Of a stretch of 64,000 nucleotides of DNA, positions 1 to 64,000 are shown in pieces. The stretch comes from Actinomyces oris (GTDB lineage: Bacteria > Actinomycetota > Actinomycetes > Actinomycetales > Actinomycetaceae). The position numbers were made by a program, and so were the translations under genes. Positions within the stretch are counted from its first letter, which is position 1; each line of letters begins with the position of its first letter. The stretch lies in NCBI RefSeq assembly GCF_006546825.1, contig NZ_VICC01000006.1:496001-560000 (forward strand). Direction: 5' to 3'. A model generated the notes under the pieces. The model worked only from the letters and a program-made list of their open reading frames with translations. It made no database searches and had not been told where the DNA came from.

Positions 1-976
1 CGCGGCCCGTGTAGCGCTTGGCCAGGGAGACCACCAGTCGCAGGTTGGCCTCCAGCAGGTGGTTCTTGGCCCTCTGGCCGTCCTGAGCCACCCAGTGCAG
101 CTCGCGACGCAGCTTGGCCGGCAGGTCGTTGCCCTCCTCGGCCAGGCGGTGCTCGGCGTAGAGACCGGCCTCGATGCGCTTGGCGAGCTCGACCTCCTGC
201 TCGGCGTTCAGCAGCGCGACCTTACCGATCTGCTTGAGGTAGTCCTTGACCGGGTCCGCGGTGGCGCCGGCGGTGACGACCCGCTGGGCGGGCTCGTCGC
301 CCTCATCGGAGTCGGAGACGGTGAAGGAGCCGTCCTTGTCCTGGGACTTGCCGCGCTTACCGGACTTCTTGGAGGCGGCTTTCTCCGCCTCCTCCCGGCG
401 CATGCGCTCGAGCTCACCGGTCAGGGCTGCGATGGAGGGCTGCATCTTGATGCCCTTGATGACCCATCCGCGGAAGATGTAGCCGTTCTGAGCGAGGTAG
501 TCGCGCGCCACCATGGGGGCGGAGTCGCCGATGACGAAGCGGGGCACCGGTCCGTGGCCGTAGGGGGCCAGTGTGATGGGCTCCTCCAGGGTGCCGTGGC
601 CGGCGATCTCGAGGTTCTCCACGACCGTGCGCGAGCGCACGAAGAGAGTCGCCCCCGGGGCCAGGCGGACCCCCTTGAGAGAGGCGGGGTTGTTGAAGGG
701 GCTGCGCTTGGAGCCGTCGCCGTTCTCCTCCAGGCTCACGTCCAGGTAGTAGTCGCGCAGCTCGGGGGCCGGGCCGTCATCCTCCTGGACGGCCTGCGCC
801 TCGGAGTCGTCGTCCTGGTCCTCCTCCTCGTCAGAGGAGTCCTCGTCGCCATAGTCGGCGTCGTCGGCGTCGTCGTCTCCTTCGTCGTCGAGGTCGAAGT
901 CCTCGTCGTCGAGCGGGGTCTCGTCGACGTCGTCAGTGAGCTCGGTGCTGGAGCGCGTCACTGTGGAAGAAGCCAC
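1..976 (-). CDS. sigA: Primary RNA polymerase sigma factor (RpoD/SigA/HrdB type), 5' part
   Basis: Housekeeping sigma factor that directs RNA polymerase to vegetative promoters. The gene runs off the left edge, so only about 325 N-terminal residues are seen. The family signature is clear from residue 241: [20 protein letters not shown] (region 1.2), then [12 protein letters not shown], and near the edge [15 protein letters not shown] (region 2). The start is GTG at 976 with an AAAGGAA Shine-Dalgarno just upstream. Residues 15-65 are almost pure Asp/Glu. Residues about 70-185 form an extra segment ([20 protein letters not shown], then [15 protein letters not shown]) unlike the Lys/Ala-rich N-terminus I know from actinobacterial HrdB/SigA. 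I checked that the frame stays open codon by codon through most of that segment. Regions 3 and 4 lie outside the window. Confidence 0.93.
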
Positions 977-1055
977 GGAGTTCCTTTCGCGTGAGCGGGC
1001 GGACAGCCGGTGACGGGGTATGGGAACCCGCTCCGGCACAGCAGACAACCCCAGA

Positions 1056-1061
1056 ATTGTA
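1056..1061 (-). promoter_or_regulatory. Probable -10 element of the sigA promoter
   Basis: The reverse strand reads TACAAT at 1061-1056, about 80 bases upstream of the sigA start. This gives a 5' UTR of roughly 70 bases with the AAAGGAA ribosome site at its end. I see no clear -35 at the expected distance. Confidence 0.45.
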
Positions 1062-1201
1062 GCGTTTATTCCCCAGGATCACCGCACGGGCGACTTAGTA
1101 TGCCCTCACCTTGTCCGCACTCGGCGTCGCGCCGCGGCAAACCTGCCGTCGGGAGCATCGCCGGCCCTCCTGACGTCTGAGCTGGGACTACTCTGGCGGT
1201 C

Positions 1202-2362
1202 ATGAGTGCGTTGCCTGCGGCCCTGGGCCGTATCCGTCCCGCCGTCGAGCACCGTCTGACCCAGGTCCTGGAGGACTGCCACCGGCGCTGGGAGGACCTG
1301 GGCCAGGCCGCCCCTGAGCTGCTCGAGGCCGCCGGGAGCGTCCTGAGTGGGGGCAAGCGCATGCGCGCCGTCCTGGGGGCCGTCGGCTGCGCGATCCTGA
1401 GCACCCCGGAGCGGCGTTCCGAGTACCTGACCGCTTCCGACGCCGTCCACCTGGGTGCGGCGCTGGAGCTCTACCAGGCCAGTGCCCTGGTCCACGACGA
1501 CCTCATGGACGGCGCCGACACGCGTCGGGGCCTGCCCGCGGCGCACCGGTTCTTCGCCCGGGACCACGAGGCCCAGGGCTGGCTGGGGCGCCCGCAGACC
1601 TTCGGGGCCAATGGCGCCATCCTGCTCGGCGACCTCCTGCTGTCCCTGGCAGGTGAGGAGATGAGCGCACTGGCGCCGTCGCGTACCTCCAGCCAGACCC
1701 GAGGCAGTGCTGTGCGGCACGCCCGGTCCGCCTTCGACGCCATGACCACCGAGGTGGCCCTGGGCCAGTTCCTCGACGTGCGCAGCGAGAACCTGCCCCT
1801 TCCCTGGGACCGGGAGCCGGGCGCCGCAGCCAGGCTCATGCAGGACGACGCTCTGTCGGTGGTTCGGCACAAGTCGGCCCGCTACTCGGTGCGCCACCCG
1901 CTACTGATCGGCGCCCTCCTGGCCGGCCTTGACCCGAGCGGGGCCACCGCCGAGCACCTGGCCGCCTTCGGCGAGGACGTCGGCATCGCCTTCCAGCTGC
2001 GCGACGACGAGCTGGGGGTCTTCGGCTCACCGCAGGCCACCGGCAAGCCGGCCGGCGACGATCTGCGCGAGGGCAAGCGCACAGTGCTGCTGGCCCTGAC
2101 CTGGGGGCGGTGCGACGATGCCGGCCGCCGGCTGCTCGGCAGTGTCCTGGCCAATCCCGAGGCCACGGAGGATCAGATCGGCGAGGTCGCCGCTCTCATC
2201 GAGGACTGCGGCGCGCGCGCTGCCCACGAGGAGATCGTCGCCGCGCACCGCGAGGCCGGGAACCGGGCGCTGGAGCGCCTCGGGGACGAGGACGTGGTGA
2301 GCGCCGCATCCCTGGAGGACCTGGCGGTGCTGGCGGACCTGCTGACGCACCGAGTCTCCTGA
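1202..2362 (+). CDS. Polyprenyl diphosphate synthase (geranylgeranyl/farnesyl-type)
   Basis: Trans-prenyltransferase that condenses isopentenyl diphosphate with allylic diphosphates to make C20 or longer chains for menaquinone or other isoprenoids. It is 386 residues. The first Asp-rich motif is HDDLMDGADTRRG near residue 100, and GGKRMR (GGKR/LR substrate loop) lies near residue 53. The second Asp-rich region reads FQLRDDELGVFG, with GDDLREGKRT after it. The first motif is the classic DDxxD; the second keeps only DD before ELG. ATG 1202 is preceded by TACTCT ending 7 bases upstream and no Shine-Dalgarno, so the mRNA is probably leaderless. A pknB-like gene follows on the same strand after 99 bases with its own -10. 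Chain length cannot be told from sequence alone. Confidence 0.9.
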   Translation: MSALPAALGRIRPAVEHRLTQVLEDCHRRWEDLGQAAPELLEAAGSVLSGGKRMRAVLGAVGCAILSTPERRSEYLTASDAVHLGAALELYQASALVHDDLMDGADTRRGLPAAHRFFARDHEAQGWLGRPQTFGANGAILLGDLLLSLAGEEMSALAPSRTSSQTRGSAVRHARSAFDAMTTEVALGQFLDVRSENLPLPWDREPGAAARLMQDDALSVVRHKSARYSVRHPLLIGALLAGLDPSGATAEHLAAFGEDVGIAFQLRDDELGVFGSPQATGKPAGDDLREGKRTVLLALTWGRCDDAGRRLLGSVLANPEATEDQIGEVAALIEDCGARAAHEEIVAAHREAGNRALERLGDEDVVSAASLEDLAVLADLLTHRVS

Positions 2363-2389
2363 TCCGGCACGGGCAACGGAGCGACCCAA

Positions 2390-2413
2390 CAGGTGGGCAG
2401 TACTACCCGCCTG
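2390..2413 (+). terminator. Small inverted repeat between the prenyl synthase and kinase genes
   Basis: CAGGTGGG and CCCGCCTG flank an 8-base loop (stem of 8 with one wobble). It lies 28 bases after the prenyl synthase stop and about 37 bases before the kinase -10. It may be a weak terminator or an operator; there is no T-run. Confidence 0.35.
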
Positions 2414-2461
2414 ATCCGACCGGCGGCTGTGACCATCCCACCGGCATCGTAGAATCGCGGC

Positions 2462-4489
2462 GTGGTCACAGATCCCCTCATTGGTCGGTTGGTCGACTCT
2501 CGCTACGAGATCGTCGACCGTCTAGCGCGTGGCGGGATGGCCACCGTCTACCGCGCTCATGACCGTCGCCTGGACCGGACCGTGGCGCTCAAACTCATGC
2601 ACGCCCACCTGGCCGACTCCCCCGACTTCGTCTCGCGCTTCCGCCGTGAGGCGCGGGCCGCGGCACGCCTGTCCAACCCGGGCGTGGTGGCCGTCTTCGA
2701 CCAGGGCAGCCTGGACGGGGTGGCCTACCTCGTCATGGAGTACGTCGAGGGGCCCACGCTGCGCGACCTCATTACGGCGGGACCGCTGTCGGTCAAGGAG
2801 GCCCTGGGGCTGGTGGCCCAGCTGCTGCGCCCGCTCGGTGCCGCTCACCGGGCCGGCCTAGTCCACCGCGACATCAAGCCGGAGAACGTCCTGCTGCCCT
2901 CGGATGGCTCGGTGGCCAAGGTGGCCGACTTCGGTCTGGCCCGAGCGGTCACGGAGGTGACGCAGACGACAACGGGCAACGTGCTGGGCACGGTCGCCTA
3001 CCTGGCGCCAGAGCTCATCACCTCCGGGGACTCCACCTCTCGCGCCGATGTCTTCTCCGCCGGGGTGGTCCTCTACGAGCTCCTCACCGGTCAGCAGCCC
3101 TTCACCGCGGACTCCCCCATTCAGATCGCCTTCCGTAACGTCCACGAGGACGTGCCCCTGCCCTCCAAGCTGGTGCCCGACATGCCGGCCGACGTCGACG
3201 AGCTCGTGGCCACCATGACTCGCCGTGAGCCGCAGGAGCGCCCGGCCGACGCCGACGAGGCGTTGGCGCTGCTGCGCAACGTCGTCGACGAGCTCACCGA
3301 CTCCGAGCTCTCCGTACGCCGCGGGGGCGGGACCGGCTCCATCCGGACCCAGCAGGTCATGACGGCCAACGCTCAGGCCGCCCGCTCCGCCATCGACAAC
3401 GAGCCCCAGGACGACGCCGACGACTCCTCCGCCGAGGAGGCCTCGCCGCACGCCGGGATGCGCACCGTCTCCCTTCCCATTGGTTCGATCGGCCCGGACT
3501 CCAAGGGGAGAACACGTGCGCTCTCCCGCAAGGCCCTGGCGGCCGACGCTCAGAAGACCACTGCCGTCCCCACCCCGAAGAAGAGTAACGGCGGCTTCAG
3601 TCGCCGTCGTGCACTCGTCATCGGGCTGCTGGCTGTGGCTGGGACCGGTGCGAGCGCCACCTGGTACCTGACGGCCGGTCCCGGCAGACGAGTTTCCGTG
3701 CCCAACATCATTGGCATGTCTGAGGACCAGGCGCAGCTCGCCCTGGAGAAGCAGGGGCTCGACTGGGGCACGCCCGAGCGCGTCTACTCCGACACGGTCC
3801 CGGCCGGCAGCATCGTCTCCTGCCAGCCGAAGGCGGGCCAGAAGGTGGGGCTCGGCCAGGCCGTGACCGCCACCGTCTCCCGAGGCGTGGAGACCAAGAC
3901 CGTTCCCGACGTCGTCAGGAAGACTAAGGACCAGGCCACGGCCGCGATCACGGCGGCCGGCCTGACCCTGGGGGACGTCACGGAGGAGTACTCCGCCAGC
4001 GTGGAGTCGGGCAAGGTCATCTCCTGCGACCCCAAGGCCGGCAAGGTCATCAAGCACACCGAGAAGGTCTCTCTCGTGGTCTCCAAGGGCAAGGAGCCGG
4101 CCACGATCCCCGACGTGACCGGTATGAGCGAGGACGAGGCCAAGAAGGTCCTGGAGGACGCCGGGCTGAAGAAGGGCAAGGTCAGCAAGGGCTACTCAGA
4201 CTCCGTGGCCAAGGGGAACATCATCTCCTCCTCCCCCATCGCCGGGGCTTCGGGCTACTACAAGGGCGACTCGGTGGACCTGACGGTCTCCAAGGGGCCG
4301 GAGAAGGTGACGGTGCCGGATGTGACCGGTAAGAGCCAGGACGAGGCCAAGAAGGTCCTGGAGGACGCCGGGCTCAAGGTGGAGGTCAATAAGCGCCTGG
4401 GTGGTCCCTTCGGGACGGTGCGCTCCACTGATCCTGCGCCGGGCTCCAGCGTTAAGCCGGACTCCAAGGTCACCATCAACATCTTCTGA
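2462..4489 (+). CDS. pknB: PASTA-domain Ser/Thr protein kinase (PknB/StkP family)
   Basis: Membrane Ser/Thr kinase whose extracellular PASTA repeats sense muropeptides/lipid II and which regulates cell-wall growth and division. The kinase domain is about residues 10-275: glycine loop LARGGMATVYRAH, catalytic HRDIKPENVLL near 136, and ADFGLA. A charged juxtamembrane linker follows, then one membrane segment near 384-403 (ALVIGLLAVAGTGASATWYL) and four PASTA repeats to residue 675 (each starting near VPNIIGMS, VPDVVRKT, IPDVTGMS, VPDVTGKS). The third and fourth repeats share long identical stretches (DEAKKVLEDAGLK), so they are a recent duplication. Start is GTG 2462 with TAGAAT ending 6 bases upstream and no Shine-Dalgarno, so leaderless. 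The usual pbpA/rodA neighbours are absent here. Confidence 0.95.
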   Translation: MVTDPLIGRLVDSRYEIVDRLARGGMATVYRAHDRRLDRTVALKLMHAHLADSPDFVSRFRREARAAARLSNPGVVAVFDQGSLDGVAYLVMEYVEGPTLRDLITAGPLSVKEALGLVAQLLRPLGAAHRAGLVHRDIKPENVLLPSDGSVAKVADFGLARAVTEVTQTTTGNVLGTVAYLAPELITSGDSTSRADVFSAGVVLYELLTGQQPFTADSPIQIAFRNVHEDVPLPSKLVPDMPADVDELVATMTRREPQERPADADEALALLRNVVDELTDSELSVRRGGGTGSIRTQQVMTANAQAARSAIDNEPQDDADDSSAEEASPHAGMRTVSLPIGSIGPDSKGRTRALSRKALAADAQKTTAVPTPKKSNGGFSRRRALVIGLLAVAGTGASATWYLTAGPGRRVSVPNIIGMSEDQAQLALEKQGLDWGTPERVYSDTVPAGSIVSCQPKAGQKVGLGQAVTATVSRGVETKTVPDVVRKTKDQATAAITAAGLTLGDVTEEYSASVESGKVISCDPKAGKVIKHTEKVSLVVSKGKEPATIPDVTGMSEDEAKKVLEDAGLKKGKVSKGYSDSVAKGNIISSSPIAGASGYYKGDSVDLTVSKGPEKVTVPDVTGKSQDEAKKVLEDAGLKVEVNKRLGGPFGTVRSTDPAPGSSVKPDSKVTINIF

Positions 4490-4494
4490 CGAAT

Positions 4495-4529
4495 GTGGCC
4501 CGGTGCCGCTTCAGCGGACCGGGCCACGT
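4495..4529 (+). terminator. Bidirectional terminator between pknB and the DAHP synthase gene
   Basis: GTGGCCCGGT and ACCGGGCCAC form a 10-bp perfect outer stem, extended by GCCGC/GCGG around a TTCA loop. It starts 6 bases after the kinase stop, and the converging DAHP synthase gene ends at 4567. No long T-run, as is usual at this GC. Confidence 0.8.
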
Positions 4530-4566
4530 TTCGCCTGCTCTGCAGGCGGGCGCTCAGCGAGTGTTC

Positions 4567-5919
4567 TCAGCCCTTGAGCATCTCGGCGATCTCGAAGGCG
4601 ACCTCGAGGGACTGCTGGTGGTTGAGTCGCGGGTCGACGAGGGTCTCGTAGTGCTCGGCCAGACCGGCCTCGTCAATGTGCTCGCCGCCGCCGAGGACCT
4701 CGGTGACGTCGTCGCCGGTGAGCTCGACGTGGATGCCGCCCGGGGCGGTGCCCAGGGTGCGGTGCACCTCGAAGAAGCCGCGGATCTCGTCGAGGATCGT
4801 CTCGAAGCGGCGGGTCTTGTAGCCGTTGTCCGAGGTGATGGTGTTGCCGTGCATGGGGTCGGCGATCCAGGTGACGGGGCGCCCGTCGGCGCGCACCGCC
4901 TCCACCAGCGGCGGCAGGGCCTCGCGGATGCGGTCGGCGCCCATGCGGGTGATGAGGGACAGGCGTCCGGGCAGGCCCTCGGGGTTGAGGCGGTCCATGA
5001 GCCGGGAGAGGTCGTCGGGGGACGTGGTGGGGCCGACCTTGACGCCCACGGGGTTGTGGACGCCGGCGAGGATGGCGACGTGGGCGCCGTCGGCCTCCCG
5101 GGTACGCTCCCCCACCCAGAGCATGTGGGCGGAGGTGTCGTAGAGGCGCCCGGAGCGGGAGTCCTCGCGGATCATGGCGTCCTCGTACTCCAGGAGGAGG
5201 GCCTCGTGGGCGGCGTAGAAGTCGACCTGGCGCAGGGCCTCGAAGTCCACGCCGGCGGCCTCCATGAAGCGCATGGCCCGGTCAAGCTCCTCGGCGAAGG
5301 ACTCGAAGCGCTTGTAGGCGGGGTTGGCGGTGAAGCCGCGGTTCCAGGAGTGGACCTCGCGCAGGTCCGCGTAACCGCCCATCGTGAAGGCGCGGATGAG
5401 GTTGAGGGTGGTGCCCGAGCGCAGGTAGGCGTCCAGCATGCGGGTGGGGTCGGGGATGCGGGCCTCGGGGGTGAACTCGTGGCCGTTGACGGAGTCGCCG
5501 CGGAAGGCGGGCAGGGTGACCTCTCCGCGGGTCTCGGTGTCCGAGCTGCGGGGCTTGGCGTACTGGCCGGCCATGCGGCCGATCTTGACCACGGGCGTGG
5601 AGGCGCCATAGGTGAGGACCGCGGCCATCTGGAGGATGGTCTGGACCTTGAGGCGGATGTTGTCGGCCGTGTTGTGGGTGAAGGACTCGGCGCAGTCCCC
5701 GCCCATGAGGACGAAGGCCTCCCCGGCGCTGGCCTGGGCGATGAGATTGCGCAGAGAGTCGACCTCTCCGGCGAAGACGAGCGGGGGCCGGCGGCGCAGG
5801 TCCGCCACCACGTCGGCAAGCGCGGCCTCATCAGGGTAGGCGGGCTGCTGGAGGGCGGGCAGGTGGCGCCATGCCGGGGTCTGGGCGTCCGTGCGGGCGG
5901 CGGAGAGCTCGTTCATCAC
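4567..5919 (-). CDS. Class II 3-deoxy-7-phosphoheptulonate (DAHP) synthase
   Basis: First enzyme of the shikimate pathway: phosphoenolpyruvate plus erythrose 4-phosphate gives DAHP. Length is about 450 residues, as expected for the plant/actinobacterial class II family. Visible family blocks are PPLVFAGEVDSLRNLIAQAS, FVLMGGDCAESF (metal-binding Cys), KIGRMAGQYAKPRSS, and the C-terminal ADPMHGNTITSDNGYKTRRF with GGIHVELTGDDVTEVLGG. Possible starts are ATG 5931, GTG 5919 and ATG 5916. TATGCT at 5932-5927 ends 7 bases before GTG 5919, matching the leaderless pattern of other genes here, so 5919 is preferred. The gene stands alone, converging on the kinase gene across a shared terminator. Confidence 0.93.
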   Translation of the reverse strand: MMNELSAARTDAQTPAWRHLPALQQPAYPDEAALADVVADLRRRPPLVFAGEVDSLRNLIAQASAGEAFVLMGGDCAESFTHNTADNIRLKVQTILQMAAVLTYGASTPVVKIGRMAGQYAKPRSSDTETRGEVTLPAFRGDSVNGHEFTPEARIPDPTRMLDAYLRSGTTLNLIRAFTMGGYADLREVHSWNRGFTANPAYKRFESFAEELDRAMRFMEAAGVDFEALRQVDFYAAHEALLLEYEDAMIREDSRSGRLYDTSAHMLWVGERTREADGAHVAILAGVHNPVGVKVGPTTSPDDLSRLMDRLNPEGLPGRLSLITRMGADRIREALPPLVEAVRADGRPVTWIADPMHGNTITSDNGYKTRRFETILDEIRGFFEVHRTLGTAPGGIHVELTGDDVTEVLGGGEHIDEAGLAEHYETLVDPRLNHQQSLEVAFEIAEMLKG

Positions 5920-6178
5920 GCCCGTCAGCATAGGCCAGTCGGGAGATTGCCCGGGTTCGGCGCCGCATCGCGAAACACGGGGGTTGGGGGACGAATTGTG
6001 TCACTGTGGGCGACTTTTAGGGCTGCAACAGAGCGCGCACGGACCGGTTGCAACGCTGTGACCTGCACGGATGCGAAGGCCTCCGTTCCAGGAGCGCAGT
6101 AGGCGGGTTGAATAGTCGCCAAACGTGACACATGGGGTCGCCGGCACCACCCTCCGGGGCACAGGCGAGCACAGAGAA
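5920..6178. other. Intergenic region upstream of the DAHP synthase gene
   Basis: Together with the adjoining pfp terminator this is a gene-free stretch of about 310 bases. It carries the TATGCT -10 of the DAHP synthase gene at its left end. I see no credible small ORF, RNA gene or strong repeat in the rest. Confidence 0.5.
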
Positions 6179-6213
6179 GCGGCCGGTGCCGTCACGAGGA
6201 CGGCACCGGCCGC
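6179..6213 (-). terminator. Strong terminator hairpin of the pfp gene
   Basis: A perfect 15-bp stem (arms 6179-6193 and 6199-6213, core GGCCGGTGCCGTC) surrounds a 5-base loop, 20 bases beyond the phosphofructokinase stop codon. Confidence 0.85.
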
Positions 6214-6233
6214 GGCAGGGTGCGGGCTCAGCC

Positions 6234-7463
6234 TCAGTGCTCGGGGGCAGCTTCGGCAGGCTCGACCTTCTGACCCAGCTCTGCCATGAGGTCGGTGAAC
6301 CAGGCCTGAGTGATGTCGAAGGGCTTGGCGCCGGCGATGCGCGGGAAGGCGATCGCGGTGAGCTCGTCGTTGTTCTCCTCGTCCTGGCCGATGACGCCGG
6401 ACTCGCCGCGCAGGGCGCAGTCGACGGCCAGGTTGCACATCTTCTTGATGAGGGCGAGGTCCTCGGCGTTGGCGTGGGCGGCGCGCGAGTAGTAGCCGGA
6501 CTTCTGGACCATGACCTTCTCGGCACCGATGAGCTCAGCGAACTGCTTGGCGAACCACTGGCCGGGGTTGATGGTGTCGAGCTTGACGTGGCCGAAGGGG
6601 TCGCGCTGGACCTCCTGGCCGGCGGCCTCCATCTCCGCGATGATCTCGGGGACGCCGGCGCCCTCGGACAGGAAGATGTTGACGTTGCCCTGCTCGTCCA
6701 TGATGGCCTTGAGGCGCTCGGCCTCGGCGGCGATGTCGAGCTTCACCTCGGGGAGGAAGACGGCGTGGACGTCCCAGCGCTCCTTGGTCAGGCCGAGGGA
6801 GGGGGCCCACTGCTTGGTCTGGAGCAGGTCGTGGTAGCGGCGGGCGGTCTCGGCGGTGAGGTAGCCGCAGTTACGGCCCATGCACTCGTGGACGATGAGC
6901 ATGCGGGGGTTGGAGCGGTGCTCGCCGATGACGTTGAAGGCGAAGCCGGCGCCCTCGTCGGCCGCGGTCCAGGCGCCCAGGGACTGGCGGATCGGAACCA
7001 CGTCGTTGTCGATGGTCTTGGGCAGGCCGACGACGGTGAGCTCGTAGTCGTTCTCGTGGAGGTAGGCGGCCAGGTCGGCGGCGGTGGTGTTGGTGTCGTC
7101 GCCACCGATGGTGTGCAAGACGTCGACGCCGTCCTTGCGCAGCTGCTCGGCGGCGAACTCCAGGGGGTTGACGCCCTCCTCAACCAGGCCGCGCTCGACG
7201 AGGTTCTTGGCGTTGGTGAGCTTGACGCGAGAGTTGCCGATCGGGGACCCGCCGAAGTCGCGCAGGATGCCGGCGTTCTTGCGGCCCTCTTCGTCGATGA
7301 CGATGTAGTTGCCGGTGAGCAGGCCGTGGTAGCCGTACTGGTAGGCGATGATCTCGACCTCGGGAGCGACCTGCGTGTAGCGCTCGATGAGGTCGCCGAC
7401 GGCGGCGGACAGACAGGGGGCGAAACCGCCAGCGGTGAGCAGGGCGACGCGACGAATCGACAT
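6234..7463 (-). CDS. pfp: Phosphofructokinase, probably pyrophosphate-dependent
   Basis: Converts fructose 6-phosphate to fructose 1,6-bisphosphate in glycolysis. It has 409 residues, with the nucleotide/PPi loop LLTAGGFAPCLSAAV at the N-terminus. Two residues that separate donor types point to PPi: IGGDDTNTTA carries Asp where ATP enzymes have GGDGS, and LPKTIDNDV has Lys in PKT where ATP enzymes have PGT. GRNCGYLTAETARRYH follows. PPi-dependent phosphofructokinase activity is established for oral Actinomyces, which agrees. Start is ATG 7463 with GAAAGG upstream; the open frame reaches further upstream but without family similarity. Single gene between terminators. Confidence 0.93.
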   Translation of the reverse strand: MSIRRVALLTAGGFAPCLSAAVGDLIERYTQVAPEVEIIAYQYGYHGLLTGNYIVIDEEGRKNAGILRDFGGSPIGNSRVKLTNAKNLVERGLVEEGVNPLEFAAEQLRKDGVDVLHTIGGDDTNTTAADLAAYLHENDYELTVVGLPKTIDNDVVPIRQSLGAWTAADEGAGFAFNVIGEHRSNPRMLIVHECMGRNCGYLTAETARRYHDLLQTKQWAPSLGLTKERWDVHAVFLPEVKLDIAAEAERLKAIMDEQGNVNIFLSEGAGVPEIIAEMEAAGQEVQRDPFGHVKLDTINPGQWFAKQFAELIGAEKVMVQKSGYYSRAAHANAEDLALIKKMCNLAVDCALRGESGVIGQDEENNDELTAIAFPRIAGAKPFDITQAWFTDLMAELGQKVEPAEAAPEH

Positions 7464-7623
7464 CAGGAACCTTTCGGGTTGTGGGTACTCGGGGTCAGTG
7501 CCCCGGCCTGATCGGGCGGCGCGGGCCGCACCGGGCGTCAGTCTACGTGCCATCGGTAGCCGCTGACAGGGACCAACCGGACAGAATCACGGAGCAGAGA
7601 TAGTCGCCCAGTCCCCACAACTC

Positions 7624-8502
7624 CTACTCGGCGCCGGGCTCGGCCTCGTCGTCGGCGGCCTTGTCCTTCTTCTTGTCCTTGCCGCTCTTGTCCTCGGGCG
7701 GCTCGGGCACGGAGACCTCGGGGGCGGGGCGGCCACCGGGCGCGGCCACGGGGGCGGCCGACGGGCGGGCCTGCGCCTGGGCGGCGAGCATCTCGGTGAC
7801 GACCTCATCGGCGGTCTTCTTCTCCGAGTCCATGGCCTTCTTGACGTCGGCGGCATAGAGGTCCACGTACTCCTGGCCGGAGAGGGCCATGAGGGCGTAC
7901 ATGATCTCGTCGGTGATGGAGCGCAGCACGAAGCGGTCGTTCTCCAGGCCCTTGTAGCGGGAGAAGTCCAGCGGCTCGCCGATGACGATGCCCACGCGGT
8001 GGCGGGTGGAGGGGATGGACTTGCCGATCGGCTGGGCCAGGTTGGAGCCGATCATGGCCACGGGCACTACGGGGGCTCCGGTGGCCAGGGCGATGCGGGC
8101 CACGCCGGTCTTGCCGCGGTAGAGGCGTCCGTCGGGGCTGCGCGTGCCCTCGGGGTAGATGCCGAAGAGCTGCCCCGAGCGCAGGCGGTCGATGCCGGCC
8201 TGGAGCGCCGCCTGGGAGGCCTTGCCGCCGGAGCGGTCCACGGGGATGGTGCCCACGGTCTTCATGAAGTTCTTCACCGCCCAGCCCTTGACGCCCTTGC
8301 CGGTGAAGTAGTCGGCCTTGCCGATGAAGGCGACCTCGCGGTCCACCAGCAGCGGCAGAAAGAAGGAGTCGATGACCGCCAGGTGGTTGGAGGCCAGGAT
8401 CGCCGCGCCCTCGGCGGGAATGTTCTCCTCGCCGCGGATCCAGGGCTGGTAGAGCATCTCCAGGGCCGGGCCGACTGTTGCCTTGATGGGTCCGTATCCC
8501 AC
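7624..8502 (-). CDS. 1-acyl-sn-glycerol-3-phosphate acyltransferase (PlsC family)
   Basis: Membrane-associated acyltransferase that makes phosphatidic acid from lysophosphatidic acid, or a related acyl transfer. Motif I is NHLAVIDSFFLP (His-x4-Asp catalytic pair). IPVDRSGG and YPEGTRSPDGRLYRGKTGVA are motifs II and III, and APVVPVAMIG is motif IV. Length is 292 residues, including a Lys/Asp/Glu/Pro-rich disordered tail of about 50. GTG 8502 is chosen because AGGAGG lies 6 bases upstream; a longer frame up to 8670 has no similarity. The divergent exonuclease gene starts 190 bases away. The second substrate cannot be fixed from sequence. Confidence 0.9.
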   Translation of the reverse strand: MGYGPIKATVGPALEMLYQPWIRGEENIPAEGAAILASNHLAVIDSFFLPLLVDREVAFIGKADYFTGKGVKGWAVKNFMKTVGTIPVDRSGGKASQAALQAGIDRLRSGQLFGIYPEGTRSPDGRLYRGKTGVARIALATGAPVVPVAMIGSNLAQPIGKSIPSTRHRVGIVIGEPLDFSRYKGLENDRFVLRSITDEIMYALMALSGQEYVDLYAADVKKAMDSEKKTADEVVTEMLAAQAQARPSAAPVAAPGGRPAPEVSVPEPPEDKSGKDKKKDKAADDEAEPGAE

Positions 8503-8692
8503 GCGGGGCCTCCTGTGAACTGCTGGCTGGGCGGCCACCACACGGTCGGGCACCATCGGAGACGGACGGCACCGGAGCCGGCCGGTGCCGCTCGGGTATG
8601 GGGATGATTCTAGGGTGCTTCCCACCCTGCTCGCACCGACTTCCCGACTGCCGGCGAGGATGCATGTCACTGCGATCCTCTAGCCTGCGACC

Positions 8693-10351
8693 GTGAGCAC
8701 CATCGGGACCCAGGTGTCCTTCGCCGACATGGGCACGCCCCTGGAACGGGCGACCTTCGTCGTGGTGGACCTGGAGACCACGGGCGGCGCGCCCGGCGCG
8801 CATGCGCTCACTGAGATCGGGGCCGTCAAGGTGCGCGGTGGGCAGGTGCTGGCCGACTTCTCCACCCTGGTCAACCCCGGTGTGGCCATCCCCGCCCAGA
8901 TCACCATGCTCACCGGCATCACGAACGCCATGGTGGCCGGCGCCCCCGGCGTGCGCGCCTGCGTGGAGGCCTTCCTGGACTGGGCGGATCTGCTGGCCGA
9001 CGACGTCGTCCTCGTGGCCCACAACGCCCGCTTCGACGTCGGTCACCTACGTGGCGCCGCAGCGGCCCTGGGCCTGGAGTGGCCCGAGCCCCGCGTGCTG
9101 GACACGCTGGCGCTGGCCCGCAAGGCCTGGACCCGCAGCGAGGTGCCCAACCACAAGCTGGGGACACTGGCCGCCTTCGTGGGCTCCCAGACCCGTCCCA
9201 CGCACCGGGCCCTGGATGACGCGCGCGCCACCGTGGACGTGCTGCACGGCGCCCTGGAGGTCATGGCGCCGCTCGGCGTCACGCACCTGGAGGACCTGGC
9301 CACCGCCTCCGACCCGGTCCCGGCCGGGCGCCGCGCCAAGAGCCGCCTGGCCGACGCCCTGCCCAGCGGCCCCGGCGTCTACCAGTTCCGCTCGGCGGCC
9401 GACCAGGTGCTCTACGTGGGCAGCGCCGTGGACCTCAAGCGCCGGGTGCGCTCCTACTTCACCGCCGCGGAGAAGCGCCGCAAGGTGGCGCAGATGCTGG
9501 ACACCACCGTGAGCGTGCGGCACATCGCCACACCCACGCTCATTGAGGCGCGGGTGCGCGAGCTGCGGATGATCGCCGAGCTCGACCCACCGGTCAACCG
9601 CCGCTCCCGGGCCCCGCGGCGCCGGCCCTGGCTCCACCTGACCCAGGGCCCGAGCCAGGGGGCCGAGCCACGGTTGGCGCTCACCACCGTGCTGCCCACG
9701 GAGGAGGTCGGCCGCGCGGTGGGTCCCTTCGCCTCGCGCGGCAGGGGCCAGGAGGCCCTGCGCGCCGCCGAGTCGGTGCTGCGTCTGGGCCGCTGGGACG
9801 GGCGCGAGCTGCGGCGGGTACGCCACGACGACGTCCCGGCTGAGCCGGCCGAGGTGCTGGCCTGCCTGTCGGGCGAGATCGACCTGGTGGCCGCTCCCCT
9901 GCTGGAACGCATCGCGGCACTGTCCCGGGCCGAACGCTATGAGGATGCCGGTACCTGGACGGGCCGCCTGCGCTGCCTGCTGCGGGCGGTGGACCGGGCC
10001 GAGCGAGTGCGGCCCCTGCTGGCCTGTCCGCACCTCATGGCGGCCCGCCGCCGCGAGGTCGGGGGCTGGGAGCTGGTGGTGGTGCGCTGGGGCGTGCTAG
10101 CTGGCTCCATGACGACCGCGCCCGGTGCCGACCCGCGCCCCGCCGTCGAGCTGCTGCGCGCCAGCGCCCGGGTCGTTGAGCGGCCCGGCCGCGTCGGTGA
10201 GGTGGCGAGCATCGAGGAGACGAGCCTGCTTGCCGACTGGGTCCTGGACGAGGGCGCCCGCATCGTGGAGGTCGACGGCGACCCCGCGGTGCTCACGTGG
10301 CCAATCGGTGCGGCTGCCCGCCACCGCAAGGTCCTGGCCTCGCAGGAATGA
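8693..10351 (+). CDS. DEDDh 3'-5' exonuclease fused to a GIY-YIG (UvrC-like) nuclease domain
   Basis: Two nuclease modules in 552 residues. Residues 21-185 are a DnaQ-like DEDDh exonuclease: VVVDLETTGG (Asp26, Glu28), then HNARFDVGHL, and HRALDDARAT carrying the His-x4-Asp. Residues about 225-310 are a GIY-YIG domain like UvrC/Cho (GPGVYQFRSAADQVLYVGSA, then LKRRVRSYF). The C-terminal 240 residues have no motif I can name. This arrangement is known in actinobacteria, as in mycobacterial DnaQ/UvrC-type proteins, but its role in repair is poorly defined. GTG 8693 is preceded by TAGCCT ending 6 bases upstream, so the gene is probably leaderless. An alternative start is the Met at residue 13. Confidence 0.88.
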   Translation: MSTIGTQVSFADMGTPLERATFVVVDLETTGGAPGAHALTEIGAVKVRGGQVLADFSTLVNPGVAIPAQITMLTGITNAMVAGAPGVRACVEAFLDWADLLADDVVLVAHNARFDVGHLRGAAAALGLEWPEPRVLDTLALARKAWTRSEVPNHKLGTLAAFVGSQTRPTHRALDDARATVDVLHGALEVMAPLGVTHLEDLATASDPVPAGRRAKSRLADALPSGPGVYQFRSAADQVLYVGSAVDLKRRVRSYFTAAEKRRKVAQMLDTTVSVRHIATPTLIEARVRELRMIAELDPPVNRRSRAPRRRPWLHLTQGPSQGAEPRLALTTVLPTEEVGRAVGPFASRGRGQEALRAAESVLRLGRWDGRELRRVRHDDVPAEPAEVLACLSGEIDLVAAPLLERIAALSRAERYEDAGTWTGRLRCLLRAVDRAERVRPLLACPHLMAARRREVGGWELVVVRWGVLAGSMTTAPGADPRPAVELLRASARVVERPGRVGEVASIEETSLLADWVLDEGARIVEVDGDPAVLTWPIGAAARHRKVLASQE

Positions 10352-10355
10352 AAGC

Positions 10356-10386
10356 GCCGCGCGTGAGCAGTTCGCCTCAGCGCGGC
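10356..10386. terminator. Bidirectional terminator after the exonuclease gene
   Basis: GCCGCGC and GCGCGGC arms, extended by TGAG/CTCA with one bulged base, surround a short loop. It lies between the convergent exonuclease and receiver-like genes. Confidence 0.6.
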
Positions 10387-10397
10387 CGACGTCTGGC

Positions 10398-10841
10398 TCA
10401 GCCGGCGGGGGTGACGGTGCCGCGGCGCGCGGTGAGGGCCTTGGCGACGCCCTCCTGGAGGCTCAGCGGGTCCAGGGGGCGGGGCACGACGACCTCCGCC
10501 TTGGCCCAGGCGGCCAGCCAGTCATCCTGGGGACGGGCGGTCAGCAGGACGACGGCGGGACGCTCGTCGAGCTCGGTGAACAGCTCGTGGGCCAGTCCCA
10601 TGCCGCCGAGCTTCTTGGCCTCAGCGTCCAGGACCAGTGCGTCGAAGGGCGCCTGGCCCTCCTTCTCGCGGTCCTTGATGGCCATGCGCACGCCCTCGGC
10701 GGTGGCCGCCTCGGTCCAGCTCACCAGTGGCAGGCCCTTGGCCGGTCGGCGTCCGACACCGTCGATGACCTCCTGACGCACGGTGGCGTCGTCGGAGAAG
10801 ACGAGAAGCTCGAGACGGGCGGAAGCAGCCTGGTCAGTCAT
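10398..10841 (-). CDS. Receiver-like (CheY-fold) protein, no output domain
   Basis: 147 residues resembling the single-domain response-regulator-like proteins of actinobacteria. LLVFSDDATVRQEV matches the first strand with its acidic pair, DALVLDAEAKKLGGMGLAHEL aligns with the phospho-acceptor Asp region, and PAVVLLTARPQDDW and VPRPLDPLSLQEGV match the Thr and Lys-type loops. The conserved Lys of the last motif appears as Arg, so phosphorylation by a partner kinase is uncertain. No histidine kinase is nearby. ATG 10841 has GAAGGA upstream. Confidence 0.7.
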   Translation of the reverse strand: MTDQAASARLELLVFSDDATVRQEVIDGVGRRPAKGLPLVSWTEAATAEGVRMAIKDREKEGQAPFDALVLDAEAKKLGGMGLAHELFTELDERPAVVLLTARPQDDWLAAWAKAEVVVPRPLDPLSLQEGVAKALTARRGTVTPAG

Positions 10842-10933
10842 AGCGGATCCTTCGTGGACGGGTACGGACGGCAGTGTTTCCGCGGTCAGTGTAATCACAC
10901 GCGGGCTCACTATCCCTCTTCCGACGCCACGTC

Positions 10934-10992
10934 TAGCATGAACCATGTTCAGGACTTCAGTCCTAACGAGCCCTGCTGAGGCGGGACTGAAG
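10934..10992 (+). promoter_or_regulatory. sodA promoter element and 5' UTR hairpin
   Basis: TAGCAT at 10934-10939 is a good -10, which puts the transcript start near 10946. The leader of about 75 bases contains CTTCAGTCC (10955-10963) pairing with GGGACTGAAG (10983-10992), before the GAAAGG ribosome site. The hairpin could stabilise the mRNA or gate translation; its function is unknown. Confidence 0.5.
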
Positions 10993-11021
10993 CCACCTCA
11001 CCCACCGAAAGGCAGTCCTTG

Positions 11022-11645
11022 ATGGCCGTGTACACCCTTCCCGAGCTCCCCTACGACTACGCCGCCCTGGAGCCCCACATCTCCGGCAAGATCATGGAGC
11101 TCCACCACGACAAGCACCACGCCGCCTACGTCGCCGGCGCCAACGCCGCCCTGGAGGCCCTGGCCGCCGCCCGCGAGTCCGGCGACCTGGCCGCCATCAA
11201 CCTGTGGGAGAAGAACCTGGCCTTCAACCTGGGCGGCCACACCAACCACTCCATCTTCTGGAAGAACCTCTCCCCCAACGGCGGGGGCCAGCCCGAGGGC
11301 GAGCTCGCCGAGGCCATCAAGGACTCCTTCGGCTCCTTCGAGAAGTTCCAGGCGCAGTTCACCGCCACCGCCATGGGCATCCAGGGCTCGGGCTGGGCCG
11401 TGCTCGCCTACGACTCCCTCTCCGGAAAGCTCGTCACCTTCCAGCTCTTCGACCAGCAGGGCAACGTGCCCGTGGGCACCATCCCGCTGTTCATGGTGGA
11501 CATGTGGGAGCACGCCTTCTACCTCGACTACCTCAATGTCAAGGCCGACTACGTCAAGGCCGTCTGGAACATCGCCAACTGGCAGGACGTCTCCGAGCGC
11601 CTGACCGACGCCGTCGCCAAGGCCCAGGGCCTCATCGTCCGCTGA
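11022..11645 (+). CDS. sodA: Superoxide dismutase, Mn/Fe family
   Basis: Cytoplasmic enzyme that converts superoxide to hydrogen peroxide and oxygen. Its 207 residues match the family length. Metal ligands are visible: first His in [11 protein letters not shown], second in [10 protein letters not shown], and Asp/His in [29 protein letters not shown] matches the conserved active-site region. Metal choice between Mn and Fe cannot be told safely by eye. ATG 11022 has GAAAGG 9 bases upstream; the overlapping TTG one codon earlier is unlikely. Monocistronic, ending in a strong terminator. Confidence 0.97.
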
Positions 11646-11671
11646 CGCCGGCCGGCAGACACGCGCCGCGC

Positions 11672-11716
11672 AGGCTTGTGGCCCGCTCCCCTTCACGGGG
11701 TGCGGGCCACAAGCCT
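11672..11716. terminator. Strong bidirectional terminator between sodA and the FKBP gene
   Basis: A 15-bp perfect outer stem (AGGCTTGTGGCCCGC and its complement) is capped by an inner CCCC/GGGG stem around a short loop. It serves two convergent genes. Confidence 0.85.
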
Positions 11717-11748
11717 TATCGCGAATGGTTGCCTGAGCGGCTCCGCGC

Positions 11749-12741
11749 TCAGATCACCTTCTCGACGTCGATCACGAAGACGTACGCCGACTCACGCTTC
11801 CCTCCGTTGGAGTTACCCGGGGCCAGCAGCACGATCCTGGAACCCGCCGGCAGCCCGGCCGCACGGATCTGTCCGGCTGGCATTGCGCTGGGGGCGTGAT
11901 CCTCCCAGGTCGAGCTCCTCGTCGTGCCGTCCCACGAGGTGCGCGACATCTGCACGGCCACGGTGTCGGTCTCCTTGATGGCCGCGCCCTTTCCGCGGGC
12001 GACGACGAAGACCTCCGGCTGCAGAGGCTCCTCGGCCTTGGGGCCCGCAAGTCCGGCTGCGGGGGCGCCCAGGTCGCCGGAGATCGTCACGCCGCGATCA
12101 GTGAGCTTCTTGACCTCCGCGGAGTCGATCGTGGCGTCCTTCGTGGACGGGGTCAGCTCATCGCCCGTGATGCGAGCAGTGATGTCGACGACGAAGACGA
12201 GCGGCCCGGTCGGCGAGTTCGGGCGAGCCGGATCGGCGGTCTCGCCGTAGGCGAGCTTGCCCGGGATCGACAGCTGGACGCGCTCACCGACCTTGTGCCC
12301 GGCCAGGCCGCAGGTCCATCCGGGGATGACCCCGGTCAGGCCGAAGGTGACCGGGGCACCCTTCTTGAAGGAGGAGTCGAAAGCCTCCGTTGACCCCCAC
12401 TTCCAGCCCACGTAGTTGACGGTGACGACGTCGCCCGAGGACACCGCCGGGCCTTCCGCGGCGGTGAGTGTCTTGGAGACGAGGTTGGCAGGCGCCTGCT
12501 TCCCCTCACTCCAGGTGACGGTCGGCTCGGCTCCCGCATCGCCTCCGATCGCCGGAAGCGCCTCGGAGTCGGTCTCGATCGTTCCGGCCTCCTGAGCGCA
12601 GTCGATGATCGAGCGGGTCAGGGTCGGGGACGCCTGGGCCGACGGCGTGGCGGAGGCGTTCTTGGACGACCCCGAGCAGCCGGCCAGCGTGAGGCAGGCG
12701 GCCGCGGCCAGGGCGGTCAGGGTCAGGGATGTGCGGCGCAC
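11749..12741 (-). CDS. FKBP-type peptidyl-prolyl isomerase lipoprotein
   Basis: Exported folding factor. The N-terminus is a lipoprotein signal peptide (RRTSLTLTALAAAACLTLAGC, Cys about residue 22) followed by a Ser/Ala linker. Residues about 90-190 are an FKBP domain: GDVVTVNYVGWKWGSTEAFDSSF, VIPGWTCGLAGHKVGERVQLSIP, and LVFVVDI. Residues about 225-330 look like a second, degenerate FKBP module, ending in SAYVFVIDVEKVI. Start is GTG 12741 with AAGGAG upstream; an overlapping ATG two bases earlier leads to a stop within six codons. It follows the IscA-like gene by 41 bases and may be cotranscribed with it. Confidence 0.9.
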   Translation of the reverse strand: MRRTSLTLTALAAAACLTLAGCSGSSKNASATPSAQASPTLTRSIIDCAQEAGTIETDSEALPAIGGDAGAEPTVTWSEGKQAPANLVSKTLTAAEGPAVSSGDVVTVNYVGWKWGSTEAFDSSFKKGAPVTFGLTGVIPGWTCGLAGHKVGERVQLSIPGKLAYGETADPARPNSPTGPLVFVVDITARITGDELTPSTKDATIDSAEVKKLTDRGVTISGDLGAPAAGLAGPKAEEPLQPEVFVVARGKGAAIKETDTVAVQMSRTSWDGTTRSSTWEDHAPSAMPAGQIRAAGLPAGSRIVLLAPGNSNGGKRESAYVFVIDVEKVI

Positions 12742-12781
12742 ATGAGCTCCTTGAGTGAGGGAGGGGCCTGCGCGGGAGGGA

Positions 12782-13174
12782 TCAGTGGAAGGACTCGCCG
12801 CAGGCGCAGCTTCCGGCGGCGTTGGGGTTGTCGATGGTGAAGCCCTGCTTCTCGATGGTGTCGGCGAAGTCGATGGTGGCGCCCGACAGGTAGGGCACGC
12901 TCATGCGGTCGACAACCACTTCAACGCTAGCCATCTCGCCGCTGCCCGTGGGGAAGGCGCGCACGGCGTCGCCGTCCAGGAGACGCTCGTCGAAGTAGAG
13001 CTGGTAGACCAGTCCGGAGCAGCCACCGGGCTGGACGGCCACGCGCAGGCGCAGGTCGTCGCGCCCCTCCTGAGCCAGGAGGCTGGCGACCTTCGCGGCG
13101 GCGGTCTCGGTGAGGATGACCTCGTGCTCGGGGGTCTGGGTGTCAGTGGTCTCGGTCAGGGCGGTCTCTGCCAT
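12782..13174 (-). CDS. Iron-sulfur cluster insertion protein, HesB/IscA/ErpA family
   Basis: A-type carrier that delivers Fe-S clusters to apo-enzymes. 130 residues. The three conserved cysteines are present: PGGCSGLVYQLYF and the C-terminal SCACGESFH (CxC). VVDRMSVPYLSGATIDF is the family core. The N-terminal 25 residues are Thr/Glu-rich and not conserved. ATG 13174 is preferred over the ATG two codons upstream because AGGAG lies 6 bases before it. No suf genes are adjacent. Confidence 0.92.
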   Translation of the reverse strand: MAETALTETTDTQTPEHEVILTETAAAKVASLLAQEGRDDLRLRVAVQPGGCSGLVYQLYFDERLLDGDAVRAFPTGSGEMASVEVVVDRMSVPYLSGATIDFADTIEKQGFTIDNPNAAGSCACGESFH

Positions 13175-13409
13175 GGTCATCTCCTGATCTGGTGTGCCTA
13201 CGTTCGTCTGCGGCGCCTCGTGCGGAGCCGCTGAAGGTCCTGCGGTGGCTCTCGTGACGAGCGCCTGAAGGATCCACTGGAGCCAACGCTCCAGCTCGAT
13301 GCCTTGTTCCTGGTGACAACCCTACGCGGTCCGCACCGCAGAGCCGTGGTGAGGGGACTCACTGTGTCCGACGACGTCGCACCCGGGTCGGGAGGGCGCG
13401 GTCTGCCCC

Positions 13410-15077
<1,668 letters not shown>

Positions 15078-15116
15078 CGTACGGGCCCACCGGTACTGCC
15101 CGCCGCAACGGGCCTA

Positions 15117-15773
15117 TCAGTCCCACCACATCCACCAGCCGACCGCGCCGCCGGCCCACTCGGGCCGGGTACGCACGATGTCGTCGGGAATGCAGCCGGC
15201 GTCGAGCCCGTAGCGCGCCTTGACCCGCTCCCACAGCGCGGAGCACTGGCAGTCCCGGCTGTGCTCGGCGAGGACCTCGTAGCCCTGCAGGTCGGTGTCG
15301 GCGACCCACAGGGCCTCAGCGCTCAGCCGCTCGTCCTCCCGCTGGGGGCCGATGCCGTAGCCGCACAGGCGCACCTGCCCGTCCGCTCCGGCGCAGGCGG
15401 TCAGCATCGTCTTGAGGCTCGGGGCGAGGTTCTGGCGGTCGCTCAGTGCAGCAGCCGGCAGCCGGTTCAGCAGGTCGGCTGCGGTGGCGGCGTCCATGCC
15501 GCGGAAGGGCACGTAGTCGCTCTCCGGGGCGCCCCTGGCATCCAGTCGCAGCGGGCTCTCCCCCGGCAGGCAGCGCGGGGTGTCGAGCCAGGGCTCCAGC
15601 AGGCGCCACAGGCCGATGCGCACCGTCCATCCCGGTGGACCGTAGAGCCGCGGCACAGCGGGCGCGGCGGTCGGGGCCGGGACGGGAGGCGGAGTCGTGG
15701 TGGGCGGGCGAACCGGGATGTTCGGGAGGACCGGCGGTGCCGGCTGTGCGGCCAGGGAGGTCTGCGCGCTCAT
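15117..15773 (-). CDS. Uncharacterised 218-residue protein with Pro-rich N-terminus and Trp-rich C-terminus
   Basis: I do not recognise a family. Residues 10-45 are a Pro/Ala/Thr-rich, probably disordered stretch. The middle has two blocks that look folded (WTVRIGLWRLLEPWLDTPRC and FRGMDAATAADLLNRLPAAAL). There are five or so cysteines, two of them as CQC near residue 175. The tail is GGAVGWWMWWD. There is no signal peptide or membrane helix. ATG 15773 has GAAGGAG 7 bases upstream, which supports real translation. It ends 39 bases before the ABC-F start on the same strand, so they may be cotranscribed. Confidence 0.65.
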   Translation of the reverse strand: MSAQTSLAAQPAPPVLPNIPVRPPTTTPPPVPAPTAAPAVPRLYGPPGWTVRIGLWRLLEPWLDTPRCLPGESPLRLDARGAPESDYVPFRGMDAATAADLLNRLPAAALSDRQNLAPSLKTMLTACAGADGQVRLCGYGIGPQREDERLSAEALWVADTDLQGYEVLAEHSRDCQCSALWERVKARYGLDAGCIPDDIVRTRPEWAGGAVGWWMWWD

Positions 15774-16148
15774 GTCGAGCTCCTTCGCGTGAGACGGGGT
15801 CGGTGTGCCTCAAGCGTGCAAAACCCGCTCCCGTGGTGCACCCACTGGCCCCAGCACCTGTGCGCACTACCCGCCTCAACCGCGCAAACACCGACCAGTG
15901 GATACCGGGATCGCGCAGATTCTTAGCCATTGTTCGTCTTGGGCCAGGTGCGGGCGCCATCCAGACGGACTGTTCCCTTTTTGTTCTGAGCCGTGAGACA
16001 GTACCCTCTTCCTCAACCACCTTTTTGCGCCCGCGCGGCGCACGAGGTGTCAGATCCCCACCACCGAGAGCGAGCCAGTCGGAGACTCGGAGAGCACTGG
16101 GGTGCATCCTCCGTCCTCGTTACCCTCGCTCAGTAGGAAAGGGCCCGA
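15774..16148. other. Divergent intergenic region upstream of the PTS gene
   Basis: 375 bases without a gene. TACCCT at 16002-16007 is a possible -10 for the PTS gene, giving a leader of about 135 bases. In that leader GAGCGAG (16068-16074) and CTCGCTC (16125-16131) are complementary, the second arm lying just before the AGGAAAGG ribosome site. I looked for a BglG/LicT-type antiterminator target and did not see a convincing one. Confidence 0.4.
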
Positions 16149-18293
16149 ATGGCAACCACGACCTCAACTCCTGAGGCAATCCTCGACGCCGTGGGCGGCG
16201 CCGAGAACATCATCCATTTCACCCACTGCGCCACCCGACTGCGCTTCGAGCTCAAGGACGCCTCCGGCATCGACAAGGCGGCCGTCGAGGCCATCCCGGG
16301 CGTCATGGGCGCCGTTCCCCAGTCCGGGGACCGCTACCAGATCGTCATCGGTGGTGCGGTGCAGAGCGTGTACGACGAGATCAACAGCCTGCCGGCCATG
16401 AAGAACCAGGGCGGCTCCTCCGGCTCGGGCCAGTCCGATGCGGACGTCAAGGCCGCCGCCCGGGCCAAGGCCCGCGGCAAGAACGCCTACGTCGACGCCT
16501 TCTTCGAGTACCTGTCCGACTCCTTCCGTCCCCTGCTGCCTGCGCTGCTGGGCGCCTCCCTCATCATCGCGGGTGAGGCCATCTGTGAGGCCTTCGGCCT
16601 CATCGACACCCACGTGCCCAACGACCAGAAGCCCACCACGCTGCTGTTCGTCGACGCCATGTTCCGTGCCGTCTTCTACTTCCTGCCGGTCATGGTGGCC
16701 TACAACGCCTCCAAGAAGCTCAAGATCGACCCGTGGGTCGGCACAGCGATCATGGCGGCGCTGCTGACGCCGGAGTACATCTTCCTGAGTGATAAGGCGC
16801 TCCAGGAGAAGGGCGTTATTGACTGCGTCCACAACGCCTCCGTCAATTCCGATCTGTGCACGGCCCATATCGCTGGGCTGCCCATGCAGCTCAACAACTA
16901 CGGCGGTCAGGTCTTCGTCCCCCTCATGATGGTGGCCATCCTGGCACTGGTCTACAAGGGACTGGTCAAGGTCGTTCCGTCCAACGTGCAGATGGTCTTC
17001 GTGCCCTTCCTGTCCTTCGTCATCATGATGCCGGTGACGGCCTTCCTCATCGGCCCCCTGGGCGTGTGGATCGGTACCGGCCTGGGCACGGCCCTGTTCT
17101 GGCTGAACTCTCACGCCCCGATCATCTTCGCGATCCTCATCCCCATGGTGTACCCCTTCCTGGTGCCGCTGGGCCTGCACTGGCCGCTCAACGCCCTCAT
17201 GCTGGCCAACATCGCCTCGGCGGCCACGAACCACACCGACTTCATCCAGGGCCCCATGGGCGCCTGGAACTTCGCCTGCTTCGGTGCCACCGCGGCAGTC
17301 CTCGTGTGGTCCGTCCGCGACAAGGACAATGAGATGCGCCAGACCGCCACCGGTGCCCTCTTCGCCGGTCTGCTCGGTGGTATCTCCGAGCCGAGCCTCT
17401 ACGGTATCCACCTGCGCTTCAAGCGCATCTACCCGTTCATGCTCGTCGGTTGTGCCGTCGGTGGCCTCGTTCAGGGCATCGGCAGCATGCTGGGAGGCAT
17501 CGAGGGCGTCACGACCACGACCTTCGCCTTCACCTCGCTGCTGACCATCCCGGTCTTCAACCCCATGTGGCTCTACGGCATCTCCGTCGCCGCGGCCTTC
17601 GCCACCTCCTTCTTCCTCATCGTCACCTTCGGCTACCGCACCAAGGAGGAGCGGGCCGAGGCGCTCGCCGCAGCCGGCGTCACCAAGGGAGGCAACACCA
17701 CTGCCTCCGCTCCGGCCAAGGCCGCTGAGACGCCCAAGGCCGGCGCCACTGCGGCTGCCGCTCCTGTGGAGGAGGGCGACCGGACTGCGAAGGCCCCCAC
17801 GCCCAAGCCGGCCCTGGTTCCCGGTGCGGTCACTGAGATCGCCTCGCCGCTCAAGGCCACGACCATGGACCTGGACAAGGTTCCCGACCCGGTGTTCTCC
17901 TCGGGCGCCGTCGGTCAGGGCGTGGGTCTGGAGCCCCAGGGCGACATCGTCGTCACGGCTCCGGCGGACGGCACCGTCGTCGTGGCCCCGTCCTCGGGGC
18001 ACGCCTTCGGCATCACCCTGGACAGCGGCGTGGAGATCCTCATCCACGTGGGTCTGGACACCGTCAACCTGGAGGGCCAGGGCTTCGACGTCAAGGTCTC
18101 CCAGGGCGACCGCGTCAGCGCGGGCCAGGAGCTCGTCCGCGTGGACCGTTCCGTCATCGAGCAGGCCGGTTACCCGCTGACCACGCCGGTGCTCGTCACC
18201 AACACCGCCTCCTTCGCCTCGGTCGAGGTCGTCGGCGGCGACTCGGTGGAGCCCGGCGAGGCCCTCATCAAGGTCACCGCGCCTGAGGCCTGA
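16149..18293 (+). CDS. PTS EIIBCA permease, beta-glucoside family
   Basis: Sugar phosphotransferase permease that imports and phosphorylates a sugar using HPr-phosphate. The 714 residues contain all three modules. EIIB is residues 1-90, with the phosphocysteine in THCATRLRFEL (Cys27). EIIC is about 110-500, with many membrane helices (LLPALLGASLIIAGEA, VFVPFLSFVIMMPVTAFLIG, GLLGGISEPSLYGIHLR). An Ala/Pro/Lys linker leads to EIIA at about 565-714, with phospho-His633 in EILIHVGLDTVNLEG. This is the Bgl/Scr/Tre family; the sugar could be a beta-glucoside, sucrose or trehalose. No hydrolase or antiterminator gene is next to it. ATG 16149 is preceded by AGGAAAGGG. Confidence 0.94.
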   Translation: MATTTSTPEAILDAVGGAENIIHFTHCATRLRFELKDASGIDKAAVEAIPGVMGAVPQSGDRYQIVIGGAVQSVYDEINSLPAMKNQGGSSGSGQSDADVKAAARAKARGKNAYVDAFFEYLSDSFRPLLPALLGASLIIAGEAICEAFGLIDTHVPNDQKPTTLLFVDAMFRAVFYFLPVMVAYNASKKLKIDPWVGTAIMAALLTPEYIFLSDKALQEKGVIDCVHNASVNSDLCTAHIAGLPMQLNNYGGQVFVPLMMVAILALVYKGLVKVVPSNVQMVFVPFLSFVIMMPVTAFLIGPLGVWIGTGLGTALFWLNSHAPIIFAILIPMVYPFLVPLGLHWPLNALMLANIASAATNHTDFIQGPMGAWNFACFGATAAVLVWSVRDKDNEMRQTATGALFAGLLGGISEPSLYGIHLRFKRIYPFMLVGCAVGGLVQGIGSMLGGIEGVTTTTFAFTSLLTIPVFNPMWLYGISVAAAFATSFFLIVTFGYRTKEERAEALAAAGVTKGGNTTASAPAKAAETPKAGATAAAAPVEEGDRTAKAPTPKPALVPGAVTEIASPLKATTMDLDKVPDPVFSSGAVGQGVGLEPQGDIVVTAPADGTVVVAPSSGHAFGITLDSGVEILIHVGLDTVNLEGQGFDVKVSQGDRVSAGQELVRVDRSVIEQAGYPLTTPVLVTNTASFASVEVVGGDSVEPGEALIKVTAPEA

Positions 18294-18335
18294 GCCTGGC
18301 ATGACGCCGCCAACCTGATCGGCCGCTGACACAGC

Positions 18336-18376
18336 GGTGGGGGCCGGATCCGTCCATGGACGGATCCGGCCCCACC
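18336..18376. terminator. Terminator after the PTS gene
   Basis: The near-perfect palindrome has core GGCCGGATCCGTCC and its complement with almost no loop, extended by GGTGG/CCACC-type ends. It lies 43 bases past the PTS stop and between convergent genes. Confidence 0.8.
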
Positions 18377-18435
18377 GTATTGCTCTCCTGCCATCGTCCA
18401 GCGCGAACCTGCGGCACCGGACTTGCAACTCCAGG

Positions 18436-19296
18436 TCAGGGCAGGCGCAGCGCCCAGAAGGCCACAGCCGCGGCGGCCGCCACGTTGAGGGAGTCCACTC
18501 CCCCGGCCATGGGGATGCGCACCACCTCGTCGGCCGCGGTGATGGTCCGGTGGGACAGCCCGTCGCCCTCCGTGCCCAGGACGACGGCGACCCGCGAGTC
18601 CGGGGCCATACAGGCCGCTGAGGCCGCAAACTCATCCAGTGCCACGGAAGTGTCCGACAGTGCCAGGGCGGCCACGGTGAAGCCCTGTGCGTGGAGCTCG
18701 TCCATGGCGGGCCAGCGCTCGATCCGGGTCCAGGGGACCTGGAAGACGGTGCCCATGGAGACGCGCACGCTGCGCCGGTAGAGGGGGTCCGCGCAGCGCG
18801 GAGTGACCAGGACGGCATCGATCCCCAGGGCGGCCGCGCTGCGGAAGGCGGCCCCCACGTTCGTGTGGTCCACCAGGTCCTCCAGGATCGCGACCCGCCT
18901 GGCCCCCGCTCCCCCACGGGCGGCCGCAAGCAGCTCGGGAACTCCGGCGAGCTCGGGCCGGTTCATGGCGGCCAGGGCCCCGCGGTGCAGGTGGAATCCC
19001 GTGATGGACTCAAGGACCTCCTCGGGGGCGACGAACACGGGGACCTCGCCGCCGTCGTCGCTGCCTGCGCAGCCGGCCGCGGAGGCGATGACCGGGCGCA
19101 TCTCCTCCAGGTGGCGCGGGGCCATGAGGAAGGAGCGCGGGGCGTGCCCGGCGGCCACGGCGCGCGTGATGACCTTGGAGGACTCGGCCATGTACAGCCC
19201 CCGCTGAGTCTCCAGCCGACGACGCAGCGCCACGTCCGTCAGCCTGGTATAGTCCGCCAGGCGCTCATCGGCGCCGTCGGCCAGCTCAATAATCAT
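18436..19296 (-). CDS. TrmH/SpoU family RNA methyltransferase
   Basis: SAM-dependent 2'-O-ribose methyltransferase of the SPOUT fold acting on tRNA or rRNA. 286 residues. The three SpoU motifs are present: LEDLVDHTNVGAAFRSAAALG, then VAVVLGTEGDGLSHRTITAADEVVRIPMAGGVDSLNVAAAAAVA. An N-terminal substrate-binding region (YMAESSKVITRAVAAGH) precedes them. The exact nucleotide target is not predictable. ATG 19296 has AAGGTGA upstream. It stands 148 bases downstream of the stomatin-like gene. Confidence 0.92.
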   Translation of the reverse strand: MIIELADGADERLADYTRLTDVALRRRLETQRGLYMAESSKVITRAVAAGHAPRSFLMAPRHLEEMRPVIASAAGCAGSDDGGEVPVFVAPEEVLESITGFHLHRGALAAMNRPELAGVPELLAAARGGAGARRVAILEDLVDHTNVGAAFRSAAALGIDAVLVTPRCADPLYRRSVRVSMGTVFQVPWTRIERWPAMDELHAQGFTVAALALSDTSVALDEFAASAACMAPDSRVAVVLGTEGDGLSHRTITAADEVVRIPMAGGVDSLNVAAAAAVAFWALRLP

Positions 19297-19444
19297 CGCG
19301 TCGTCACCTTCTGGGGCTTTCCCGGTCCAGTACAGCAGTACGGCGGGAAGAATAGGCCGATCATCGTGGATCGCCCACTCCTCCCGCCGCAGCGAGTGTC
19401 CCCGGGCCCTCGTCAGGTTCGCCAGGGGTGTGAGGGTGGCCGGC

Positions 19445-20743
19445 TCAGGCTCCGTAGGGGCCCTGGGGCGCGCCGGGAGGCGTGCCGTAGCCGGGCTGGG
19501 CCTGGATGCCGTAACCGCCGCGAGGAGGCACGGAACCGGGCCGGGCCTCCTCGGGGTCGGACACGTGGCTGCCGTGCCCGGCGTGAGACCCCTCGAGGCC
19601 GTCGGAGGTCGGAACGCTCACCGTGGCCTCGCCGTCGGCCTCATCCGCGGGAGCCTTCGGGGAGACGCCTGCCTTGGGTGCGGGCTCCTCACTGGCCTCC
19701 TGGGAGGCCGACTCGACCTCACCACGGGCCTGGGCGAGGGCCTCCTCGGGGGCCTGGAGACTGGTGCTGGCCAGATCCGAGGCGATCCCCAGGTCGAGCT
19801 CGCTGCCCGAGAGGTCGACACCGAGACGGGCGGCGTCGTCGTCGGAGTCGTCCGAGCCGCCGGGGCCACCGTCCTTGCCACCGCCCAGGGCGCCGGCGAT
19901 GCCGTCGAGCGCCGCCGTGAACTCCGTGGGCACGATCCACATCTTGGAGGAGGAGCCGTTGGCGATCTTGGGCAGGGTCTGGAGGTACTGGTAGGCCAGC
20001 AGCTTGGAGTCGGCGTTACCACGGTGGATGGCGTCGAAGACCTGAAGGATGGCGCGCGACTCACCCTGCGCCTTGAGGATCGCGGACTGCGCCTGACCCT
20101 CGGCGCGCAGGATCGCGGATTGTTTGTCACCCTCGGCCGTGAGGATCTGGGACTGCTTGACACCCTCGGCGGTCAGGATCGCGGCGCGGCGGTCACGCTC
20201 GGCGCGCATCTGCTGCTCCATGGAGCCCTGGATGGAGGCCGGCGGGTCGATGGACTTCAGCTCCACGCTGTTGACGCGGATTCCCCAGCGGCCGGTGGCC
20301 TGGTCCAGGACGCCGCGCAGCTGGCCGTTGATCTGGTCGCGGCTGGTCAGCGTCTGCTCCAGATCCATGGAGCCGACGACGTTACGCAGCGTGGTGACCG
20401 TCAGCTGCTCAATGGCCTGCAGGTAGTTGGAGATCTCGTAGGTGGCGCGCATGGGGTCGGTGATCTGGTAGTAGACCACCGAGTCGATGCTCACGACGAG
20501 GTTGTCGGAGGTGATGACGGGCTGAGGCGGGAAGGAGACGACCTGCTCACGCAGGTCCATGATGTTGCGCACCCGGTCGATGAAGGGCACCAGGAAGTGC
20601 ATTCCAGCGCCGTAGGCCGCCTGGAAGCGCCCCAGGCGCTCAACGATGATCGCAGTGCTCTGCTTGACGATCCGCACTGCCCGGAAGATGGCGACGATGA
20701 CCAGGACGGCCACGAGAAGCAAGATGATGGAGACGAAGGGCAC
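19445..20743 (-). CDS. SPFH/Band 7 (stomatin/paraslipin-like) membrane protein
   Basis: Membrane scaffold protein of the stomatin/QmcA type, thought to organise lipid microdomains or protease complexes. One N-terminal membrane segment (FVSIILLLVAVLVIVAIFRA) leads into an SPFH domain: AIIVERLGRFQAAYGAGMHFLVPFIDRV, MDLREQVVSFPPQPVITSDN, and GIRVNSVELKSIDPP. A heptad-like Ala/Glu/Gln region (RRAAILTAEGVKQSQILTAE) follows. The last 150 residues are acidic and low complexity, ending in a Gly/Tyr/Pro-rich tail; that extension is longer than in bacterial QmcA. GTG 20743 has AGGAGG upstream. The NfeD gene lies 60 bases upstream, the classic NfeD-stomatin pair. Confidence 0.92.
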   Translation of the reverse strand: MPFVSIILLLVAVLVIVAIFRAVRIVKQSTAIIVERLGRFQAAYGAGMHFLVPFIDRVRNIMDLREQVVSFPPQPVITSDNLVVSIDSVVYYQITDPMRATYEISNYLQAIEQLTVTTLRNVVGSMDLEQTLTSRDQINGQLRGVLDQATGRWGIRVNSVELKSIDPPASIQGSMEQQMRAERDRRAAILTAEGVKQSQILTAEGDKQSAILRAEGQAQSAILKAQGESRAILQVFDAIHRGNADSKLLAYQYLQTLPKIANGSSSKMWIVPTEFTAALDGIAGALGGGKDGGPGGSDDSDDDAARLGVDLSGSELDLGIASDLASTSLQAPEEALAQARGEVESASQEASEEPAPKAGVSPKAPADEADGEATVSVPTSDGLEGSHAGHGSHVSDPEEARPGSVPPRGGYGIQAQPGYGTPPGAPQGPYGA

Positions 20744-20803
20744 GAGGTTCCTCCTGCAGGGTTGAACGGGTGGTCAGAACGGTTGGGGCCGGCGCGGGCA
20801 GCG

Positions 20804-21271
20804 TCAGGACGCGGGAGCGGCGGTGGAGGTCGTCACCGGGGCGACCACGGCCACGGCCCCGTCGATCTGGGCCACGGTCACACTCACCCCGGCCTCCAGA
20901 CGGGTGACGCCTCCCTGGACGGCGGGAGCCAGGCGGGCGCTCCACTCCTCGCCGCCCAGGCGCACCCGCCCGCCTTCACGGTCGACAGGAGTAATGGTGA
21001 CGGCAGACCGACCGATGAGGGCCTCGACGTTGGTCTTCATCTGCGGCGTGGCGGCGGCCAGGCGACGCTTGGCCCAGGGGCGCACGGCGAAGAGAAGCAG
21101 GGTGGAGACGCAGGCGAAGACCACGACCTGCGCCCACACGGGTCCGCCGAGGAAGGATGTCAGCCCTCCTCCCAGCGCACCTCCGGCGATCATGAGGAAG
21201 GTAAGATCCGCTGTCATCGTCTCGATGACGACGAGGAGCAGCGCCCCTGCGACCCAGAACAGCCATTCCAT
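20804..21271 (-). CDS. NfeD-like membrane protein
   Basis: 155 residues. Two or three hydrophobic segments fill the first 70 residues (WLFWVAGALLLVVIETM, FLMIAGGALGGGLTSFL, VWAQVVVFACVSTLLLFAV), followed by a C-terminal OB-fold domain of the short NfeD type (ALIGRSAVTITPVDREGGRVRLGGEEWSA). Such proteins pair with stomatins in one operon, as here, and are thought to help assemble or regulate the SPFH complex. ATG 21271 is chosen for the AGGAGG 7 bases upstream; the frame is open beyond it but without similarity. Confidence 0.9.
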   Translation of the reverse strand: MEWLFWVAGALLLVVIETMTADLTFLMIAGGALGGGLTSFLGGPVWAQVVVFACVSTLLLFAVRPWAKRRLAAATPQMKTNVEALIGRSAVTITPVDREGGRVRLGGEEWSARLAPAVQGGVTRLEAGVSVTVAQIDGAVAVVAPVTTSTAAPAS

Positions 21272-21377
21272 GCGAACCTCCTGATGAACGCGGTCGGTGA
21301 GTATGTGGTCGGGTGCCGGTCGGGGACGATCAGGGATCGATGCGGCCCGCAGCGGCCTTCCCTCCCGGAACCGGTGG

Positions 21378-22199
21378 TCAGCCCTTGGCCTCGGCGACGC
21401 GCCTGCCGTGGCCGGCAGGGAGCCCCCTGGCCGCGTAGCGACCGCGGTCGTAGGTGACCTCCAGCGGCATACCGAAGGTCGTGCTGATCGTGTCCGCGGT
21501 GAGGACCTCCTGAAGCGGGCCGGAGCCCACGACCTTTCCCTCACGCAGCGTGAGCGCGTGGGTGAAGCCCTCCGGGATCTCCTCCAGGTGGTGGGTCACC
21601 AGGACCATGGAGGGCGAGTCGGGCGAGGAGATGATCTCGGTGAGCGCAGCCAGGAGCTGCTCGCGGCCGGCCAGGTCCAGCCCCGAGGCGGGCTCGTCGA
21701 GGAAGAGTATCTCCGGGTCCGGCATCAGAGCGCGAGCCAGCTCGACGCGCTTGCGCTCCCCCGATGACAGCGTTCCCCACGACCGGTCGACCAGGTGAGC
21801 GGCCCCCAGGGCGCCCAGCAGGGCGTGAGCGCGCTCGAGGTCGAAGTCGTCGTACTCCTCGCGCCAGCGCCCAATGCGCCCGTAGGAGGCCGACAGGACC
21901 ACGCCGAGCACCTTCTCGCCGTTCTGGACGTTGGCGGCCAGAGCCGAGGACAACAGGCCGATACGGGGGTGGAGCTCGGAGACGTCCACGCGCCCGAGCC
22001 GCTCGGAGAGGATGTCGACCGTGCCGGAGGAGGGGAAGAGCCTGGCCGAGGCGATCCTGGCGATCGTGGTCTTGCCCGCGCCGTTGGATCCCAGCAGCAC
22101 CCAGTGCTGCCCCTCGTCCACGGTCCAGCTGACGTGACTGAGGATCTGGTGGCTGCCGCGGTGCAGTGAGACATCGTCGAGGTGGAGGACACTGGTCAT
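21378..22199 (-). CDS. ABC transporter ATP-binding protein, orphan
   Basis: Single ABC ATPase of 273 residues: HWVLLGSNGAGKTTIARI (Walker A), LSSGERKRVELARALM (signature), EILFLDEPASGLD (Walker B) and VLVTHHLEEI (switch His). The C-terminal tail (MPLEVTYDRGRYAARG) is seen in stand-alone YlmA/ModF-like ATPases. No permease is adjacent, so it may serve a distant one or act in a non-transport role. ATG 22199 is preceded on its strand by TAGGAT ending 6 bases upstream and no ribosome site, so it is probably leaderless. Confidence 0.88.
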   Translation of the reverse strand: MTSVLHLDDVSLHRGSHQILSHVSWTVDEGQHWVLLGSNGAGKTTIARIASARLFPSSGTVDILSERLGRVDVSELHPRIGLLSSALAANVQNGEKVLGVVLSASYGRIGRWREEYDDFDLERAHALLGALGAAHLVDRSWGTLSSGERKRVELARALMPDPEILFLDEPASGLDLAGREQLLAALTEIISSPDSPSMVLVTHHLEEIPEGFTHALTLREGKVVGSGPLQEVLTADTISTTFGMPLEVTYDRGRYAARGLPAGHGRRVAEAKG

Positions 22200-22320
22200 G
22201 AGGTGATCCTATCGTGACGGAGAGTTCACACAGGGAAGATGCGCGACGAGAGCCGCGCCCCACATGGTGACCGCTCCCCTTCGGGGCTCGCCCCACCACC
22301 ATTCACTATGGTTGGCCCCC

Positions 22321-23061
22321 ATGGATCCCCTCAACCCGCCGGTCAGCATCGTGCTGGCCCTGTGGGCGCCATCGCCCTCCTCCCACGGCCTGTCGCTCGT
22401 TGAAGGCCCCGACGGCGCCCATGACGTCATCGGCAGCGTCGTCACCGGGGGCTCGGACACACCGACTGCTGCCGCCGACGACGATTCAGGACGCGTCAGC
22501 CTGGAACGGTGGCTCGCCTCCGCCCGCCCCCTGAGTCGGGTGAGCGCGGTCCTGCCCTCACCGGCCGGTGGCACCGGTACCTGGGGGCTCCTGCCCGACA
22601 TCGAGGAGGGCGTCGTGCTGGAGGGGGCAGCCGGCCGGGTGCTGCTGGTTCCTGAGGACTCCGGCACCTCGGTGTCCTGGCACGCCGAGCCTCTCAGTTC
22701 CCCGCTGCCTCCGCTGGATGCGGCGCACGCTCGCAGGCAGGTGCACACCGCCACCGAGGAGGCCATCGAGGCGCTCATCGAGCTCGACCTGGCCCGCGAG
22801 CGCCCGGAGATGGCCGACGCCCTCAATGACCTGCTCACCGCGGTGGTGGATCCGCGCCTCGTCCCGCCGTGGCTGGCGCGCCGTGATCGGGAGCTGTTGG
22901 AGCGCTCCTTGCGCCTGGCGGGGATGTGCGAGCTGGCCCTGGACGACGACGGTGCGGCCACGACCGCCCTGCAGGCGCAGCGGCGGGCCGACGTCCTGCG
23001 CCCGCTGCTGGCGGTGGCGCGTCACGGTGCCGCTGCGGCCACCGAGTGGTGGGCCCGGTAG
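22321..23061 (+). CDS. Uncharacterised actinobacterial protein, 246 residues
   Basis: I do not recognise a named family. The first half is mostly beta-like with Pro/Asp/Ser-rich loops (VSIVLALWAPSPSS, LLPDIEEGVVLEGAAGRVLLVPED). The second half looks alpha-helical (EEAIEALIELDLARERPEMADALNDLL, ARRDRELLERSLRLAGMCELAL). There is no signal peptide or membrane helix. Start is ATG 22321, because TATGGT at 22307-22312 ends 8 bases before it (leaderless pattern); ATG 22264 is the alternative. It is divergent from the ABC ATPase and convergent with glgM. Confidence 0.6.
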   Translation: MDPLNPPVSIVLALWAPSPSSHGLSLVEGPDGAHDVIGSVVTGGSDTPTAAADDDSGRVSLERWLASARPLSRVSAVLPSPAGGTGTWGLLPDIEEGVVLEGAAGRVLLVPEDSGTSVSWHAEPLSSPLPPLDAAHARRQVHTATEEAIEALIELDLARERPEMADALNDLLTAVVDPRLVPPWLARRDRELLERSLRLAGMCELALDDDGAATTALQAQRRADVLRPLLAVARHGAAAATEWWAR

Positions 23062-23118
23062 AGGGGGCGCACCACTCGGTGGCGTATCGGTGGGGTCACC
23101 GAGCGGGAGCCGTCCCGT

Positions 23119-24348
23119 TCACCCCTGAGCCAGGACCCAGTTGTAGACGTCCATGGTGCGCTGGGCGATGGCCTGCCAGGCGAAGTGCTCCTCGACGCGG
23201 TGTCGGGCGGCCTGCCCCATGGCCTTGGCCGCCTCGGTGTCGGTGACCAGGGTGGTGAGGCGCTCGGCCAGGTCGGCCTCGAAGCGGGCCGGGTCGATGG
23301 GGGTGCCGGTGCCGTCCTGGACCTGCTCGATGGGCACGAGCAGGCCGGTCTCGCCGTCGACGATGACGTCTGGGATGCCGCCGGTGGCTGAGCCGACGAC
23401 CGGCAGGCCCACGGCCATGGCCTCGAGGTTGACGATGCCCAGGGGCTCGTAGACGGAGGGGCACACGAAGACGTCGGAGGCGGCCAGCACGGCGATGAGC
23501 TCGGGGCGCGGCAGCATCTCCTCGATCCAGACCACGCCGGTGCGCTTGTCGCGCAGGTGGGCCACGAGGCCCTCGACCTCGGCCTTGATCTCGGGGGTGT
23601 CGGGGGCGCCGGCGCACAGGATGACCTGGACGTCCGCGGGCAGCTGCTCGCAGGCGCGCAGCAGGTGCGGCAGGCCCTTCTGCCGGGTGATGCGTCCGAC
23701 GAAGACGATGGTGGGGCGGTCGGGGTCGATGCCCAGGCGCTTGAGGGTGGCGGCGGCCTGGGCGTCGGCCTCCTGGCCCTGCGGGTGCTTCCAGGCCTCG
23801 AGGTCGATGCCGTTGTGGACAACCTTGACGCGCTCGGGGTCGACGGCCGGGTAGCAGCGCAGGATGTCCTCGCGCATGCCGTTGGAGACTGCGATGATCC
23901 CGGAGGCGGCCTCGTAGGCGGTCTTCTCCGCCCAGGAGGACAGGGCGTAGCCGCCGCCGAGCTGCTCGGCCTTCCAGGGGCGCAGGGGCTCCAGGGAGTG
24001 GGCGCTGATGACGTGGGGGACGCCGTGAAGCAGACCGGCCAGGTGCCCGGCGAGGTTGGCGTACCAGGTGTGGGAGTGGACGAGGTCGGTTCCCTCGGCG
24101 CCCTGGGCCATCTCCAGGTCGACTCCGAAGGTGCGCAGAGCGGCGTTGGCGCCGTCGAGCTCGGCGATCTCGGGGTAGCCGGTGACGCCGTCGTCGGCGC
24201 CCTCGGTGCCGGGCTCGCGGGGGCCGCCGAAGGCGTGGACGCGGACGTCGGCCAGGGGGCGCAGGACCTTGGCGAGCTCGTTGACGTGGACTCCGGCGCC
24301 GCCGTAGATGAAGGGTGGGTACTCCTTGGTCAGCAGGTCGACCCTCAT
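23119..24348 (-). CDS. glgM: Glycogen synthase / maltose-1-phosphate synthase, GT4 family (GlgA/GlgM type)
   Basis: Cytoplasmic glycosyltransferase using ADP-glucose, either to extend alpha-1,4-glucan or to make maltose 1-phosphate. 409 residues. RVDLLTKEYPPFIYGGAGVHVNEL is the actinobacterial N-terminus; mid-domain blocks are VHSHTWYANLAGHLAG and HVISAHSLEPLRPWK; the donor site is FVGRITRQKGLPHLL; and FVCPSVYEPLGIVNLEAMAVGLPVVG holds the ExFG-like EPLGIVNLE motif. In mycobacteria the homologue GlgM is divergent from glgC exactly as here and makes maltose 1-phosphate, so that activity is likely; classical glycogen synthase activity is the alternative. ATG 24348 has GGAGAGG upstream. A TATAAC -10 lies at 24446-24441. 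Confidence 0.9.
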   Translation of the reverse strand: MRVDLLTKEYPPFIYGGAGVHVNELAKVLRPLADVRVHAFGGPREPGTEGADDGVTGYPEIAELDGANAALRTFGVDLEMAQGAEGTDLVHSHTWYANLAGHLAGLLHGVPHVISAHSLEPLRPWKAEQLGGGYALSSWAEKTAYEAASGIIAVSNGMREDILRCYPAVDPERVKVVHNGIDLEAWKHPQGQEADAQAAATLKRLGIDPDRPTIVFVGRITRQKGLPHLLRACEQLPADVQVILCAGAPDTPEIKAEVEGLVAHLRDKRTGVVWIEEMLPRPELIAVLAASDVFVCPSVYEPLGIVNLEAMAVGLPVVGSATGGIPDVIVDGETGLLVPIEQVQDGTGTPIDPARFEADLAERLTTLVTDTEAAKAMGQAARHRVEEHFAWQAIAQRTMDVYNWVLAQG

Positions 24349-24540
24349 GGGTGTGCCTCTCCTCTGTCTGATGGATGGACTGACCGCGCCTTCCTCGGCG
24401 CAGGACGGGCGCCTGCGGTGGGGCGGGCGCCACACCCGACGTTATACGCACACGGGGCCCGGTGGGATCGTTCAGCGCCGGTGGTTTCCACCGACTCTCC
24501 TGCGAAGGGCCGACGGCATCCGCTCCGCAGTGGAGGCGGG
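24349..24540. other. Left half of the glgM/glgC divergent regulatory region
   Basis: The glgM-glgC gap is 349 bases in all. This half holds the reverse-strand TATAAC (24446-24441), the likely glgM -10, giving a leader of about 85 bases. No small ORF or RNA gene is apparent. The right half carries the nested inverted repeats listed separately. Confidence 0.45.
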
Positions 24541-24616
24541 GCGACTCGCACGTGAGGCGTCGGGGACCGGATCAGGACGAGTCGCCCGGTGCTCGATCGT
24601 CCTGAACGACGCCTCA
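24541..24616. promoter_or_regulatory. Nested, mutually exclusive inverted repeats between glgM and glgC
   Basis: TGAGGCGTC (24553-24561) pairs with GACGCCTCA (24608-24616). Inside it TCAGGACGA (24572-24580) pairs with TCGTCCTGA (24597-24605). A third pair, GCGACTCG (24541-24548) with CGAGTCGC (24578-24585), overlaps the inner arm by three bases and so competes with it. All arms are perfect, 8-9 bp. This could be a structured RNA, an insulator-terminator between divergent promoters, or a protein-binding array. Confidence 0.55.
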
Positions 24617-24697
24617 GGCAAGGATTCGGCGGAGAACCTACCCCGAATGTGACCCATTTGGCCCCGCAGGCCCCTCGAGCAACGTAAGGTGGGCCAC

Positions 24698-25942
24698 ATG
24701 GCTCAACCTCGTGTTCTCGCAATCGTCCTCGCCGGTGGCGAGGGCAAGCGCCTCATGCCCCTGACCGTCGATCGCGCCAAGCCCGCCGTGCCCTTCGGCG
24801 GCATCTACCGCCTCATCGACTTCTCCCTGTCCAACATGATTAACTCCGGCTTCCTCAAGGTCGTGGTGCTCACCCAGTACAAGTCCCACTCGCTGGACCG
24901 TCACATCTCCAAGACGTGGCGCATGTCCGACATGCTGGGCAACTACATCGCGCCGGTGCCGGCCCAGCAGCGCGTGGGCAAGCACTGGTTCCTGGGGAGC
25001 GCCGACGCGATCTACCAGTCCCTCAACCTGCTCGACGACGAGCGGCCGGACTATGTGGTCATCACCGGTGCGGACAACATCTACCGCATGGACTTCTCCC
25101 AGATGCTGGACCACCACATCGCCTCTGGTCTGCCCTGCACTGTCGCGGGTATCCGTCAGCCCCGATCCCTGGCGGACCAGTTCGGCGTCATCGAGACCGA
25201 CCCGTCCGACCGCGGCAGGATCAAGGCCTTCGTGGAGAAGCCCACGGAGACCCCCGGTCTGCCGGACTCCCCCGATGAGGTCCTGGCCTCGATGGGCAAC
25301 TACATCATGGACGCCAACGCGCTCCTGGAGGCCGTGACGGTTGACGCCGCCGACGAGACCTCCAAGCACGACATGGGCGGCAGCATCGTGCCCTGGTTCG
25401 TCAACCAGGGGGCGGCCGGCGTCTACGACTTCAAGGACAACGACGTGCCGGGCTCCTCCGAGCGCGACCGCGACTACTGGCGCGACGTGGGTACGGTGGA
25501 CGCCTTCTTCGAGGCGCACCAGGACCTCATCTCAGTGACCCCCGTGTTCAACCTGTACAACGACCGCTGGCCGCTGTTCGCCGGCTACCAGGCCGCGATG
25601 CCTCCGGCCAAGTTCGTCTACGGCCACCACGAGCGTCTGGGGCACGCGGTCGACTCGATCGTCTCGCCGGGCGTCATCGTCTCCGGTGGTGAGGTGATCT
25701 CCTCGGTCCTGTCCCCCGGTGTGCGCGTCAACTCCTGGTCCTCGGTGCGCGAGTCCGTCATCATGGACGGGGCCGAGGTGGGCCGTAACACCGTGGTCAA
25801 CCGCGCGATCCTGGACAAGTACGTCAAGGTCGAGGAAGGCGCCATGGTGGGGATCGACCCCGAGCACGACCGCGAGCGGGGCTTCACCGTGACCGAGTCC
25901 GGCATCACGGTGGTGGCCAAGGGACAGATCGTCACCCGCTGA
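24698..25942 (+). CDS. glgC: Glucose-1-phosphate adenylyltransferase
   Basis: Makes ADP-glucose from glucose 1-phosphate and ATP, the first step of glycogen synthesis. 414 residues. Nucleotide-binding [29 protein letters not shown] is at the N-terminus, followed by [37 protein letters not shown], the glucose-1-P site FVEKPTETP, and a C-terminal left-handed beta-helix ([26 protein letters not shown]). ATG 24698 is preceded by TAAGGT ending 7 bases upstream with no ribosome site, so leaderless; an earlier in-frame GTG overlaps that -10 and is unlikely. Divergent from glgM, so both steps can share regulation. Confidence 0.97.
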
Positions 25943-25966
25943 CCGCAGGCTCACCGCCTTTGCAGT

Positions 25967-26002
25967 GCGCGCCGTCGCCCGAGCCTCCGGGCGGCGGCGC
26001 GC
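25967..26002 (+). terminator. glgC terminator hairpin
   Basis: GCGCGCCG...CGCCCG pairs with CGGGCG...CGGCGCGC, with one G-T wobble and a short AGCCT loop, 25 bases after the glgC stop. The serB -10 follows within 30 bases. Confidence 0.7.
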
Positions 26003-26039
26003 AGTCTTCGCCTGCCGGCTCGCCCACTAGCATGGAGCC

Positions 26040-26750
26040 ATGAGTGACACCTCTCGACACCGTGCCGGCGACTCCGCGGAGCTCAGCGGGGCGCTGAGCG
26101 AGGGCCCCTTAGTGACTGAGGGCCCCGGCCTGCTGGTCATGGACGTGGACTCCACCCTCATCGAGCAGGAGGTCATCGAGCTCATCGCCGAGCGCGCCGG
26201 GACCCGTGAGCTGGTCACTGAGGTCACGGCCCGGGCGATGCGCGGGGAGCTGGACTTCGCGGCCTCCCTGCGCGAGCGGGTGGCGACGCTGGCCGGTGTC
26301 CCCCAGGAGGTCTTCGTGGAGGTCCTGGCCGAGGTGCGTCCCACTCAGGGCGCGGCCGAGCTCGTTGAGGCGCTGCACGCACGCGGCTGCCGGGTGGGGG
26401 TCGTCTCGGGCGGGTTCGAGGAGGTCGTGGTGCCTCTGGCCGAGCGGCTGGGCATCGACCACGTGGCGGCCAACCGCCTGGAGTTGGAGGAGGGCCGTCT
26501 CACCGGCCGGGTTCTGGGGCGGATCGTGGACCGTCAGGAGAAGGTCCGCTGCCTGCTCACCTGGGCCCGGCAGGACGGTGTGCCCATGGAGCGCACCATC
26601 GCAGTGGGTGACGGGGCCAACGACCTGGGCATGCTGGAGGCCGCGGGGTTGGGGGTGGCGTTCTGCGCCAAGCCGGTGGTCGTTGAGCAGGCCGACGCGG
26701 CCATCCACGTGCGTGACCTGCGCGCCGTCCTGCAGCTGATCGGGGGTTGA
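26040..26750 (+). CDS. serB: Phosphoserine phosphatase
   Basis: HAD-family enzyme for the last step of serine synthesis (phosphoserine to serine). 236 residues with one catalytic domain and only a short Ser/Gly/Glu-rich N-terminus in place of the ACT domains found in some actinobacterial SerB. The nucleophile motif is LLVMDVDSTLIEQEV; GVVSGGFEEVVVPLAERLGID is motif II; and VAVGDGANDLGMLEAAGLGVAFCAKP is motif IV. ATG 26040 is preceded by TAGCAT ending 6 bases upstream, so leaderless. Convergent with the SixA-like gene after 28 bases. Confidence 0.94.
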   Translation: MSDTSRHRAGDSAELSGALSEGPLVTEGPGLLVMDVDSTLIEQEVIELIAERAGTRELVTEVTARAMRGELDFAASLRERVATLAGVPQEVFVEVLAEVRPTQGAAELVEALHARGCRVGVVSGGFEEVVVPLAERLGIDHVAANRLELEEGRLTGRVLGRIVDRQEKVRCLLTWARQDGVPMERTIAVGDGANDLGMLEAAGLGVAFCAKPVVVEQADAAIHVRDLRAVLQLIGG

Positions 26751-26778
26751 CCGGCTGCGGTTTCGGGGAGATCCGGCC

Positions 26779-27294
26779 TCAGTCGCGCTTGCGGGCGGTG
26801 AAGATCTCCCGGATGCGGGCGCCCTTGGGCTCCAGGTCCGCCCAGGTGCCGGGGACGTCGATGATGACGGCGGTGGCCGTGGGCACCCCGAAGGAGATCT
26901 GGGAGGCCAGGTCGTCGTCGGTGTCGTGGAGGATGTGGGCGAGCACGGAGATCGTGGGCTCGTGGCCGACGACGACGACCGTCCTGGCGTCAGCACCGTC
27001 CTCGGCCAGGACCTTGAGGATGCCGTTGGGGCCCAGGTTGTAGATCTCCTCGCGCACGAGGGTGTCGGTGGGCTCGAGGCGGTCGCGGATGGGGCGGGCG
27101 GTCTCGCGGGCCCGGGCCGCCGGGGAGACCAGGAGCAGGTCGGTGGTCTCCAGGCGCTTGCGCAGCTCTTTGGCCAGCAGGCCGGCCAGGGCGGTGCCCT
27201 TGGGGGTCAGAGGACGTTCCAGGTCGGTGACGGCGTCGTGAGAGGCCTTGGAGTGTCGGACGAGCACGAGCCGGCGCATGGGATCCGTTGTCAC
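26779..27294 (-). CDS. Histidine phosphatase (SixA-like)
   Basis: 171-residue phosphatase of the phosphoglycerate-mutase superfamily. LVLVRHSKASHD carries the catalytic RH(S) motif, LLVSPAARARETA the second phosphate-binding Arg, and VVVVGHEPTISVL the second catalytic His. SixA relatives remove phosphate from protein histidines; the actual substrate here is unknown. ATG 27294 gives Thr-Thr-Asp-Pro before a second Met at residue 6; either could be used. Confidence 0.88.
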   Translation of the reverse strand: MTTDPMRRLVLVRHSKASHDAVTDLERPLTPKGTALAGLLAKELRKRLETTDLLLVSPAARARETARPIRDRLEPTDTLVREEIYNLGPNGILKVLAEDGADARTVVVVGHEPTISVLAHILHDTDDDLASQISFGVPTATAVIIDVPGTWADLEPKGARIREIFTARKRD

Positions 27295-27364
27295 GTCTCT
27301 ACCCTACGGCACCACGGCGCTGCCCGGATACGGTCCCGACGACGTCTCGCTCCCCGCCGTGCGC

Positions 27365-28093
27365 CTAGCGCCCCATGCCCAGGCCGCCGTCGACGCCGAG
27401 GATCGCGCCGGTGACGTAGGCGGCCGCGGGTGAGGCCAGGAAGAGGACGGGGCCGGCGATGTCGGTGACGTCGGCGAAGCGCCCCAGGGGGATCTGCTCG
27501 AGGTAGGCGGTGCGGATGTGGTCGGGCAGGGAGGCGGTCATCGCCGTGGTGACGAAGCCGGGGGCGACGGCGTTGACGGTGATGCCGCGCGGTGCGAGCT
27601 CACGGGCCAGGGAGCGGGTCAGCCCCTCCACACCGCCCTTGGCGGCGCCGTAGGCCGACAGGCCCACGCCTCCGCGTGCGGCGATGGCCGAGGAGACCAG
27701 GACGATGCGCCCCTTGCGGGCCCGCATCATGGCTGGTGTCACGGCGCGCACGGTGTTGAAGGTGCCGGTCAGGTCCGCGGAGATGACCTCGTCCCACATC
27801 TGGGAGGAGGTGCGGGCCGCCAGTGACTCCCGGTTGATGCCGGCCGAGGCCACGAGGACCTCGATGGGGCCGTGCGCCTCAGTGGCGGAGGCCAGGGCGT
27901 CGGCCAGGGCGTCGGGGTCGGTGACGTCGGCGGCCAGGGCCAGGGCGCCGTCGGGGGCCTCACCGGAGCGGGAGATGCCCGCCACCCGGTCGCCCTGTGC
28001 CAGGAACGCCTTCGTAACCGCCTCCCCGATTCCCCGGGAGGCTCCGGTCACGACGACGGAACGTGATATCGACGGCTCGGTCTCTTCGTTCAT
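27365..28093 (-). CDS. fabG: 3-oxoacyl-ACP reductase-like SDR enzyme (FabG family)
   Basis: NADPH-dependent short-chain dehydrogenase, most like the FabG of fatty-acid elongation. VVTGASRGIGEAV is the Rossmann loop. SAGINRESLAA, the catalytic Ser in VLVSSAIAARGGVGLSAYGAAKGGVEGL (YxxxK), and PGFVTTAMT are all present. About 242 residues. ATG 28093 is used; two in-frame GTG codons lie 6 and 12 bases upstream, and TACCTT just before them could make one of these a leaderless start. No other fab gene is nearby, so the physiological substrate is uncertain. Confidence 0.88.
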   Translation of the reverse strand: MNEETEPSISRSVVVTGASRGIGEAVTKAFLAQGDRVAGISRSGEAPDGALALAADVTDPDALADALASATEAHGPIEVLVASAGINRESLAARTSSQMWDEVISADLTGTFNTVRAVTPAMMRARKGRIVLVSSAIAARGGVGLSAYGAAKGGVEGLTRSLARELAPRGITVNAVAPGFVTTAMTASLPDHIRTAYLEQIPLGRFADVTDIAGPVLFLASPAAAYVTGAILGVDGGLGMGR

Positions 28094-28268
28094 CAGCACA
28101 AGCACACAAGGTAACGCGCATCAGCACTCGCCATCAGCGATTCGTCATACGCTGATACTGATCCATCCCTGTTACTTCCTTCACAAGTGGTCTATACCTG
28201 TGTCTCTTCGGGGTCGCAGGGCGGGGCCGGTCACGGCCCTGACACCCACCGTGTGTCAGCATGTCGGG

Positions 28269-29573
28269 GTGACGATGAGTGAGACCTCCCCCCGCCTCCC
28301 CCACGCCTGCGCCTCGGGCCGAACGCCCGCGCCACTGCGCATCGGGCCACTGGTGGTCCCCACCCCGGTCGAGCTCGCCCCCATGGCCGGAGTCACCAAC
28401 GCCTCCTTCCGCCGCCTGTGCCGGGAGATGGCCGAGGCGGCCCTGCCGGAGTCGCTGAGGCCCTCCTGTCCCGGTCCACTGCCCACGCCTGACGGCGGCC
28501 TGCTGGCCCCGGCGGGCCTGTACGTCACGGAGATGGTCACCACCCGCGCCCTGGTGGAGCGCAACGAGCGCACTCTGGCGATGGTGCGCACCGATCCGGC
28601 TGAGAGGGTGCGTTCCATCCAGCTCTACGGGGTCGATCCGGCCACGGTGGGGGCCGCGGTGCGGATCCTGGTGGAGGAGGATCTGGCCGACCACATCGAC
28701 TTGAACTTCGGCTGCCCGGTCCCCAAGGTGACCCGCAAGGGCGGCGGGGCGGCGCTGCCGTGGAAGCGTGACCTGCTGGCGGCGATCCTCACCGAGGCGG
28801 TGCGCGCCAGTGAGGCCGCCGTCCGCGCCGTCGGGCGGGCGCGGCAGGTGCCGGTGACCATGAAGATGCGCCTGGGCATCGACGAGGAGCACGAGACCTT
28901 CCTCGACGCCGCCCGAGCCGCCGACAACGCCGGGATCGCCGCCGTGGCCCTGCACGCCCGCAGCGCGCGCCAGCACTACTCGGGCCAGGCCCGCTGGAAG
29001 GAGATCGCCCGACTCAAGGAGGCCACCGACCTGCCGGTGCTCGGCAACGGTGACATCTGGCTGGGCGACGACGCGGTGCGCATGATGGAGGCCACCGGCT
29101 GCGACGGCGTCGTCGTGGGCCGCGGCTGCCAGGGACGGCCCTGGCTGTTCGCCGACATCGTGGCGGCCATGCACGGCTCGCCGACGCGCACCCGCCCGGA
29201 CCTGGACGCCGTCATCGAGGTCATCCGTCGCCACGGGCGAATGCTGGCCGAGGAGATGGGTGAGGACCGAGGGGTGCGCGACCTGCGCAAGCACGTGGGC
29301 TGGTACCTCAAGGGCTACCCGGTCGGCGGCGCGGCGCGCGCCGACCTCATGGGGATCCGGAGCCTGGACGAGCTCGACGCAGGCCTGGCGCGGATGCGCT
29401 CGCGCCTGCCCGAGGTCGTGGACTACCCCGGCGACATCGTCGAGGGCCCCCGAGGGCGGGCCGGCAGCCCCAAGACTCCCCGTCTTCCCGACGGCTGGCT
29501 GGACTCCCCCACCCTGGACGCGGCCCACCGCGAGATGCTCAGCCAGGCCGAGTCCGACGTCTCCGGCGGCTGA
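28269..29573 (+). CDS. tRNA-dihydrouridine synthase (Dus family)
   Basis: FMN enzyme that reduces uridines in the tRNA D-loop. LAPMAGVTNASFRRLC is the FMN-binding start, VRSIQLYGVDP follows, and the catalytic Cys is in DLNFGCPVPKVTRKGGGAAL. MKMRLGIDEEHETF, ALHARSARQHYSG and GNGDIWLGDDAVRMMEATGCDGVVVGRGCQGRPWLF are the DusB/Nifr3-type blocks. About 434 residues, longer than E. coli DusB because of an N-terminal and a C-terminal extension. GTG 28269 is preceded by CAGCAT ending 6 bases upstream; ATG 28275 is the alternative. Divergent from the fabG-like gene. Confidence 0.92.
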   Translation: MTMSETSPRLPHACASGRTPAPLRIGPLVVPTPVELAPMAGVTNASFRRLCREMAEAALPESLRPSCPGPLPTPDGGLLAPAGLYVTEMVTTRALVERNERTLAMVRTDPAERVRSIQLYGVDPATVGAAVRILVEEDLADHIDLNFGCPVPKVTRKGGGAALPWKRDLLAAILTEAVRASEAAVRAVGRARQVPVTMKMRLGIDEEHETFLDAARAADNAGIAAVALHARSARQHYSGQARWKEIARLKEATDLPVLGNGDIWLGDDAVRMMEATGCDGVVVGRGCQGRPWLFADIVAAMHGSPTRTRPDLDAVIEVIRRHGRMLAEEMGEDRGVRDLRKHVGWYLKGYPVGGAARADLMGIRSLDELDAGLARMRSRLPEVVDYPGDIVEGPRGRAGSPKTPRLPDGWLDSPTLDAAHREMLSQAESDVSGG

Positions 29574-29618
29574 GACGGCGGCCCGCCGGGTCCTTGAGAC
29601 CGGCCATCGGCTGCTCGT

Positions 29619-30947
29619 CTACTCCTCGAGGACCGGCGTGACGCGACACAGGGCCGCCGCGATCGCCGTGGTCGCCGGGATCGCCAGGACCAGACCGATG
29701 GAGGAGATGAGGGTGCGCACGATCTCCTCGGCGATCTCACCCGAGAGCATCGTGTCCAGCACGGCCCGGTCCATGAGGGCGGCGGCCAGGATGAGGGGCA
29801 GCGCCGTGCCCGCGTAGGCGAAGGCCAGGGTGTAGACCGTTGAGGCGATGTGGTCCCGGCCGATCCTCATCCCGCCGGTGAACAGGCGCGTGCGCGATAG
29901 CAGCGGGTTGGCGGCGTGCAGCTCCCACACCGAGGAGGCCTGGGTGATGGTGACGTCGTTGAGGACGCCGAGCCCGGCGATGACCATGCCGCAGGTCAGC
30001 AGCGTCTGCAGATCGATATGCGTGCGCGAGGCCAGCAGACGAGCGGTCTCGTCGACGTCGCCGGTCAGATGGGCGGCGTCGGTCCCCCACAGGGCCAGCA
30101 GCACGGTCAGCACGATGCCTGCCACCGTTCCCAGCAGGGCGGTCGTGGTGCGGATGGACACGCCGTGAGCCACGTAGACGGCCGCCAGCATCATCGCCAT
30201 CGATCCGACCAGGGTCACTGCCAGTGGGTGGGAACCGGCCAGGAGCGCCGGGATCATGAAGAAGGCGAGTACGCCGGTGGCCACCAGCAGGCCCAGGACG
30301 CTCAGGACGCCCTTGCGCCCGGCCACGGCGACGACGAGCACGAGGTAGACGACCGCCAGGGCGCCGACCGGGAGCTGACGCTGGTAGTCGATGAAGGAGT
30401 AGGGGGAGCCGGACAGGATGGCCTGAGGCGAGTAGAGGACGACGAGCCGGTCACCGGCGTGGGCGAGCTTGCGCGGCTCACCCACCAGCTGGACCGGCAT
30501 GACCAGGCCCTTGCCCTCCCCCTCGGTGATGCGGGCGCACACGTGGCCCTTGGCGAACTCCTCCGGTTTGACGCCGTTGACCTCCGTCAGGGCGCTCACC
30601 GAGCTCTGACAGCCCGACAGGTCCGTGGAGGTGATGGTGGCCTTGCCCACCGAGCCGCCCTCTGCAGTGAAGGAGCGCGAGCCGATCAGTGAGCTCTTGC
30701 CGGGCCAGAGCACGAACAGCCCGACGACGGTGGCCAGGACCAGGGCGCCGACGATGGCGCCGAGCACGATCCGCACCCGGCGGACCTCCCCCGCATCCAG
30801 GTCCAGGGGCCCGGAGTGGGAGTGACTGTGGCCGCTGCTGCTGTGACGGCCGTGGCCCCTGCTGTCCCGCCCCTCCTCGGCCGGCGGCTCGGGAAGGCTC
30901 TCGGCGGGGACGGACTCATTGCTCGGGGAGGTCGAGTTGGTGCTCAC
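29619..30947 (-). CDS. YibE/F-like multi-pass membrane protein
   Basis: 442 residues. After a polar Ser/Glu/His-rich N-terminus comes one membrane helix (IVLGAIVGALVLATVVGLFVLWPG), an extracytoplasmic beta-like domain of about 110 residues, and then about seven more helices (VVYLVLVVAVAGRKGVLSVLGLLVATGVLAFF and on). This is the YibE/F family; its function is unknown. The start is GTG 30947, with CATGAT on its strand ending 6 bases upstream and directly abutting the glyS terminator hairpin. Confidence 0.85.
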   Translation of the reverse strand: MSTNSTSPSNESVPAESLPEPPAEEGRDSRGHGRHSSSGHSHSHSGPLDLDAGEVRRVRIVLGAIVGALVLATVVGLFVLWPGKSSLIGSRSFTAEGGSVGKATITSTDLSGCQSSVSALTEVNGVKPEEFAKGHVCARITEGEGKGLVMPVQLVGEPRKLAHAGDRLVVLYSPQAILSGSPYSFIDYQRQLPVGALAVVYLVLVVAVAGRKGVLSVLGLLVATGVLAFFMIPALLAGSHPLAVTLVGSMAMMLAAVYVAHGVSIRTTTALLGTVAGIVLTVLLALWGTDAAHLTGDVDETARLLASRTHIDLQTLLTCGMVIAGLGVLNDVTITQASSVWELHAANPLLSRTRLFTGGMRIGRDHIASTVYTLAFAYAGTALPLILAAALMDRAVLDTMLSGEIAEEIVRTLISSIGLVLAIPATTAIAAALCRVTPVLEE

Positions 30948-30959
30948 CGTCCCATCATG

Positions 30960-31001
30960 CCCGCCCCGTGTCCCTGAGGTGAGCCAGGGACACGGGGCGG
31001 G
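30960..31001 (-). terminator. glyS terminator hairpin
   Basis: A perfect 17-bp stem (arms 30960-30976 and 30985-31001, core CGCCCCGTGTCCCTG) with an 8-base loop. It lies 61 bases past the glyS stop and only 12 bases before the YibE/F start codon on the same strand. Confidence 0.85.
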
Positions 31002-31061
31002 ACCCGGATGGTGGCCGGGCCGGCGAGACTTCAGTGAGGCTGCCGGCCTGCTCGGTGCTGG

Positions 31062-32453
<1,392 letters not shown>

Positions 32454-32644
32454 CGGATGCTCCTTCAGGAGTGGTCGTGGTCCCGCCTGGTTGGTGGGGA
32501 CGAGTGGTGACAGTCTAGGCGGACAGGGGCCGAGCGTCGGTGAGGGGCCCGTCGCAACCACCGACGCGCGCACGCGCCCGGGGGGCCCTGCCGACTGCCG
32601 TCCAAACCGGCTCTCAGCAGCGCACACGCGGACTCACCCCGAGT

Positions 32645-32673
32645 TTGACGCAGGACCGACAGAGTATGAGAAT
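32645..32673 (+). promoter_or_regulatory. znuA promoter (-35 TTGACG, -10 GAGAAT)
   Basis: TTGACG (32645-32650) and GAGAAT (32668-32673) are separated by 17 bases. The -10 ends 7 bases before ATG 32681, the same geometry as other leaderless genes in this window. Confidence 0.6.
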
Positions 32674-32681
32674 GATTCGCA
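32667..32681. promoter_or_regulatory. Zur operator (Zur box) over the znuA -10 and start
   Basis: TGAGAATGATTCGCA is a 7-1-7 palindrome with one mismatched pair, close to the TGAAAATGATTTTCA-type Zur box of actinobacteria. A Zur-like gene closes the same operon, so zinc-dependent repression is the expected effect. Confidence 0.75.
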
Positions 32682-33757
32682 TGAATGTTTCACAGGCTCG
32701 TTCCCGTCGTCTCCACCGCGTCGTGGCGCTCGGAGCCACCCTGATGCTGGCTGCCGGCATGAGCGCGTGCAGCGCCCTGAAGAGCGAGAGCTCGTCAGAC
32801 GCATCGGCGCCGCACACGATCGCCCCGGGCAAGACCCTGACGGTCTCCACGTCCTTCTACCCGATCCAGTACCTGGCCGAGTCCATTGGCGGCAAGCTCG
32901 TCAAGGTCTCCACCGTGACCCCCTCCAACGTCGAGCCGCACGACTTCGAGCTCTCCGGCAAGGAGACCGCCGAGCTGGGCAAGGCCGACCTCATCGCCTA
33001 CGTCCCCGGCTTCCAGCCCTCCCTGGACAAGGCCGTCAAGGAGGTCGGTTCCGGCCCCACCGTGGTGGACCTGAGCAAGCCGGCCAACCTCGTCCACCAC
33101 GAGGGGGTTGAGGAGGAGCACGAGCACGGCGAGGAGGCCTCCGACGGCGCCTCGGCCAGTGCCGCCACCGCGCAGGCCAGCGAGGCCGAGCACGACGAGC
33201 ACGGCCACGATGAGCACGCCGAGGGCGGTGAGGGGCACGACGGCGACCTCGACCCGCACTTCTGGCTCGACCCGGACCGCATGATCAAGGTGGCCGAGGC
33301 TCTTGAGACCTCCTTCGCCAAGATCGACCCGGCCAACGCCAACGACTACAAGGCGGGCCTGGACAAGCTCAAGACGGCGCTGACCGGAGTGGACAACCAG
33401 TACAAGCAGGGCTTTACCAGCTGCCAGCACAAGACCTTCATCACCTCCCACGCCGCCTTCGGCTACATGGCCGAGCGCTACGGCCTGACCCAGGCCTCCA
33501 TCTCCGGCATCGACCCGGAGACCGAGCCCAGCCCCGCCGAGATGGCCAACATCAAGTCGGTGGTCGAGAAGACGGGGGTCAAGACGATCTTCACTGAGGA
33601 GCTGGTCTCCGACGCCCCCGCCAAGGCGATCGCCGCGGAGACCGGGGCGGAGACGAGCGTCCTCAGCCCCCTGGAGTCCAAGCCCGAGCGAGGCGACTAC
33701 ACCGACGCCATGACCACCAACCTGGAGCGGCTCAAGTCCGCCATGGTGTGCAAGTAG
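32681..33757 (+). CDS. znuA: Zinc ABC transporter substrate-binding lipoprotein
   Basis: Captures Zn2+ (or Mn2+) outside the membrane for ZnuBC. The signal peptide ends with a lipobox-like GMSAC at about residue 27. The cluster A-I fold shows VSTSFYPIQYLAESIGG, TPSNVEPHDFELSGKETAEL, DPHFWLDPDRMIKVAE and FITSHAAFGYMAERYGL. The central loop is rich in His, Asp and Glu (EEEHEHGEEA, then EHDEHGHDEHAEGGEGHDGD), which is typical of zinc rather than manganese binders. ATG 32681 is chosen from the promoter geometry; ATG 32666 and 32672 lie inside the Zur box and -10 and would precede the expected transcript start. Confidence 0.93.
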   Translation: MNVSQARSRRLHRVVALGATLMLAAGMSACSALKSESSSDASAPHTIAPGKTLTVSTSFYPIQYLAESIGGKLVKVSTVTPSNVEPHDFELSGKETAELGKADLIAYVPGFQPSLDKAVKEVGSGPTVVDLSKPANLVHHEGVEEEHEHGEEASDGASASAATAQASEAEHDEHGHDEHAEGGEGHDGDLDPHFWLDPDRMIKVAEALETSFAKIDPANANDYKAGLDKLKTALTGVDNQYKQGFTSCQHKTFITSHAAFGYMAERYGLTQASISGIDPETEPSPAEMANIKSVVEKTGVKTIFTEELVSDAPAKAIAAETGAETSVLSPLESKPERGDYTDAMTTNLERLKSAMVCK

Positions 33758-33830
33758 CCTCAGGGCCCGGCCGCCGAGCCCAGGTTCCCGAGCAGATGAC
33801 GCCCCCTCAGATTGGCATGATCGCAACCGT

Positions 33831-34769
33831 ATGACCTCATCATCTCCACCTTCACCAGCGTCTGTGACGACGCCGTCCGGTTCCCCCCGGGCGGCGTCGT
33901 CCGCGCTCGCCATCAAGGTCCGTGAGCTCAGCGTCGTCCTGGGCTCCTCCCTCATCCTGGACGACGTGAGCCTGGCCGTGGGCGGCGGCGAGTCCGTGGC
34001 GATCCTGGGCGCCAACGGCTCGGGCAAGTCCACCCTCGTCAAGGCCGTTCTGGGCCTGGTGCCCCTGTCCGGCGGCAGCATCGAGCTCCTGGGCACCCCC
34101 ACCTCGCGCCGGCACAGGGTCCCCTGGGAGCGGGTCGGCTACGTCCCCCAGCGGATCGGTGCCGGCTCCGGCGTCCCGGCCACCGCCCTGGAGGTGGTGC
34201 GCTCCGGGCTCCTGGGGCCGCGCCGGCCCTGGGCCGACCGGGGCCGGGCCGCCAAACGCAAGGCCATGGCCGCCCTGGACGCCGTCGGGCTGGCCCACCG
34301 GGCCGCGGACCACGTCCAGGTCTTCTCCGGCGGGCAGGCCCAGCGGGTCCTCATCGCCCGGGCCCTGGTCCGCTCCCCCGAGCTGCTCATCCTCGATGAG
34401 CCTCTGGCCGGCATCGACCGCGCCAGCCGCGAGTCCCTGGCCGAGATTCTTCAGGGGCTGCGCGCGCAGGGGCTGACCCTGGTGACGGTGCTGCACGAGA
34501 TGGGTGAGCTCGCCGACGTCGTCCAGCGGGCGATCCTCCTGCAGGACGGCCGGCTCGTCGCCGACGGCCCGGCCGGCGAGGTCGCTCATCTGCGCGACAG
34601 CGGGACCGGCGCGCCCCAGGGCAACCCGCACCGCGCGCACTCCGACTACGGCGCCGACGGCGACCACCACCCGGACGCCGGCGGCCCTCCGGCCCACCAC
34701 GCCCCCGTCCTCGACCATCGGCTGCCTGACACGCGCCCTCATTCCGGTAGTAGGAGCACCCGCCCATGA
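33831..34769 (+). CDS. znuC: Zinc ABC transporter ATP-binding protein
   Basis: ATPase partner of ZnuB. 312 residues: VAILGANGSGKSTLVKAVLG (Walker A), VFSGGQAQRVLIARAL (signature), LLILDEPLAGID (Walker B), LVTVLHEMGELADVV (switch His). The last 55 residues are His/Asp/Pro-rich (SDYGADGDHHPDAGG, PPAHHAPVLDHR), unusual for the ATPase itself and possibly metal-binding. Its stop overlaps the znuB start (ATGA). It starts 73 bases after znuA; CATGAT 9 bases before the ATG might give it an extra promoter. Confidence 0.93.
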   Translation: MTSSSPPSPASVTTPSGSPRAASSALAIKVRELSVVLGSSLILDDVSLAVGGGESVAILGANGSGKSTLVKAVLGLVPLSGGSIELLGTPTSRRHRVPWERVGYVPQRIGAGSGVPATALEVVRSGLLGPRRPWADRGRAAKRKAMAALDAVGLAHRAADHVQVFSGGQAQRVLIARALVRSPELLILDEPLAGIDRASRESLAEILQGLRAQGLTLVTVLHEMGELADVVQRAILLQDGRLVADGPAGEVAHLRDSGTGAPQGNPHRAHSDYGADGDHHPDAGGPPAHHAPVLDHRLPDTRPHSGSRSTRP

Positions 34770-35656
34770 TCGAGTTCGTCTCCGACATGCTTGCCAGTCC
34801 CCTCATCCAGCGGGCCTTCATCGTGGCGGTCCTGGTGGGGCTGGCCGCCCCGGTGGTGGGCACCTACCTGGTTCAGCGGGGCCTGGCACTGCTGGGCGAC
34901 GGGATCGGGCACATCGCCCTGACCGGCATCGCCCTGGGCTGGCTGGCCGGGGCCGCCGTCAACGTCACTCCTCACGACGCCTGGGCCGTCCCCGGGGCGA
35001 TCCTCATCAGCGTGCTGGGAGCCGTGATGATCGAGGTCATCCGCGCCAACGGCCGGACCCGGGGAGACGTGGCCCTGGCAATCCTGTTCTACGGGGGCAT
35101 CGCCGGGGGCGTCATCCTCATTCGCGTCGCCGGCGGGACGACGACGAATCTCAACTCCTACCTGTTCGGCTCGATCTCCACGGTCTCGGTCTCCGACGCC
35201 TGGTTCACCATCGCCCTGGCCACCCTGGTGCTCCTGGTGGGGCTGGGGCTGCGCGGCCCACTGTTCGCGTTGTGCCACGACGAGGAGTTCGCCCACGCCT
35301 GCGGCCTGCCCACCGGCGCCCTCAACGTGCTGGTCGCGGTAGTGGCGGCGCTGACGGTCTCGGTGTCCATGCGGGTGGTGGGCGCCCTGCTGGTCTCGGC
35401 GGTCATGATCGTGCCGGTGGCCATCGCCCAGCTCGTGTCGCACTCCTTCGCCCGCACCATGTACCTGGCGATGGGGCTGGGCGTGGTGGCCTGTGTGTCA
35501 GGTCTGACGATCACCTACCTGGTGGCGGCCTCTCCCGGCGCCATGATCGTGGTACTCCTAGTGGGGGGCTACGCCGTCGTCGCCCTCCTGTCCGGACTGC
35601 TGCAGCTCGTCAGCCGCTCGCGACGGCACCACATCACCTCAGGAGGCAGATCATGA
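34766..35656 (+). CDS. znuB: Zinc ABC transporter membrane protein
   Basis: 296-residue permease of the ABC-3 family with about eight or nine membrane helices (AFIVAVLVGLAAPVVGTYLVQRG, LLGDGIGHIALTGIALGWLAG, VRVVGALLVSAVMIVPVAIAQLV and others). LLGDGIGHIALTG is the conserved family block. It overlaps znuC at its start and zur at its end by four bases each, so the three are translationally coupled. Confidence 0.94.
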   Translation: MIEFVSDMLASPLIQRAFIVAVLVGLAAPVVGTYLVQRGLALLGDGIGHIALTGIALGWLAGAAVNVTPHDAWAVPGAILISVLGAVMIEVIRANGRTRGDVALAILFYGGIAGGVILIRVAGGTTTNLNSYLFGSISTVSVSDAWFTIALATLVLLVGLGLRGPLFALCHDEEFAHACGLPTGALNVLVAVVAALTVSVSMRVVGALLVSAVMIVPVAIAQLVSHSFARTMYLAMGLGVVACVSGLTITYLVAASPGAMIVVLLVGGYAVVALLSGLLQLVSRSRRHHITSGGRS

Positions 35657-36078
35657 GCGCAAGCAGCACGGCGCAGCGTCCCCGCGCCACGCGCCAGCGC
35701 GCCGCCGTCGCCGACATCCTCGCCCGCACTGACGAGTTCCGCTCGGCCCAGCAGATCCATGCCGCCCTGGAGGCCGAGGGCACTAAGGTGGGCCTGGCCA
35801 CCGTCTACCGCAACCTGCAGACGCTGGCGGAGTCCGGAGCGGTGGACCAGGTGCGCAGCGCCGAGGGTGAGGTCCTCTACCGGGCCTGTGAGGAGCAGGA
35901 GCACCACCACCACATCGTGTGCCGCCGCTGCGGCTACACCGTGGAGGTTTCCGGCGGTGGGCTGGAGGAGTGGATTCAGCGGGTCTCGGCCCGGCAGGGC
36001 TTCACCCAGATGGAGCACACGGCGGAGTTCTTCGGCCTGTGCGCCACGTGCTCGGCCCAGGACTCCTCACAGGACTGA
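35653..36078 (+). CDS. zur: Zinc uptake regulator, Fur family
   Basis: 141-residue Fur-type repressor. The DNA-binding half has TRQRAAVADILARTDEFRSAQQIHAAL and VGLATVYRNLQTLAESGAVD. The metal-binding half has EEQEHHHHIVCRRCGYTVE (His cluster and CxxC) and the C-terminal FGLCATCSA (second CxxC), i.e. both halves of the structural Zn(Cys)4 site. Position at the end of znuACB and the Zur box at znuA identify it as Zur rather than Fur. AGGAGG lies 6 bases before ATG 35653, inside the znuB end. Confidence 0.93.
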   Translation: MSASSTAQRPRATRQRAAVADILARTDEFRSAQQIHAALEAEGTKVGLATVYRNLQTLAESGAVDQVRSAEGEVLYRACEEQEHHHHIVCRRCGYTVEVSGGGLEEWIQRVSARQGFTQMEHTAEFFGLCATCSAQDSSQD

Positions 36079-36577
36079 GCAGGTCTGATCGCCCCGGTGT
36101 CCGAGCCGGGTTTCGCAGTTGCTTGGGTGGTGCCTGGCGTGTACTGAACGAGGGTCGGGAGCCACTGAAAGAGGGCCGGGGGTACTCCACGTAGGTCGGG
36201 GGTTCGTGCAGTATGCACAACCCTTGGCCAGTAGATCCCCACCCTCGTGGAGTAAGCCAACTCGGGCTGGAGCCGGTGTCGCGCTGACCCCGCGGAGTCG
36301 AACCCACCAGCAACCAAGTGTCCATAGCGCTGACATCAACGGTTTCGCCATGGAAGCAGCCAGCGTAAATCGTTGGAATTCTGCGGATTACCCCCCAGCC
36401 TACGACGCCTGAGCAGGGCTAATGTCAGCGTCATGGACACTGGCGCCCCGTGAGACCTCTTCCATCGGCCCACCATCGACTCCAGGCCAACCGTCCCACC
36501 CCGGAGTCCCTCCGAGTGAGTGCCTCCGACAGCCATGACACTCGCACTTCTCAGAAGGAGAAAGACAAGACAGTTCT
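36079..36577. other. Gene-free region between zur and uppS
   Basis: 499 bases between convergent genes with no credible ORF: the short open frames lack ribosome sites and family character. The left third carries degenerate direct repeats and a large inverted repeat (see 36134-36254). The remainder is lower in GC than its flanks and looks like decayed sequence. A GGTTCGACT-like tRNA T-loop match on the reverse strand at about 36296-36304 has no matching stems. Confidence 0.5.
36134..36254. repeat. Degenerate GAGGGTCGGG repeats within a large inverted repeat
   Basis: GAGGGTCGGG, GAGGGCCGGG and TAGGTCGGGG recur about every 25-30 bases. TACTCCACG (36183-36191) and CGTGGAGTA (36246-36254) are perfect 9-base complements enclosing a second arm pair, GGTTCGTGCA with TGCACAACC (36201-36222). 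Together they could fold into one long hairpin of about 72 bases. Probably a dispersed intergenic element. Confidence 0.55.
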
Positions 36578-37447
36578 CTACTGCCCGTCGGGGCGCGGTG
36601 ACTCGTCAGCCTCATCGGCCTCCCGGACCTCGGCGCCGGTGGGTTCCTCGTGCAGCACCTTGTCCACGGCCCCGCCGTAGCGGCGCTCGCGCCCGGCGTA
36701 GGCCTCGCAGGCCTTCCACAGCTCGGTGCGGTTGAAGTCGGGCCAGGCCAGGGGTGAGAAGTAGAGCTCGGCGTAGGAGGAGGACCACATGAGGAAGTTG
36801 GAGGTGCGCTGCTCGTCGCCAGTGCGGATGAACAGGTCCACGTCCCGCATGGTAGGTGAGTAGAGGTAACGCTGGATGGTCTTCTCGTTGATGGAGGAGG
36901 CCTTGAGGCGGCCGGCGGCGACGTCCTCGGCGATGGCTCGGGTGGCGTCGGCGATCTCGGCCCGCCCGCCGTAGTTGATGCACAGGTTGAGGACTAGGCC
37001 CGTGTTGTGCGCGGTGACGCGCTCGGCCTCCCGCAACTCGTGCAGGACGGACTTCCACAGGCGCGGGGTGCGTCCGATCCAGCGCAGCCTGACGTTCCAG
37101 GAGTTGAGGACATCGCGCTGGACGCGCAGGACCTTGCGGGCGAAGCCCATGATGAAGCGGACCTCGCCGGGTGAGCGCCGCCAGTTCTCGGTGGAGAAGG
37201 CGTAGACGCTCAGCTCTTTGACGCCGATCTCGATGGCGCCGGCGGCGACGTCGAGCATATTGGCCTCCCCCACCCGGTGGCCCTCGGTGCGGGGCAGGCC
37301 GCGGGCGTTGGCCCAGCGCCCGTTGCCGTCCATGACGACGGCGACGTGCTGGGGCAGGGAGGCGGCCGGCAACACGGGTGGGGTCAGGCCGGGCCGGTGC
37401 AGGGGCGGAGCGGCCTCGACCGTCATGTCTCTGGCGACATCTGTCAT
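36578..37447 (-). CDS. uppS: Isoprenyl transferase (undecaprenyl/decaprenyl diphosphate synthase, UppS family)
   Basis: Cis-prenyltransferase that makes the lipid carrier for peptidoglycan. 289 residues: HVAVVMDGNGRWANARGLPRTEGHRVG (catalytic Asp and diphosphate site), LSVYAFSTENWRRSPGEV, NLCINYGGRAEI, and DLFIRTGDEQRTSNFLMWSSSYAELYF. An N-terminal extension of about 35 residues and an acidic C-tail are lineage features. ATG 37447 lies two bases after the recO stop and follows an AAAGGGC site inside the recO end, so it is coupled with recO. Confidence 0.95.
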   Translation of the reverse strand: MTDVARDMTVEAAPPLHRPGLTPPVLPAASLPQHVAVVMDGNGRWANARGLPRTEGHRVGEANMLDVAAGAIEIGVKELSVYAFSTENWRRSPGEVRFIMGFARKVLRVQRDVLNSWNVRLRWIGRTPRLWKSVLHELREAERVTAHNTGLVLNLCINYGGRAEIADATRAIAEDVAAGRLKASSINEKTIQRYLYSPTMRDVDLFIRTGDEQRTSNFLMWSSSYAELYFSPLAWPDFNRTELWKACEAYAGRERRYGGAVDKVLHEEPTGAEVREADEADESPRPDGQ

Positions 37448-37449
37448 GG

Positions 37450-38199
37450 TTATGCCCTTTCCACCAGTGCGAGGGAGCGCAGGCGCCGCTCCAGGTACCA
37501 GGTCGTGTAGGCCGAGACGAGCCCGGAGGCCTGCGAGCGCTCGCGCTGACCGGAGGCGTCGGCCACGGCCCAGTCCCCGGAGAGGAGGGCCCCCAGGAGC
37601 GCCATCGTGGCCGGCTCGACCTCGACGGCGCCGGCTGAGCGGCAGGACTCGCACACCGCCCCACCGGCCTGGATGTGGAAGGCCCGGTGGGGTCCGGGGG
37701 CGCCGCACAGGGCGCAGTCGTAGCACGAGGGCGCCCAGCCCCCCAGGGCCAGGGCCCGCAGCAGGTAGGAGTCCAGGATGAGCCCGGGGGCGTGGCGGCG
37801 GTGGGACATGGCGGCCAGGGCCCCGGCCAGCAGCAGGTACTGCTGGGGGCTGGCCTCGGTGCCCAGGTCTCCGTCGTCGGCGCTGAGGCGCTCAGCGGTC
37901 TCCACCATGGTCGAGGCGCAGGTGAACATGGCGTAGTCGGCGCTGACGGCCCGGCCGAAGGGGTCGATGATCTCTGCCTGGGTGACGACGTCGAGGGTGC
38001 GTCCGGCGTGGAGCTGAACGTCGGTCATGGAGAAGGGTTCCAGGCGGGCACCGAAGCGGGAGGTGGTGCGGCGCACCCCCTTGGCCACGGCGCGCACCTG
38101 TCCGTGATGGCGGGTGAGCATCACGATGATGCGGTCGGCCTCGCCCAGCTTGTAGGTGCGCAGGATGATTGCCTCATCCCGGTACAGCCTGCTCGTCAC
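37450..38199 (-). CDS. recO: DNA repair protein RecO
   Basis: Recombination mediator that helps load RecA with RecF/RecR. 249 residues: [24 protein letters not shown] (OB-fold N-terminus), [20 protein letters not shown], and a zinc-finger-like [28 protein letters not shown] with four cysteines. GTG 38199 is 23 bases after leuA, in a leuA-recO-uppS order on the reverse strand. Confidence 0.94.
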
Positions 38200-38221
38200 G
38201 GGCGCAGTCTCTCACGCCCTC

Positions 38222-40003
38222 TCAGCGCAGGGCGCGATTGATGGCGGAGATAACGGCCTTGAAGGAGGAGGTGGTGATGGAGGGGTCGATGCCCACGCCC
38301 CACAGGACCTGGCCGTCGACCTCGCACTCGACGTAGCTGGCGGCCTTCGCGTCGCGTCCCTCGCTCAGGGCGTGCTCGACGTAGTCGAGGATCCGCACGC
38401 TGAGGCCCGTGCTCTCCAGGGCGGTGACGAAGGCGTCCAGGGGGCCGTTGCCGGAGGCAGTCAGGTGCTTCTCCCCCCCGCCGTCGACCAGGGTGACGGT
38501 GAGGGTGGAGTCCTCGTCATCACCGGTGGAGGTCAGGGTGGCCCCACGCAGCTCGAAGCGGCCCCAGCGGCTGAGCTCGGCCTCGGGGGCGGCCGCGGCG
38601 GGCAGGTACTCGTCGGCGAAGATCGACCACAGGCGGTCGCCGTCGACCTCGCCGCCGTAGGTGTCGGTGTGGCGCTGGACGATGCGGGAGAACTCGATCT
38701 GGAGGCGGCGGGGTAGCTCAAGCTTGCGGGTGGTGCCCAGCAGGTAGGCGACCCCGCCCTTGCCGGACTGGGAGTTGACGCGCACGACGGCCTCGTAGGA
38801 GCGGCCCACGTCGTGGGGGTCGATGGGCAGGTAGGGCATGGCCCAGGGGACGGCGATCTGCGCCTCGGCGTCGGTCAGCCCCTCGGCCTTCTTGGCGCTG
38901 ACCTGAGTGCTGCGCGCGGCGAAGCCCTTCTTGATGGCGTCCTGGTGGGAGCCGGAGAAGGAGGTGTAGACGAGCTCGCCGGCGTAGGGGGTGCGCGGGG
39001 GCACGTCCATACCGGTGGCCCGCTCGACGGTGCGGCGGACCTCGTCGATGTCGGACAGGTCGAGCATGGGGTCGACGCCCTGGCTGAAGAGGTTGAGGGC
39101 CAGGGTCACCAGGTCCACGTTGCCGGTGCGCTCGCCGTGGCCGAACAGGCAGCCCTCGACGCGGTCCGCGCCGGCCATGAGGCCGAGCTCGGCGGCGGCC
39201 ACGCCCGAGCCGCGGTCGTTGTGGTTGTGCAGGGACAGGCACACGGACTCGCGCCGGGGCAGGTGGCGGCTCATCCACTCGATCTGGTCGGCGTAGACGT
39301 TGGGGGTGGCGCGCTCGACGGTGGCGGGCAGGTTGAGGATGATCTCGCGGTCCTCCTCGGGCTGCCACACGTCCATGACGGCCTGGCAGACCTCGAGGCT
39401 GTAGTCGAGCTCGGTGTCGACGAAGATCTCCGGGGAGTACTCGTAGCCGAAGATCGTGTCCTCGTCGAGGACCTTCTCGGCGCGGGCCATGATCTGGCGG
39501 GTGCCGTCGACGGCGAGCTCGCGGATCTGGTCGCGGTCCATGCGGAAGACGACGTTGCGGAACAGGGGCGACAGGGCGTTGTAGAGGTGGACGGTGGCCC
39601 GTGGGATGCCGATGCAGGCGTCCAGGGTGCGGTCGATGAGCTCGCCGCGTGACTGGGTGAGCACGGAGATGGTGACGTCCTCGGGGAACGCGCCGTCGTC
39701 CACCAGGGAGCGCACGAAGTCGAAGTCGGTCTGGGAGGCGGCTGGGAAGCCGATCTCGATCTCCTTGAAGCCCATGCTCACGAGCAGGTCGAAGATGGCG
39801 CGCTTGGCCTGGGGGCCCATGGGCTCGATGAGGGACTGGTTGCCGTCGCGCAGGTCGGTGCTCAGCCAGCGGGGGGCGGCGGTGATGCGCTTGTCCGGCC
39901 AGGTGCGGTCGGGCAGGTCGATGGAGACGACGTCGAGGAAGGGCCGGTACTTGGCGAACGGCATACCGGAGGGCTGCTGGGGGGCGGGGCGGGCGTTGCG
40001 CAT
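38222..40003 (-). CDS. leuA: 2-isopropylmalate synthase
   Basis: First committed step of leucine synthesis: acetyl-CoA plus 2-ketoisovalerate. 593 residues, the long actinobacterial LeuA. RWLSTDLRDGNQSLIEPM is the catalytic/metal-binding start, FPAASQTDFDFVRSLV follows, SLHNHNDRGSGVAAAELGLMAGADRVEGCLFGHGERTGN holds the metal-binding His pair, and the C-terminal third is the leucine-binding regulatory domain. ATG 40003 has AGGAG 8 bases upstream. A leader of about 190 bases with a Leu-codon leader peptide and hairpins precedes it, pointing to attenuation in addition to allosteric feedback. Confidence 0.96.
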   Translation of the reverse strand: MRNARPAPQQPSGMPFAKYRPFLDVVSIDLPDRTWPDKRITAAPRWLSTDLRDGNQSLIEPMGPQAKRAIFDLLVSMGFKEIEIGFPAASQTDFDFVRSLVDDGAFPEDVTISVLTQSRGELIDRTLDACIGIPRATVHLYNALSPLFRNVVFRMDRDQIRELAVDGTRQIMARAEKVLDEDTIFGYEYSPEIFVDTELDYSLEVCQAVMDVWQPEEDREIILNLPATVERATPNVYADQIEWMSRHLPRRESVCLSLHNHNDRGSGVAAAELGLMAGADRVEGCLFGHGERTGNVDLVTLALNLFSQGVDPMLDLSDIDEVRRTVERATGMDVPPRTPYAGELVYTSFSGSHQDAIKKGFAARSTQVSAKKAEGLTDAEAQIAVPWAMPYLPIDPHDVGRSYEAVVRVNSQSGKGGVAYLLGTTRKLELPRRLQIEFSRIVQRHTDTYGGEVDGDRLWSIFADEYLPAAAAPEAELSRWGRFELRGATLTSTGDDEDSTLTVTLVDGGGEKHLTASGNGPLDAFVTALESTGLSVRILDYVEHALSEGRDAKAASYVECEVDGQVLWGVGIDPSITTSSFKAVISAINRALR

Positions 40004-40134
40004 CGGGTTTCTCCTGGGATCAGATGCTTCGTGGTTCCGACGGCGGTTCCCGGAAGACTCGTCTGACTCCTGAGGAACATGGCCGCGAACGTGGCCGAGC
40101 AGAACGAGTCAGCCGCGGTCGGGGTGCCGGCCTG
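40004..40134 (-). other. leuA leader downstream of the leader-peptide stop
   Basis: Part of the 374-base gap between leuA and the divergent ABC operon. On the reverse strand it contains the attenuator hairpins and the AGGAG site of leuA. The other end of the gap (40195-40377) holds two promoters facing apart; no further gene is seen. Confidence 0.5.
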
Positions 40135-40151
40135 TCAGGCCCCGCCGCGGC
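40056..40151 (-). promoter_or_regulatory. leuA transcription attenuator (candidate)
   Basis: Hairpin A (40112-40151) pairs GCCGCGGC with GCCGCGGT-type arms, extended by GGGG/CCCC. It includes the last codons and stop of the leader peptide, so a translating ribosome controls it. Hairpin B (40056-40110) pairs GACTCGT with ACGAGTC around an inner GGCC/GGCC stem. This is the arrangement expected for ribosome-mediated attenuation. Confidence 0.6.
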
Positions 40152-40194
40152 GACTAAGCAGGAGGCTCACCTGGTGGCCTGGAGTCGCTCGCAC
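40135..40194 (-). CDS. leuL: leuA leader peptide
   Basis: A 19-codon frame from GTG 40194: VRATPGHQVSLLLSRRGGA, then TGA. Three consecutive Leu codons (CTC CTG CTT) sit 6 codons before the stop, and the stop is inside a GC-rich hairpin. It is leaderless: TAGGGT ends exactly 7 bases before the GTG, and CTGACG lies 17 bases further up. Ribosome stalling at the Leu codons under leucine shortage would prevent the hairpin and let transcription reach leuA. Peptides of this type precede leuA in other actinobacteria. Confidence 0.7.
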   Translation of the reverse strand: MRATPGHQVSLLLSRRGGA

Positions 40195-40201
40195 GCCGTA
40201 G

Positions 40202-40230
40202 ACCCTACCCCGATGAGGACCCATCGTCAG
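40202..40230 (-). promoter_or_regulatory. leuA leader promoter
   Basis: On the reverse strand, -35 CTGACG (40230-40225) and -10 TAGGGT (40207-40202) with a 17-base spacer. Both boxes and the spacing are near consensus. Confidence 0.7.
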
Positions 40231-40303
40231 GTAAGGGGGTCGCATGGGACCGCAGAGTGAGACGGAGGATGAAGGGGCTCCCCCGCGGGCCATGTCTCGT
40301 ACT

Positions 40304-40344
40304 CTGACGCACACCAACACCATGATGTAGCATCTCTACTACAT
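40304..40344 (+). promoter_or_regulatory. Promoter and operator-like dyad of the ABC exporter operon
   Basis: -35 CTGACG (40304-40309) and -10 TAGCAT (40328-40333) with an 18-base spacer. The dyad ATGTAG (40325-40330) / CTACAT (40339-40344) overlaps the -10 and the transcript start. It is the natural target for the small XRE regulator encoded third in this operon. An AGGAGG ribosome site precedes the first gene. Confidence 0.55.
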
Positions 40345-40377
40345 TCAGTTGCGCTTCTACTCAGGAGGGTTTGTGCG

Positions 40378-41232
40378 ATGGCTCCAGTCATCACCACGGA
40401 GAACCTCGAGTTCTCCTACGGGGACACCCCGGTGCTGCGCGGCGTCGATCTATCGGTCGAGGCCGGAGAGGTCGTCTGCCTGCTCGGTCCCAACGGCGTG
40501 GGCAAGACGACCCTCGTGGAGAACCTGCTGGGCTCTCTGACCCCGACCGCCGGCAGGGTGCGCGTGCTCGGCACCGATCCGCGCCGGGCGGGCGCCGACT
40601 TCTGGGCGAGGGTCGGGCTGGTGCAGCAGAGCTGGACCGACCACGCCAAGTGGAGGGTGAGGGACCAGCTGGAGTGGATCCGCTCAGTCCAGCTGACGGC
40701 GGCAAGCCGGGTGAGCAGCGTCGACGAGGCGCTCGACGCCGTCGGCCTCAGCGAGAAGGCCGACTCCCGGCTGTCGAGGCTCTCCGGCGGGCAGCGACGC
40801 ACCATTGACTTCGCGGCCGCCCTCATGGCCGCACCCGAGCTCCTCGTCCTGGACGAGCCGACGACCGGACTCGACCCGGTCTCCAAGGCGCGACTGCACG
40901 ATCTCATTCTGGCCCGGGTCGACGACGACGCCACCATCGTCATGACCACCCACGACCTGACTGAGGCCGAGCACCTGGCCTCACGCGTGCTCATCATGAA
41001 CGAGGGACGGATCCTCGCCGACGGCACGGTCACGGCGCTGCGTGAGCGCCTCGATCGCGGCGCCGAGATCACCTGGGTCCAGGACGGGACCCACCACGTC
41101 CACTCCACCCACTGCCCCGAGCGCTTCGTCAAGGAGCTCGACCTCGACGCCATCACCGGGCTCACCATCACCCGCCCCACCCTGGAGGAGACCTACCTCT
41201 CCCTCGTCAGCAGCAAGGAGCCCCAGTCATGA
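40378..41232 (+). CDS. ABC exporter ATP-binding protein (DrrA/CcmA-like)
   Basis: 284 residues: VVCLLGPNGVGKTTLVENLLG (Walker A), LSGGQRRTIDFAAALMA (signature), LLVLDEPTTGLD (Walker B), IVMTTHDLTEAEHLAS (switch His). This is the ABC-2 exporter type used for drugs, lantibiotics or lipids. It forms an operon with the permease (ATGA overlap at 41229) and a small XRE regulator. The substrate is unknown. The region also lies beside a toxin-antitoxin pair, so it may belong to an accessory island of about 2.5 kb. Confidence 0.9.
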   Translation: MAPVITTENLEFSYGDTPVLRGVDLSVEAGEVVCLLGPNGVGKTTLVENLLGSLTPTAGRVRVLGTDPRRAGADFWARVGLVQQSWTDHAKWRVRDQLEWIRSVQLTAASRVSSVDEALDAVGLSEKADSRLSRLSGGQRRTIDFAAALMAAPELLVLDEPTTGLDPVSKARLHDLILARVDDDATIVMTTHDLTEAEHLASRVLIMNEGRILADGTVTALRERLDRGAEITWVQDGTHHVHSTHCPERFVKELDLDAITGLTITRPTLEETYLSLVSSKEPQS

Positions 41233-42065
41233 GCACTCGCACCTTCCTGGCAGTTCTACGCGCAGCCCGTCGCCAGGCCGCCCTGGACCTGCGAGCAGGC
41301 GTTGTCGGGGCAGGCATCGCACTGCTTGCCTCCGTGAGCGCCATCGTGATCGTCGGCAAGAACAGCCAGGTCGCAACCGCGGCCCACGCGGCCTTCGGCC
41401 CCATGTTCCTCGCCGGCAGCATTGGCACGATCAGCTGCTTCATCACCTTTCAGATCGCCGGCGAGGCCTACGTCGACCGTATCGGTGGCGCCCTGCTGCG
41501 GGTGCGCGTCCTGCCCCACGGTCCGCTGACGTGGGCGATCGGTAAGACAATGTCCTCAGTCGCTCAGACCCTCGTCTTCCAGGGCGCCATTCTTCTCGGG
41601 GGAGCCCTGTTCGTTGAGGCGCTGCCCCTGAGTACGTCCCAGGTGCTGGCCTGCCTGCCGCTCATGGTGCTGTCAGCCGTTGCGACAGCCCCACTGGGCT
41701 TCCTCGTGGGCGCCTTCGTCCGCGGCGTCTACAGCTTCATGGCCTCCTACCTGCCCATGTTCGCCCTCATCGGGACGAGCGGTTTCTTCATGCCCATGGA
41801 CCGACTCCCCTCCTGGCTGCAGGCGGTTCAGCTGGCGCTGCCGACGTACTGGTCGGGGCACTTGACCCGCTGGGCACTGGTGGGGGACCCCTCGTGGGAG
41901 GTGGGCCGAGCCTTCTCACCGGTGCTCGCCATCGGGGTCCTGGCGGCATGGACGGTTCTCGGCTTCGCGGGAGCCTCGTTCATCGTGCGGCGCAGCTTCC
42001 GCAAGGAGACGATCGGTAGTCTGGCGCGCGTGCAGTCCACCATTCGTTCCCAGACCGGTCTGTGA
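41229..42065 (+). CDS. ABC-2 type permease
   Basis: 278 residues with about six membrane helices (AGIALLASVSAIVIVG, FGPMFLAGSIGTISCFITFQI, LVFQGAILLGGALFVEALP, SYLPMFALIGTSGFFMPMD and others). The motif around FFMPMDRLPSWLQAVQLALPTYW matches the conserved end of ABC-2 exporters. Coupled to the ATPase by ATGA and to the regulator by a GTGA at the end. Confidence 0.88.
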   Translation: MSTRTFLAVLRAARRQAALDLRAGVVGAGIALLASVSAIVIVGKNSQVATAAHAAFGPMFLAGSIGTISCFITFQIAGEAYVDRIGGALLRVRVLPHGPLTWAIGKTMSSVAQTLVFQGAILLGGALFVEALPLSTSQVLACLPLMVLSAVATAPLGFLVGAFVRGVYSFMASYLPMFALIGTSGFFMPMDRLPSWLQAVQLALPTYWSGHLTRWALVGDPSWEVGRAFSPVLAIGVLAAWTVLGFAGASFIVRRSFRKETIGSLARVQSTIRSQTGL

Positions 42066-42067
42066 CC

Positions 42068-42292
42068 ATGTCCGACGACGTCGTCCACAACCGGATCGCG
42101 GTCCTACGCGCCGACCGGCGAGTGAGCCGCCGTGAGCTGGCCGAGGCCCTCGGCGTCCACTACCAGACGGTGGGCTACCTCGAGCGCGGGGAGTACGCCC
42201 CCTCGCTGCACCTGGCCCTGCGCATCGCCCGCTACTTCGACGTGCCCGTGGAGTCGGTCTTCTCCCTGGAGGAGTTCCCCCGCCTGACGTAA
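42068..42292 (+). CDS. XRE-family transcriptional regulator (small)
   Basis: About 74 residues, almost entirely a Cro/CI helix-turn-helix: RIAVLRADRRVSRRELAEALGVHYQTVGYLERGEYAPSLHLALRIARYF. Small regulators of this kind often control the ABC exporter operon they sit in. ATG 42068 is just after the permease stop; GTG 42062 overlaps it and is the alternative. The likely operator is the dyad over the operon's own -10. Confidence 0.88.
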   Translation: MSDDVVHNRIAVLRADRRVSRRELAEALGVHYQTVGYLERGEYAPSLHLALRIARYFDVPVESVFSLEEFPRLT

Positions 42293-42299
42293 GACACCA

Positions 42300-42647
42300 T
42301 CACAAGGAGAGATGGAGGATCAGAGCCTCATTGACCATCTTCATCAGGCCACCGGGTAACCAGCCGACAACCTCACCAACTCTCTCCACAGCAATCGATC
42401 GAACTTGCTCCGCCTGAGCCTTGGAGTCCTTGGGCAAGCCAGTTGCCTCCGAGGGAAGGAAGACCTGAAAAGGAAGAACTCGCGAAGTTAAGCTCGTCAA
42501 TGGGACCACTGTCACAACACCGCGACCAAGACGCGCGGCCGCCGCATTGGCATGGTCGTTACTCACTATGAGCGCAGGTCGACGCTTGTTTGCCTCACTG
42601 CCAACAGAAGGCTCGAAATCGACAAGGCGGATTTCACCTCGTAGCAC
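42300..42647 (-). CDS. mazF: MazF/PemK-type toxin (endoribonuclease)
   Basis: 115 residues of the CcdB/MazF fold: RGEIRLVDFEPSVGSEANKRRPALIVSND, GVVTVVPLTS, and AEQVRSIAVERV. MazF toxins cut mRNA at short motifs and are blocked by the antitoxin. GTG 42647 is chosen: GGAGG lies 5 bases upstream inside the antitoxin end, and the product then starts MLRGEIR as in relatives. It overlaps the antitoxin by 14 bases and ends 8 bases from the converging XRE gene. Confidence 0.9.
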   Translation of the reverse strand: MLRGEIRLVDFEPSVGSEANKRRPALIVSNDHANAAAARLGRGVVTVVPLTSLTSRVLPFQVFLPSEATGLPKDSKAQAEQVRSIAVERVGEVVGWLPGGLMKMVNEALILHLSL

Positions 42648-42873
42648 CCCCACCTCCATCAATCCCGTCAGCGACCGCACTATCCCAGACGGTTGCATCC
42701 TCGGAGGCATCCCAGGAGGACCATGCCTCTGCGTAAGCATCCTGAAGATCGGCTTTACCGAGCAGGCGGATGGCGTTCTGAATGCCGGCTGACCTCGATG
42801 CCAAACCGTCACGCTCCACGCATCGGTCCAGCAGAATGAGGTCACTCTCCGACAAACTCACGCTTAACTTCAT
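42634..42873 (-). CDS. mazE: Ribbon-helix-helix antitoxin of the MazF-like toxin
   Basis: 79 residues. The N-terminus KLSVSLSESDLILLDRCVERDGLASRSAGIQNAIRLL is a ribbon-helix-helix DNA-binding domain (MetJ/Arc class). The acidic tail (AWSSWDASEDATVWDSAVADG) is the probable toxin-binding segment. It is upstream of and overlaps the toxin gene, the usual antitoxin-first order, and probably autoregulates. Confidence 0.85.
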   Translation of the reverse strand: MKLSVSLSESDLILLDRCVERDGLASRSAGIQNAIRLLGKADLQDAYAEAWSSWDASEDATVWDSAVADGIDGGGGATR

Positions 42874-42937
42874 ACCTGCATGCTACTCGGGTAGCATCGC
42901 CAGGGGCAAGGGAGCGACGAGGCTCATCAGGCAACTC

Positions 42938-42985
42938 GTAATCGGGTGGTGCCCTCCCCAGATGGGGAGGGCACCACCCGATTAC
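42938..42985 (-). terminator. putA terminator hairpin
   Basis: A perfect stem of about 22 bp (core AATCGGGTGGTGCCCTCCCC and its complement) around a 4-base loop, about 40 bases after the putA stop. It also separates putA from the antitoxin gene downstream on the same strand. Confidence 0.85.
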
Positions 42986-43024
42986 TCGGTTCGGCTACGT
43001 GTCTTCGCCTTGGCGCAGACCGCC

Positions 43025-46000
43025 CTACAGGAGGCCCTCGGCCAGGTCCAGCGGGGTGCCGAAGCGGTGGTTGGTGATGGCCACCGCCTGCTCACGCAGG
43101 AAGGGCAGCAGCTCGGAGTGCGGGCAGGCCGTCACGGCACCCGTGTACAGGGCGATGTCGGGGCTCCCACCGGTCACCCGGCTGGCGTGGCTCCAGCGGG
43201 CGTCCGAGGTCTCCTCACGCGGGCCGAGGATGCGCACGCGCGTTCCCAGCCCGCCGGAAGCGGCGAGCTCAGCCAGGCGGGCGTCCCAAGCGCCCTGGTC
43301 CTCAACCGCCACCTGGACGCCAGCGGCCTGCAGCGCGTTCTGCAACGGCTGGGGCAGACGGTCGGCCACGGACAGGCTGACGAACCCACCGGCCCGCACA
43401 CCGGCCGCCATGACGCGCGTCACGTCGGCCAGCTCGGTTCCCGCCCCGGCGCGCACGAGCACATCAGTGGGCCGGTAGCGCAGGACGTTGCGCTCGCAGG
43501 CCAGCGCCGTGACGTCGCGGTTGGCACCGTAGGCGCTCCTCCAGGCGGAGGCGTCGGCCACCAGTGCGCGGCGCAGCCCGGCCAGGTCGGCCTCGCCCAG
43601 CTGGCCGGTGACGGCGTCGCACAGGCTCGCCACGCGCGGATCCAGCGCCGCAGTGCCCTGGTCCGCCAGTTCCTTCACGCCCTGGCCGTCTGCGGGCTCC
43701 ACGTCACCCAGTCCCAGCAGGTAGGAGGGGCCGCCGGCCTTCGTCGTCGAGCCGATGGCCGAGCGCTTCCAGCCACCGAAGGGCTGGCGGCGCACGATGG
43801 CCCCGGTGATACCACGGTTGACGTAGATGTTGCCGGCCTGGATCGAGTCGAGCCAGACGGCCAGCTCGGCCGCGTCGAGGGTCTGGAGACCGGAGGTGAG
43901 CCCGTAGTCGACGGCGTTGACCGCCTCGATGGCCTCCTCAAGCGTGTCCACCCGCATGACACCGATAACGGGCGCGAAGTACTCGGTGAGGTGGAACTCG
44001 CTGCCGGGCACGACCCCGGCGCGAATACCCGGGGTCCACAGACCGTCGCCGAGGTAGCGGGGCTTGAGGACCCAGTGCTCGCCGACCCCCAGGGTGGTCA
44101 GGCCGCGCACGGCCTTCTCGTCATCGGGCACGACGACGGGACCCATCTGGGAGTCCAGCGACAGCGGCAGGCGCACCCGCAGGGAGGCGGTGGCGTCCAC
44201 GAGCTGGCGGGCGATGCGCTCGGAGTTTCCGGCCGAGGAGACCAGGACCAGCAGGGAGGAGGCCGAGCACTTCTGGCCGGCGTGGGCGAAGGCCGAGTAG
44301 ACGGCGTCGCGCACGGCGATGTCGGGGTCGGCCGAGGGGGTAACGATGATGGCGTTCTTGCCGCTGGTCTCCCCCAGCAGGTGCATGTCCGGCTTCCAGG
44401 AGCGGAAGAGGCGGGCCGTGTCGTAGGAGCCGGTGAGGACCACGCGGTCGACGTCCTTGTGGGTCACCAGGTGGCGTGAGACCTCTCCGTCCTCCAGCGG
44501 GGCGAGCACCACGAGATCCTCGGGGATCCCGGCGTCGTGGAAGGCGCGCACGAGCTCGGCAGCGCAGCGTCGGGCCGGCGGGGCGGGCTTGAGGATGACG
44601 GCGCTGCCGGCCGCCAGGGCCGCGGCCACTCCCCCGGTGGGAATGGCCACCGGGAAGTTCCAGGGCGAGGCGACCACGGTGACGTCCACCGGGGCGAAGC
44701 GGGCCCCGACCATGTACTCCGGGTCGTGCAGGAGCAGCGAGGACTCGGCGTAGTGGTGGCAGAAGTCGATGGCCTCACTGACCTCGGGGTCGGACTGGTC
44801 GATGGTCTTGCCGGCCTCGGAGCCTGCTACCTCGATGAGCTCGGCGCGCCGGGCGGCCAGGACGTCGCCGACACGGTGCAGGGCGGCGGCCCGCTCCTCC
44901 GGGTCCAGGGACTGCCAGACGCCGGCGGCCTCGGCCGTCGAGGCCACCAGGGAGTCCACATCGGCGTTCGTGGCCAGGCGGGCGGCGCCCGCCTCCACCT
45001 CGGCCACTCCCCGCGTGGATCCCGGGATGGCGGCAGCGATGTCCCGGGCCCACTGGCGGTTGGCGGCCAAGGCCGGGTCGGAGTCGGACTCGGAGACGAA
45101 GGACCTCCTGGCGCGCTCGGCCACCGTCCCGGTCTCCTCGGGGATGCCCGCCTCCCGCTCGGCGAGCCGGTTCTGGGTGCGGTTGGGCACCGGCACCGGG
45201 GCGTCCGGGTCGAGGTCGGACAGGGCCGCCAGGAAGCGGTCCCGTTCGCGGGCGAAGACCTGCTCGTTGCTGGCCAGGTCGAAGACGCCGGACATGAAGT
45301 TCTCCGGTGCCGCGTTCTCCTCCAGGCGGCGCACCAGGTAGGAGATGGCGACGTCGAACTCGTGGGGATCGACGACGGGCACGTACAGCAGGAGGTGGCC
45401 GGTGTCGCGGCGCACGACCTCCTGGATGCCGGTGGCCATGCCGGAGAGCATCTCGAACTCGACGCTGTCCTCAACGCCGCGCGCGGCGCGCAGCTCGAAG
45501 GCGAAGGCGATGTCGAAGAGGTTCTGGCCGGCCACGCCCAGGCGGATGTTGCGGGTGCGCTCGGGCGTCATCGCCCAGGAGAGCATGCGCTTGTAGTTGG
45601 TGTCGGTGGCCTGCTTGGAGGGCCAGGTGGTCAGCTCCCAGCCGTGGATCTCGGCGTCGACCTTCTCCATGGACAGGTTGGCGCCCTTGACGATGCGGAC
45701 CTTGACGCGTGAGCCGCCGGAGGCGACACGCTTGGCGGCCCACTCCTGGAGGCGCTGCATGGCGCCCAGGGAGTCGGGCAGGTAGGCCTGCAGAACGATG
45801 CCGGCCTCGTAGCCGCGCATGTCCTCCTGGTCGAGGATCGCGGTGAAGACCGCGATGGTCAGGTCGAGATCCTTGTAGTCCTCCATGTCCAGGTTGAGGA
45901 AGGTGCCGTGGTCGCGGGCCAGGCGGTAGAGGGGCAGGAGAGCCTGGACGCCGTGGGCGACGACCTCCTCGAAGCCCCAGGGGTTGTGGGGGCCGGTGAC

Positions 46001-46597
46001 GGCGGAGACCTTGACCGAGACGTAGTCGACGTCCTCGCGGGTGACCAGGCGGGAGACCTCGGCCAGTCGGCGGGAGGCCTCCTTCTCCCCCAGGACGGCC
46101 TCGCCCAGGAGGTTGACGTTGAGTCGGTTGCCGCCCTTGCGCAGGCGGGCGAGGGCGGGCCCGAGTCCCTTGTCGGTGGCGTCGACGACGAGGTCGCCGA
46201 CGATCTCCCGGAAGACTCGCCGGGCGACCGCGGTGACGGTGCGCGGGGCGAGGCGGGAGGCGGCCGATCCCAGCCCCATGGCTCCGGCCAGGGCGGGCGG
46301 CAGGAAGTCGGTGCGCCCTGCCGACAGGCGCTTGAGGGCGGTGCTGGCGACGTCGAGGTCGGTGGGACGCACGACGTCGTCGACGAAGCGGGTGGTGAAG
46401 GTCAGGCCCTCGGGGTCGGAGAGGATGCGGGAAAGGAGCTTGGCTGAGCGCGGTACTGGCTCGGATGCCGACTCGTCAGCCCACCGGCGTGCTCGGGCGA
46501 CGGCTTTCTCGCCCAGCGCCCACAGGTCGTCGGGGCAGCGGCGTCCTGCGTTGTCTGCGTTGGTACGGGGCTGACTGGGAACGGCGGTGTTCGTCAT
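43025..46597 (-). CDS. putA: Bifunctional proline dehydrogenase / L-glutamate-gamma-semialdehyde dehydrogenase
   Basis: Oxidises proline to glutamate in two steps. 1190 residues. The FAD-linked PRODH domain is about 40-500 (YVSVKVSAVTGPHNPWGFEEV, FLNLDMEDYKDLDLTI, VRIVKGANLSMEKV, FEMLSGMATGIQEV). The aldehyde dehydrogenase domain is about 560-1010 (VASPWNFPVAIPTGG, VVLTGSYDTARLF, LLGETSGKNAIIVTPSADPD, and catalytic Cys in FAHAGQKCSASSLLV, NIYVNRGITGAIVRRQPFGGWK). The last 170 residues are an extra C-terminal domain. ATG 46597 has GGAGG upstream. There is no PutA-type DNA-binding N-terminus, so it is purely enzymatic. Single gene with its own terminator. Confidence 0.95.
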   Translation of the reverse strand: MTNTAVPSQPRTNADNAGRRCPDDLWALGEKAVARARRWADESASEPVPRSAKLLSRILSDPEGLTFTTRFVDDVVRPTDLDVASTALKRLSAGRTDFLPPALAGAMGLGSAASRLAPRTVTAVARRVFREIVGDLVVDATDKGLGPALARLRKGGNRLNVNLLGEAVLGEKEASRRLAEVSRLVTREDVDYVSVKVSAVTGPHNPWGFEEVVAHGVQALLPLYRLARDHGTFLNLDMEDYKDLDLTIAVFTAILDQEDMRGYEAGIVLQAYLPDSLGAMQRLQEWAAKRVASGGSRVKVRIVKGANLSMEKVDAEIHGWELTTWPSKQATDTNYKRMLSWAMTPERTRNIRLGVAGQNLFDIAFAFELRAARGVEDSVEFEMLSGMATGIQEVVRRDTGHLLLYVPVVDPHEFDVAISYLVRRLEENAAPENFMSGVFDLASNEQVFARERDRFLAALSDLDPDAPVPVPNRTQNRLAEREAGIPEETGTVAERARRSFVSESDSDPALAANRQWARDIAAAIPGSTRGVAEVEAGAARLATNADVDSLVASTAEAAGVWQSLDPEERAAALHRVGDVLAARRAELIEVAGSEAGKTIDQSDPEVSEAIDFCHHYAESSLLLHDPEYMVGARFAPVDVTVVASPWNFPVAIPTGGVAAALAAGSAVILKPAPPARRCAAELVRAFHDAGIPEDLVVLAPLEDGEVSRHLVTHKDVDRVVLTGSYDTARLFRSWKPDMHLLGETSGKNAIIVTPSADPDIAVRDAVYSAFAHAGQKCSASSLLVLVSSAGNSERIARQLVDATASLRVRLPLSLDSQMGPVVVPDDEKAVRGLTTLGVGEHWVLKPRYLGDGLWTPGIRAGVVPGSEFHLTEYFAPVIGVMRVDTLEEAIEAVNAVDYGLTSGLQTLDAAELAVWLDSIQAGNIYVNRGITGAIVRRQPFGGWKRSAIGSTTKAGGPSYLLGLGDVEPADGQGVKELADQGTAALDPRVASLCDAVTGQLGEADLAGLRRALVADASAWRSAYGANRDVTALACERNVLRYRPTDVLVRAGAGTELADVTRVMAAGVRAGGFVSLSVADRLPQPLQNALQAAGVQVAVEDQGAWDARLAELAASGGLGTRVRILGPREETSDARWSHASRVTGGSPDIALYTGAVTACPHSELLPFLREQAVAITNHRFGTPLDLAEGLL

Positions 46598-46753
46598 GCG
46601 TGTGGCCTCCAGGTCGATATGACGTCGGACCCTCCAAGTGTGCGCTACGGCACCCCTTGTGCGCGACCGATTCAGACACCAAGTCGCCACGTGTCGCAAG
46701 TTCCCTTGGTCCTAGATGCCGTCCGCACCGCTGCGCTGGCAGTGTTGAGCGGA

Positions 46754-48058
46754 TCAGAAGCCGAGGCGGGCCAGGGCTTTGGGGTCGGACTGCCAGTCCT
46801 TGGCGGTGCGCACGTGCAGGTCGAGGTAGACCTTGCGTCCCAGCAGCTTCTCGATGCCCTTGCGGGCGGTGACGCCCACCTCCTTGAGGCGCCGTCCGCC
46901 CTTGCCGATGATGATGGCCTTCTGGGAGTCGCGCTCGACGACGAGGCTCACGCGCACCTGGAGGCGGCCCCCGGCGCCCTTGATGTGTCCGACCTCTCGC
47001 TCGTCGTCGGGGTCGGCGATCTCGTCGACGACGACGGCCAGGGAGTGGGGCAGCTCGTCGCGCACGCCCTCCAGGGCGGCCTCGCGCACGAGCTCGGCGA
47101 TCATGACCTGCTGGGGCTCGTCGGTGATCTCGCCGGTGGGGTACAGCGGCGGGGACAGGGGCATGTACTTGAAAAGGACCTCCTCGAGGACGTCGATCTG
47201 CTCGTTGCGCTGGGCCGAGACCGGGACGATGTCGGCCCACTCCCCCAGCTCGCTGACGGCCAGGAGCTGGGCGGCCAGGGCCTCACGGGTGACGGTGTCG
47301 GCCTTGGTGACGACTGCGACCACGGGGGTGCGCAGCTCGGCGAGGTCGCGGGTGATGAAGCGGTCGCCGGGGCCGATCTTCTCATTGGCGGGGATGCAGA
47401 AGACGACGACGTCGACGTCGGTGAGGGTCTCGCGCACCAGGTCGTTGAGGCGCTTGCCCAGCAGGGTGCGGGGGCGGTGGAGGCCGGGGGTGTCGACCAG
47501 GACGATCTGCGCGTTCTCCTTGTGGATGACGCCGCGCACGTTGTGGCGGGTGGTCTGGGGGCGCCCGGAGGTGATGGCGATCTTGGCGCCGACCATGGCG
47601 TTGGTGAGGGTGGACTTGCCGGCATTGGGACGGCCCACGATGCAGGCGAAGCCGGCGCGGAAGTCCTCGGGGAAGTCGGGGACGACGATCTCGACCCGGG
47701 CCGAATCCGCAGAGTCGGCGGTGTCAGCTGCGTCGGCGCTCTCGTCCGCGTCGTCGTCCTCGTCCAGGATCGGGAAGCCGTCCGCGTCCAGCCGGATGGC
47801 GCCGGAGCCGTCGGAGTCGTCAGCGCCGTCGGAGTCGTCGCCGGACTCGTCCTCGCCGCCTTCCTCGTCGTCGGGGTCGGTGAGCGGGTTGGGGCCGTCC
47901 ATGAGCTCGGCGTCGGTGGGGAAGCGGAAGCCGACCGGGGCGGGGCCGGGCGCGGGCATCTCGAGGGGCTCGGCCAGCAGCTCCTCGGGAGTCTCCCCGG
48001 GGGCCTGGGGCTGGTCGTCGCGGGCTGCGGGGGCGGTCTGGTCGGCGGTGTCAGTCAT
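46754..48058 (-). CDS. era: GTPase Era with a long acidic N-terminal extension
   Basis: Ribosome-assembly GTPase that binds 16S rRNA. 434 residues, against about 300 in most bacteria. The first 135 residues are a disordered Asp/Glu/Ser-rich extension (DDEEGGEDESGDDSDGADDS). The G domain follows: FACIVGRPNAGKSTLTNAM (G1 near 142), DTPGLHRP (G3), VTKADT (G4). The C-terminal KH domain carries KAIIIGKGGRRLKEVG and the end YLDLHVRTAKDWQSDPKALARLGF. ATG 48058 overlaps the corC-like stop by 8 bases. Last gene of phoH-ybeY-corC-era. Confidence 0.94.
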   Translation of the reverse strand: MTDTADQTAPAARDDQPQAPGETPEELLAEPLEMPAPGPAPVGFRFPTDAELMDGPNPLTDPDDEEGGEDESGDDSDGADDSDGSGAIRLDADGFPILDEDDDADESADAADTADSADSARVEIVVPDFPEDFRAGFACIVGRPNAGKSTLTNAMVGAKIAITSGRPQTTRHNVRGVIHKENAQIVLVDTPGLHRPRTLLGKRLNDLVRETLTDVDVVVFCIPANEKIGPGDRFITRDLAELRTPVVAVVTKADTVTREALAAQLLAVSELGEWADIVPVSAQRNEQIDVLEEVLFKYMPLSPPLYPTGEITDEPQQVMIAELVREAALEGVRDELPHSLAVVVDEIADPDDEREVGHIKGAGGRLQVRVSLVVERDSQKAIIIGKGGRRLKEVGVTARKGIEKLLGRKVYLDLHVRTAKDWQSDPKALARLGF

Positions 48059-49337
48059 CGGTGTCCTCTTCGGGGGCGGGGGTGCGCGAGGCGAGAATAG
48101 TGGAGACCTGGCGGCGGCGGCCGGTGGCCTCCTCGGCCTGGAGGTGGACGCCCTGGGTGTCTCCGGCGGCGCCGGGCAGGGGGACGCGGCCGATGGCTTT
48201 GGTGAGCAGGCCGCCGACGGTGTCGACGTCGTCGTCGTCGATCTCGAGGTCGAAGAGCTCGCCGAGCTCGTCCAGGGCGAGTCGGGCGGGGACGCGGTAG
48301 GTGCCGGGGGCGACTTCGATGACCTCGGGCAGCTCGGGGTCGTGCTCGTCGGTGAGCTCGCCGACGACCTCCTCCAGGAGGTCCTCCATGGTGACGAGCC
48401 CGGCGGTGCCGCCGTACTCGTCGACGGCCAGGGCCATGTGGAAGCGGCCGGTCTGCATCTCGCGCAGGAGGTCGTCGGCGGGCTTCATCTCGGGGACGTA
48501 CTCGGCGTCCCGGGTGAAGCCGGCCACGGCGAGGGCTTCGTGCTCGGGGTGGGCGGCCAGGCGGCGCAGGACGTCCTTGAGGTAGAGGATGCCGCGCACG
48601 TCGTCGGCGTCCTCCCCGATGACGGGGACGCGCGAGTAGCCGGAGCGGATGAACAGGCGCATGGCGGCGGAGGCGGGCTTGTGGGCGTCGATGGTGACCA
48701 TGTCGGTGCGCGGGACCATGACCTCGCGCACGAGGGTCTGGCCGAGCTCGACGACCGAGCGCATCATCTCGCGGTCCTCGTCCTCGATGGTGTCGGTCTC
48801 GCCGATCTCGTCGATCATCTCGCGCAGGTCCTCGTTGACGGCCTCGCGGGTCTCGGCGTCGGTGGGGGCGGACTCGGGGCGGCGGGTGCGGGAGACGAGG
48901 CGGCGCTGGGGGGCGGCCAGGACGTCGACCCAGGTGAGCAGGCCGCCCAGGGCGAGCAGGGTGCCGGCGGGGTTGCGCCGGCCGTAGGTGCGTGGGGAGA
49001 AGCCGACGACGACGCCCAGCAGGATGATGTTGGCCAGCAGGGCCAGGGCCAGGACCTGCCACCAGGCGCGCACGAGCCCGGAGGCGGCCAGGGTGATGAG
49101 GACGGCGGCGAGCATGTCGACGGCGACGCGGGCGACGCTGAGGGCGCCCAGGACCCGGGTGCGGTGCTCGGCCAGGCGGCGGACCCGGGTGGCTCCGCGG
49201 CGGCCCTCTTCGATGAGGTCGTCGGCGGCGGCGCGGGTGAAGCGCAGCAGGGCGGACTCGCCGGCTGACAGGAGGGCACCCAGGGCCAGGACGATCACCG
49301 CGCAGGCGATGAGCGCGGCGGTGGGGATGCCGGTCAC
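48051..49337 (-). CDS. Membrane CBS-domain protein, CorC/HlyC (UPF0053/DUF21) family
   Basis: 428 residues. The N-terminal DUF21 membrane region has about four helices ([26 protein letters not shown] at the start). Two CBS domains are at about 210-330 ([51 protein letters not shown], then [30 protein letters not shown]). A CorC_HlyC transporter-associated domain ends the protein. Members act in Mg2+/Co2+ efflux or related ion handling. GTG 49337 lies 8 bases after the ybeY stop; the ribosome site is weak, so coupling is likely. Confidence 0.93.
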
Positions 49338-49344
49338 GCGGGGC

Positions 49345-49792
49345 TCACTTGCCGCGCTCGGCCAGGAAGGTCAGCAGGAGGCGGCGCTGGAGGTCGAACA
49401 TCTCCTTCTTCTCCTCGGGCTCAGCGTGGTCGTAGCCCAGGAGGTGGAGGATGCCGTGGACGGTGAGCAGGAGCATCTCCTCGACCGCGGAGTGGCCGGC
49501 GGCCAGGGCCTGCTTGGCGGCAACCTGCGGGCACAGGACGATGTCGCCCAGGGTGCCGGCGGGGGTGGGCGAGTCGGCTGAGCCGGGACGCAACTCGTCC
49601 ATGGGGAAGCTCATGACGTCGGTGGGGCCGGGCAGGTCGAGCCAGCGCACGTGGAGCTCTTCCATGGGCTCGGGGTCGATGAACATGATGTTGAGCTCGG
49701 CGGCGGGGCTGACGTGCATGGCGGTCAGGACGTGGTCGGCGAGGGCCGCGAACTCGGCGGCGTCGATGACGGTGGTGGTCTCGTTGATGACC

Positions 49793-49803
<11 letters not shown>
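49345..49803 (-). CDS. ybeY: Endoribonuclease YbeY (rRNA maturation)
   Basis: Zinc metalloprotein needed for 16S rRNA 3'-end maturation and ribosome quality control. 152 residues with the [21 protein letters not shown] metal site (three His) and [14 protein letters not shown], both highly conserved. ATG 49803 overlaps the phoH end by 11 bases. Operon position phoH-ybeY-corC-era is the standard actinobacterial cluster. Confidence 0.96.
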
Positions 49804-50986
<1,183 letters not shown>

Positions 50987-51129
50987 CTCGGGGCCCATGC
51001 TACCGGCCAGGGCGCGGCGGACCAGTCGGTGTTGTGGCAACCGGACTCATCCCCACCGCTGCGTTCAGGGGAAGTGACATACCGAGGCCGGTCGATGTGG
51101 TGCGTTCCAATGGCTCCGTCCGGATCGGC

Positions 51130-51135
51130 TAGGGT
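51130..51135 (+). promoter_or_regulatory. Probable -10 of the BREX operon promoter
   Basis: TAGGGT ends 62 bases before the brxA start. A -35 candidate (TTCCAA at 51105-51110, 19-base spacer) is weak. It lies between the divergent phoH and brxA genes, which are 211 bases apart, so any BREX control should lie in this gap. Confidence 0.4.
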
Positions 51136-51197
51136 TGCCCCATTGTTCAGCGGCAGCGAAGCACGCGATCAGGAAGTGCGAAGCGGGTGGTGTTGTA

Positions 51198-51821
51198 GTG
51201 ACCGGCGATCTTAGCGCCGTAGTGACGATCTCTGAGCCGTACCGGCTGTCCTTCGCGTTGGGCGGTCTCCTGGCGACGGAGGCCATGGTCGCTGCTCCCC
51301 TGTATCTGGAACTGTGTGACTGGGCAGCAGTCCGGAAGGCGTTGGATGCCGACAACCTGCTGCATGCACGTACCCGCTCGACGGCGGTCAGGCTCACCCG
51401 CGAGCTCATTCAGCGGTTGTCTGTGCTCAGCGATACCGAAATAGCCTATCTGGTCACCGCTCCAGGGCCGGAACGTCTGCATCTGATGTGGGCAGCGATG
51501 TGCCGGCATTATGCATTCGTGGCGGAGTTCGCTCAGGATGTGGTGCGCGACCACTTCCTGCTGGGGGTCTCGCAGCTGCTTCCGGCCGACTTCGAGCGAT
51601 TCTGGGACTCCAAGGCCCTGTGGCACGCGGAGTTGGAGGAGACCAGGCCCTCAACTCGTAACAAACTGCGCACCAACCTGTTTCTGGCGTTGCGCCAGAG
51701 CGGCATGCTCGCCGATGACGCCACGATTATCTCCCCGCTGCTGTCGGCGGAAGTGTCGGCGCTCCTGGATGCGCGCACGCCCAGCGATCGACGTTTCTTC
51801 CCTGTAGGAGGCGGCCTGTGA
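51198..51821 (+). CDS. brxA: BREX protein BrxA (DUF1819)
   Basis: First gene of a type 1 BREX phage-defence operon. 207 residues, mostly helical, matching DUF1819/BrxA in length and character (RLSFALGGLLATEAMVAAPLYLELCDWAAVR, RLTRELIQRLSVLSDTEIAYLV, HYAFVAEFAQDVVRDHFLLG). BrxA relatives are small DNA-binding proteins required in some BREX systems. GTG 51198 with a weak GGGTGG site is the likely start; the open frame continues 21 codons upstream to a TTG. Its stop overlaps the brxB start (GTGA). Confidence 0.88.
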   Translation: MTGDLSAVVTISEPYRLSFALGGLLATEAMVAAPLYLELCDWAAVRKALDADNLLHARTRSTAVRLTRELIQRLSVLSDTEIAYLVTAPGPERLHLMWAAMCRHYAFVAEFAQDVVRDHFLLGVSQLLPADFERFWDSKALWHAELEETRPSTRNKLRTNLFLALRQSGMLADDATIISPLLSAEVSALLDARTPSDRRFFPVGGGL

Positions 51822-52432
51822 GCGACGATGACATCGCTTCTGTTGAGCAGCATGTGCTCGCTGTGCTCTCGTCTGACCGGTTCCTACGCATGGAGGGGCT
51901 GGGCAACGAGGTGCCATTCTTCATCTGGCCCTACCCGCCCGAGCAGGAGCTTGAGGTGCAGTCGGCGAATAGCCGTATCGTTGACAGGCTGCGTACCACA
52001 CGCGGTCTGAACGTCCTCGTGGTGGATCTCTTTGAGCTGGCCGTTGAGCTGCTTGAAGGGCGCGGCGGCAACATGCTGGAACGCCTGGAGCAGATCGAGC
52101 CCACCCGCAGCCGCTCTGCCTTCCGCCGGGACTTGCAGCGCATGCTTGATCCGGAGCAGCACATCGTCCCCGCTATCGAGCGTCGTATCGAGGCCGAGGC
52201 TGGCGTCGACCTGCTCGTGCTGACCGGAATCGGGCGAGTGTTCCCCTTTATCCGCTCACACAACGTTCTGAACAACCTGCAAGTCGCCGTCCCTGACTTC
52301 CCTGTGCTCATGCTTTTTCCAGGCGAGTACTCGCAGACGGCGTCATTGGGGTCATCTCTGGTGCTGTTCAACCTCTTGACGGATGACCAGTACTACCGTG
52401 CCAAGAACGTTCTGGAACAGGAGCCAGCATGA
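51818..52432 (+). CDS. brxB: BREX protein BrxB (DUF1788)
   Basis: 204 residues of DUF1788: EVPFFIWPYPPEQELEVQSANSRIVDRL, NVLVVDLFELAVELLEGRG, LLVLTGIGRVFPFIRSHNVLNNLQ and PVLMLFPGEYSQTASLGSSLVLFNLL. The last blocks are highly characteristic. BrxB is required for BREX defence but its molecular role is undefined. GTG 51818 and the end (ATGA into brxC) show translational coupling on both sides. Confidence 0.92.
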   Translation: MSDDDIASVEQHVLAVLSSDRFLRMEGLGNEVPFFIWPYPPEQELEVQSANSRIVDRLRTTRGLNVLVVDLFELAVELLEGRGGNMLERLEQIEPTRSRSAFRRDLQRMLDPEQHIVPAIERRIEAEAGVDLLVLTGIGRVFPFIRSHNVLNNLQVAVPDFPVLMLFPGEYSQTASLGSSLVLFNLLTDDQYYRAKNVLEQEPA

Positions 52433-55400
52433 GCCAGATGATGATTGGTGATCTCTTTGCCAAGGACGTCTCCCGCGCCATCGAGGGAGTCATCAAGGCC
52501 GACGACGCCAAGCATCTCGCCACCGAGATTGACGAATACGTCCTCACCGGAGAGACAGCGGCAGCCCTGTCCGAGCTGTTGGAGACCTACACTGATCCCG
52601 TCTACAACGGCGGCAACGGTGTGTGGATCTCGGGTTTCTTTGGTTCCGGTAAGTCGCACCTGCTCAAGATGCTGGCCTTCCTGCTGGGTGATGTGCCCGG
52701 ACGGCTCAGCGCCAGGAAGGACGCAACGGACGCCTTCAAGAAGAAGGCCGAGGCAGAGAAGGATGCCTTCCTGCAGGGCAAGCTCACTCAGGTTGAGCAC
52801 ATCCCGGCCACCTCCCTGCTGTTCAACATCGATCAGAAGGCGCCCCTGATCGATAAGAACCAGACCGACGCCCTCCTGCAGGTGTTCGTGAAGGTGTTCA
52901 ACGAGGCACGGGGCTACTACGCGGGCGAGCCGTCGGTGGCCCGCTTCGAGCGAGACCTGGATCGGCGCGGTCTGCTTGAGGACTTCCAGCAGGTTTTCTC
53001 CCAGATCGCCGGCGTCCCGTGGGAACAGGGCCGGGAAGAAGGGATTCTCCAGGAGCACAACGTCACAAGGGCGTTCTCAGAGGTGACCGGCGAGCCGACT
53101 TCCGAGAGCATCCTGTCCCGCTATGAGGAGCAGTACTCCCTATCCATTGAGGACTTCGCCGATGAGGTCGCCCAGTGGCTGGAGGCTCAGCCTGAGGGGC
53201 ATCGCCTGTTGTTCATGGTGGACGAGGTTGGCCAGTTCATCGGCTCCAACACCAAGCTCATGCTGAACCTGCAGACGATTGTGGAGACGCTGAGCACGCG
53301 CTGCAACGGGCGCGCTTGGGTGTGTGTCACCAGCCAGGAGGACATGGATAGCGTCATCGGGGATCGGACTAGGACCCAGGGCAACGACTTCTCCAAGATC
53401 CAGGCCCGCTTCGCCACACGCATGAAGCTGACGAGCCACGACGTGGAGGAGGTGGTCAAGAAGCGTCTGCTCAGTAAGAACGCCGACGCCGAGGCCGCTC
53501 TCGATCCGCTGTACGACGAGTTCCACACAAGTTTCCGCGCCCTGTTCGATTTCGTCGATGGCTCCAAGACGTACCGCAACTACGACACTCGGGACAGGTT
53601 CACGCAGGTCTACCCGTTTGTGCCCTACCAGTTCCCCTTCTTCCAGACGGCCTTGGTGGGGCTGTCTGAGCACAACGTGTTCGAGGGCCGGCACGCCTCG
53701 GTGGGCGAGCGCTCGATGCTGGGGGTGGTGCAAGATGTCGCCACACATTTGAAGGAGTCCACGGTCGGCGCAGTCGTGTCCTTTGACGCCATGTTCACCG
53801 GAATCCGGCAGGCGGTGAAGTCCGCCGCTACTCGCAACATTGCGACGGCAGAGTCGCAGCTTCCGGAGGGGCCGGTGCGGGACGTGGCGGTCCGACTGCT
53901 CAAGGCGCTGTTCCTGGTGAAGTATGTGGGTGACTTCTCCGCCACCCCACGCAACCTGACTGTGCTCCTGTACAACCGTTTCGGCCAGGACCTCACCGAG
54001 CTGAACAGGCAGGTTTCCCAGGCACTCGACCTCCTGGAGCAACAGACCTATGTCCAGCGCAATGGCTCGGTCTACGAGTACCTGACCAATGAGGAACAGG
54101 ACATCGAGAACGAGATCAAGAGCACCGACGTCGACTCCACGGAGATCTCCAAGCTCTTGGCCTCCGTCATCAATCAGGACGTGGTCCGGGGTACCTCAGT
54201 GCGTCATTCGGTCACGGGTCGGGACTTCAAGTACCAGTTGCTGCTGGATGAGATCTCCTACAGCCGGGCGCAGCTGCTGGCGGTGCACTACATCTCCTCC
54301 GCCCTGGGCTTGTCTCGTGAGGTCGTTGTGGCCCAGTCCATGGGGCGTGACGAGCTCAGGGTGGTGCTGGCAGACGATGCTCGGATGTATCAGGATCTGC
54401 GGTTGCATGTTCAGACGGATAAGTACGTCCGGCTGCGTGCGGGCTCGTCTCTGACCGATTCTCAGAGCCATATTCTCGATTCCAAGAAGCGGCAGAACAG
54501 CAAACGACGCAAGGAGCTGACCGCACGCGTCAAGCAGGCCATCAGCGACGCTGAACTGATCATCGGTGGGGCGTCGATTGCCGTGTCCTCCTCGGATCCG
54601 GTGCAGCGTGTGCAGGAGGGTCTGGAACAGCTGATCACGCGCACCTACCCGTATCTGTCGTTGCTCGGTTCCATCCAGTACTCGGAGTCGGACATCGCCC
54701 GGGTGGCGAGCGATGATCCGGCTCTGCTGGACCGGAGTACGGATACGCTTCAGCCTCTGGCCGAGGAGATCCACACCTGGCTGTCCTCCCAGCGCGCGCT
54801 GGGTGTGAGGACCACCGTCAAGCAGGTCGTCTCCTACTTCGAGGGCAAGCCCTATGGGTGGACCTTGCCGAGTATCCTGTGTGCCCTCGCACGCTTGGCC
54901 GCTACCTCACGGGTGTCCATGACGCTCGATGGGAGCACTGTGAAGCGTACGGAGCTTCCCGCCGTGCTGCCCGTCGGTAAGAAGAAGCACGAGGCGATCG
55001 CGGTGGCCCCGCAGCGCAGCTTCGACGCTGCCCGGGTCAGTGGACTGCGAAACTTTGCCCGGGAGTTTTTCGCCACTGGTCAGCTTCCGAATGATCCTTT
55101 GGAGCTGGCCGACGACGTGAGGACACGGTTCGAGGATGAGTATCGGACGCTGAAACAACAACAGGACACCTTCGTCAACATTTACCCCTTCCTGGCTGCA
55201 CTGAATGCACCGTTGACGCTGATCCGGGAGGTGATGGGGCGCGAATCCGAGTGGTATCTGGACCAGTTCTCCGCCCACACCGACGATCTGTTGGACGCGA
55301 AGCAGGATGTGATCGATCCCGTCACCCAGTTCCTGAACGGCAGTCAGAAGACCATCTACGACGAAGCCGTGCACCTGTTGTCCGAGCGCAAGGACACTCT

Positions 55401-55956
55401 CCGCTATCTGAAGACGGATGAGGCGAGCAGAGTCGAGTCGCTGCTGGCCGATCAGAACATCTTCCGAGGGCAGCGGATGAGGCATCTGAAGGACGCCGCC
55501 GGCGAGCTGCGCGCCGCCACGGACCGGATCCTGGCAGACGAGCGGGCTGAGGCATCCGATCTCATCGGCGAGCGCGCGAACGATCTGCGCCGCAGTGCCG
55601 CCTGGGAACATGCCACCGACGCCACTCACACGAAGGTTAACCGCAGAATTGACGTGGCCACGCAGCAGGTGGTTGAGGCTGTCTCGGTGCCAGTGATTCG
55701 CCAGCTCGCCCGTGAGTTTGACGAGGAGAGCTATGACGAGCTGCTAGCGGCTCTGGAGGCAGACCGCCGCACAGCGGAGAACAATGCCGAGACCAGCACA
55801 CCAACTCCCCCTGCACCGATAGTGGTTCCGCTCAGGCAGTTGCCCCATCCGCGTAAGCGCATGCTGCGCACCCCCGCCGATGTTGATGCCTACATCGATG
55901 AGTTGCGGGGCATCCTCCTCCAAGCGGTCGACTCTGGAAAGCAGGTGTCCCTGTGA
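52429..55956 (+). CDS. brxC: BREX ATPase BrxC
   Basis: Large P-loop ATPase of type 1 BREX, 1175 residues. Walker A is WISGFFGSGKSHLLKML near residues 67-80 and Walker B is LLFMVDEVGQFIG near 260, with ACVTSQ-like sensor text (WVCVTSQEDMDSVIGD) after it. The rest is helical with long coiled stretches. BrxC works with PglX and PglZ to recognise and block incoming phage DNA. ATG 52429 overlaps the brxB stop, and its end overlaps pglX (GTGA at 55953). Base composition is somewhat lower in GC than the housekeeping genes to the left. Confidence 0.94.
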   Translation: MSQMMIGDLFAKDVSRAIEGVIKADDAKHLATEIDEYVLTGETAAALSELLETYTDPVYNGGNGVWISGFFGSGKSHLLKMLAFLLGDVPGRLSARKDATDAFKKKAEAEKDAFLQGKLTQVEHIPATSLLFNIDQKAPLIDKNQTDALLQVFVKVFNEARGYYAGEPSVARFERDLDRRGLLEDFQQVFSQIAGVPWEQGREEGILQEHNVTRAFSEVTGEPTSESILSRYEEQYSLSIEDFADEVAQWLEAQPEGHRLLFMVDEVGQFIGSNTKLMLNLQTIVETLSTRCNGRAWVCVTSQEDMDSVIGDRTRTQGNDFSKIQARFATRMKLTSHDVEEVVKKRLLSKNADAEAALDPLYDEFHTSFRALFDFVDGSKTYRNYDTRDRFTQVYPFVPYQFPFFQTALVGLSEHNVFEGRHASVGERSMLGVVQDVATHLKESTVGAVVSFDAMFTGIRQAVKSAATRNIATAESQLPEGPVRDVAVRLLKALFLVKYVGDFSATPRNLTVLLYNRFGQDLTELNRQVSQALDLLEQQTYVQRNGSVYEYLTNEEQDIENEIKSTDVDSTEISKLLASVINQDVVRGTSVRHSVTGRDFKYQLLLDEISYSRAQLLAVHYISSALGLSREVVVAQSMGRDELRVVLADDARMYQDLRLHVQTDKYVRLRAGSSLTDSQSHILDSKKRQNSKRRKELTARVKQAISDAELIIGGASIAVSSSDPVQRVQEGLEQLITRTYPYLSLLGSIQYSESDIARVASDDPALLDRSTDTLQPLAEEIHTWLSSQRALGVRTTVKQVVSYFEGKPYGWTLPSILCALARLAATSRVSMTLDGSTVKRTELPAVLPVGKKKHEAIAVAPQRSFDAARVSGLRNFAREFFATGQLPNDPLELADDVRTRFEDEYRTLKQQQDTFVNIYPFLAALNAPLTLIREVMGRESEWYLDQFSAHTDDLLDAKQDVIDPVTQFLNGSQKTIYDEAVHLLSERKDTLRYLKTDEASRVESLLADQNIFRGQRMRHLKDAAGELRAATDRILADERAEASDLIGERANDLRRSAAWEHATDATHTKVNRRIDVATQQVVEAVSVPVIRQLAREFDEESYDELLAALEADRRTAENNAETSTPTPPAPIVVPLRQLPHPRKRMLRTPADVDAYIDELRGILLQAVDSGKQVSL

Positions 55957-58900
55957 TTGATACCCGGACCTTGGAGGCCTTCGCCGCCTCAGCCCGGTCC
56001 CAGCTCATGGCGGAGGTTGAGGCTCGCCTCACGGCAGTACTCTCCCCGGCATCGACGGCGCGCGAGGAGTTCCCGAGTGCGATCAAGGCACTGGAGAAGC
56101 GCATCCGCCATCACGGCGGTGACGCGGCCGGCCGACGGCGGGTCGTGGAGGAACAGGCCTATGTCTGGTTCAACCGGATTGTTGCGCTACGGTTCATGGA
56201 TGCCAACGGCTACACGTCCCCAGCGTTGGTTTCCCCGGACGGCGGGGCAACAGTGGGCCAGCCGGCGGTGCTTGCCGCCGCCAAGAGGGGCGAGTTCGAT
56301 CAGCAGGTCTTCAGCCCGACTGAGCGCATCACCGGCCTACTGAACGGCACGATCACGAGTCCAGCTCCGCAAGAGGAGGCCTATGGGCTGCTCCTGCGCG
56401 CATACTGCGCCGCCTGGAACCGGATGATGCCGTTCATGTTCGCCCCCGACGGTGACTACACCACCTTGCTCATGCCCGCGGACATGCTGGCCGACAGCTC
56501 TGTGCGCGCGCAGGCGGTCAGAGCGCTGACCGCAGAGATGTGCCGGGACGTGGAGGTCATTGGCTGGCTGTACCAGTTCTACATCGCTGAGCGTAAGGCC
56601 GAGGTCTTCGCCGGCTTCCGAAAGAACCAGAAAGCCGGCGCGGCTGAGATTCCAGCGGCGACACAGTTGTTCACCCCGGACTGGATCGTGCGCTATCTGG
56701 TGGAGAACTCGGTCGGCCGCCTGTGGATGCTGAACCATCCGACCTCTCGTCTGATCGAGAAGATGGACTACTACGTCGAGCCCTCCAGTAGCGAGACCGA
56801 CTTCCTCCGGATCACGGAGCCGGAGCAACTGACGGTCATGGACCCGTGCTGCGGCTCAGGTCACATGCTTACCTACGCCTTCGATCTTCTCTACGCCATC
56901 TATGAGGAAGAGGGCTACGCACCCTCAGAGATTCCCACACAGATTCTCACGCACAACGTATTCGGCACGGAGATCGACCCACGCGCCGCAGCACTGGCCG
57001 CCTTCGCACTGATGATGAAGGCTCGGGCACGTCAGCGTCGCTTCCTACGCGACCCCGTGCTACCAAACATCCAGGTCATCGAGCCAGTGGAGTTCAATGC
57101 AACGGAACTCGACCAACTTGCTGGCACCGAAGCCGTTACTCAGGCAGACCGGTACTTCTGGCAGAGTTTCATTCACGCCGATGTGCTGGGCTCCCTCATC
57201 GCCCCGGACGCCGCAGCGCTGCTCGGCGCAAAAGAGCGATTAACCTCGATCATGACTGACACCCTGGACGTCTCGGGTCTGAACTCTCGCGCTGAGCAGG
57301 TAGTGGTGCAGGCGGAGTACCTGACCCGGTCCTACGCGGTGGTGGCGACGAACCCACCGTACATGGGCAGCAGAAACATGGGATCGATGCTGTCCACCTG
57401 GCTGAAGAAGCACCACCCACAGGCGAAATCCGACCTGTTCGCAGCCTTCATCGAGCGGTGCCTGCAGCTTGCCGACGCCGAGCACGGCCTGGTCGCCATG
57501 ATCACCATGCAGGCATGGATGTTCCTCGGCTCCTTTGAGAAGCTGCGCCGTCACATCCTGCGTGACGCCCCACCAACGACCATGCTGCATCTGGGCGAAC
57601 GGGCCTTCGACTCGATCGGCGGGGAAGTTGTCTCCACGACGGCCTTCGTTCTGGAGCACGCGCGCAGCACTGGCGAGGTCTGCGAGTATGTCCGGGCAGT
57701 ACCCGGCAACTCCGAGGCCGAGAAGGAGCACCTGCTCAGGGACGCCCTGACAGGCGCTTCCGACCTTCGGTTCTCCGCTCGCCCTCACACACTGCTTGCG
57801 CTCCCTGGAGCACGACTCGCCTACTGGCTGTCGCCAGCCATGACGCGCGCCTTCACCGAGGGCAAGCCACTTGGCGAGGTCGCCGCTCCAAAGCAGGGCC
57901 TGGCGACAACTAACAATGCACGGTTTACTCGGTCATGGTGGGAGGCGCCTATTTCGTCAATCGGCATCGGGTACACCAGAGACAACGCAAACTCGTCGCA
58001 ACTCACCTGGTTCCCTTACAACAAAGGAGGAGAATTCAGAAAATGGTACGGAAATCAGACCCTCATCGTCAATTGGTTTGCCGACGGACTGGAAATTCGA
58101 AATACAATCATCAACAAGTACCCATACTTAAATGGCAATTACGAGTGGGTAGCGAAGAACATGGAGGCCTATTTCAACACTTCGGTTTCATGGTCAAAAA
58201 TTAGCAGCGGCACGCCCGCATTCCGACTATATCCACAAGGTTTTGTGTTCGACGTCGCCGGCACCTCAGTGTTTTCCAATATCGAAGATACGAGGCTCGC
58301 TCTCTTGTCGTTCTGTAACTCACAAATCGCAGAACGAATGTTGACGGTTCTTGCACCCACTCTAAACTACGAAGTGGGCCAGATTTCTCAACTACCAATC
58401 ATCGACCAACAGTGTAATGACAGTTTGCTGTCGACTGCGAAACAGCTTGTCCAAGAGTTCCGAAACGACTGGAACACCTACGAGACCTCATGGGACTTCA
58501 AGTTCAACCCGCTCGTCAAGCATGCTCACCTGGGAGGCTCGTTAGCAGACGCACTGGAGCGCTGGTGGCAGGACTCTCTCAGCGCTGCGCATGAGGCCCA
58601 GGAGCTTGAGACCGAAAACAACCGCTATTGGGCTGAGGTCTACGGCCTTCGGGATGAGGTTCCCATTGAAGTTCCGCTGAGCCGGGTCTCGCTGACCTCC
58701 AACCCCTACTTCCGCTACGTACCCAACAAGGGCGCCACGCGCACGGACGAGGAGTATCGCCGCCTCTTCACGGCGGATGCCGTCCGCGATCTCATCTCCT
58801 ACGGCGTCGGCTGTCTGTTCGGCCGTTACAGCCTTGACACTCCTGGCCTCGTGCTCGCCGATCAGGGCGACACCATTCAGGACTTTCTCGACATGGTTCC

Positions 58901-59546
58901 ACGACCGAGTTTCACCCCCGATAAGGACGGAGTCATCCCCATCACATCCGGCGAATGGTTTGCAGACGACATTGTCACTCGATTCCGCTCCTTCCTCGCA
59001 GCCGCTTTCGGCAAGGAGCACCTTGAGGCAAACCTGCGTCTGATTGAAGACTCATTGGGTAAGTCGCTGCGACAGTACTTTGTGAAGGACTTCTATAGAG
59101 ACCATTGCCGTCGTTACTCCAACCGGCCGATCTACTGGATGGTCTCCTCCCGACCCGACAATAAGGCCTCCTTCCAGGCTCTGATCTACCTGCACCGCTA
59201 CACGCCGGACACGCTGAACACGGTGCTCGGTGACTACCTGAGGGAGTTCCAGGCAAAGCTGCGCACTGAGATCGGCCACCTGGAGCGATCCAAGACGGCC
59301 GCCGACCAGAAGCGCGCTGACGCCTACCGCAAGGCGCTGACCGAGTGCGAGGACTACGAAAGGGATACTCTGTTCCCCCACGCATCTCGTCGACTGTCTA
59401 TCGATCTTGATGACGGCGTCTTGGTCAACTACCTCCGCTTCGGTCAAGCGCTCCAGAAGATCCCCGCCATCGAGAAGAAACGACGCGACGTCCAGACCTG
59501 GACCTGGCCGACCAACCAGCTCACCTCCGAGGATGGCTTCAAATGA
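55953..59546 (+). CDS. pglX: BREX adenine-specific DNA methyltransferase PglX
   Basis: Site-specific N6-adenine methyltransferase that marks host DNA and gives BREX its sequence specificity. 1197 residues. SAM motif I is TVMDPCCGSGHMLTYAFDLL near 292-310 and catalytic motif IV is ATNPPYMGSRNMG near 465-477. The stretch from about residue 650 to 845, the expected target-recognition part, is clearly poorer in GC: a hand count of 58081-58140 gives 23 of 60, against 40 of 60 at 56041-56100 in the same gene. That suggests a swapped specificity module. GTG 55953 overlaps the brxC stop and the end overlaps the next gene. Confidence 0.94.
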   Translation: MIDTRTLEAFAASARSQLMAEVEARLTAVLSPASTAREEFPSAIKALEKRIRHHGGDAAGRRRVVEEQAYVWFNRIVALRFMDANGYTSPALVSPDGGATVGQPAVLAAAKRGEFDQQVFSPTERITGLLNGTITSPAPQEEAYGLLLRAYCAAWNRMMPFMFAPDGDYTTLLMPADMLADSSVRAQAVRALTAEMCRDVEVIGWLYQFYIAERKAEVFAGFRKNQKAGAAEIPAATQLFTPDWIVRYLVENSVGRLWMLNHPTSRLIEKMDYYVEPSSSETDFLRITEPEQLTVMDPCCGSGHMLTYAFDLLYAIYEEEGYAPSEIPTQILTHNVFGTEIDPRAAALAAFALMMKARARQRRFLRDPVLPNIQVIEPVEFNATELDQLAGTEAVTQADRYFWQSFIHADVLGSLIAPDAAALLGAKERLTSIMTDTLDVSGLNSRAEQVVVQAEYLTRSYAVVATNPPYMGSRNMGSMLSTWLKKHHPQAKSDLFAAFIERCLQLADAEHGLVAMITMQAWMFLGSFEKLRRHILRDAPPTTMLHLGERAFDSIGGEVVSTTAFVLEHARSTGEVCEYVRAVPGNSEAEKEHLLRDALTGASDLRFSARPHTLLALPGARLAYWLSPAMTRAFTEGKPLGEVAAPKQGLATTNNARFTRSWWEAPISSIGIGYTRDNANSSQLTWFPYNKGGEFRKWYGNQTLIVNWFADGLEIRNTIINKYPYLNGNYEWVAKNMEAYFNTSVSWSKISSGTPAFRLYPQGFVFDVAGTSVFSNIEDTRLALLSFCNSQIAERMLTVLAPTLNYEVGQISQLPIIDQQCNDSLLSTAKQLVQEFRNDWNTYETSWDFKFNPLVKHAHLGGSLADALERWWQDSLSAAHEAQELETENNRYWAEVYGLRDEVPIEVPLSRVSLTSNPYFRYVPNKGATRTDEEYRRLFTADAVRDLISYGVGCLFGRYSLDTPGLVLADQGDTIQDFLDMVPRPSFTPDKDGVIPITSGEWFADDIVTRFRSFLAAAFGKEHLEANLRLIEDSLGKSLRQYFVKDFYRDHCRRYSNRPIYWMVSSRPDNKASFQALIYLHRYTPDTLNTVLGDYLREFQAKLRTEIGHLERSKTAADQKRADAYRKALTECEDYERDTLFPHASRRLSIDLDDGVLVNYLRFGQALQKIPAIEKKRRDVQTWTWPTNQLTSEDGFK

Positions 59547-61942
59547 CTAAAACTTTGATCCGCAAAGTCGAGAGGATCAAGAACTACCGTATCTTCCAGA
59601 ACTGGCAGCCAGACGGTGGCGTTGAGTTCGCCCGGGTCAATCTCATTTACGGCCAGAATGGAAGCGGCAAGAGCACCTTCGCGAGCCTCCTGGCAGGCTG
59701 TGCTGCGAACGCAACTGCCGAATCCGAGTCCCGCGGCGATGGCAATGACGAGGCCAGTGCCGGCTTGCAGCTGCTTGCGACCCACGATGCAGGGAACTCT
59801 TTTTTCCAAATCGGCTTGGACGATCGTGAATTTTGGAGTCGAGTGCGAGTATTCAATAAAGATTTCGTTCACAGAAGCCTTCGGTTTGAGGAACCAAACG
59901 GGCCATCTCCTGAGGCACTCCTGACTATAGGTAAAAAACTCGCAGACGCTGCAGAAAAGCTCGAAGAGCTACGCCCTCAACTTGATGAGGCACGACAGAA
60001 ACTCGCTACCGCGAACACCACTTGGACAACAACAAATAATACCATAAATAACCGATCTAGTGATATAGCAAGGCAGGTCACAACTGACCTTTCTGGCGCA
60101 CCCGGCTTCAACCCGCGCAGTTACGACCGGAGAAATGTCAAGAGACTTCTCGACAGTTTCGATAGCGACCCGACAGTCTTGGCGGCCGATACAACGAATC
60201 TGCTTGTTGATCGTAAAATTGCAACAGGTCATGCGATGCGGCCAGTTCCCCTCCAACCTCGGGGAACTTTGCTGGAACAGGAGGTTCTTGAAGACGCACG
60301 TGCACTACTATCGGCAAACATCTTGAGCAACATGCTCATCGGAGAACTGGTGGGACACTCAGACCGGTCCAAGTGGGTTCAGGAAGGCATCATTCTTCAC
60401 AACCACTTGGAAAAGTGTCTGTTCTGCGGTCAGGAACTTACCTCCGATCGACTCAAAGCCCTTAACGCGCATTTCGACGAGTCGTTCAAAAAGCTCCAGA
60501 ACGGCATCGACAACCTCATATTCCGCCTACAAAACTCGGAGGCAACGTCAAAGGGTTACCTGGACGCATTTCCCGCCCGATCTGAGATATATGAGGACTT
60601 GCATGAGAAACTGCTGAGCTCCCGAGAAACCTATGAGGCAGAACACAAGGTCTACGCCGACACAATCCACTGCATTGTGTCAGCCTTGAAAGAGAAGAGA
60701 GAGAATCCCTTTAGTATTCCAGCCCTCAGTTCGAACCTCGTTCTGACAGCTCCGAGCGTTTCTGCTCTCAATTCGATTGTCGGCATGCATCAGGCAAGGA
60801 TCGACCACCATGATGCCGAGGCGATCGAGGCAGCCGAACGCGTTAAACACTACCACGCGAGGAGCTTCTTAGATGAATATAAACAACTCAAAGAAAACCT
60901 TAAGCTGCAGAGGGTGGAGATAAATCACCAAAAGGACACGGTGGAGGACCTCGAACGGCAGATTACCACTCTGGAAAACGTGGATGGCGACCCCGTCCCA
61001 GGAGCCGAGGAACTCACCAAGGGCCTGACTGGCCTCTTGGGTCGCAATGAACTGACTTTTAGTGCCCACGGAGCGAAGCACTACGCCATCAAACGAGCCG
61101 GAGCGCCCGCCACCCATCTCAGTGAGGGGGAACAGACCGCCATTGCCCTGTTGTACTTCCTCTCGAGTGTCAGAAAGGACAAGATCGCGGGGGATCCTCC
61201 GATCGTCGTCATCGACGACCCGGTCTCCAGCCTCGATCAAGGCATTCTTTTCGGTGCCTCCGCTCACATATGGTCGGAGCTAGTCGTCAACACCTATGCC
61301 AGCCAGGTTTTTGTTTTAACCCACAACTTTGAGTTCTTCCGTCAGTGGCTCATCCAGATGGAAGCCGTACCAAAGAGCCGACGTGAGGGAGGGTACAAGG
61401 CTTATCGGATTTGCGCTCACGTAGACGACCATGGTCGACGTAGGCCTGTATTCGAGGTTTGGGAACTCGACGATGATCGACGGAAGAAGCTGCGTTCTCA
61501 GTACCATTTCCTCTTCGACCAGGTCGCAACTACTCTTAAAGAATCTGACAGAGACCTCGACTCGATAGCCCAGATGGAAGCAGCCGCCCTGGTGCCCAAC
61601 ACGGCCCGTAAGCTGTTGGAAGGCTTTTTGAGTTTCCGCACACCCGCAAACATGGGAAAACTGCACAACTCCGTACGTGCCGCCCTTGATGCGCGTCCAG
61701 GACTGGATGACTCGGTGCGCACGATGGTTGTGCGGTACGCTCACGCAAACTCGCACCTAGAGGAGGCAGACCCGACGAAGCCGCTTGAACCGAGTGAGTC
61801 AGTGCCTTTTCTGCATGCACTGTTCACGTTTATGGACCATGTGGACAGTGAGCATTTCACTTCAATGTGCCAAGCACTCGGACATGATCCGGAGGTATTG
61901 CTGGGCACTTCGTCCTCGACAGCAGAAGAAGCTCCGGCATGA
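59543..61942 (+). CDS. AAA_13/RloC-like ATPase, candidate anticodon nuclease, inside the BREX operon
   Basis: 799 residues. Walker A GQNGSGKST is at 37-45, the signature LSEGEQTA near 525, Walker B PPIVVIDDPVSSLD near 552-565, and the LTHNFEFF switch near 591: an SMC/Rad50-type split ATPase. The helical insert carries KCLFCGQ (Cys292, Cys295), like the zinc hook of RloC. The C-terminal part has Arg689-x3-Glu693 and Arg731-x6-His738 (RYAHANSH), the residue types used by PrrC/RloC anticodon nucleases; their exact alignment is unverified. It is coupled to pglX and the next gene by 4-base overlaps. Parts have low GC (25 of 60 at 60001-60060). Nuclease function is inference. Confidence 0.8.
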   Translation: MTKTLIRKVERIKNYRIFQNWQPDGGVEFARVNLIYGQNGSGKSTFASLLAGCAANATAESESRGDGNDEASAGLQLLATHDAGNSFFQIGLDDREFWSRVRVFNKDFVHRSLRFEEPNGPSPEALLTIGKKLADAAEKLEELRPQLDEARQKLATANTTWTTTNNTINNRSSDIARQVTTDLSGAPGFNPRSYDRRNVKRLLDSFDSDPTVLAADTTNLLVDRKIATGHAMRPVPLQPRGTLLEQEVLEDARALLSANILSNMLIGELVGHSDRSKWVQEGIILHNHLEKCLFCGQELTSDRLKALNAHFDESFKKLQNGIDNLIFRLQNSEATSKGYLDAFPARSEIYEDLHEKLLSSRETYEAEHKVYADTIHCIVSALKEKRENPFSIPALSSNLVLTAPSVSALNSIVGMHQARIDHHDAEAIEAAERVKHYHARSFLDEYKQLKENLKLQRVEINHQKDTVEDLERQITTLENVDGDPVPGAEELTKGLTGLLGRNELTFSAHGAKHYAIKRAGAPATHLSEGEQTAIALLYFLSSVRKDKIAGDPPIVVIDDPVSSLDQGILFGASAHIWSELVVNTYASQVFVLTHNFEFFRQWLIQMEAVPKSRREGGYKAYRICAHVDDHGRRRPVFEVWELDDDRRKKLRSQYHFLFDQVATTLKESDRDLDSIAQMEAAALVPNTARKLLEGFLSFRTPANMGKLHNSVRAALDARPGLDDSVRTMVVRYAHANSHLEEADPTKPLEPSESVPFLHALFTFMDHVDSEHFTSMCQALGHDPEVLLGTSSSTAEEAPA

Positions 61943-63435
61943 GAGAATATTTTTCGCTCGGAGCAGATGGGCGCCTTGCAGACCACGAGAGTAAGACCCT
62001 CGAGGTCAAACGCGATCTGTCGTCGCCCGACGGTCCGCTGCGGACGATCGTTGCCTTTGCGAACTCGGCGGGCGGGCGGCTCGTCATCGGGGTCACAGAC
62101 GACGGTACGGTCGTCGGCGTCGATGACCCGCTCGCCGAGGAGGAACGCATCGCCAGCCTCATCGACGACCGAATCTCGCCCCAGCTGGTGCCTGCCATCG
62201 ACCTAGTGACATTGAGAGACAAGACGGTCCTCATTGTCGACGTGCCGCTCAGCACTCGTCGCCCGCACCACATCACCTGTCTGGGACCGGAAGCCGGCGT
62301 CTACGTACGCCTCGGTTCCACCACACGGCAAGCAGACCCGGCACTCGTTGCCGAGTTAGAGCGCAATGCCCGCGGCATCGCTTTCGAAGGCCTGCCCGAG
62401 CCACGCGCCATATTTGAGGATCTGGATCTGGAGGTCCTTTCCAAGCTGCGCGGACGCAGCACGTCCGTCGCCGACCTTCTGGCACTCGGCCTCGCCGTCC
62501 AACAGGGAGACCAGATCGTCCCCACCAATGCGGGCATCCTCGCAGCCTGCCCCGATCCCACACGCTTTCACCCCTCCGCCTGGGTCCAGTGCGGCCGCCT
62601 GCGCGGCCCGCACGGCACAGACATCTTCGACCAGACCGAGATTCACGGCCCCATGCCACTCGCAGTCGACTGTGCCGTGGAGTTCTTGCTCAAACACGCC
62701 TACAAGACCGCGGTGTTCGGCGAGGTGCGGCGCCGCGACATCTACTCAATCCCCATCGAGCCGATCCGCGAAGTGATCGTCAACGCCCTTGTGCACGCCT
62801 CCTACGCGGAACGCGGCACGCCCATCAGGGTCGGCTTCTACGACGACCGCATTCAGGTGGACAGCCCGGGTTTGCTGTTGCCAGGCATGACCATCGACAC
62901 GATGCGACGCGTATCCCGCCTGCGCAACCCCGCCCTCGCGCGCATCTTCCGTGAGGCCGGGATCATGGAGCAGTGGGGCACCGGCGTCCAGCGTGTCTTC
63001 GAGCAAGTGGCCGAAGCCGGCCTGCCCGAGCCCATCATCGAAGAGATCCAGGACCGAGTGAGGGTGACGATCTACATACCCAACCACGATCCACAGCAGG
63101 CTACCGCGCACGGCGCTCGAGAACCGGAAAGCGAGGCGCAGAAGCCAGAGGATCATAACCACCCAGAACATACCTACACACATAGCAATGTCGGTAGGTA
63201 TGATGTGGTTATGATGCGGGCAGCCGCTCAGGGGCCGGTTCACCGAAACGCTCTCCTGGAAGCCGCTGACCTGAAGCCCCTGTCACAGAACTACACGCGT
63301 CACGTGGTTCCACTGGTGAACCGAGGGCTGCTCGCCATGACGGTACCGGACAAGCCCCGCAGCAAAGCACAGCGGTACATCCTGACGGACGAGGGCCGAG
63401 CCTACCTGCGCCACCTCACGGAAGACTCCGAATGA
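61939..63435 (+). CDS. AlbA_2 (Schlafen-like) DNA-binding / HATPase / winged-helix protein in the BREX operon
   Basis: 498 residues in three parts. Residues about 15-130 are an AlbA_2 domain (ESKTLEVKRDLSSPDGPLRTIVAFANSAGGRLVIGVTDDG). Residues about 270-370 are a GHKL-type ATPase remnant as in RecG-like/HATPase_c_4 proteins (PIREVIVNALVHASYAERGTPIRVGFYDDRIQVDSPG, IFREAGIMEQWGTGVQRVF). Residues about 410-498 look like a winged helix (VHRNALLEAADLKPLSQNYTRHVVPLVNRGLL). A polar linker with a His/Tyr/Thr-rich end joins the last two, and its DNA holds a strong inverted repeat. Such proteins occur as accessory genes in restriction and BREX loci; the role may be regulatory. ATGA overlaps on both sides. 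Confidence 0.85.
   Translation: MREYFSLGADGRLADHESKTLEVKRDLSSPDGPLRTIVAFANSAGGRLVIGVTDDGTVVGVDDPLAEEERIASLIDDRISPQLVPAIDLVTLRDKTVLIVDVPLSTRRPHHITCLGPEAGVYVRLGSTTRQADPALVAELERNARGIAFEGLPEPRAIFEDLDLEVLSKLRGRSTSVADLLALGLAVQQGDQIVPTNAGILAACPDPTRFHPSAWVQCGRLRGPHGTDIFDQTEIHGPMPLAVDCAVEFLLKHAYKTAVFGEVRRRDIYSIPIEPIREVIVNALVHASYAERGTPIRVGFYDDRIQVDSPGLLLPGMTIDTMRRVSRLRNPALARIFREAGIMEQWGTGVQRVFEQVAEAGLPEPIIEEIQDRVRVTIYIPNHDPQQATAHGAREPESEAQKPEDHNHPEHTYTHSNVGRYDVVMMRAAAQGPVHRNALLEAADLKPLSQNYTRHVVPLVNRGLLAMTVPDKPRSKAQRYILTDEGRAYLRHLTEDSE
63152..63215. repeat. Two-part inverted repeat inside the AlbA_2 gene
   Basis: ATCATAACCAC (63152-63162) pairs with GTGGTTATGAT (63205-63215), and CATACCTAC (63169-63177) pairs with GTAGGTATG (63194-63202). 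Both pairs are perfect and nested around a 16-base loop, with unequal internal spacers (6 and 2 bases). It lies in the linker between the HATPase and winged-helix parts and reads through in frame. Confidence 0.75.
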
Positions 63436-64000
63436 ACACCATGACAGCCATCCTGCGCCAGCTCAGCGAGCGCTTCGAGCGTCCCGGCGAAGCCGGGCGG
63501 ATCGTCATCTGGTCGGACCCCGAAGGCAGATACACCGACTCGCTGGATACCTTCTCCCTCCCGGACGTCACCGTGCTGCGGGTGGAAAACAACGAGTTCG
63601 CCCTGAAGCGCCGGGTCTTACTGACCGAATCGAAGCGCAAGTTCCTGCTCTACCGCTTCCGCGAGCCAGACACCCCGGAAACCGTCACCGACAACTGGCT
63701 CAAGGACATGGAGCTCGCTTACGGGACCTTCACCGCGGACCACACCTCGCTCCTGGTGCAGGAGCTCGGGGGCGGATCGGCGCTGCGTAGCGTCGTCGCT
63801 CAGTACCCGCTCTTTTTCGACAGCGGGCAGCGCCGCGACGAGCTCAAGGCCCGCCTGCGCCCGGATGACGACGCTGCCGCCATCGCCGCCTCCATGGTCG
63901 CCGTTGTGCTGGGCACTGAGGAGCGCTCGTTGGAGGCGCTCTGGCGGGCACTGCTGATGGAGAACGCGGACGGGGAGTCCACCGGCATCGATACGATCAC
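63432..64000 (+). CDS. pglZ: BREX protein PglZ (alkaline-phosphatase superfamily), 5' part
   Basis: N-terminal 189 residues of the type 1 BREX PglZ, cut by the window edge. The start is typical: QLSERFERPGEAGRIVIWSDPEGRYTDSLDTFSLPDVTVLRVENNEFALKRRVLL, then KFLLYRFREPDTPETVTDNWLKDMELAYGTFTADHTSLLVQELG. The metal-binding phosphatase core lies beyond the edge. ATG 63432 overlaps the previous stop (ATGA). brxL would be expected next. Confidence 0.9.
   Translation, partial: MNTMTAILRQLSERFERPGEAGRIVIWSDPEGRYTDSLDTFSLPDVTVLRVENNEFALKRRVLLTESKRKFLLYRFREPDTPETVTDNWLKDMELAYGTFTADHTSLLVQELGGGSALRSVVAQYPLFFDSGQRRDELKARLRPDDDAAAIAASMVAVVLGTEERSLEALWRALLMENADGESTGIDTI

Follow-up and report, generated by a model that had tools for sequence, protein, structure and literature searches.

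The type 1 BREX operon at the 3' end of the window, as we call the analysed stretch of 64,000 nucleotides from Actinomyces oris, carries two additional genes between pglX and pglZ, and the RloC-like and AlbA_2/Schlafen-like proteins encoded by them are likely two self-contained predicted back-ups that would stop protein synthesis once a phage has passed BREX, a reading to which we assign a probability of roughly 60%. Since these extra genes come and go among related genomes, swap domains and can outlast BREX, they are likely independent back-ups and not parts of one machine.

The gene set and order brxA, brxB, brxC, pglX, type A pglZ and brxL is the one that defines BREX type 1 (Table 1), a type of system characterized by methylation of a 6-nt site and exclusion of phages. 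After the remaining operon had been retrieved, pglZ was found to encode 844 aa, and its TIGR02687 score compares with a cut-off of 270 bits. A first-pass annotation of this DNA had given the order brxA-brxB-brxC-pglX-[AAA_13]-[AlbA_2]-pglZ, and its open reading frames, families and gene order were all confirmed by ORF and profile calls. The 4-nt overlaps (GTGA or ATGA) described there are present at six of six junctions from brxA through pglZ, while pglZ and brxL, at the seventh junction, are separated by 9 nt. Judged from these overlaps, the two inserted genes very probably belong to the transcription unit, as had been proposed. A scan of the sequence for promoters and terminators gave counts close to those of shuffled sequences (4 vs 2.3, sd 1.6; 9 vs 9.0).

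Table 1. Features of the BREX operon (window coordinates unless marked L002).
Feature	Position	Strand	Basis
Region 5' of the BREX operon	51040..51197	+	blastn of upstream regions; promoter role inferred
brxA	51198..51821	+	207 aa, GTG start; PF08849 144 bits; PADLOC BrxA 204.6 bits
brxB	51818..52432	+	204 aa; PF08747 120 bits; PADLOC BrxB 190.7 bits
brxC	52429..55956	+	1175 aa; NF033441 1091 bits (cut-off 400)
pglX, BREX-1 adenine methyltransferase	55953..59546	+	1197 aa; NF033452 1255 bits (cut-off 500)
RloC-like predicted anticodon nuclease (AAA_13)	59543..61942	+	799 aa; PF13166 408 bits; PADLOC PDC-S06 450 bits; conservation; head fold
AlbA_2/Schlafen-like predicted tRNase (SLFN_AlbA_2 + HATPase_c_4 + C-terminal winged helix)	61939..63435	+	498 aa; PF04326 84.8 bits, PF13749 89.5 bits, PF21247 32.9 bits
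pglZ type A, first 189 codons in window	63432..64000	+	whole gene TIGR02687 646 bits; ends beyond window at L002:3967
brxL	L002:3977-6094, beyond window		directly after pglZ; 705 aa; TIGR02688 601 bits (cut-off 329)

By its sequence features, the AAA_13 protein belongs with RloC, an anticodon nuclease that excises the wobble nucleotide. RloC proteins possess an ABC ATPase that is split by a zinc-hook/coiled-coil insert and have 658-897 aa. The window protein lies within this range, and its predicted fold has a Rad50-like ABC ATPase head and a coiled-coil arm with the CxxC zinc hook C292-X2-C295 and long helices predicted at residues 131-183, 301-341, 351-387 and 407-478. The C-terminal triad of the family, R-X3-E-X36-52-H with a serine often preceding the histidine (PMC2610378), is represented by R689-X3-E693-X44-H738 with S737 before the histidine, and was found in 100 of 100 aligned sequences. 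With respect to a HEPN-type fold, the structure matches span residues 2-654; H738 is invariant in the same 100 sequences, and residue 731 is arginine in 78 and lysine in 22 of them. The protein thus resembles the RloC family in domain plan, size, zinc hook and triad, but differs in its location inside a type 1 BREX operon and in the independent exchange of its arm and predicted nuclease parts among relatives.

Two other identities were considered and rejected. PrrC proteins have 341-416 aa and no zinc-hook insert (PMC2610378), whereas the window protein has the hook and about twice this length and scores 23.8 bits with the PADLOC PrrC profile; moreover, its gene sits in BREX and not in the type Ic R-M linkage that characterizes PrrC. 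A PARIS-like pair would consist of the OLD-type ATPase AriA and the TOPRIM nuclease AriB, but a nuclease triad is already present in the AAA_13 protein, which scores 43 bits for AriA against 450 bits for PDC-S06, and neither PADLOC nor Pfam gave a TOPRIM or AriB match for the second gene.

For the second protein, the PF04326 score far exceeds the cut-off of 25.3 bits, and a Foldseek search with a model of middling quality (pLDDT 71, pTM 0.47) matched DIP2311 and SLFN11/13/14, and SAMD9 weakly. The residues E17, E22 and D54 are conserved in 37, 36 and 36 of 37 sequences, and E17-X4-E22 shares its spacing with E205/E210 of SLFN13 (PMC5862951); E17/E22 and D54 may be the counterparts of E205/E210 and D248 in that protein. 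The protein is predicted to combine a nuclease fold of the Schlafen type, a family that cleaves tRNA or rRNA, with a winged helix and a GHKL ATPase. The name “predicted HTH transcriptional regulator” has been given to some of its homologues. The C-terminal winged helix (PF21247) also fits a regulatory role, and it could be argued that the protein controls transcription of the operon through its AlbA_2, ATPase and winged-helix parts and leaves RloC as the sole effector. Such homologue names agree with this, as does the strong variability of the winged-helix part, which in six homologues shows 38-44% identity as compared to 84-87% for the body. However, the putative acidic residues of the Schlafen type are conserved, the predicted structure resembles the nuclease domains of Schlafens, the gene is kept in several genomes without detected BREX genes, and Schlafens are listed as BREX backup RNases (PMC12839542), so that we consider a purely regulatory role unlikely.

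The interval between pglX and pglZ was compared in 22 related genomes with a type A PglZ, after six of 28 genomes with a PglZ match had been excluded for falling below the family cut-off. RloC and AlbA_2 occupy it together, in the same order, in four of the 22, which belong to two genera, and both genes are intact in two of these. AlbA_2 without RloC was found in six (intact in four), other defence genes in eight, one of them with an RloC remnant, and an empty interval in three, while the interval of the remaining genome was unreadable. What the interval holds varies from genome to genome, which marks it as a site for cargo. The overlaps are likewise nothing peculiar to the RloC/AlbA_2 pair: in G014, where Shedu replaces AAA_13, all six junctions still show -4, whereas the cargo-free G209 has -4 at three core junctions and +2 at pglX-pglZ, and G058 has +14 at brxC-pglX and +10 at pglX-AlbA_2. 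As -4 junctions are kept with unrelated cargo, they signal one operon and not one machine.

The three modules can also be separated from each other, as RloC, AlbA_2 and BREX are each found without intact copies of the other two. RloC is intact beside a broken AlbA_2 in three genomes (G011, G078 and G045), and several genomes have AlbA_2 although no BREX gene was detected in them. Five genomes (G004, G006, G012, G043 and G045) bear BREX scars that have lost PglZ and kept AlbA_2 and/or RloC; here the absence of PglZ refers to whole genomes and that of other BREX genes to the retrieved stretches. G006 has an intact RloC-AlbA_2 pair, around which BREX core genes have been deleted, in G045 BREX core genes are lost and RloC alone is intact, and in G078 RloC is intact although pglX is split over two frames. 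In G012 and G043, blastn revealed a homologue of the BREX upstream region (81% over 86 nt) immediately 5' of AlbA_2, the intervening genes being gone. The reverse also occurs: G093 keeps the pglX tail, pglZ and brxL with AlbA_2 reduced to a remnant, and G179 keeps pglZ and brxL with a remnant of RloC. Because the scar genomes were found via the cargo proteins, cases of lost cargo and kept core are under-counted, and as the scars are possibly recent, their intact reading frames are no proof of selection.

These observations bear on the first-pass annotation, which had taken the overlaps to suggest that the two extras share a fixed stoichiometry and a joint function with BREX, and had named occurrence in only one strain as an outcome against its reading. 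The latter does not apply because the arrangement recurs in four of 22 genomes, and the embedding in the operon holds as well; fixed stoichiometry and obligatory joint function are not supported, since the cargo is variable, RloC or AlbA_2 can each be kept alone, both can outlast PglZ, and the overlaps are shared with unrelated cargo. A composite machine in which RloC, AlbA_2 and BREX depend on each other is thus very improbable, even though the six overlaps, the constant order of the pair and its joint survival in the G006 scar would suit it. The adjacency of the two genes with a 4-nt overlap would also suit a toxin-antitoxin pair with AlbA_2 neutralizing RloC, but the three genomes with intact RloC and broken AlbA_2 make this hardly credible, as does the fact that AlbA_2 is commoner (24 of 213 genomes at E 1e-50) than the RloC clade of the window (8 of 213 at ≥54% identity).

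It is a separate question whether a BREX protein silences RloC until a phage anti-BREX protein, such as one similar to Ocr, frees it. The precedent is PrrC in EcoprrI, which a linked type Ic R-M enzyme keeps silent until T4 Stp releases it (PMC2610378). In the passages of PMC11341690 available to us, PARIS, which elsewhere answers Ocr, is located within Salmonella BREX, and Ocr binds the PglX protein, directly 3' of whose gene the window's RloC gene lies; according to the same passages, however, the Salmonella PARIS did not respond to Ocr. For other RloC proteins, the accessible descriptions report a nuclease that is restrained by its own ATPase switch, that responds to linear or broken DNA also in mutants of the restriction-modification system, and that, once activated, cuts tRNA at the anticodon. 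In A. baylyi, the R-M proteins do not silence RloC, nor does RloC need them for activation by DNA breaks, although the authors leave a control by R-M proteins during infection possible (PMC3874168, in part). As RloC is moreover intact where BREX core genes have been lost (G006, G045) and with a split pglX (G078), we regard a leash by BREX as quite unlikely.

Segment clustering of 100 sequences showed that the arm and the nuclease part of RloC have been exchanged independently among relatives, with sharp breakpoints. The RloC proteins of the window and of G011, for example, share 73-88% identity in head and arm and 38% in the nuclease part. Three arm groups had been defined on aa 136-275, and a tree built from the complete arm (aa 131-470) failed to recover two of them (p-AU 0.016 and 0.015); the arm is therefore itself mosaic, and our claim is limited to the contrast between arm and nuclease. 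The segment trees used plain LG+G4, both gave a long-branch warning, and the clades to be tested were specified once the clustering results were known. A literature search found no report of such a domain exchange in RloC. A bolder proposal, which we put forward tentatively and consider rather doubtful, is that BREX in Actinomyces provides a chassis whose slot has two positions for effectors, and that RloC would act there as a recombining immune receptor. Its DNA-sensing arm and tRNA-cutting part, and likewise the winged helix of AlbA_2, would be swapped as separate cassettes, re-assorting trigger and tRNA target so as to evade inhibitors, tRNAs encoded by phages and the repair of tRNA by phages, with broken DNA made by BREX as the trigger of RloC.

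Beyond the close relatives, a contig scan that used the RloC protein alone as query detected no relatives, whereas a scan with the RloC alignment gave at least 80 loci at 21-38% identity, a set from which the nearest genomes may be missing. Among the loci listed, tblastn at E 1e-8 found no match to the six BREX proteins of the window in flanks of up to 10 kb, many of the contigs being short, and two loci (L070 and L094) had AlbA_2-type matches in their flanks. In class-wide surveys of 394 genomes, PglZ was found in five (E 1e-40) and AlbA_2 in three (E 1e-60), the window's genome included in both cases; the two other AlbA_2 proteins have 46-47% identity.

Defence genes embedded in BREX are a known kind of arrangement, and RloC with AlbA_2 is best read as a new combination of it. 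BREX type 1 of Salmonella D23580 likewise embeds defence genes, but its PARIS (ariAB) consists of an OLD-type ATPase and a TOPRIM nuclease. PrrC in EcoprrI resembles the window in that an ABC-ATPase anticodon nuclease, as predicted here, lies inside a methylation-based restriction operon, but PrrC, at roughly half the size, has no hook and is leashed by a type Ic R-M enzyme, whereas RloC of the window type outlives BREX core genes. Schlafen-family RNases are linked to BREX and related systems in at least 1017 taxa (PMC12839542, 2026); the Schlafen-like gene of the window differs in standing in tandem with RloC, and the words RloC, PrrC and AAA_13 are absent from the main text of that paper. 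HEPN genes of the RloC family occur “in a few instances” in one operon together with PglZ, PglY and PglX (PMC3710099, 2013), but the AlbA_2 partner, the cargo position and the domain exchange are absent from the passages of that work available to us. The PDC/HEC candidates obtained by “guilt-by-embedding” (Payne et al. 2024, bioRxiv) follow, as described in citing work, the same principle of nesting in other defence systems, and the window RloC matches PADLOC PDC-S06; the RloC/AlbA_2 combination and the evidence for independence and exchange come from the present analysis.

As two back-ups, the proteins might act as follows. By analogy with other RloC proteins, RloC of the window would be activated by DNA breaks, and its trigger may be the ends of phage DNA or, alternatively, nicks and breaks that arise when BREX, with PglZ as nuclease, attacks phage DNA. 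The ATPase/winged-helix part of the second protein may sense a second signal, upon which its AlbA_2 domain would cut tRNA. The shared BREX promoter would keep both expressed along with BREX, so that the pair would be cargo to which BREX gives promoter, place and possibly trigger, but neither a leash nor a fixed complex. In Salmonella, according to the parts of PMC11341690 at hand, the embedded PARIS genes had no protective activity in the reported tests, and their removal raised the defence about 10-fold against one phage; embedded genes therefore need not serve as back-ups under test conditions.

These operons constitute a natural experiment that can tell leashed guards from free-standing back-ups among the effectors nested in operons of the restriction type. 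For RloC, the free-standing view is favoured by G006, with its intact pair and deleted BREX core genes, and by G045, with RloC alone intact. The separate exchange of arm and nuclease part further singles out two RloC segments whose possible roles, in trigger and in tRNA choice, natural variants can probe.

The locus at the end of the window is a type 1 BREX operon with its full gene set, into which two further genes are built; these encode an RloC-like predicted anticodon nuclease (AAA_13, 799 aa) and a Schlafen-like protein (AlbA_2, 498 aa). The first-pass annotation had described an unbroken series of brxA, brxB, brxC, pglX, AAA_13, AlbA_2/HATPase and the start of pglZ, and this gene order was borne out. 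BrxC (NF033441, 1091 bits) and a PglX of the BREX-1 type (NF033452, 1255 bits) match their family profiles far above the cut-offs, as do BrxA (144 bits) and BrxB (120 bits) in Pfam. Beyond the window, on contig C6 of the same genome (G000), the full pglZ (844 aa, TIGR02687, 646 bits) is followed after a 9-nt gap by brxL (705 aa, TIGR02688, 601 bits). The insertion site is flanked by ybeY/phoH genes on one side and eamA/rsmE on the other.

The interval between pglX and pglZ is a cargo site. Intervening genes, including BrxU and PARIS, are common at this place (some 7,000 of roughly 9,000 genomes; PMC11341690), RloC-family genes within Pgl operons were noted in 2013 (PMC3710099), and "guilt-by-embedding" is a preprint's concept cited in PMC12988326 and PMC12629846. 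A combination of BREX with RloC or an anticodon nuclease was not found in titles and abstract starts of the open-licence PMC literature. Among 213 genomes of the window's family (G numbers), 28 had a PglZ match, and the 22 with a type A PglZ above the cut-off, i.e. the window's genome and 21 others, were used to read the interval. The pair is not confined to one strain: RloC and AlbA_2 occur together in 4/22 (G000, G028, G011, G078) and are both intact in 2/22; G011 carries AlbA_2 in three pieces beside RloC, and in G078 AlbA_2 is a remnant and pglX is split over two frames. AlbA_2 without RloC is found in 6/22, intact in G058, G199, G014 (after a Shedu gene) and G050 (after a 142-aa ORF), broken in G025, where pglX was not found, and as a remnant in G093. 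G179, again with pglX not found, holds an RloC remnant and a DUF1016/YhcG nuclease. Other cargo comprises RhuM in 4/22 (G145 by Pfam and PADLOC, with pglX looked for and not found; G144, G150 and G171 by tblastn at 81-89% identity), a HEC-01A/HEC-01B-like pair of AAA_21 ATPase and DUF4276 in 2/22 (G149 and G142, the second gene of G142 by tblastn only) and Fic in 1/22 (G094). Three of the 22 intervals are empty (G128, G209, G210), and that of G116 (1/22) runs into the contig end.

Apart from AlbA_2 and the 142-aa ORF, each scanned occupant strongly matches a PADLOC defence or candidate family. AlbA_2 matches Argonaute-linked PADLOC models with 48 bits, and the ORF had no match in Pfam, its sole scan; it has a hydrophobic N-terminus and takes the place of RloC. 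Where the interval contains RloC, Shedu or the small ORF beside AlbA_2, that gene adjoins pglX and AlbA_2 adjoins pglZ. In G128, G144, G150, G171 and G199 (fetched loci L124, L125, L128, L129, L131), inverted partial second pglX copies (~aa 481-860) adjoin pglX, possibly as an inversion switch of BREX specificity. A distant RloC-type AAA_13 protein (729 aa, PF13166, 375 bits) is encoded downstream of brxL in G128.

RloC, AlbA_2 and BREX are independent modules. RloC was matched at E 1e-60 in 14 of the 213 genomes, eight of them with the window's clade (54-100% identity): the four BREX intervals, the G179 remnant, G006 and G045 amid fragments of lost BREX genes (scars), and G040, with a stop-interrupted RloC and no BREX gene seen within 20 kb. 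In G006, a brxA fragment and a pglX tail precede intact RloC and intact AlbA_2, their 4-nt overlap kept, and about 23 codons of the pglZ start follow, read by eye and without a tblastn hit. In G045, RloC is intact, AlbA_2 is broken, and brxA, pglX, pglZ and brxL survive as fragments. AlbA_2 was matched at E 1e-50 in 24 of the 213 genomes, 8 with PglZ above the cut-off, 5 with BREX scars (G004, G006, G012, G043, G045; scar genomes came from searching with the cargo genes) and 11 with no BREX trace by tblastn (1e-4) in the fetched stretch of at most 8 kb per side. In G012 and G043, the sequence immediately before AlbA_2 is homologous to the upstream region of BREX (86 nt at 81% identity), and the last brxL codons come after the gene. 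The reverse decay is seen in G093 and G179, where decayed cargo stands alongside surviving BREX genes; this and the cargo-based search behind the scar list count against a one-sided reading.

At this phoH-rsmE site, other genomes of the genus carry AlbA_2 and no BREX core genes, the gene being uninterrupted in G003, G012, G020, G023, G024, G043 and G047 and broken or partial in G026, G029, G030 and G034. In G047, G020 and G024, a pentapeptide-repeat gene (558-651 aa) overlaps AlbA_2 by 4 nt in the place of pglZ, possibly forming a separate AlbA_2 system. Distant RloCs (31-33% identity; loci L154-L157) have a type I hsdR gene no more than ~5 kb away in G155, G095 and G153 and adjoin an MmeI-like gene in G054. 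Among the matches listed, 2/80 distant AAA_13 loci have an AlbA_2-type match upstream on the same strand, without BREX; the two gene kinds may partner elsewhere too.

Coordinates of the features discussed (bare numbers refer to the window, L numbers to fetched loci)
Feature	Location	Strand	Source or remark
BREX operon	51198 to window end (brxA to the start of pglZ)	+	six 4-nt overlaps between genes
BREX insertion site	49345-51198; L002:6183-11153		
AlbA_2 winged-helix end	63214-63435		
142-aa ORF	L118:6989-7445		G050
AAA_13 protein downstream of brxL	L124:633-2822		G128
AlbA_2/pentapeptide-repeat locus	L191:5710-7665		G047
AlbA_2/pentapeptide-repeat locus	L192:2606-4282		G020
AlbA_2/pentapeptide-repeat locus	L193:5896-7617		G024
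AAA_13 locus with AlbA_2-type match	L070:4813-12232		one of this and the next locus is from a Spirochaetia MAG, the other from a Patescibacteria MAG
AAA_13 locus with AlbA_2-type match	L094:415-3512		as above

The AlbA_2 protein combines SLFN_AlbA_2, HATPase_c_4 and winged-helix domains. Its predicted model (pLDDT 71) best matches the structure of C. diphtheriae DIP2311, followed by SLFN11, SLFN13 and SLFN14, and weakly that of the SAMD9 tRNase domain. E17 and E22 have the same spacing as E205 and E210, the pivotal residues of SLFN13 (PMC5862951), and E17 (37/37 sequences), E22 (36/37) and D54 (36/37) are conserved. We infer that AlbA_2 is a tRNase.

In the mechanism that we propose as the most likely, BREX would methylate self DNA, and unmodified phage DNA would be attacked. 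As phage DNA ends or breaks build up, the Rad50-like head and arm of RloC would free its nuclease, which would cut tRNA anticodons; AlbA_2 would respond to a second signal and cut tRNA as well, and both cuts would halt translation and thereby phage multiplication. The proposal builds on published findings. In purified G. kaustophilus RloC, the ATPase turns the nuclease on when linear DNA is present, and A. baylyi RloC responds to a DNA-break inducer even in R-M mutants (PMC3874168). PglZ is a metal-dependent nuclease (PMC12205998), and it has been proposed that PglZ nicks signal to auxiliary effectors (PMC12839542). The same source names backup effectors and catalogues Schlafens associated with BREX or related systems from at least 1017 taxa. 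Against a back-up role of embedded genes stands Salmonella BREX, whose PARIS genes were inactive in reported tests and whose defence against one phage rose ~10-fold upon PARIS removal; methylation stays near wild type in the PARIS deletion (PMC11341690). A BREX leash on the cargo is disfavoured because the modules are independent.

RloC itself is a mosaic, and its breakpoints are sharp. Compared with G011, the window's RloC is 88% identical in the head, 79 and 73% in the arm and 88% in the C part of the ATPase, but only 38% at aa 601-795; compared with A. oris P0006 (P numbers are aligned proteins), its nuclease part is 92% identical and its arm only 42 and 59%. Likewise, P0040 and P0015 share 88-100% in the segments compared over aa 41-580 and 32-45% from aa 601, and P0027 shares 18-62% with the window's RloC along the greater part of the arm but 82-100% at aa 481 and beyond. 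Five of the 21 arm clusters (aa 136-275; 100 sequences) are combined with each of the two main nuclease clusters, and all ten pairings are present. Most of the 100 sequences are metagenomic and may include chimeric assemblies; the contrast between arm and nuclease persists in the 13 sequences that come from a surveyed genome or carry a named NCBI record. In trees of these sequences (plain model, with long-branch warnings, clades named after clustering), the arm joins the window and G011 with support 100/100, a grouping that the nuclease part rejects (p-AU 2.9e-5), and the arm in turn rejects both nuclease clades (p-AU 1.7e-5 and 2.3e-6), whose support is 100/99 and 100/100.

A similar pattern is seen in AlbA_2, for which 13 homologues were taken from 36 aligned: six share 84-87% over aa 1-380 and 38-44% over aa 426-498, two share 79-80% of the body but 39-42% of the C-terminus, and five share 75-93% at the C-terminus. 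Strongly differing versions of the winged-helix end sit upon a conserved body. A domain swap, mosaic or recombination of RloC was not found in titles and abstract starts of the open-licence PMC literature, and we regard the exchange of RloC's parts as the testable surprise of this locus.
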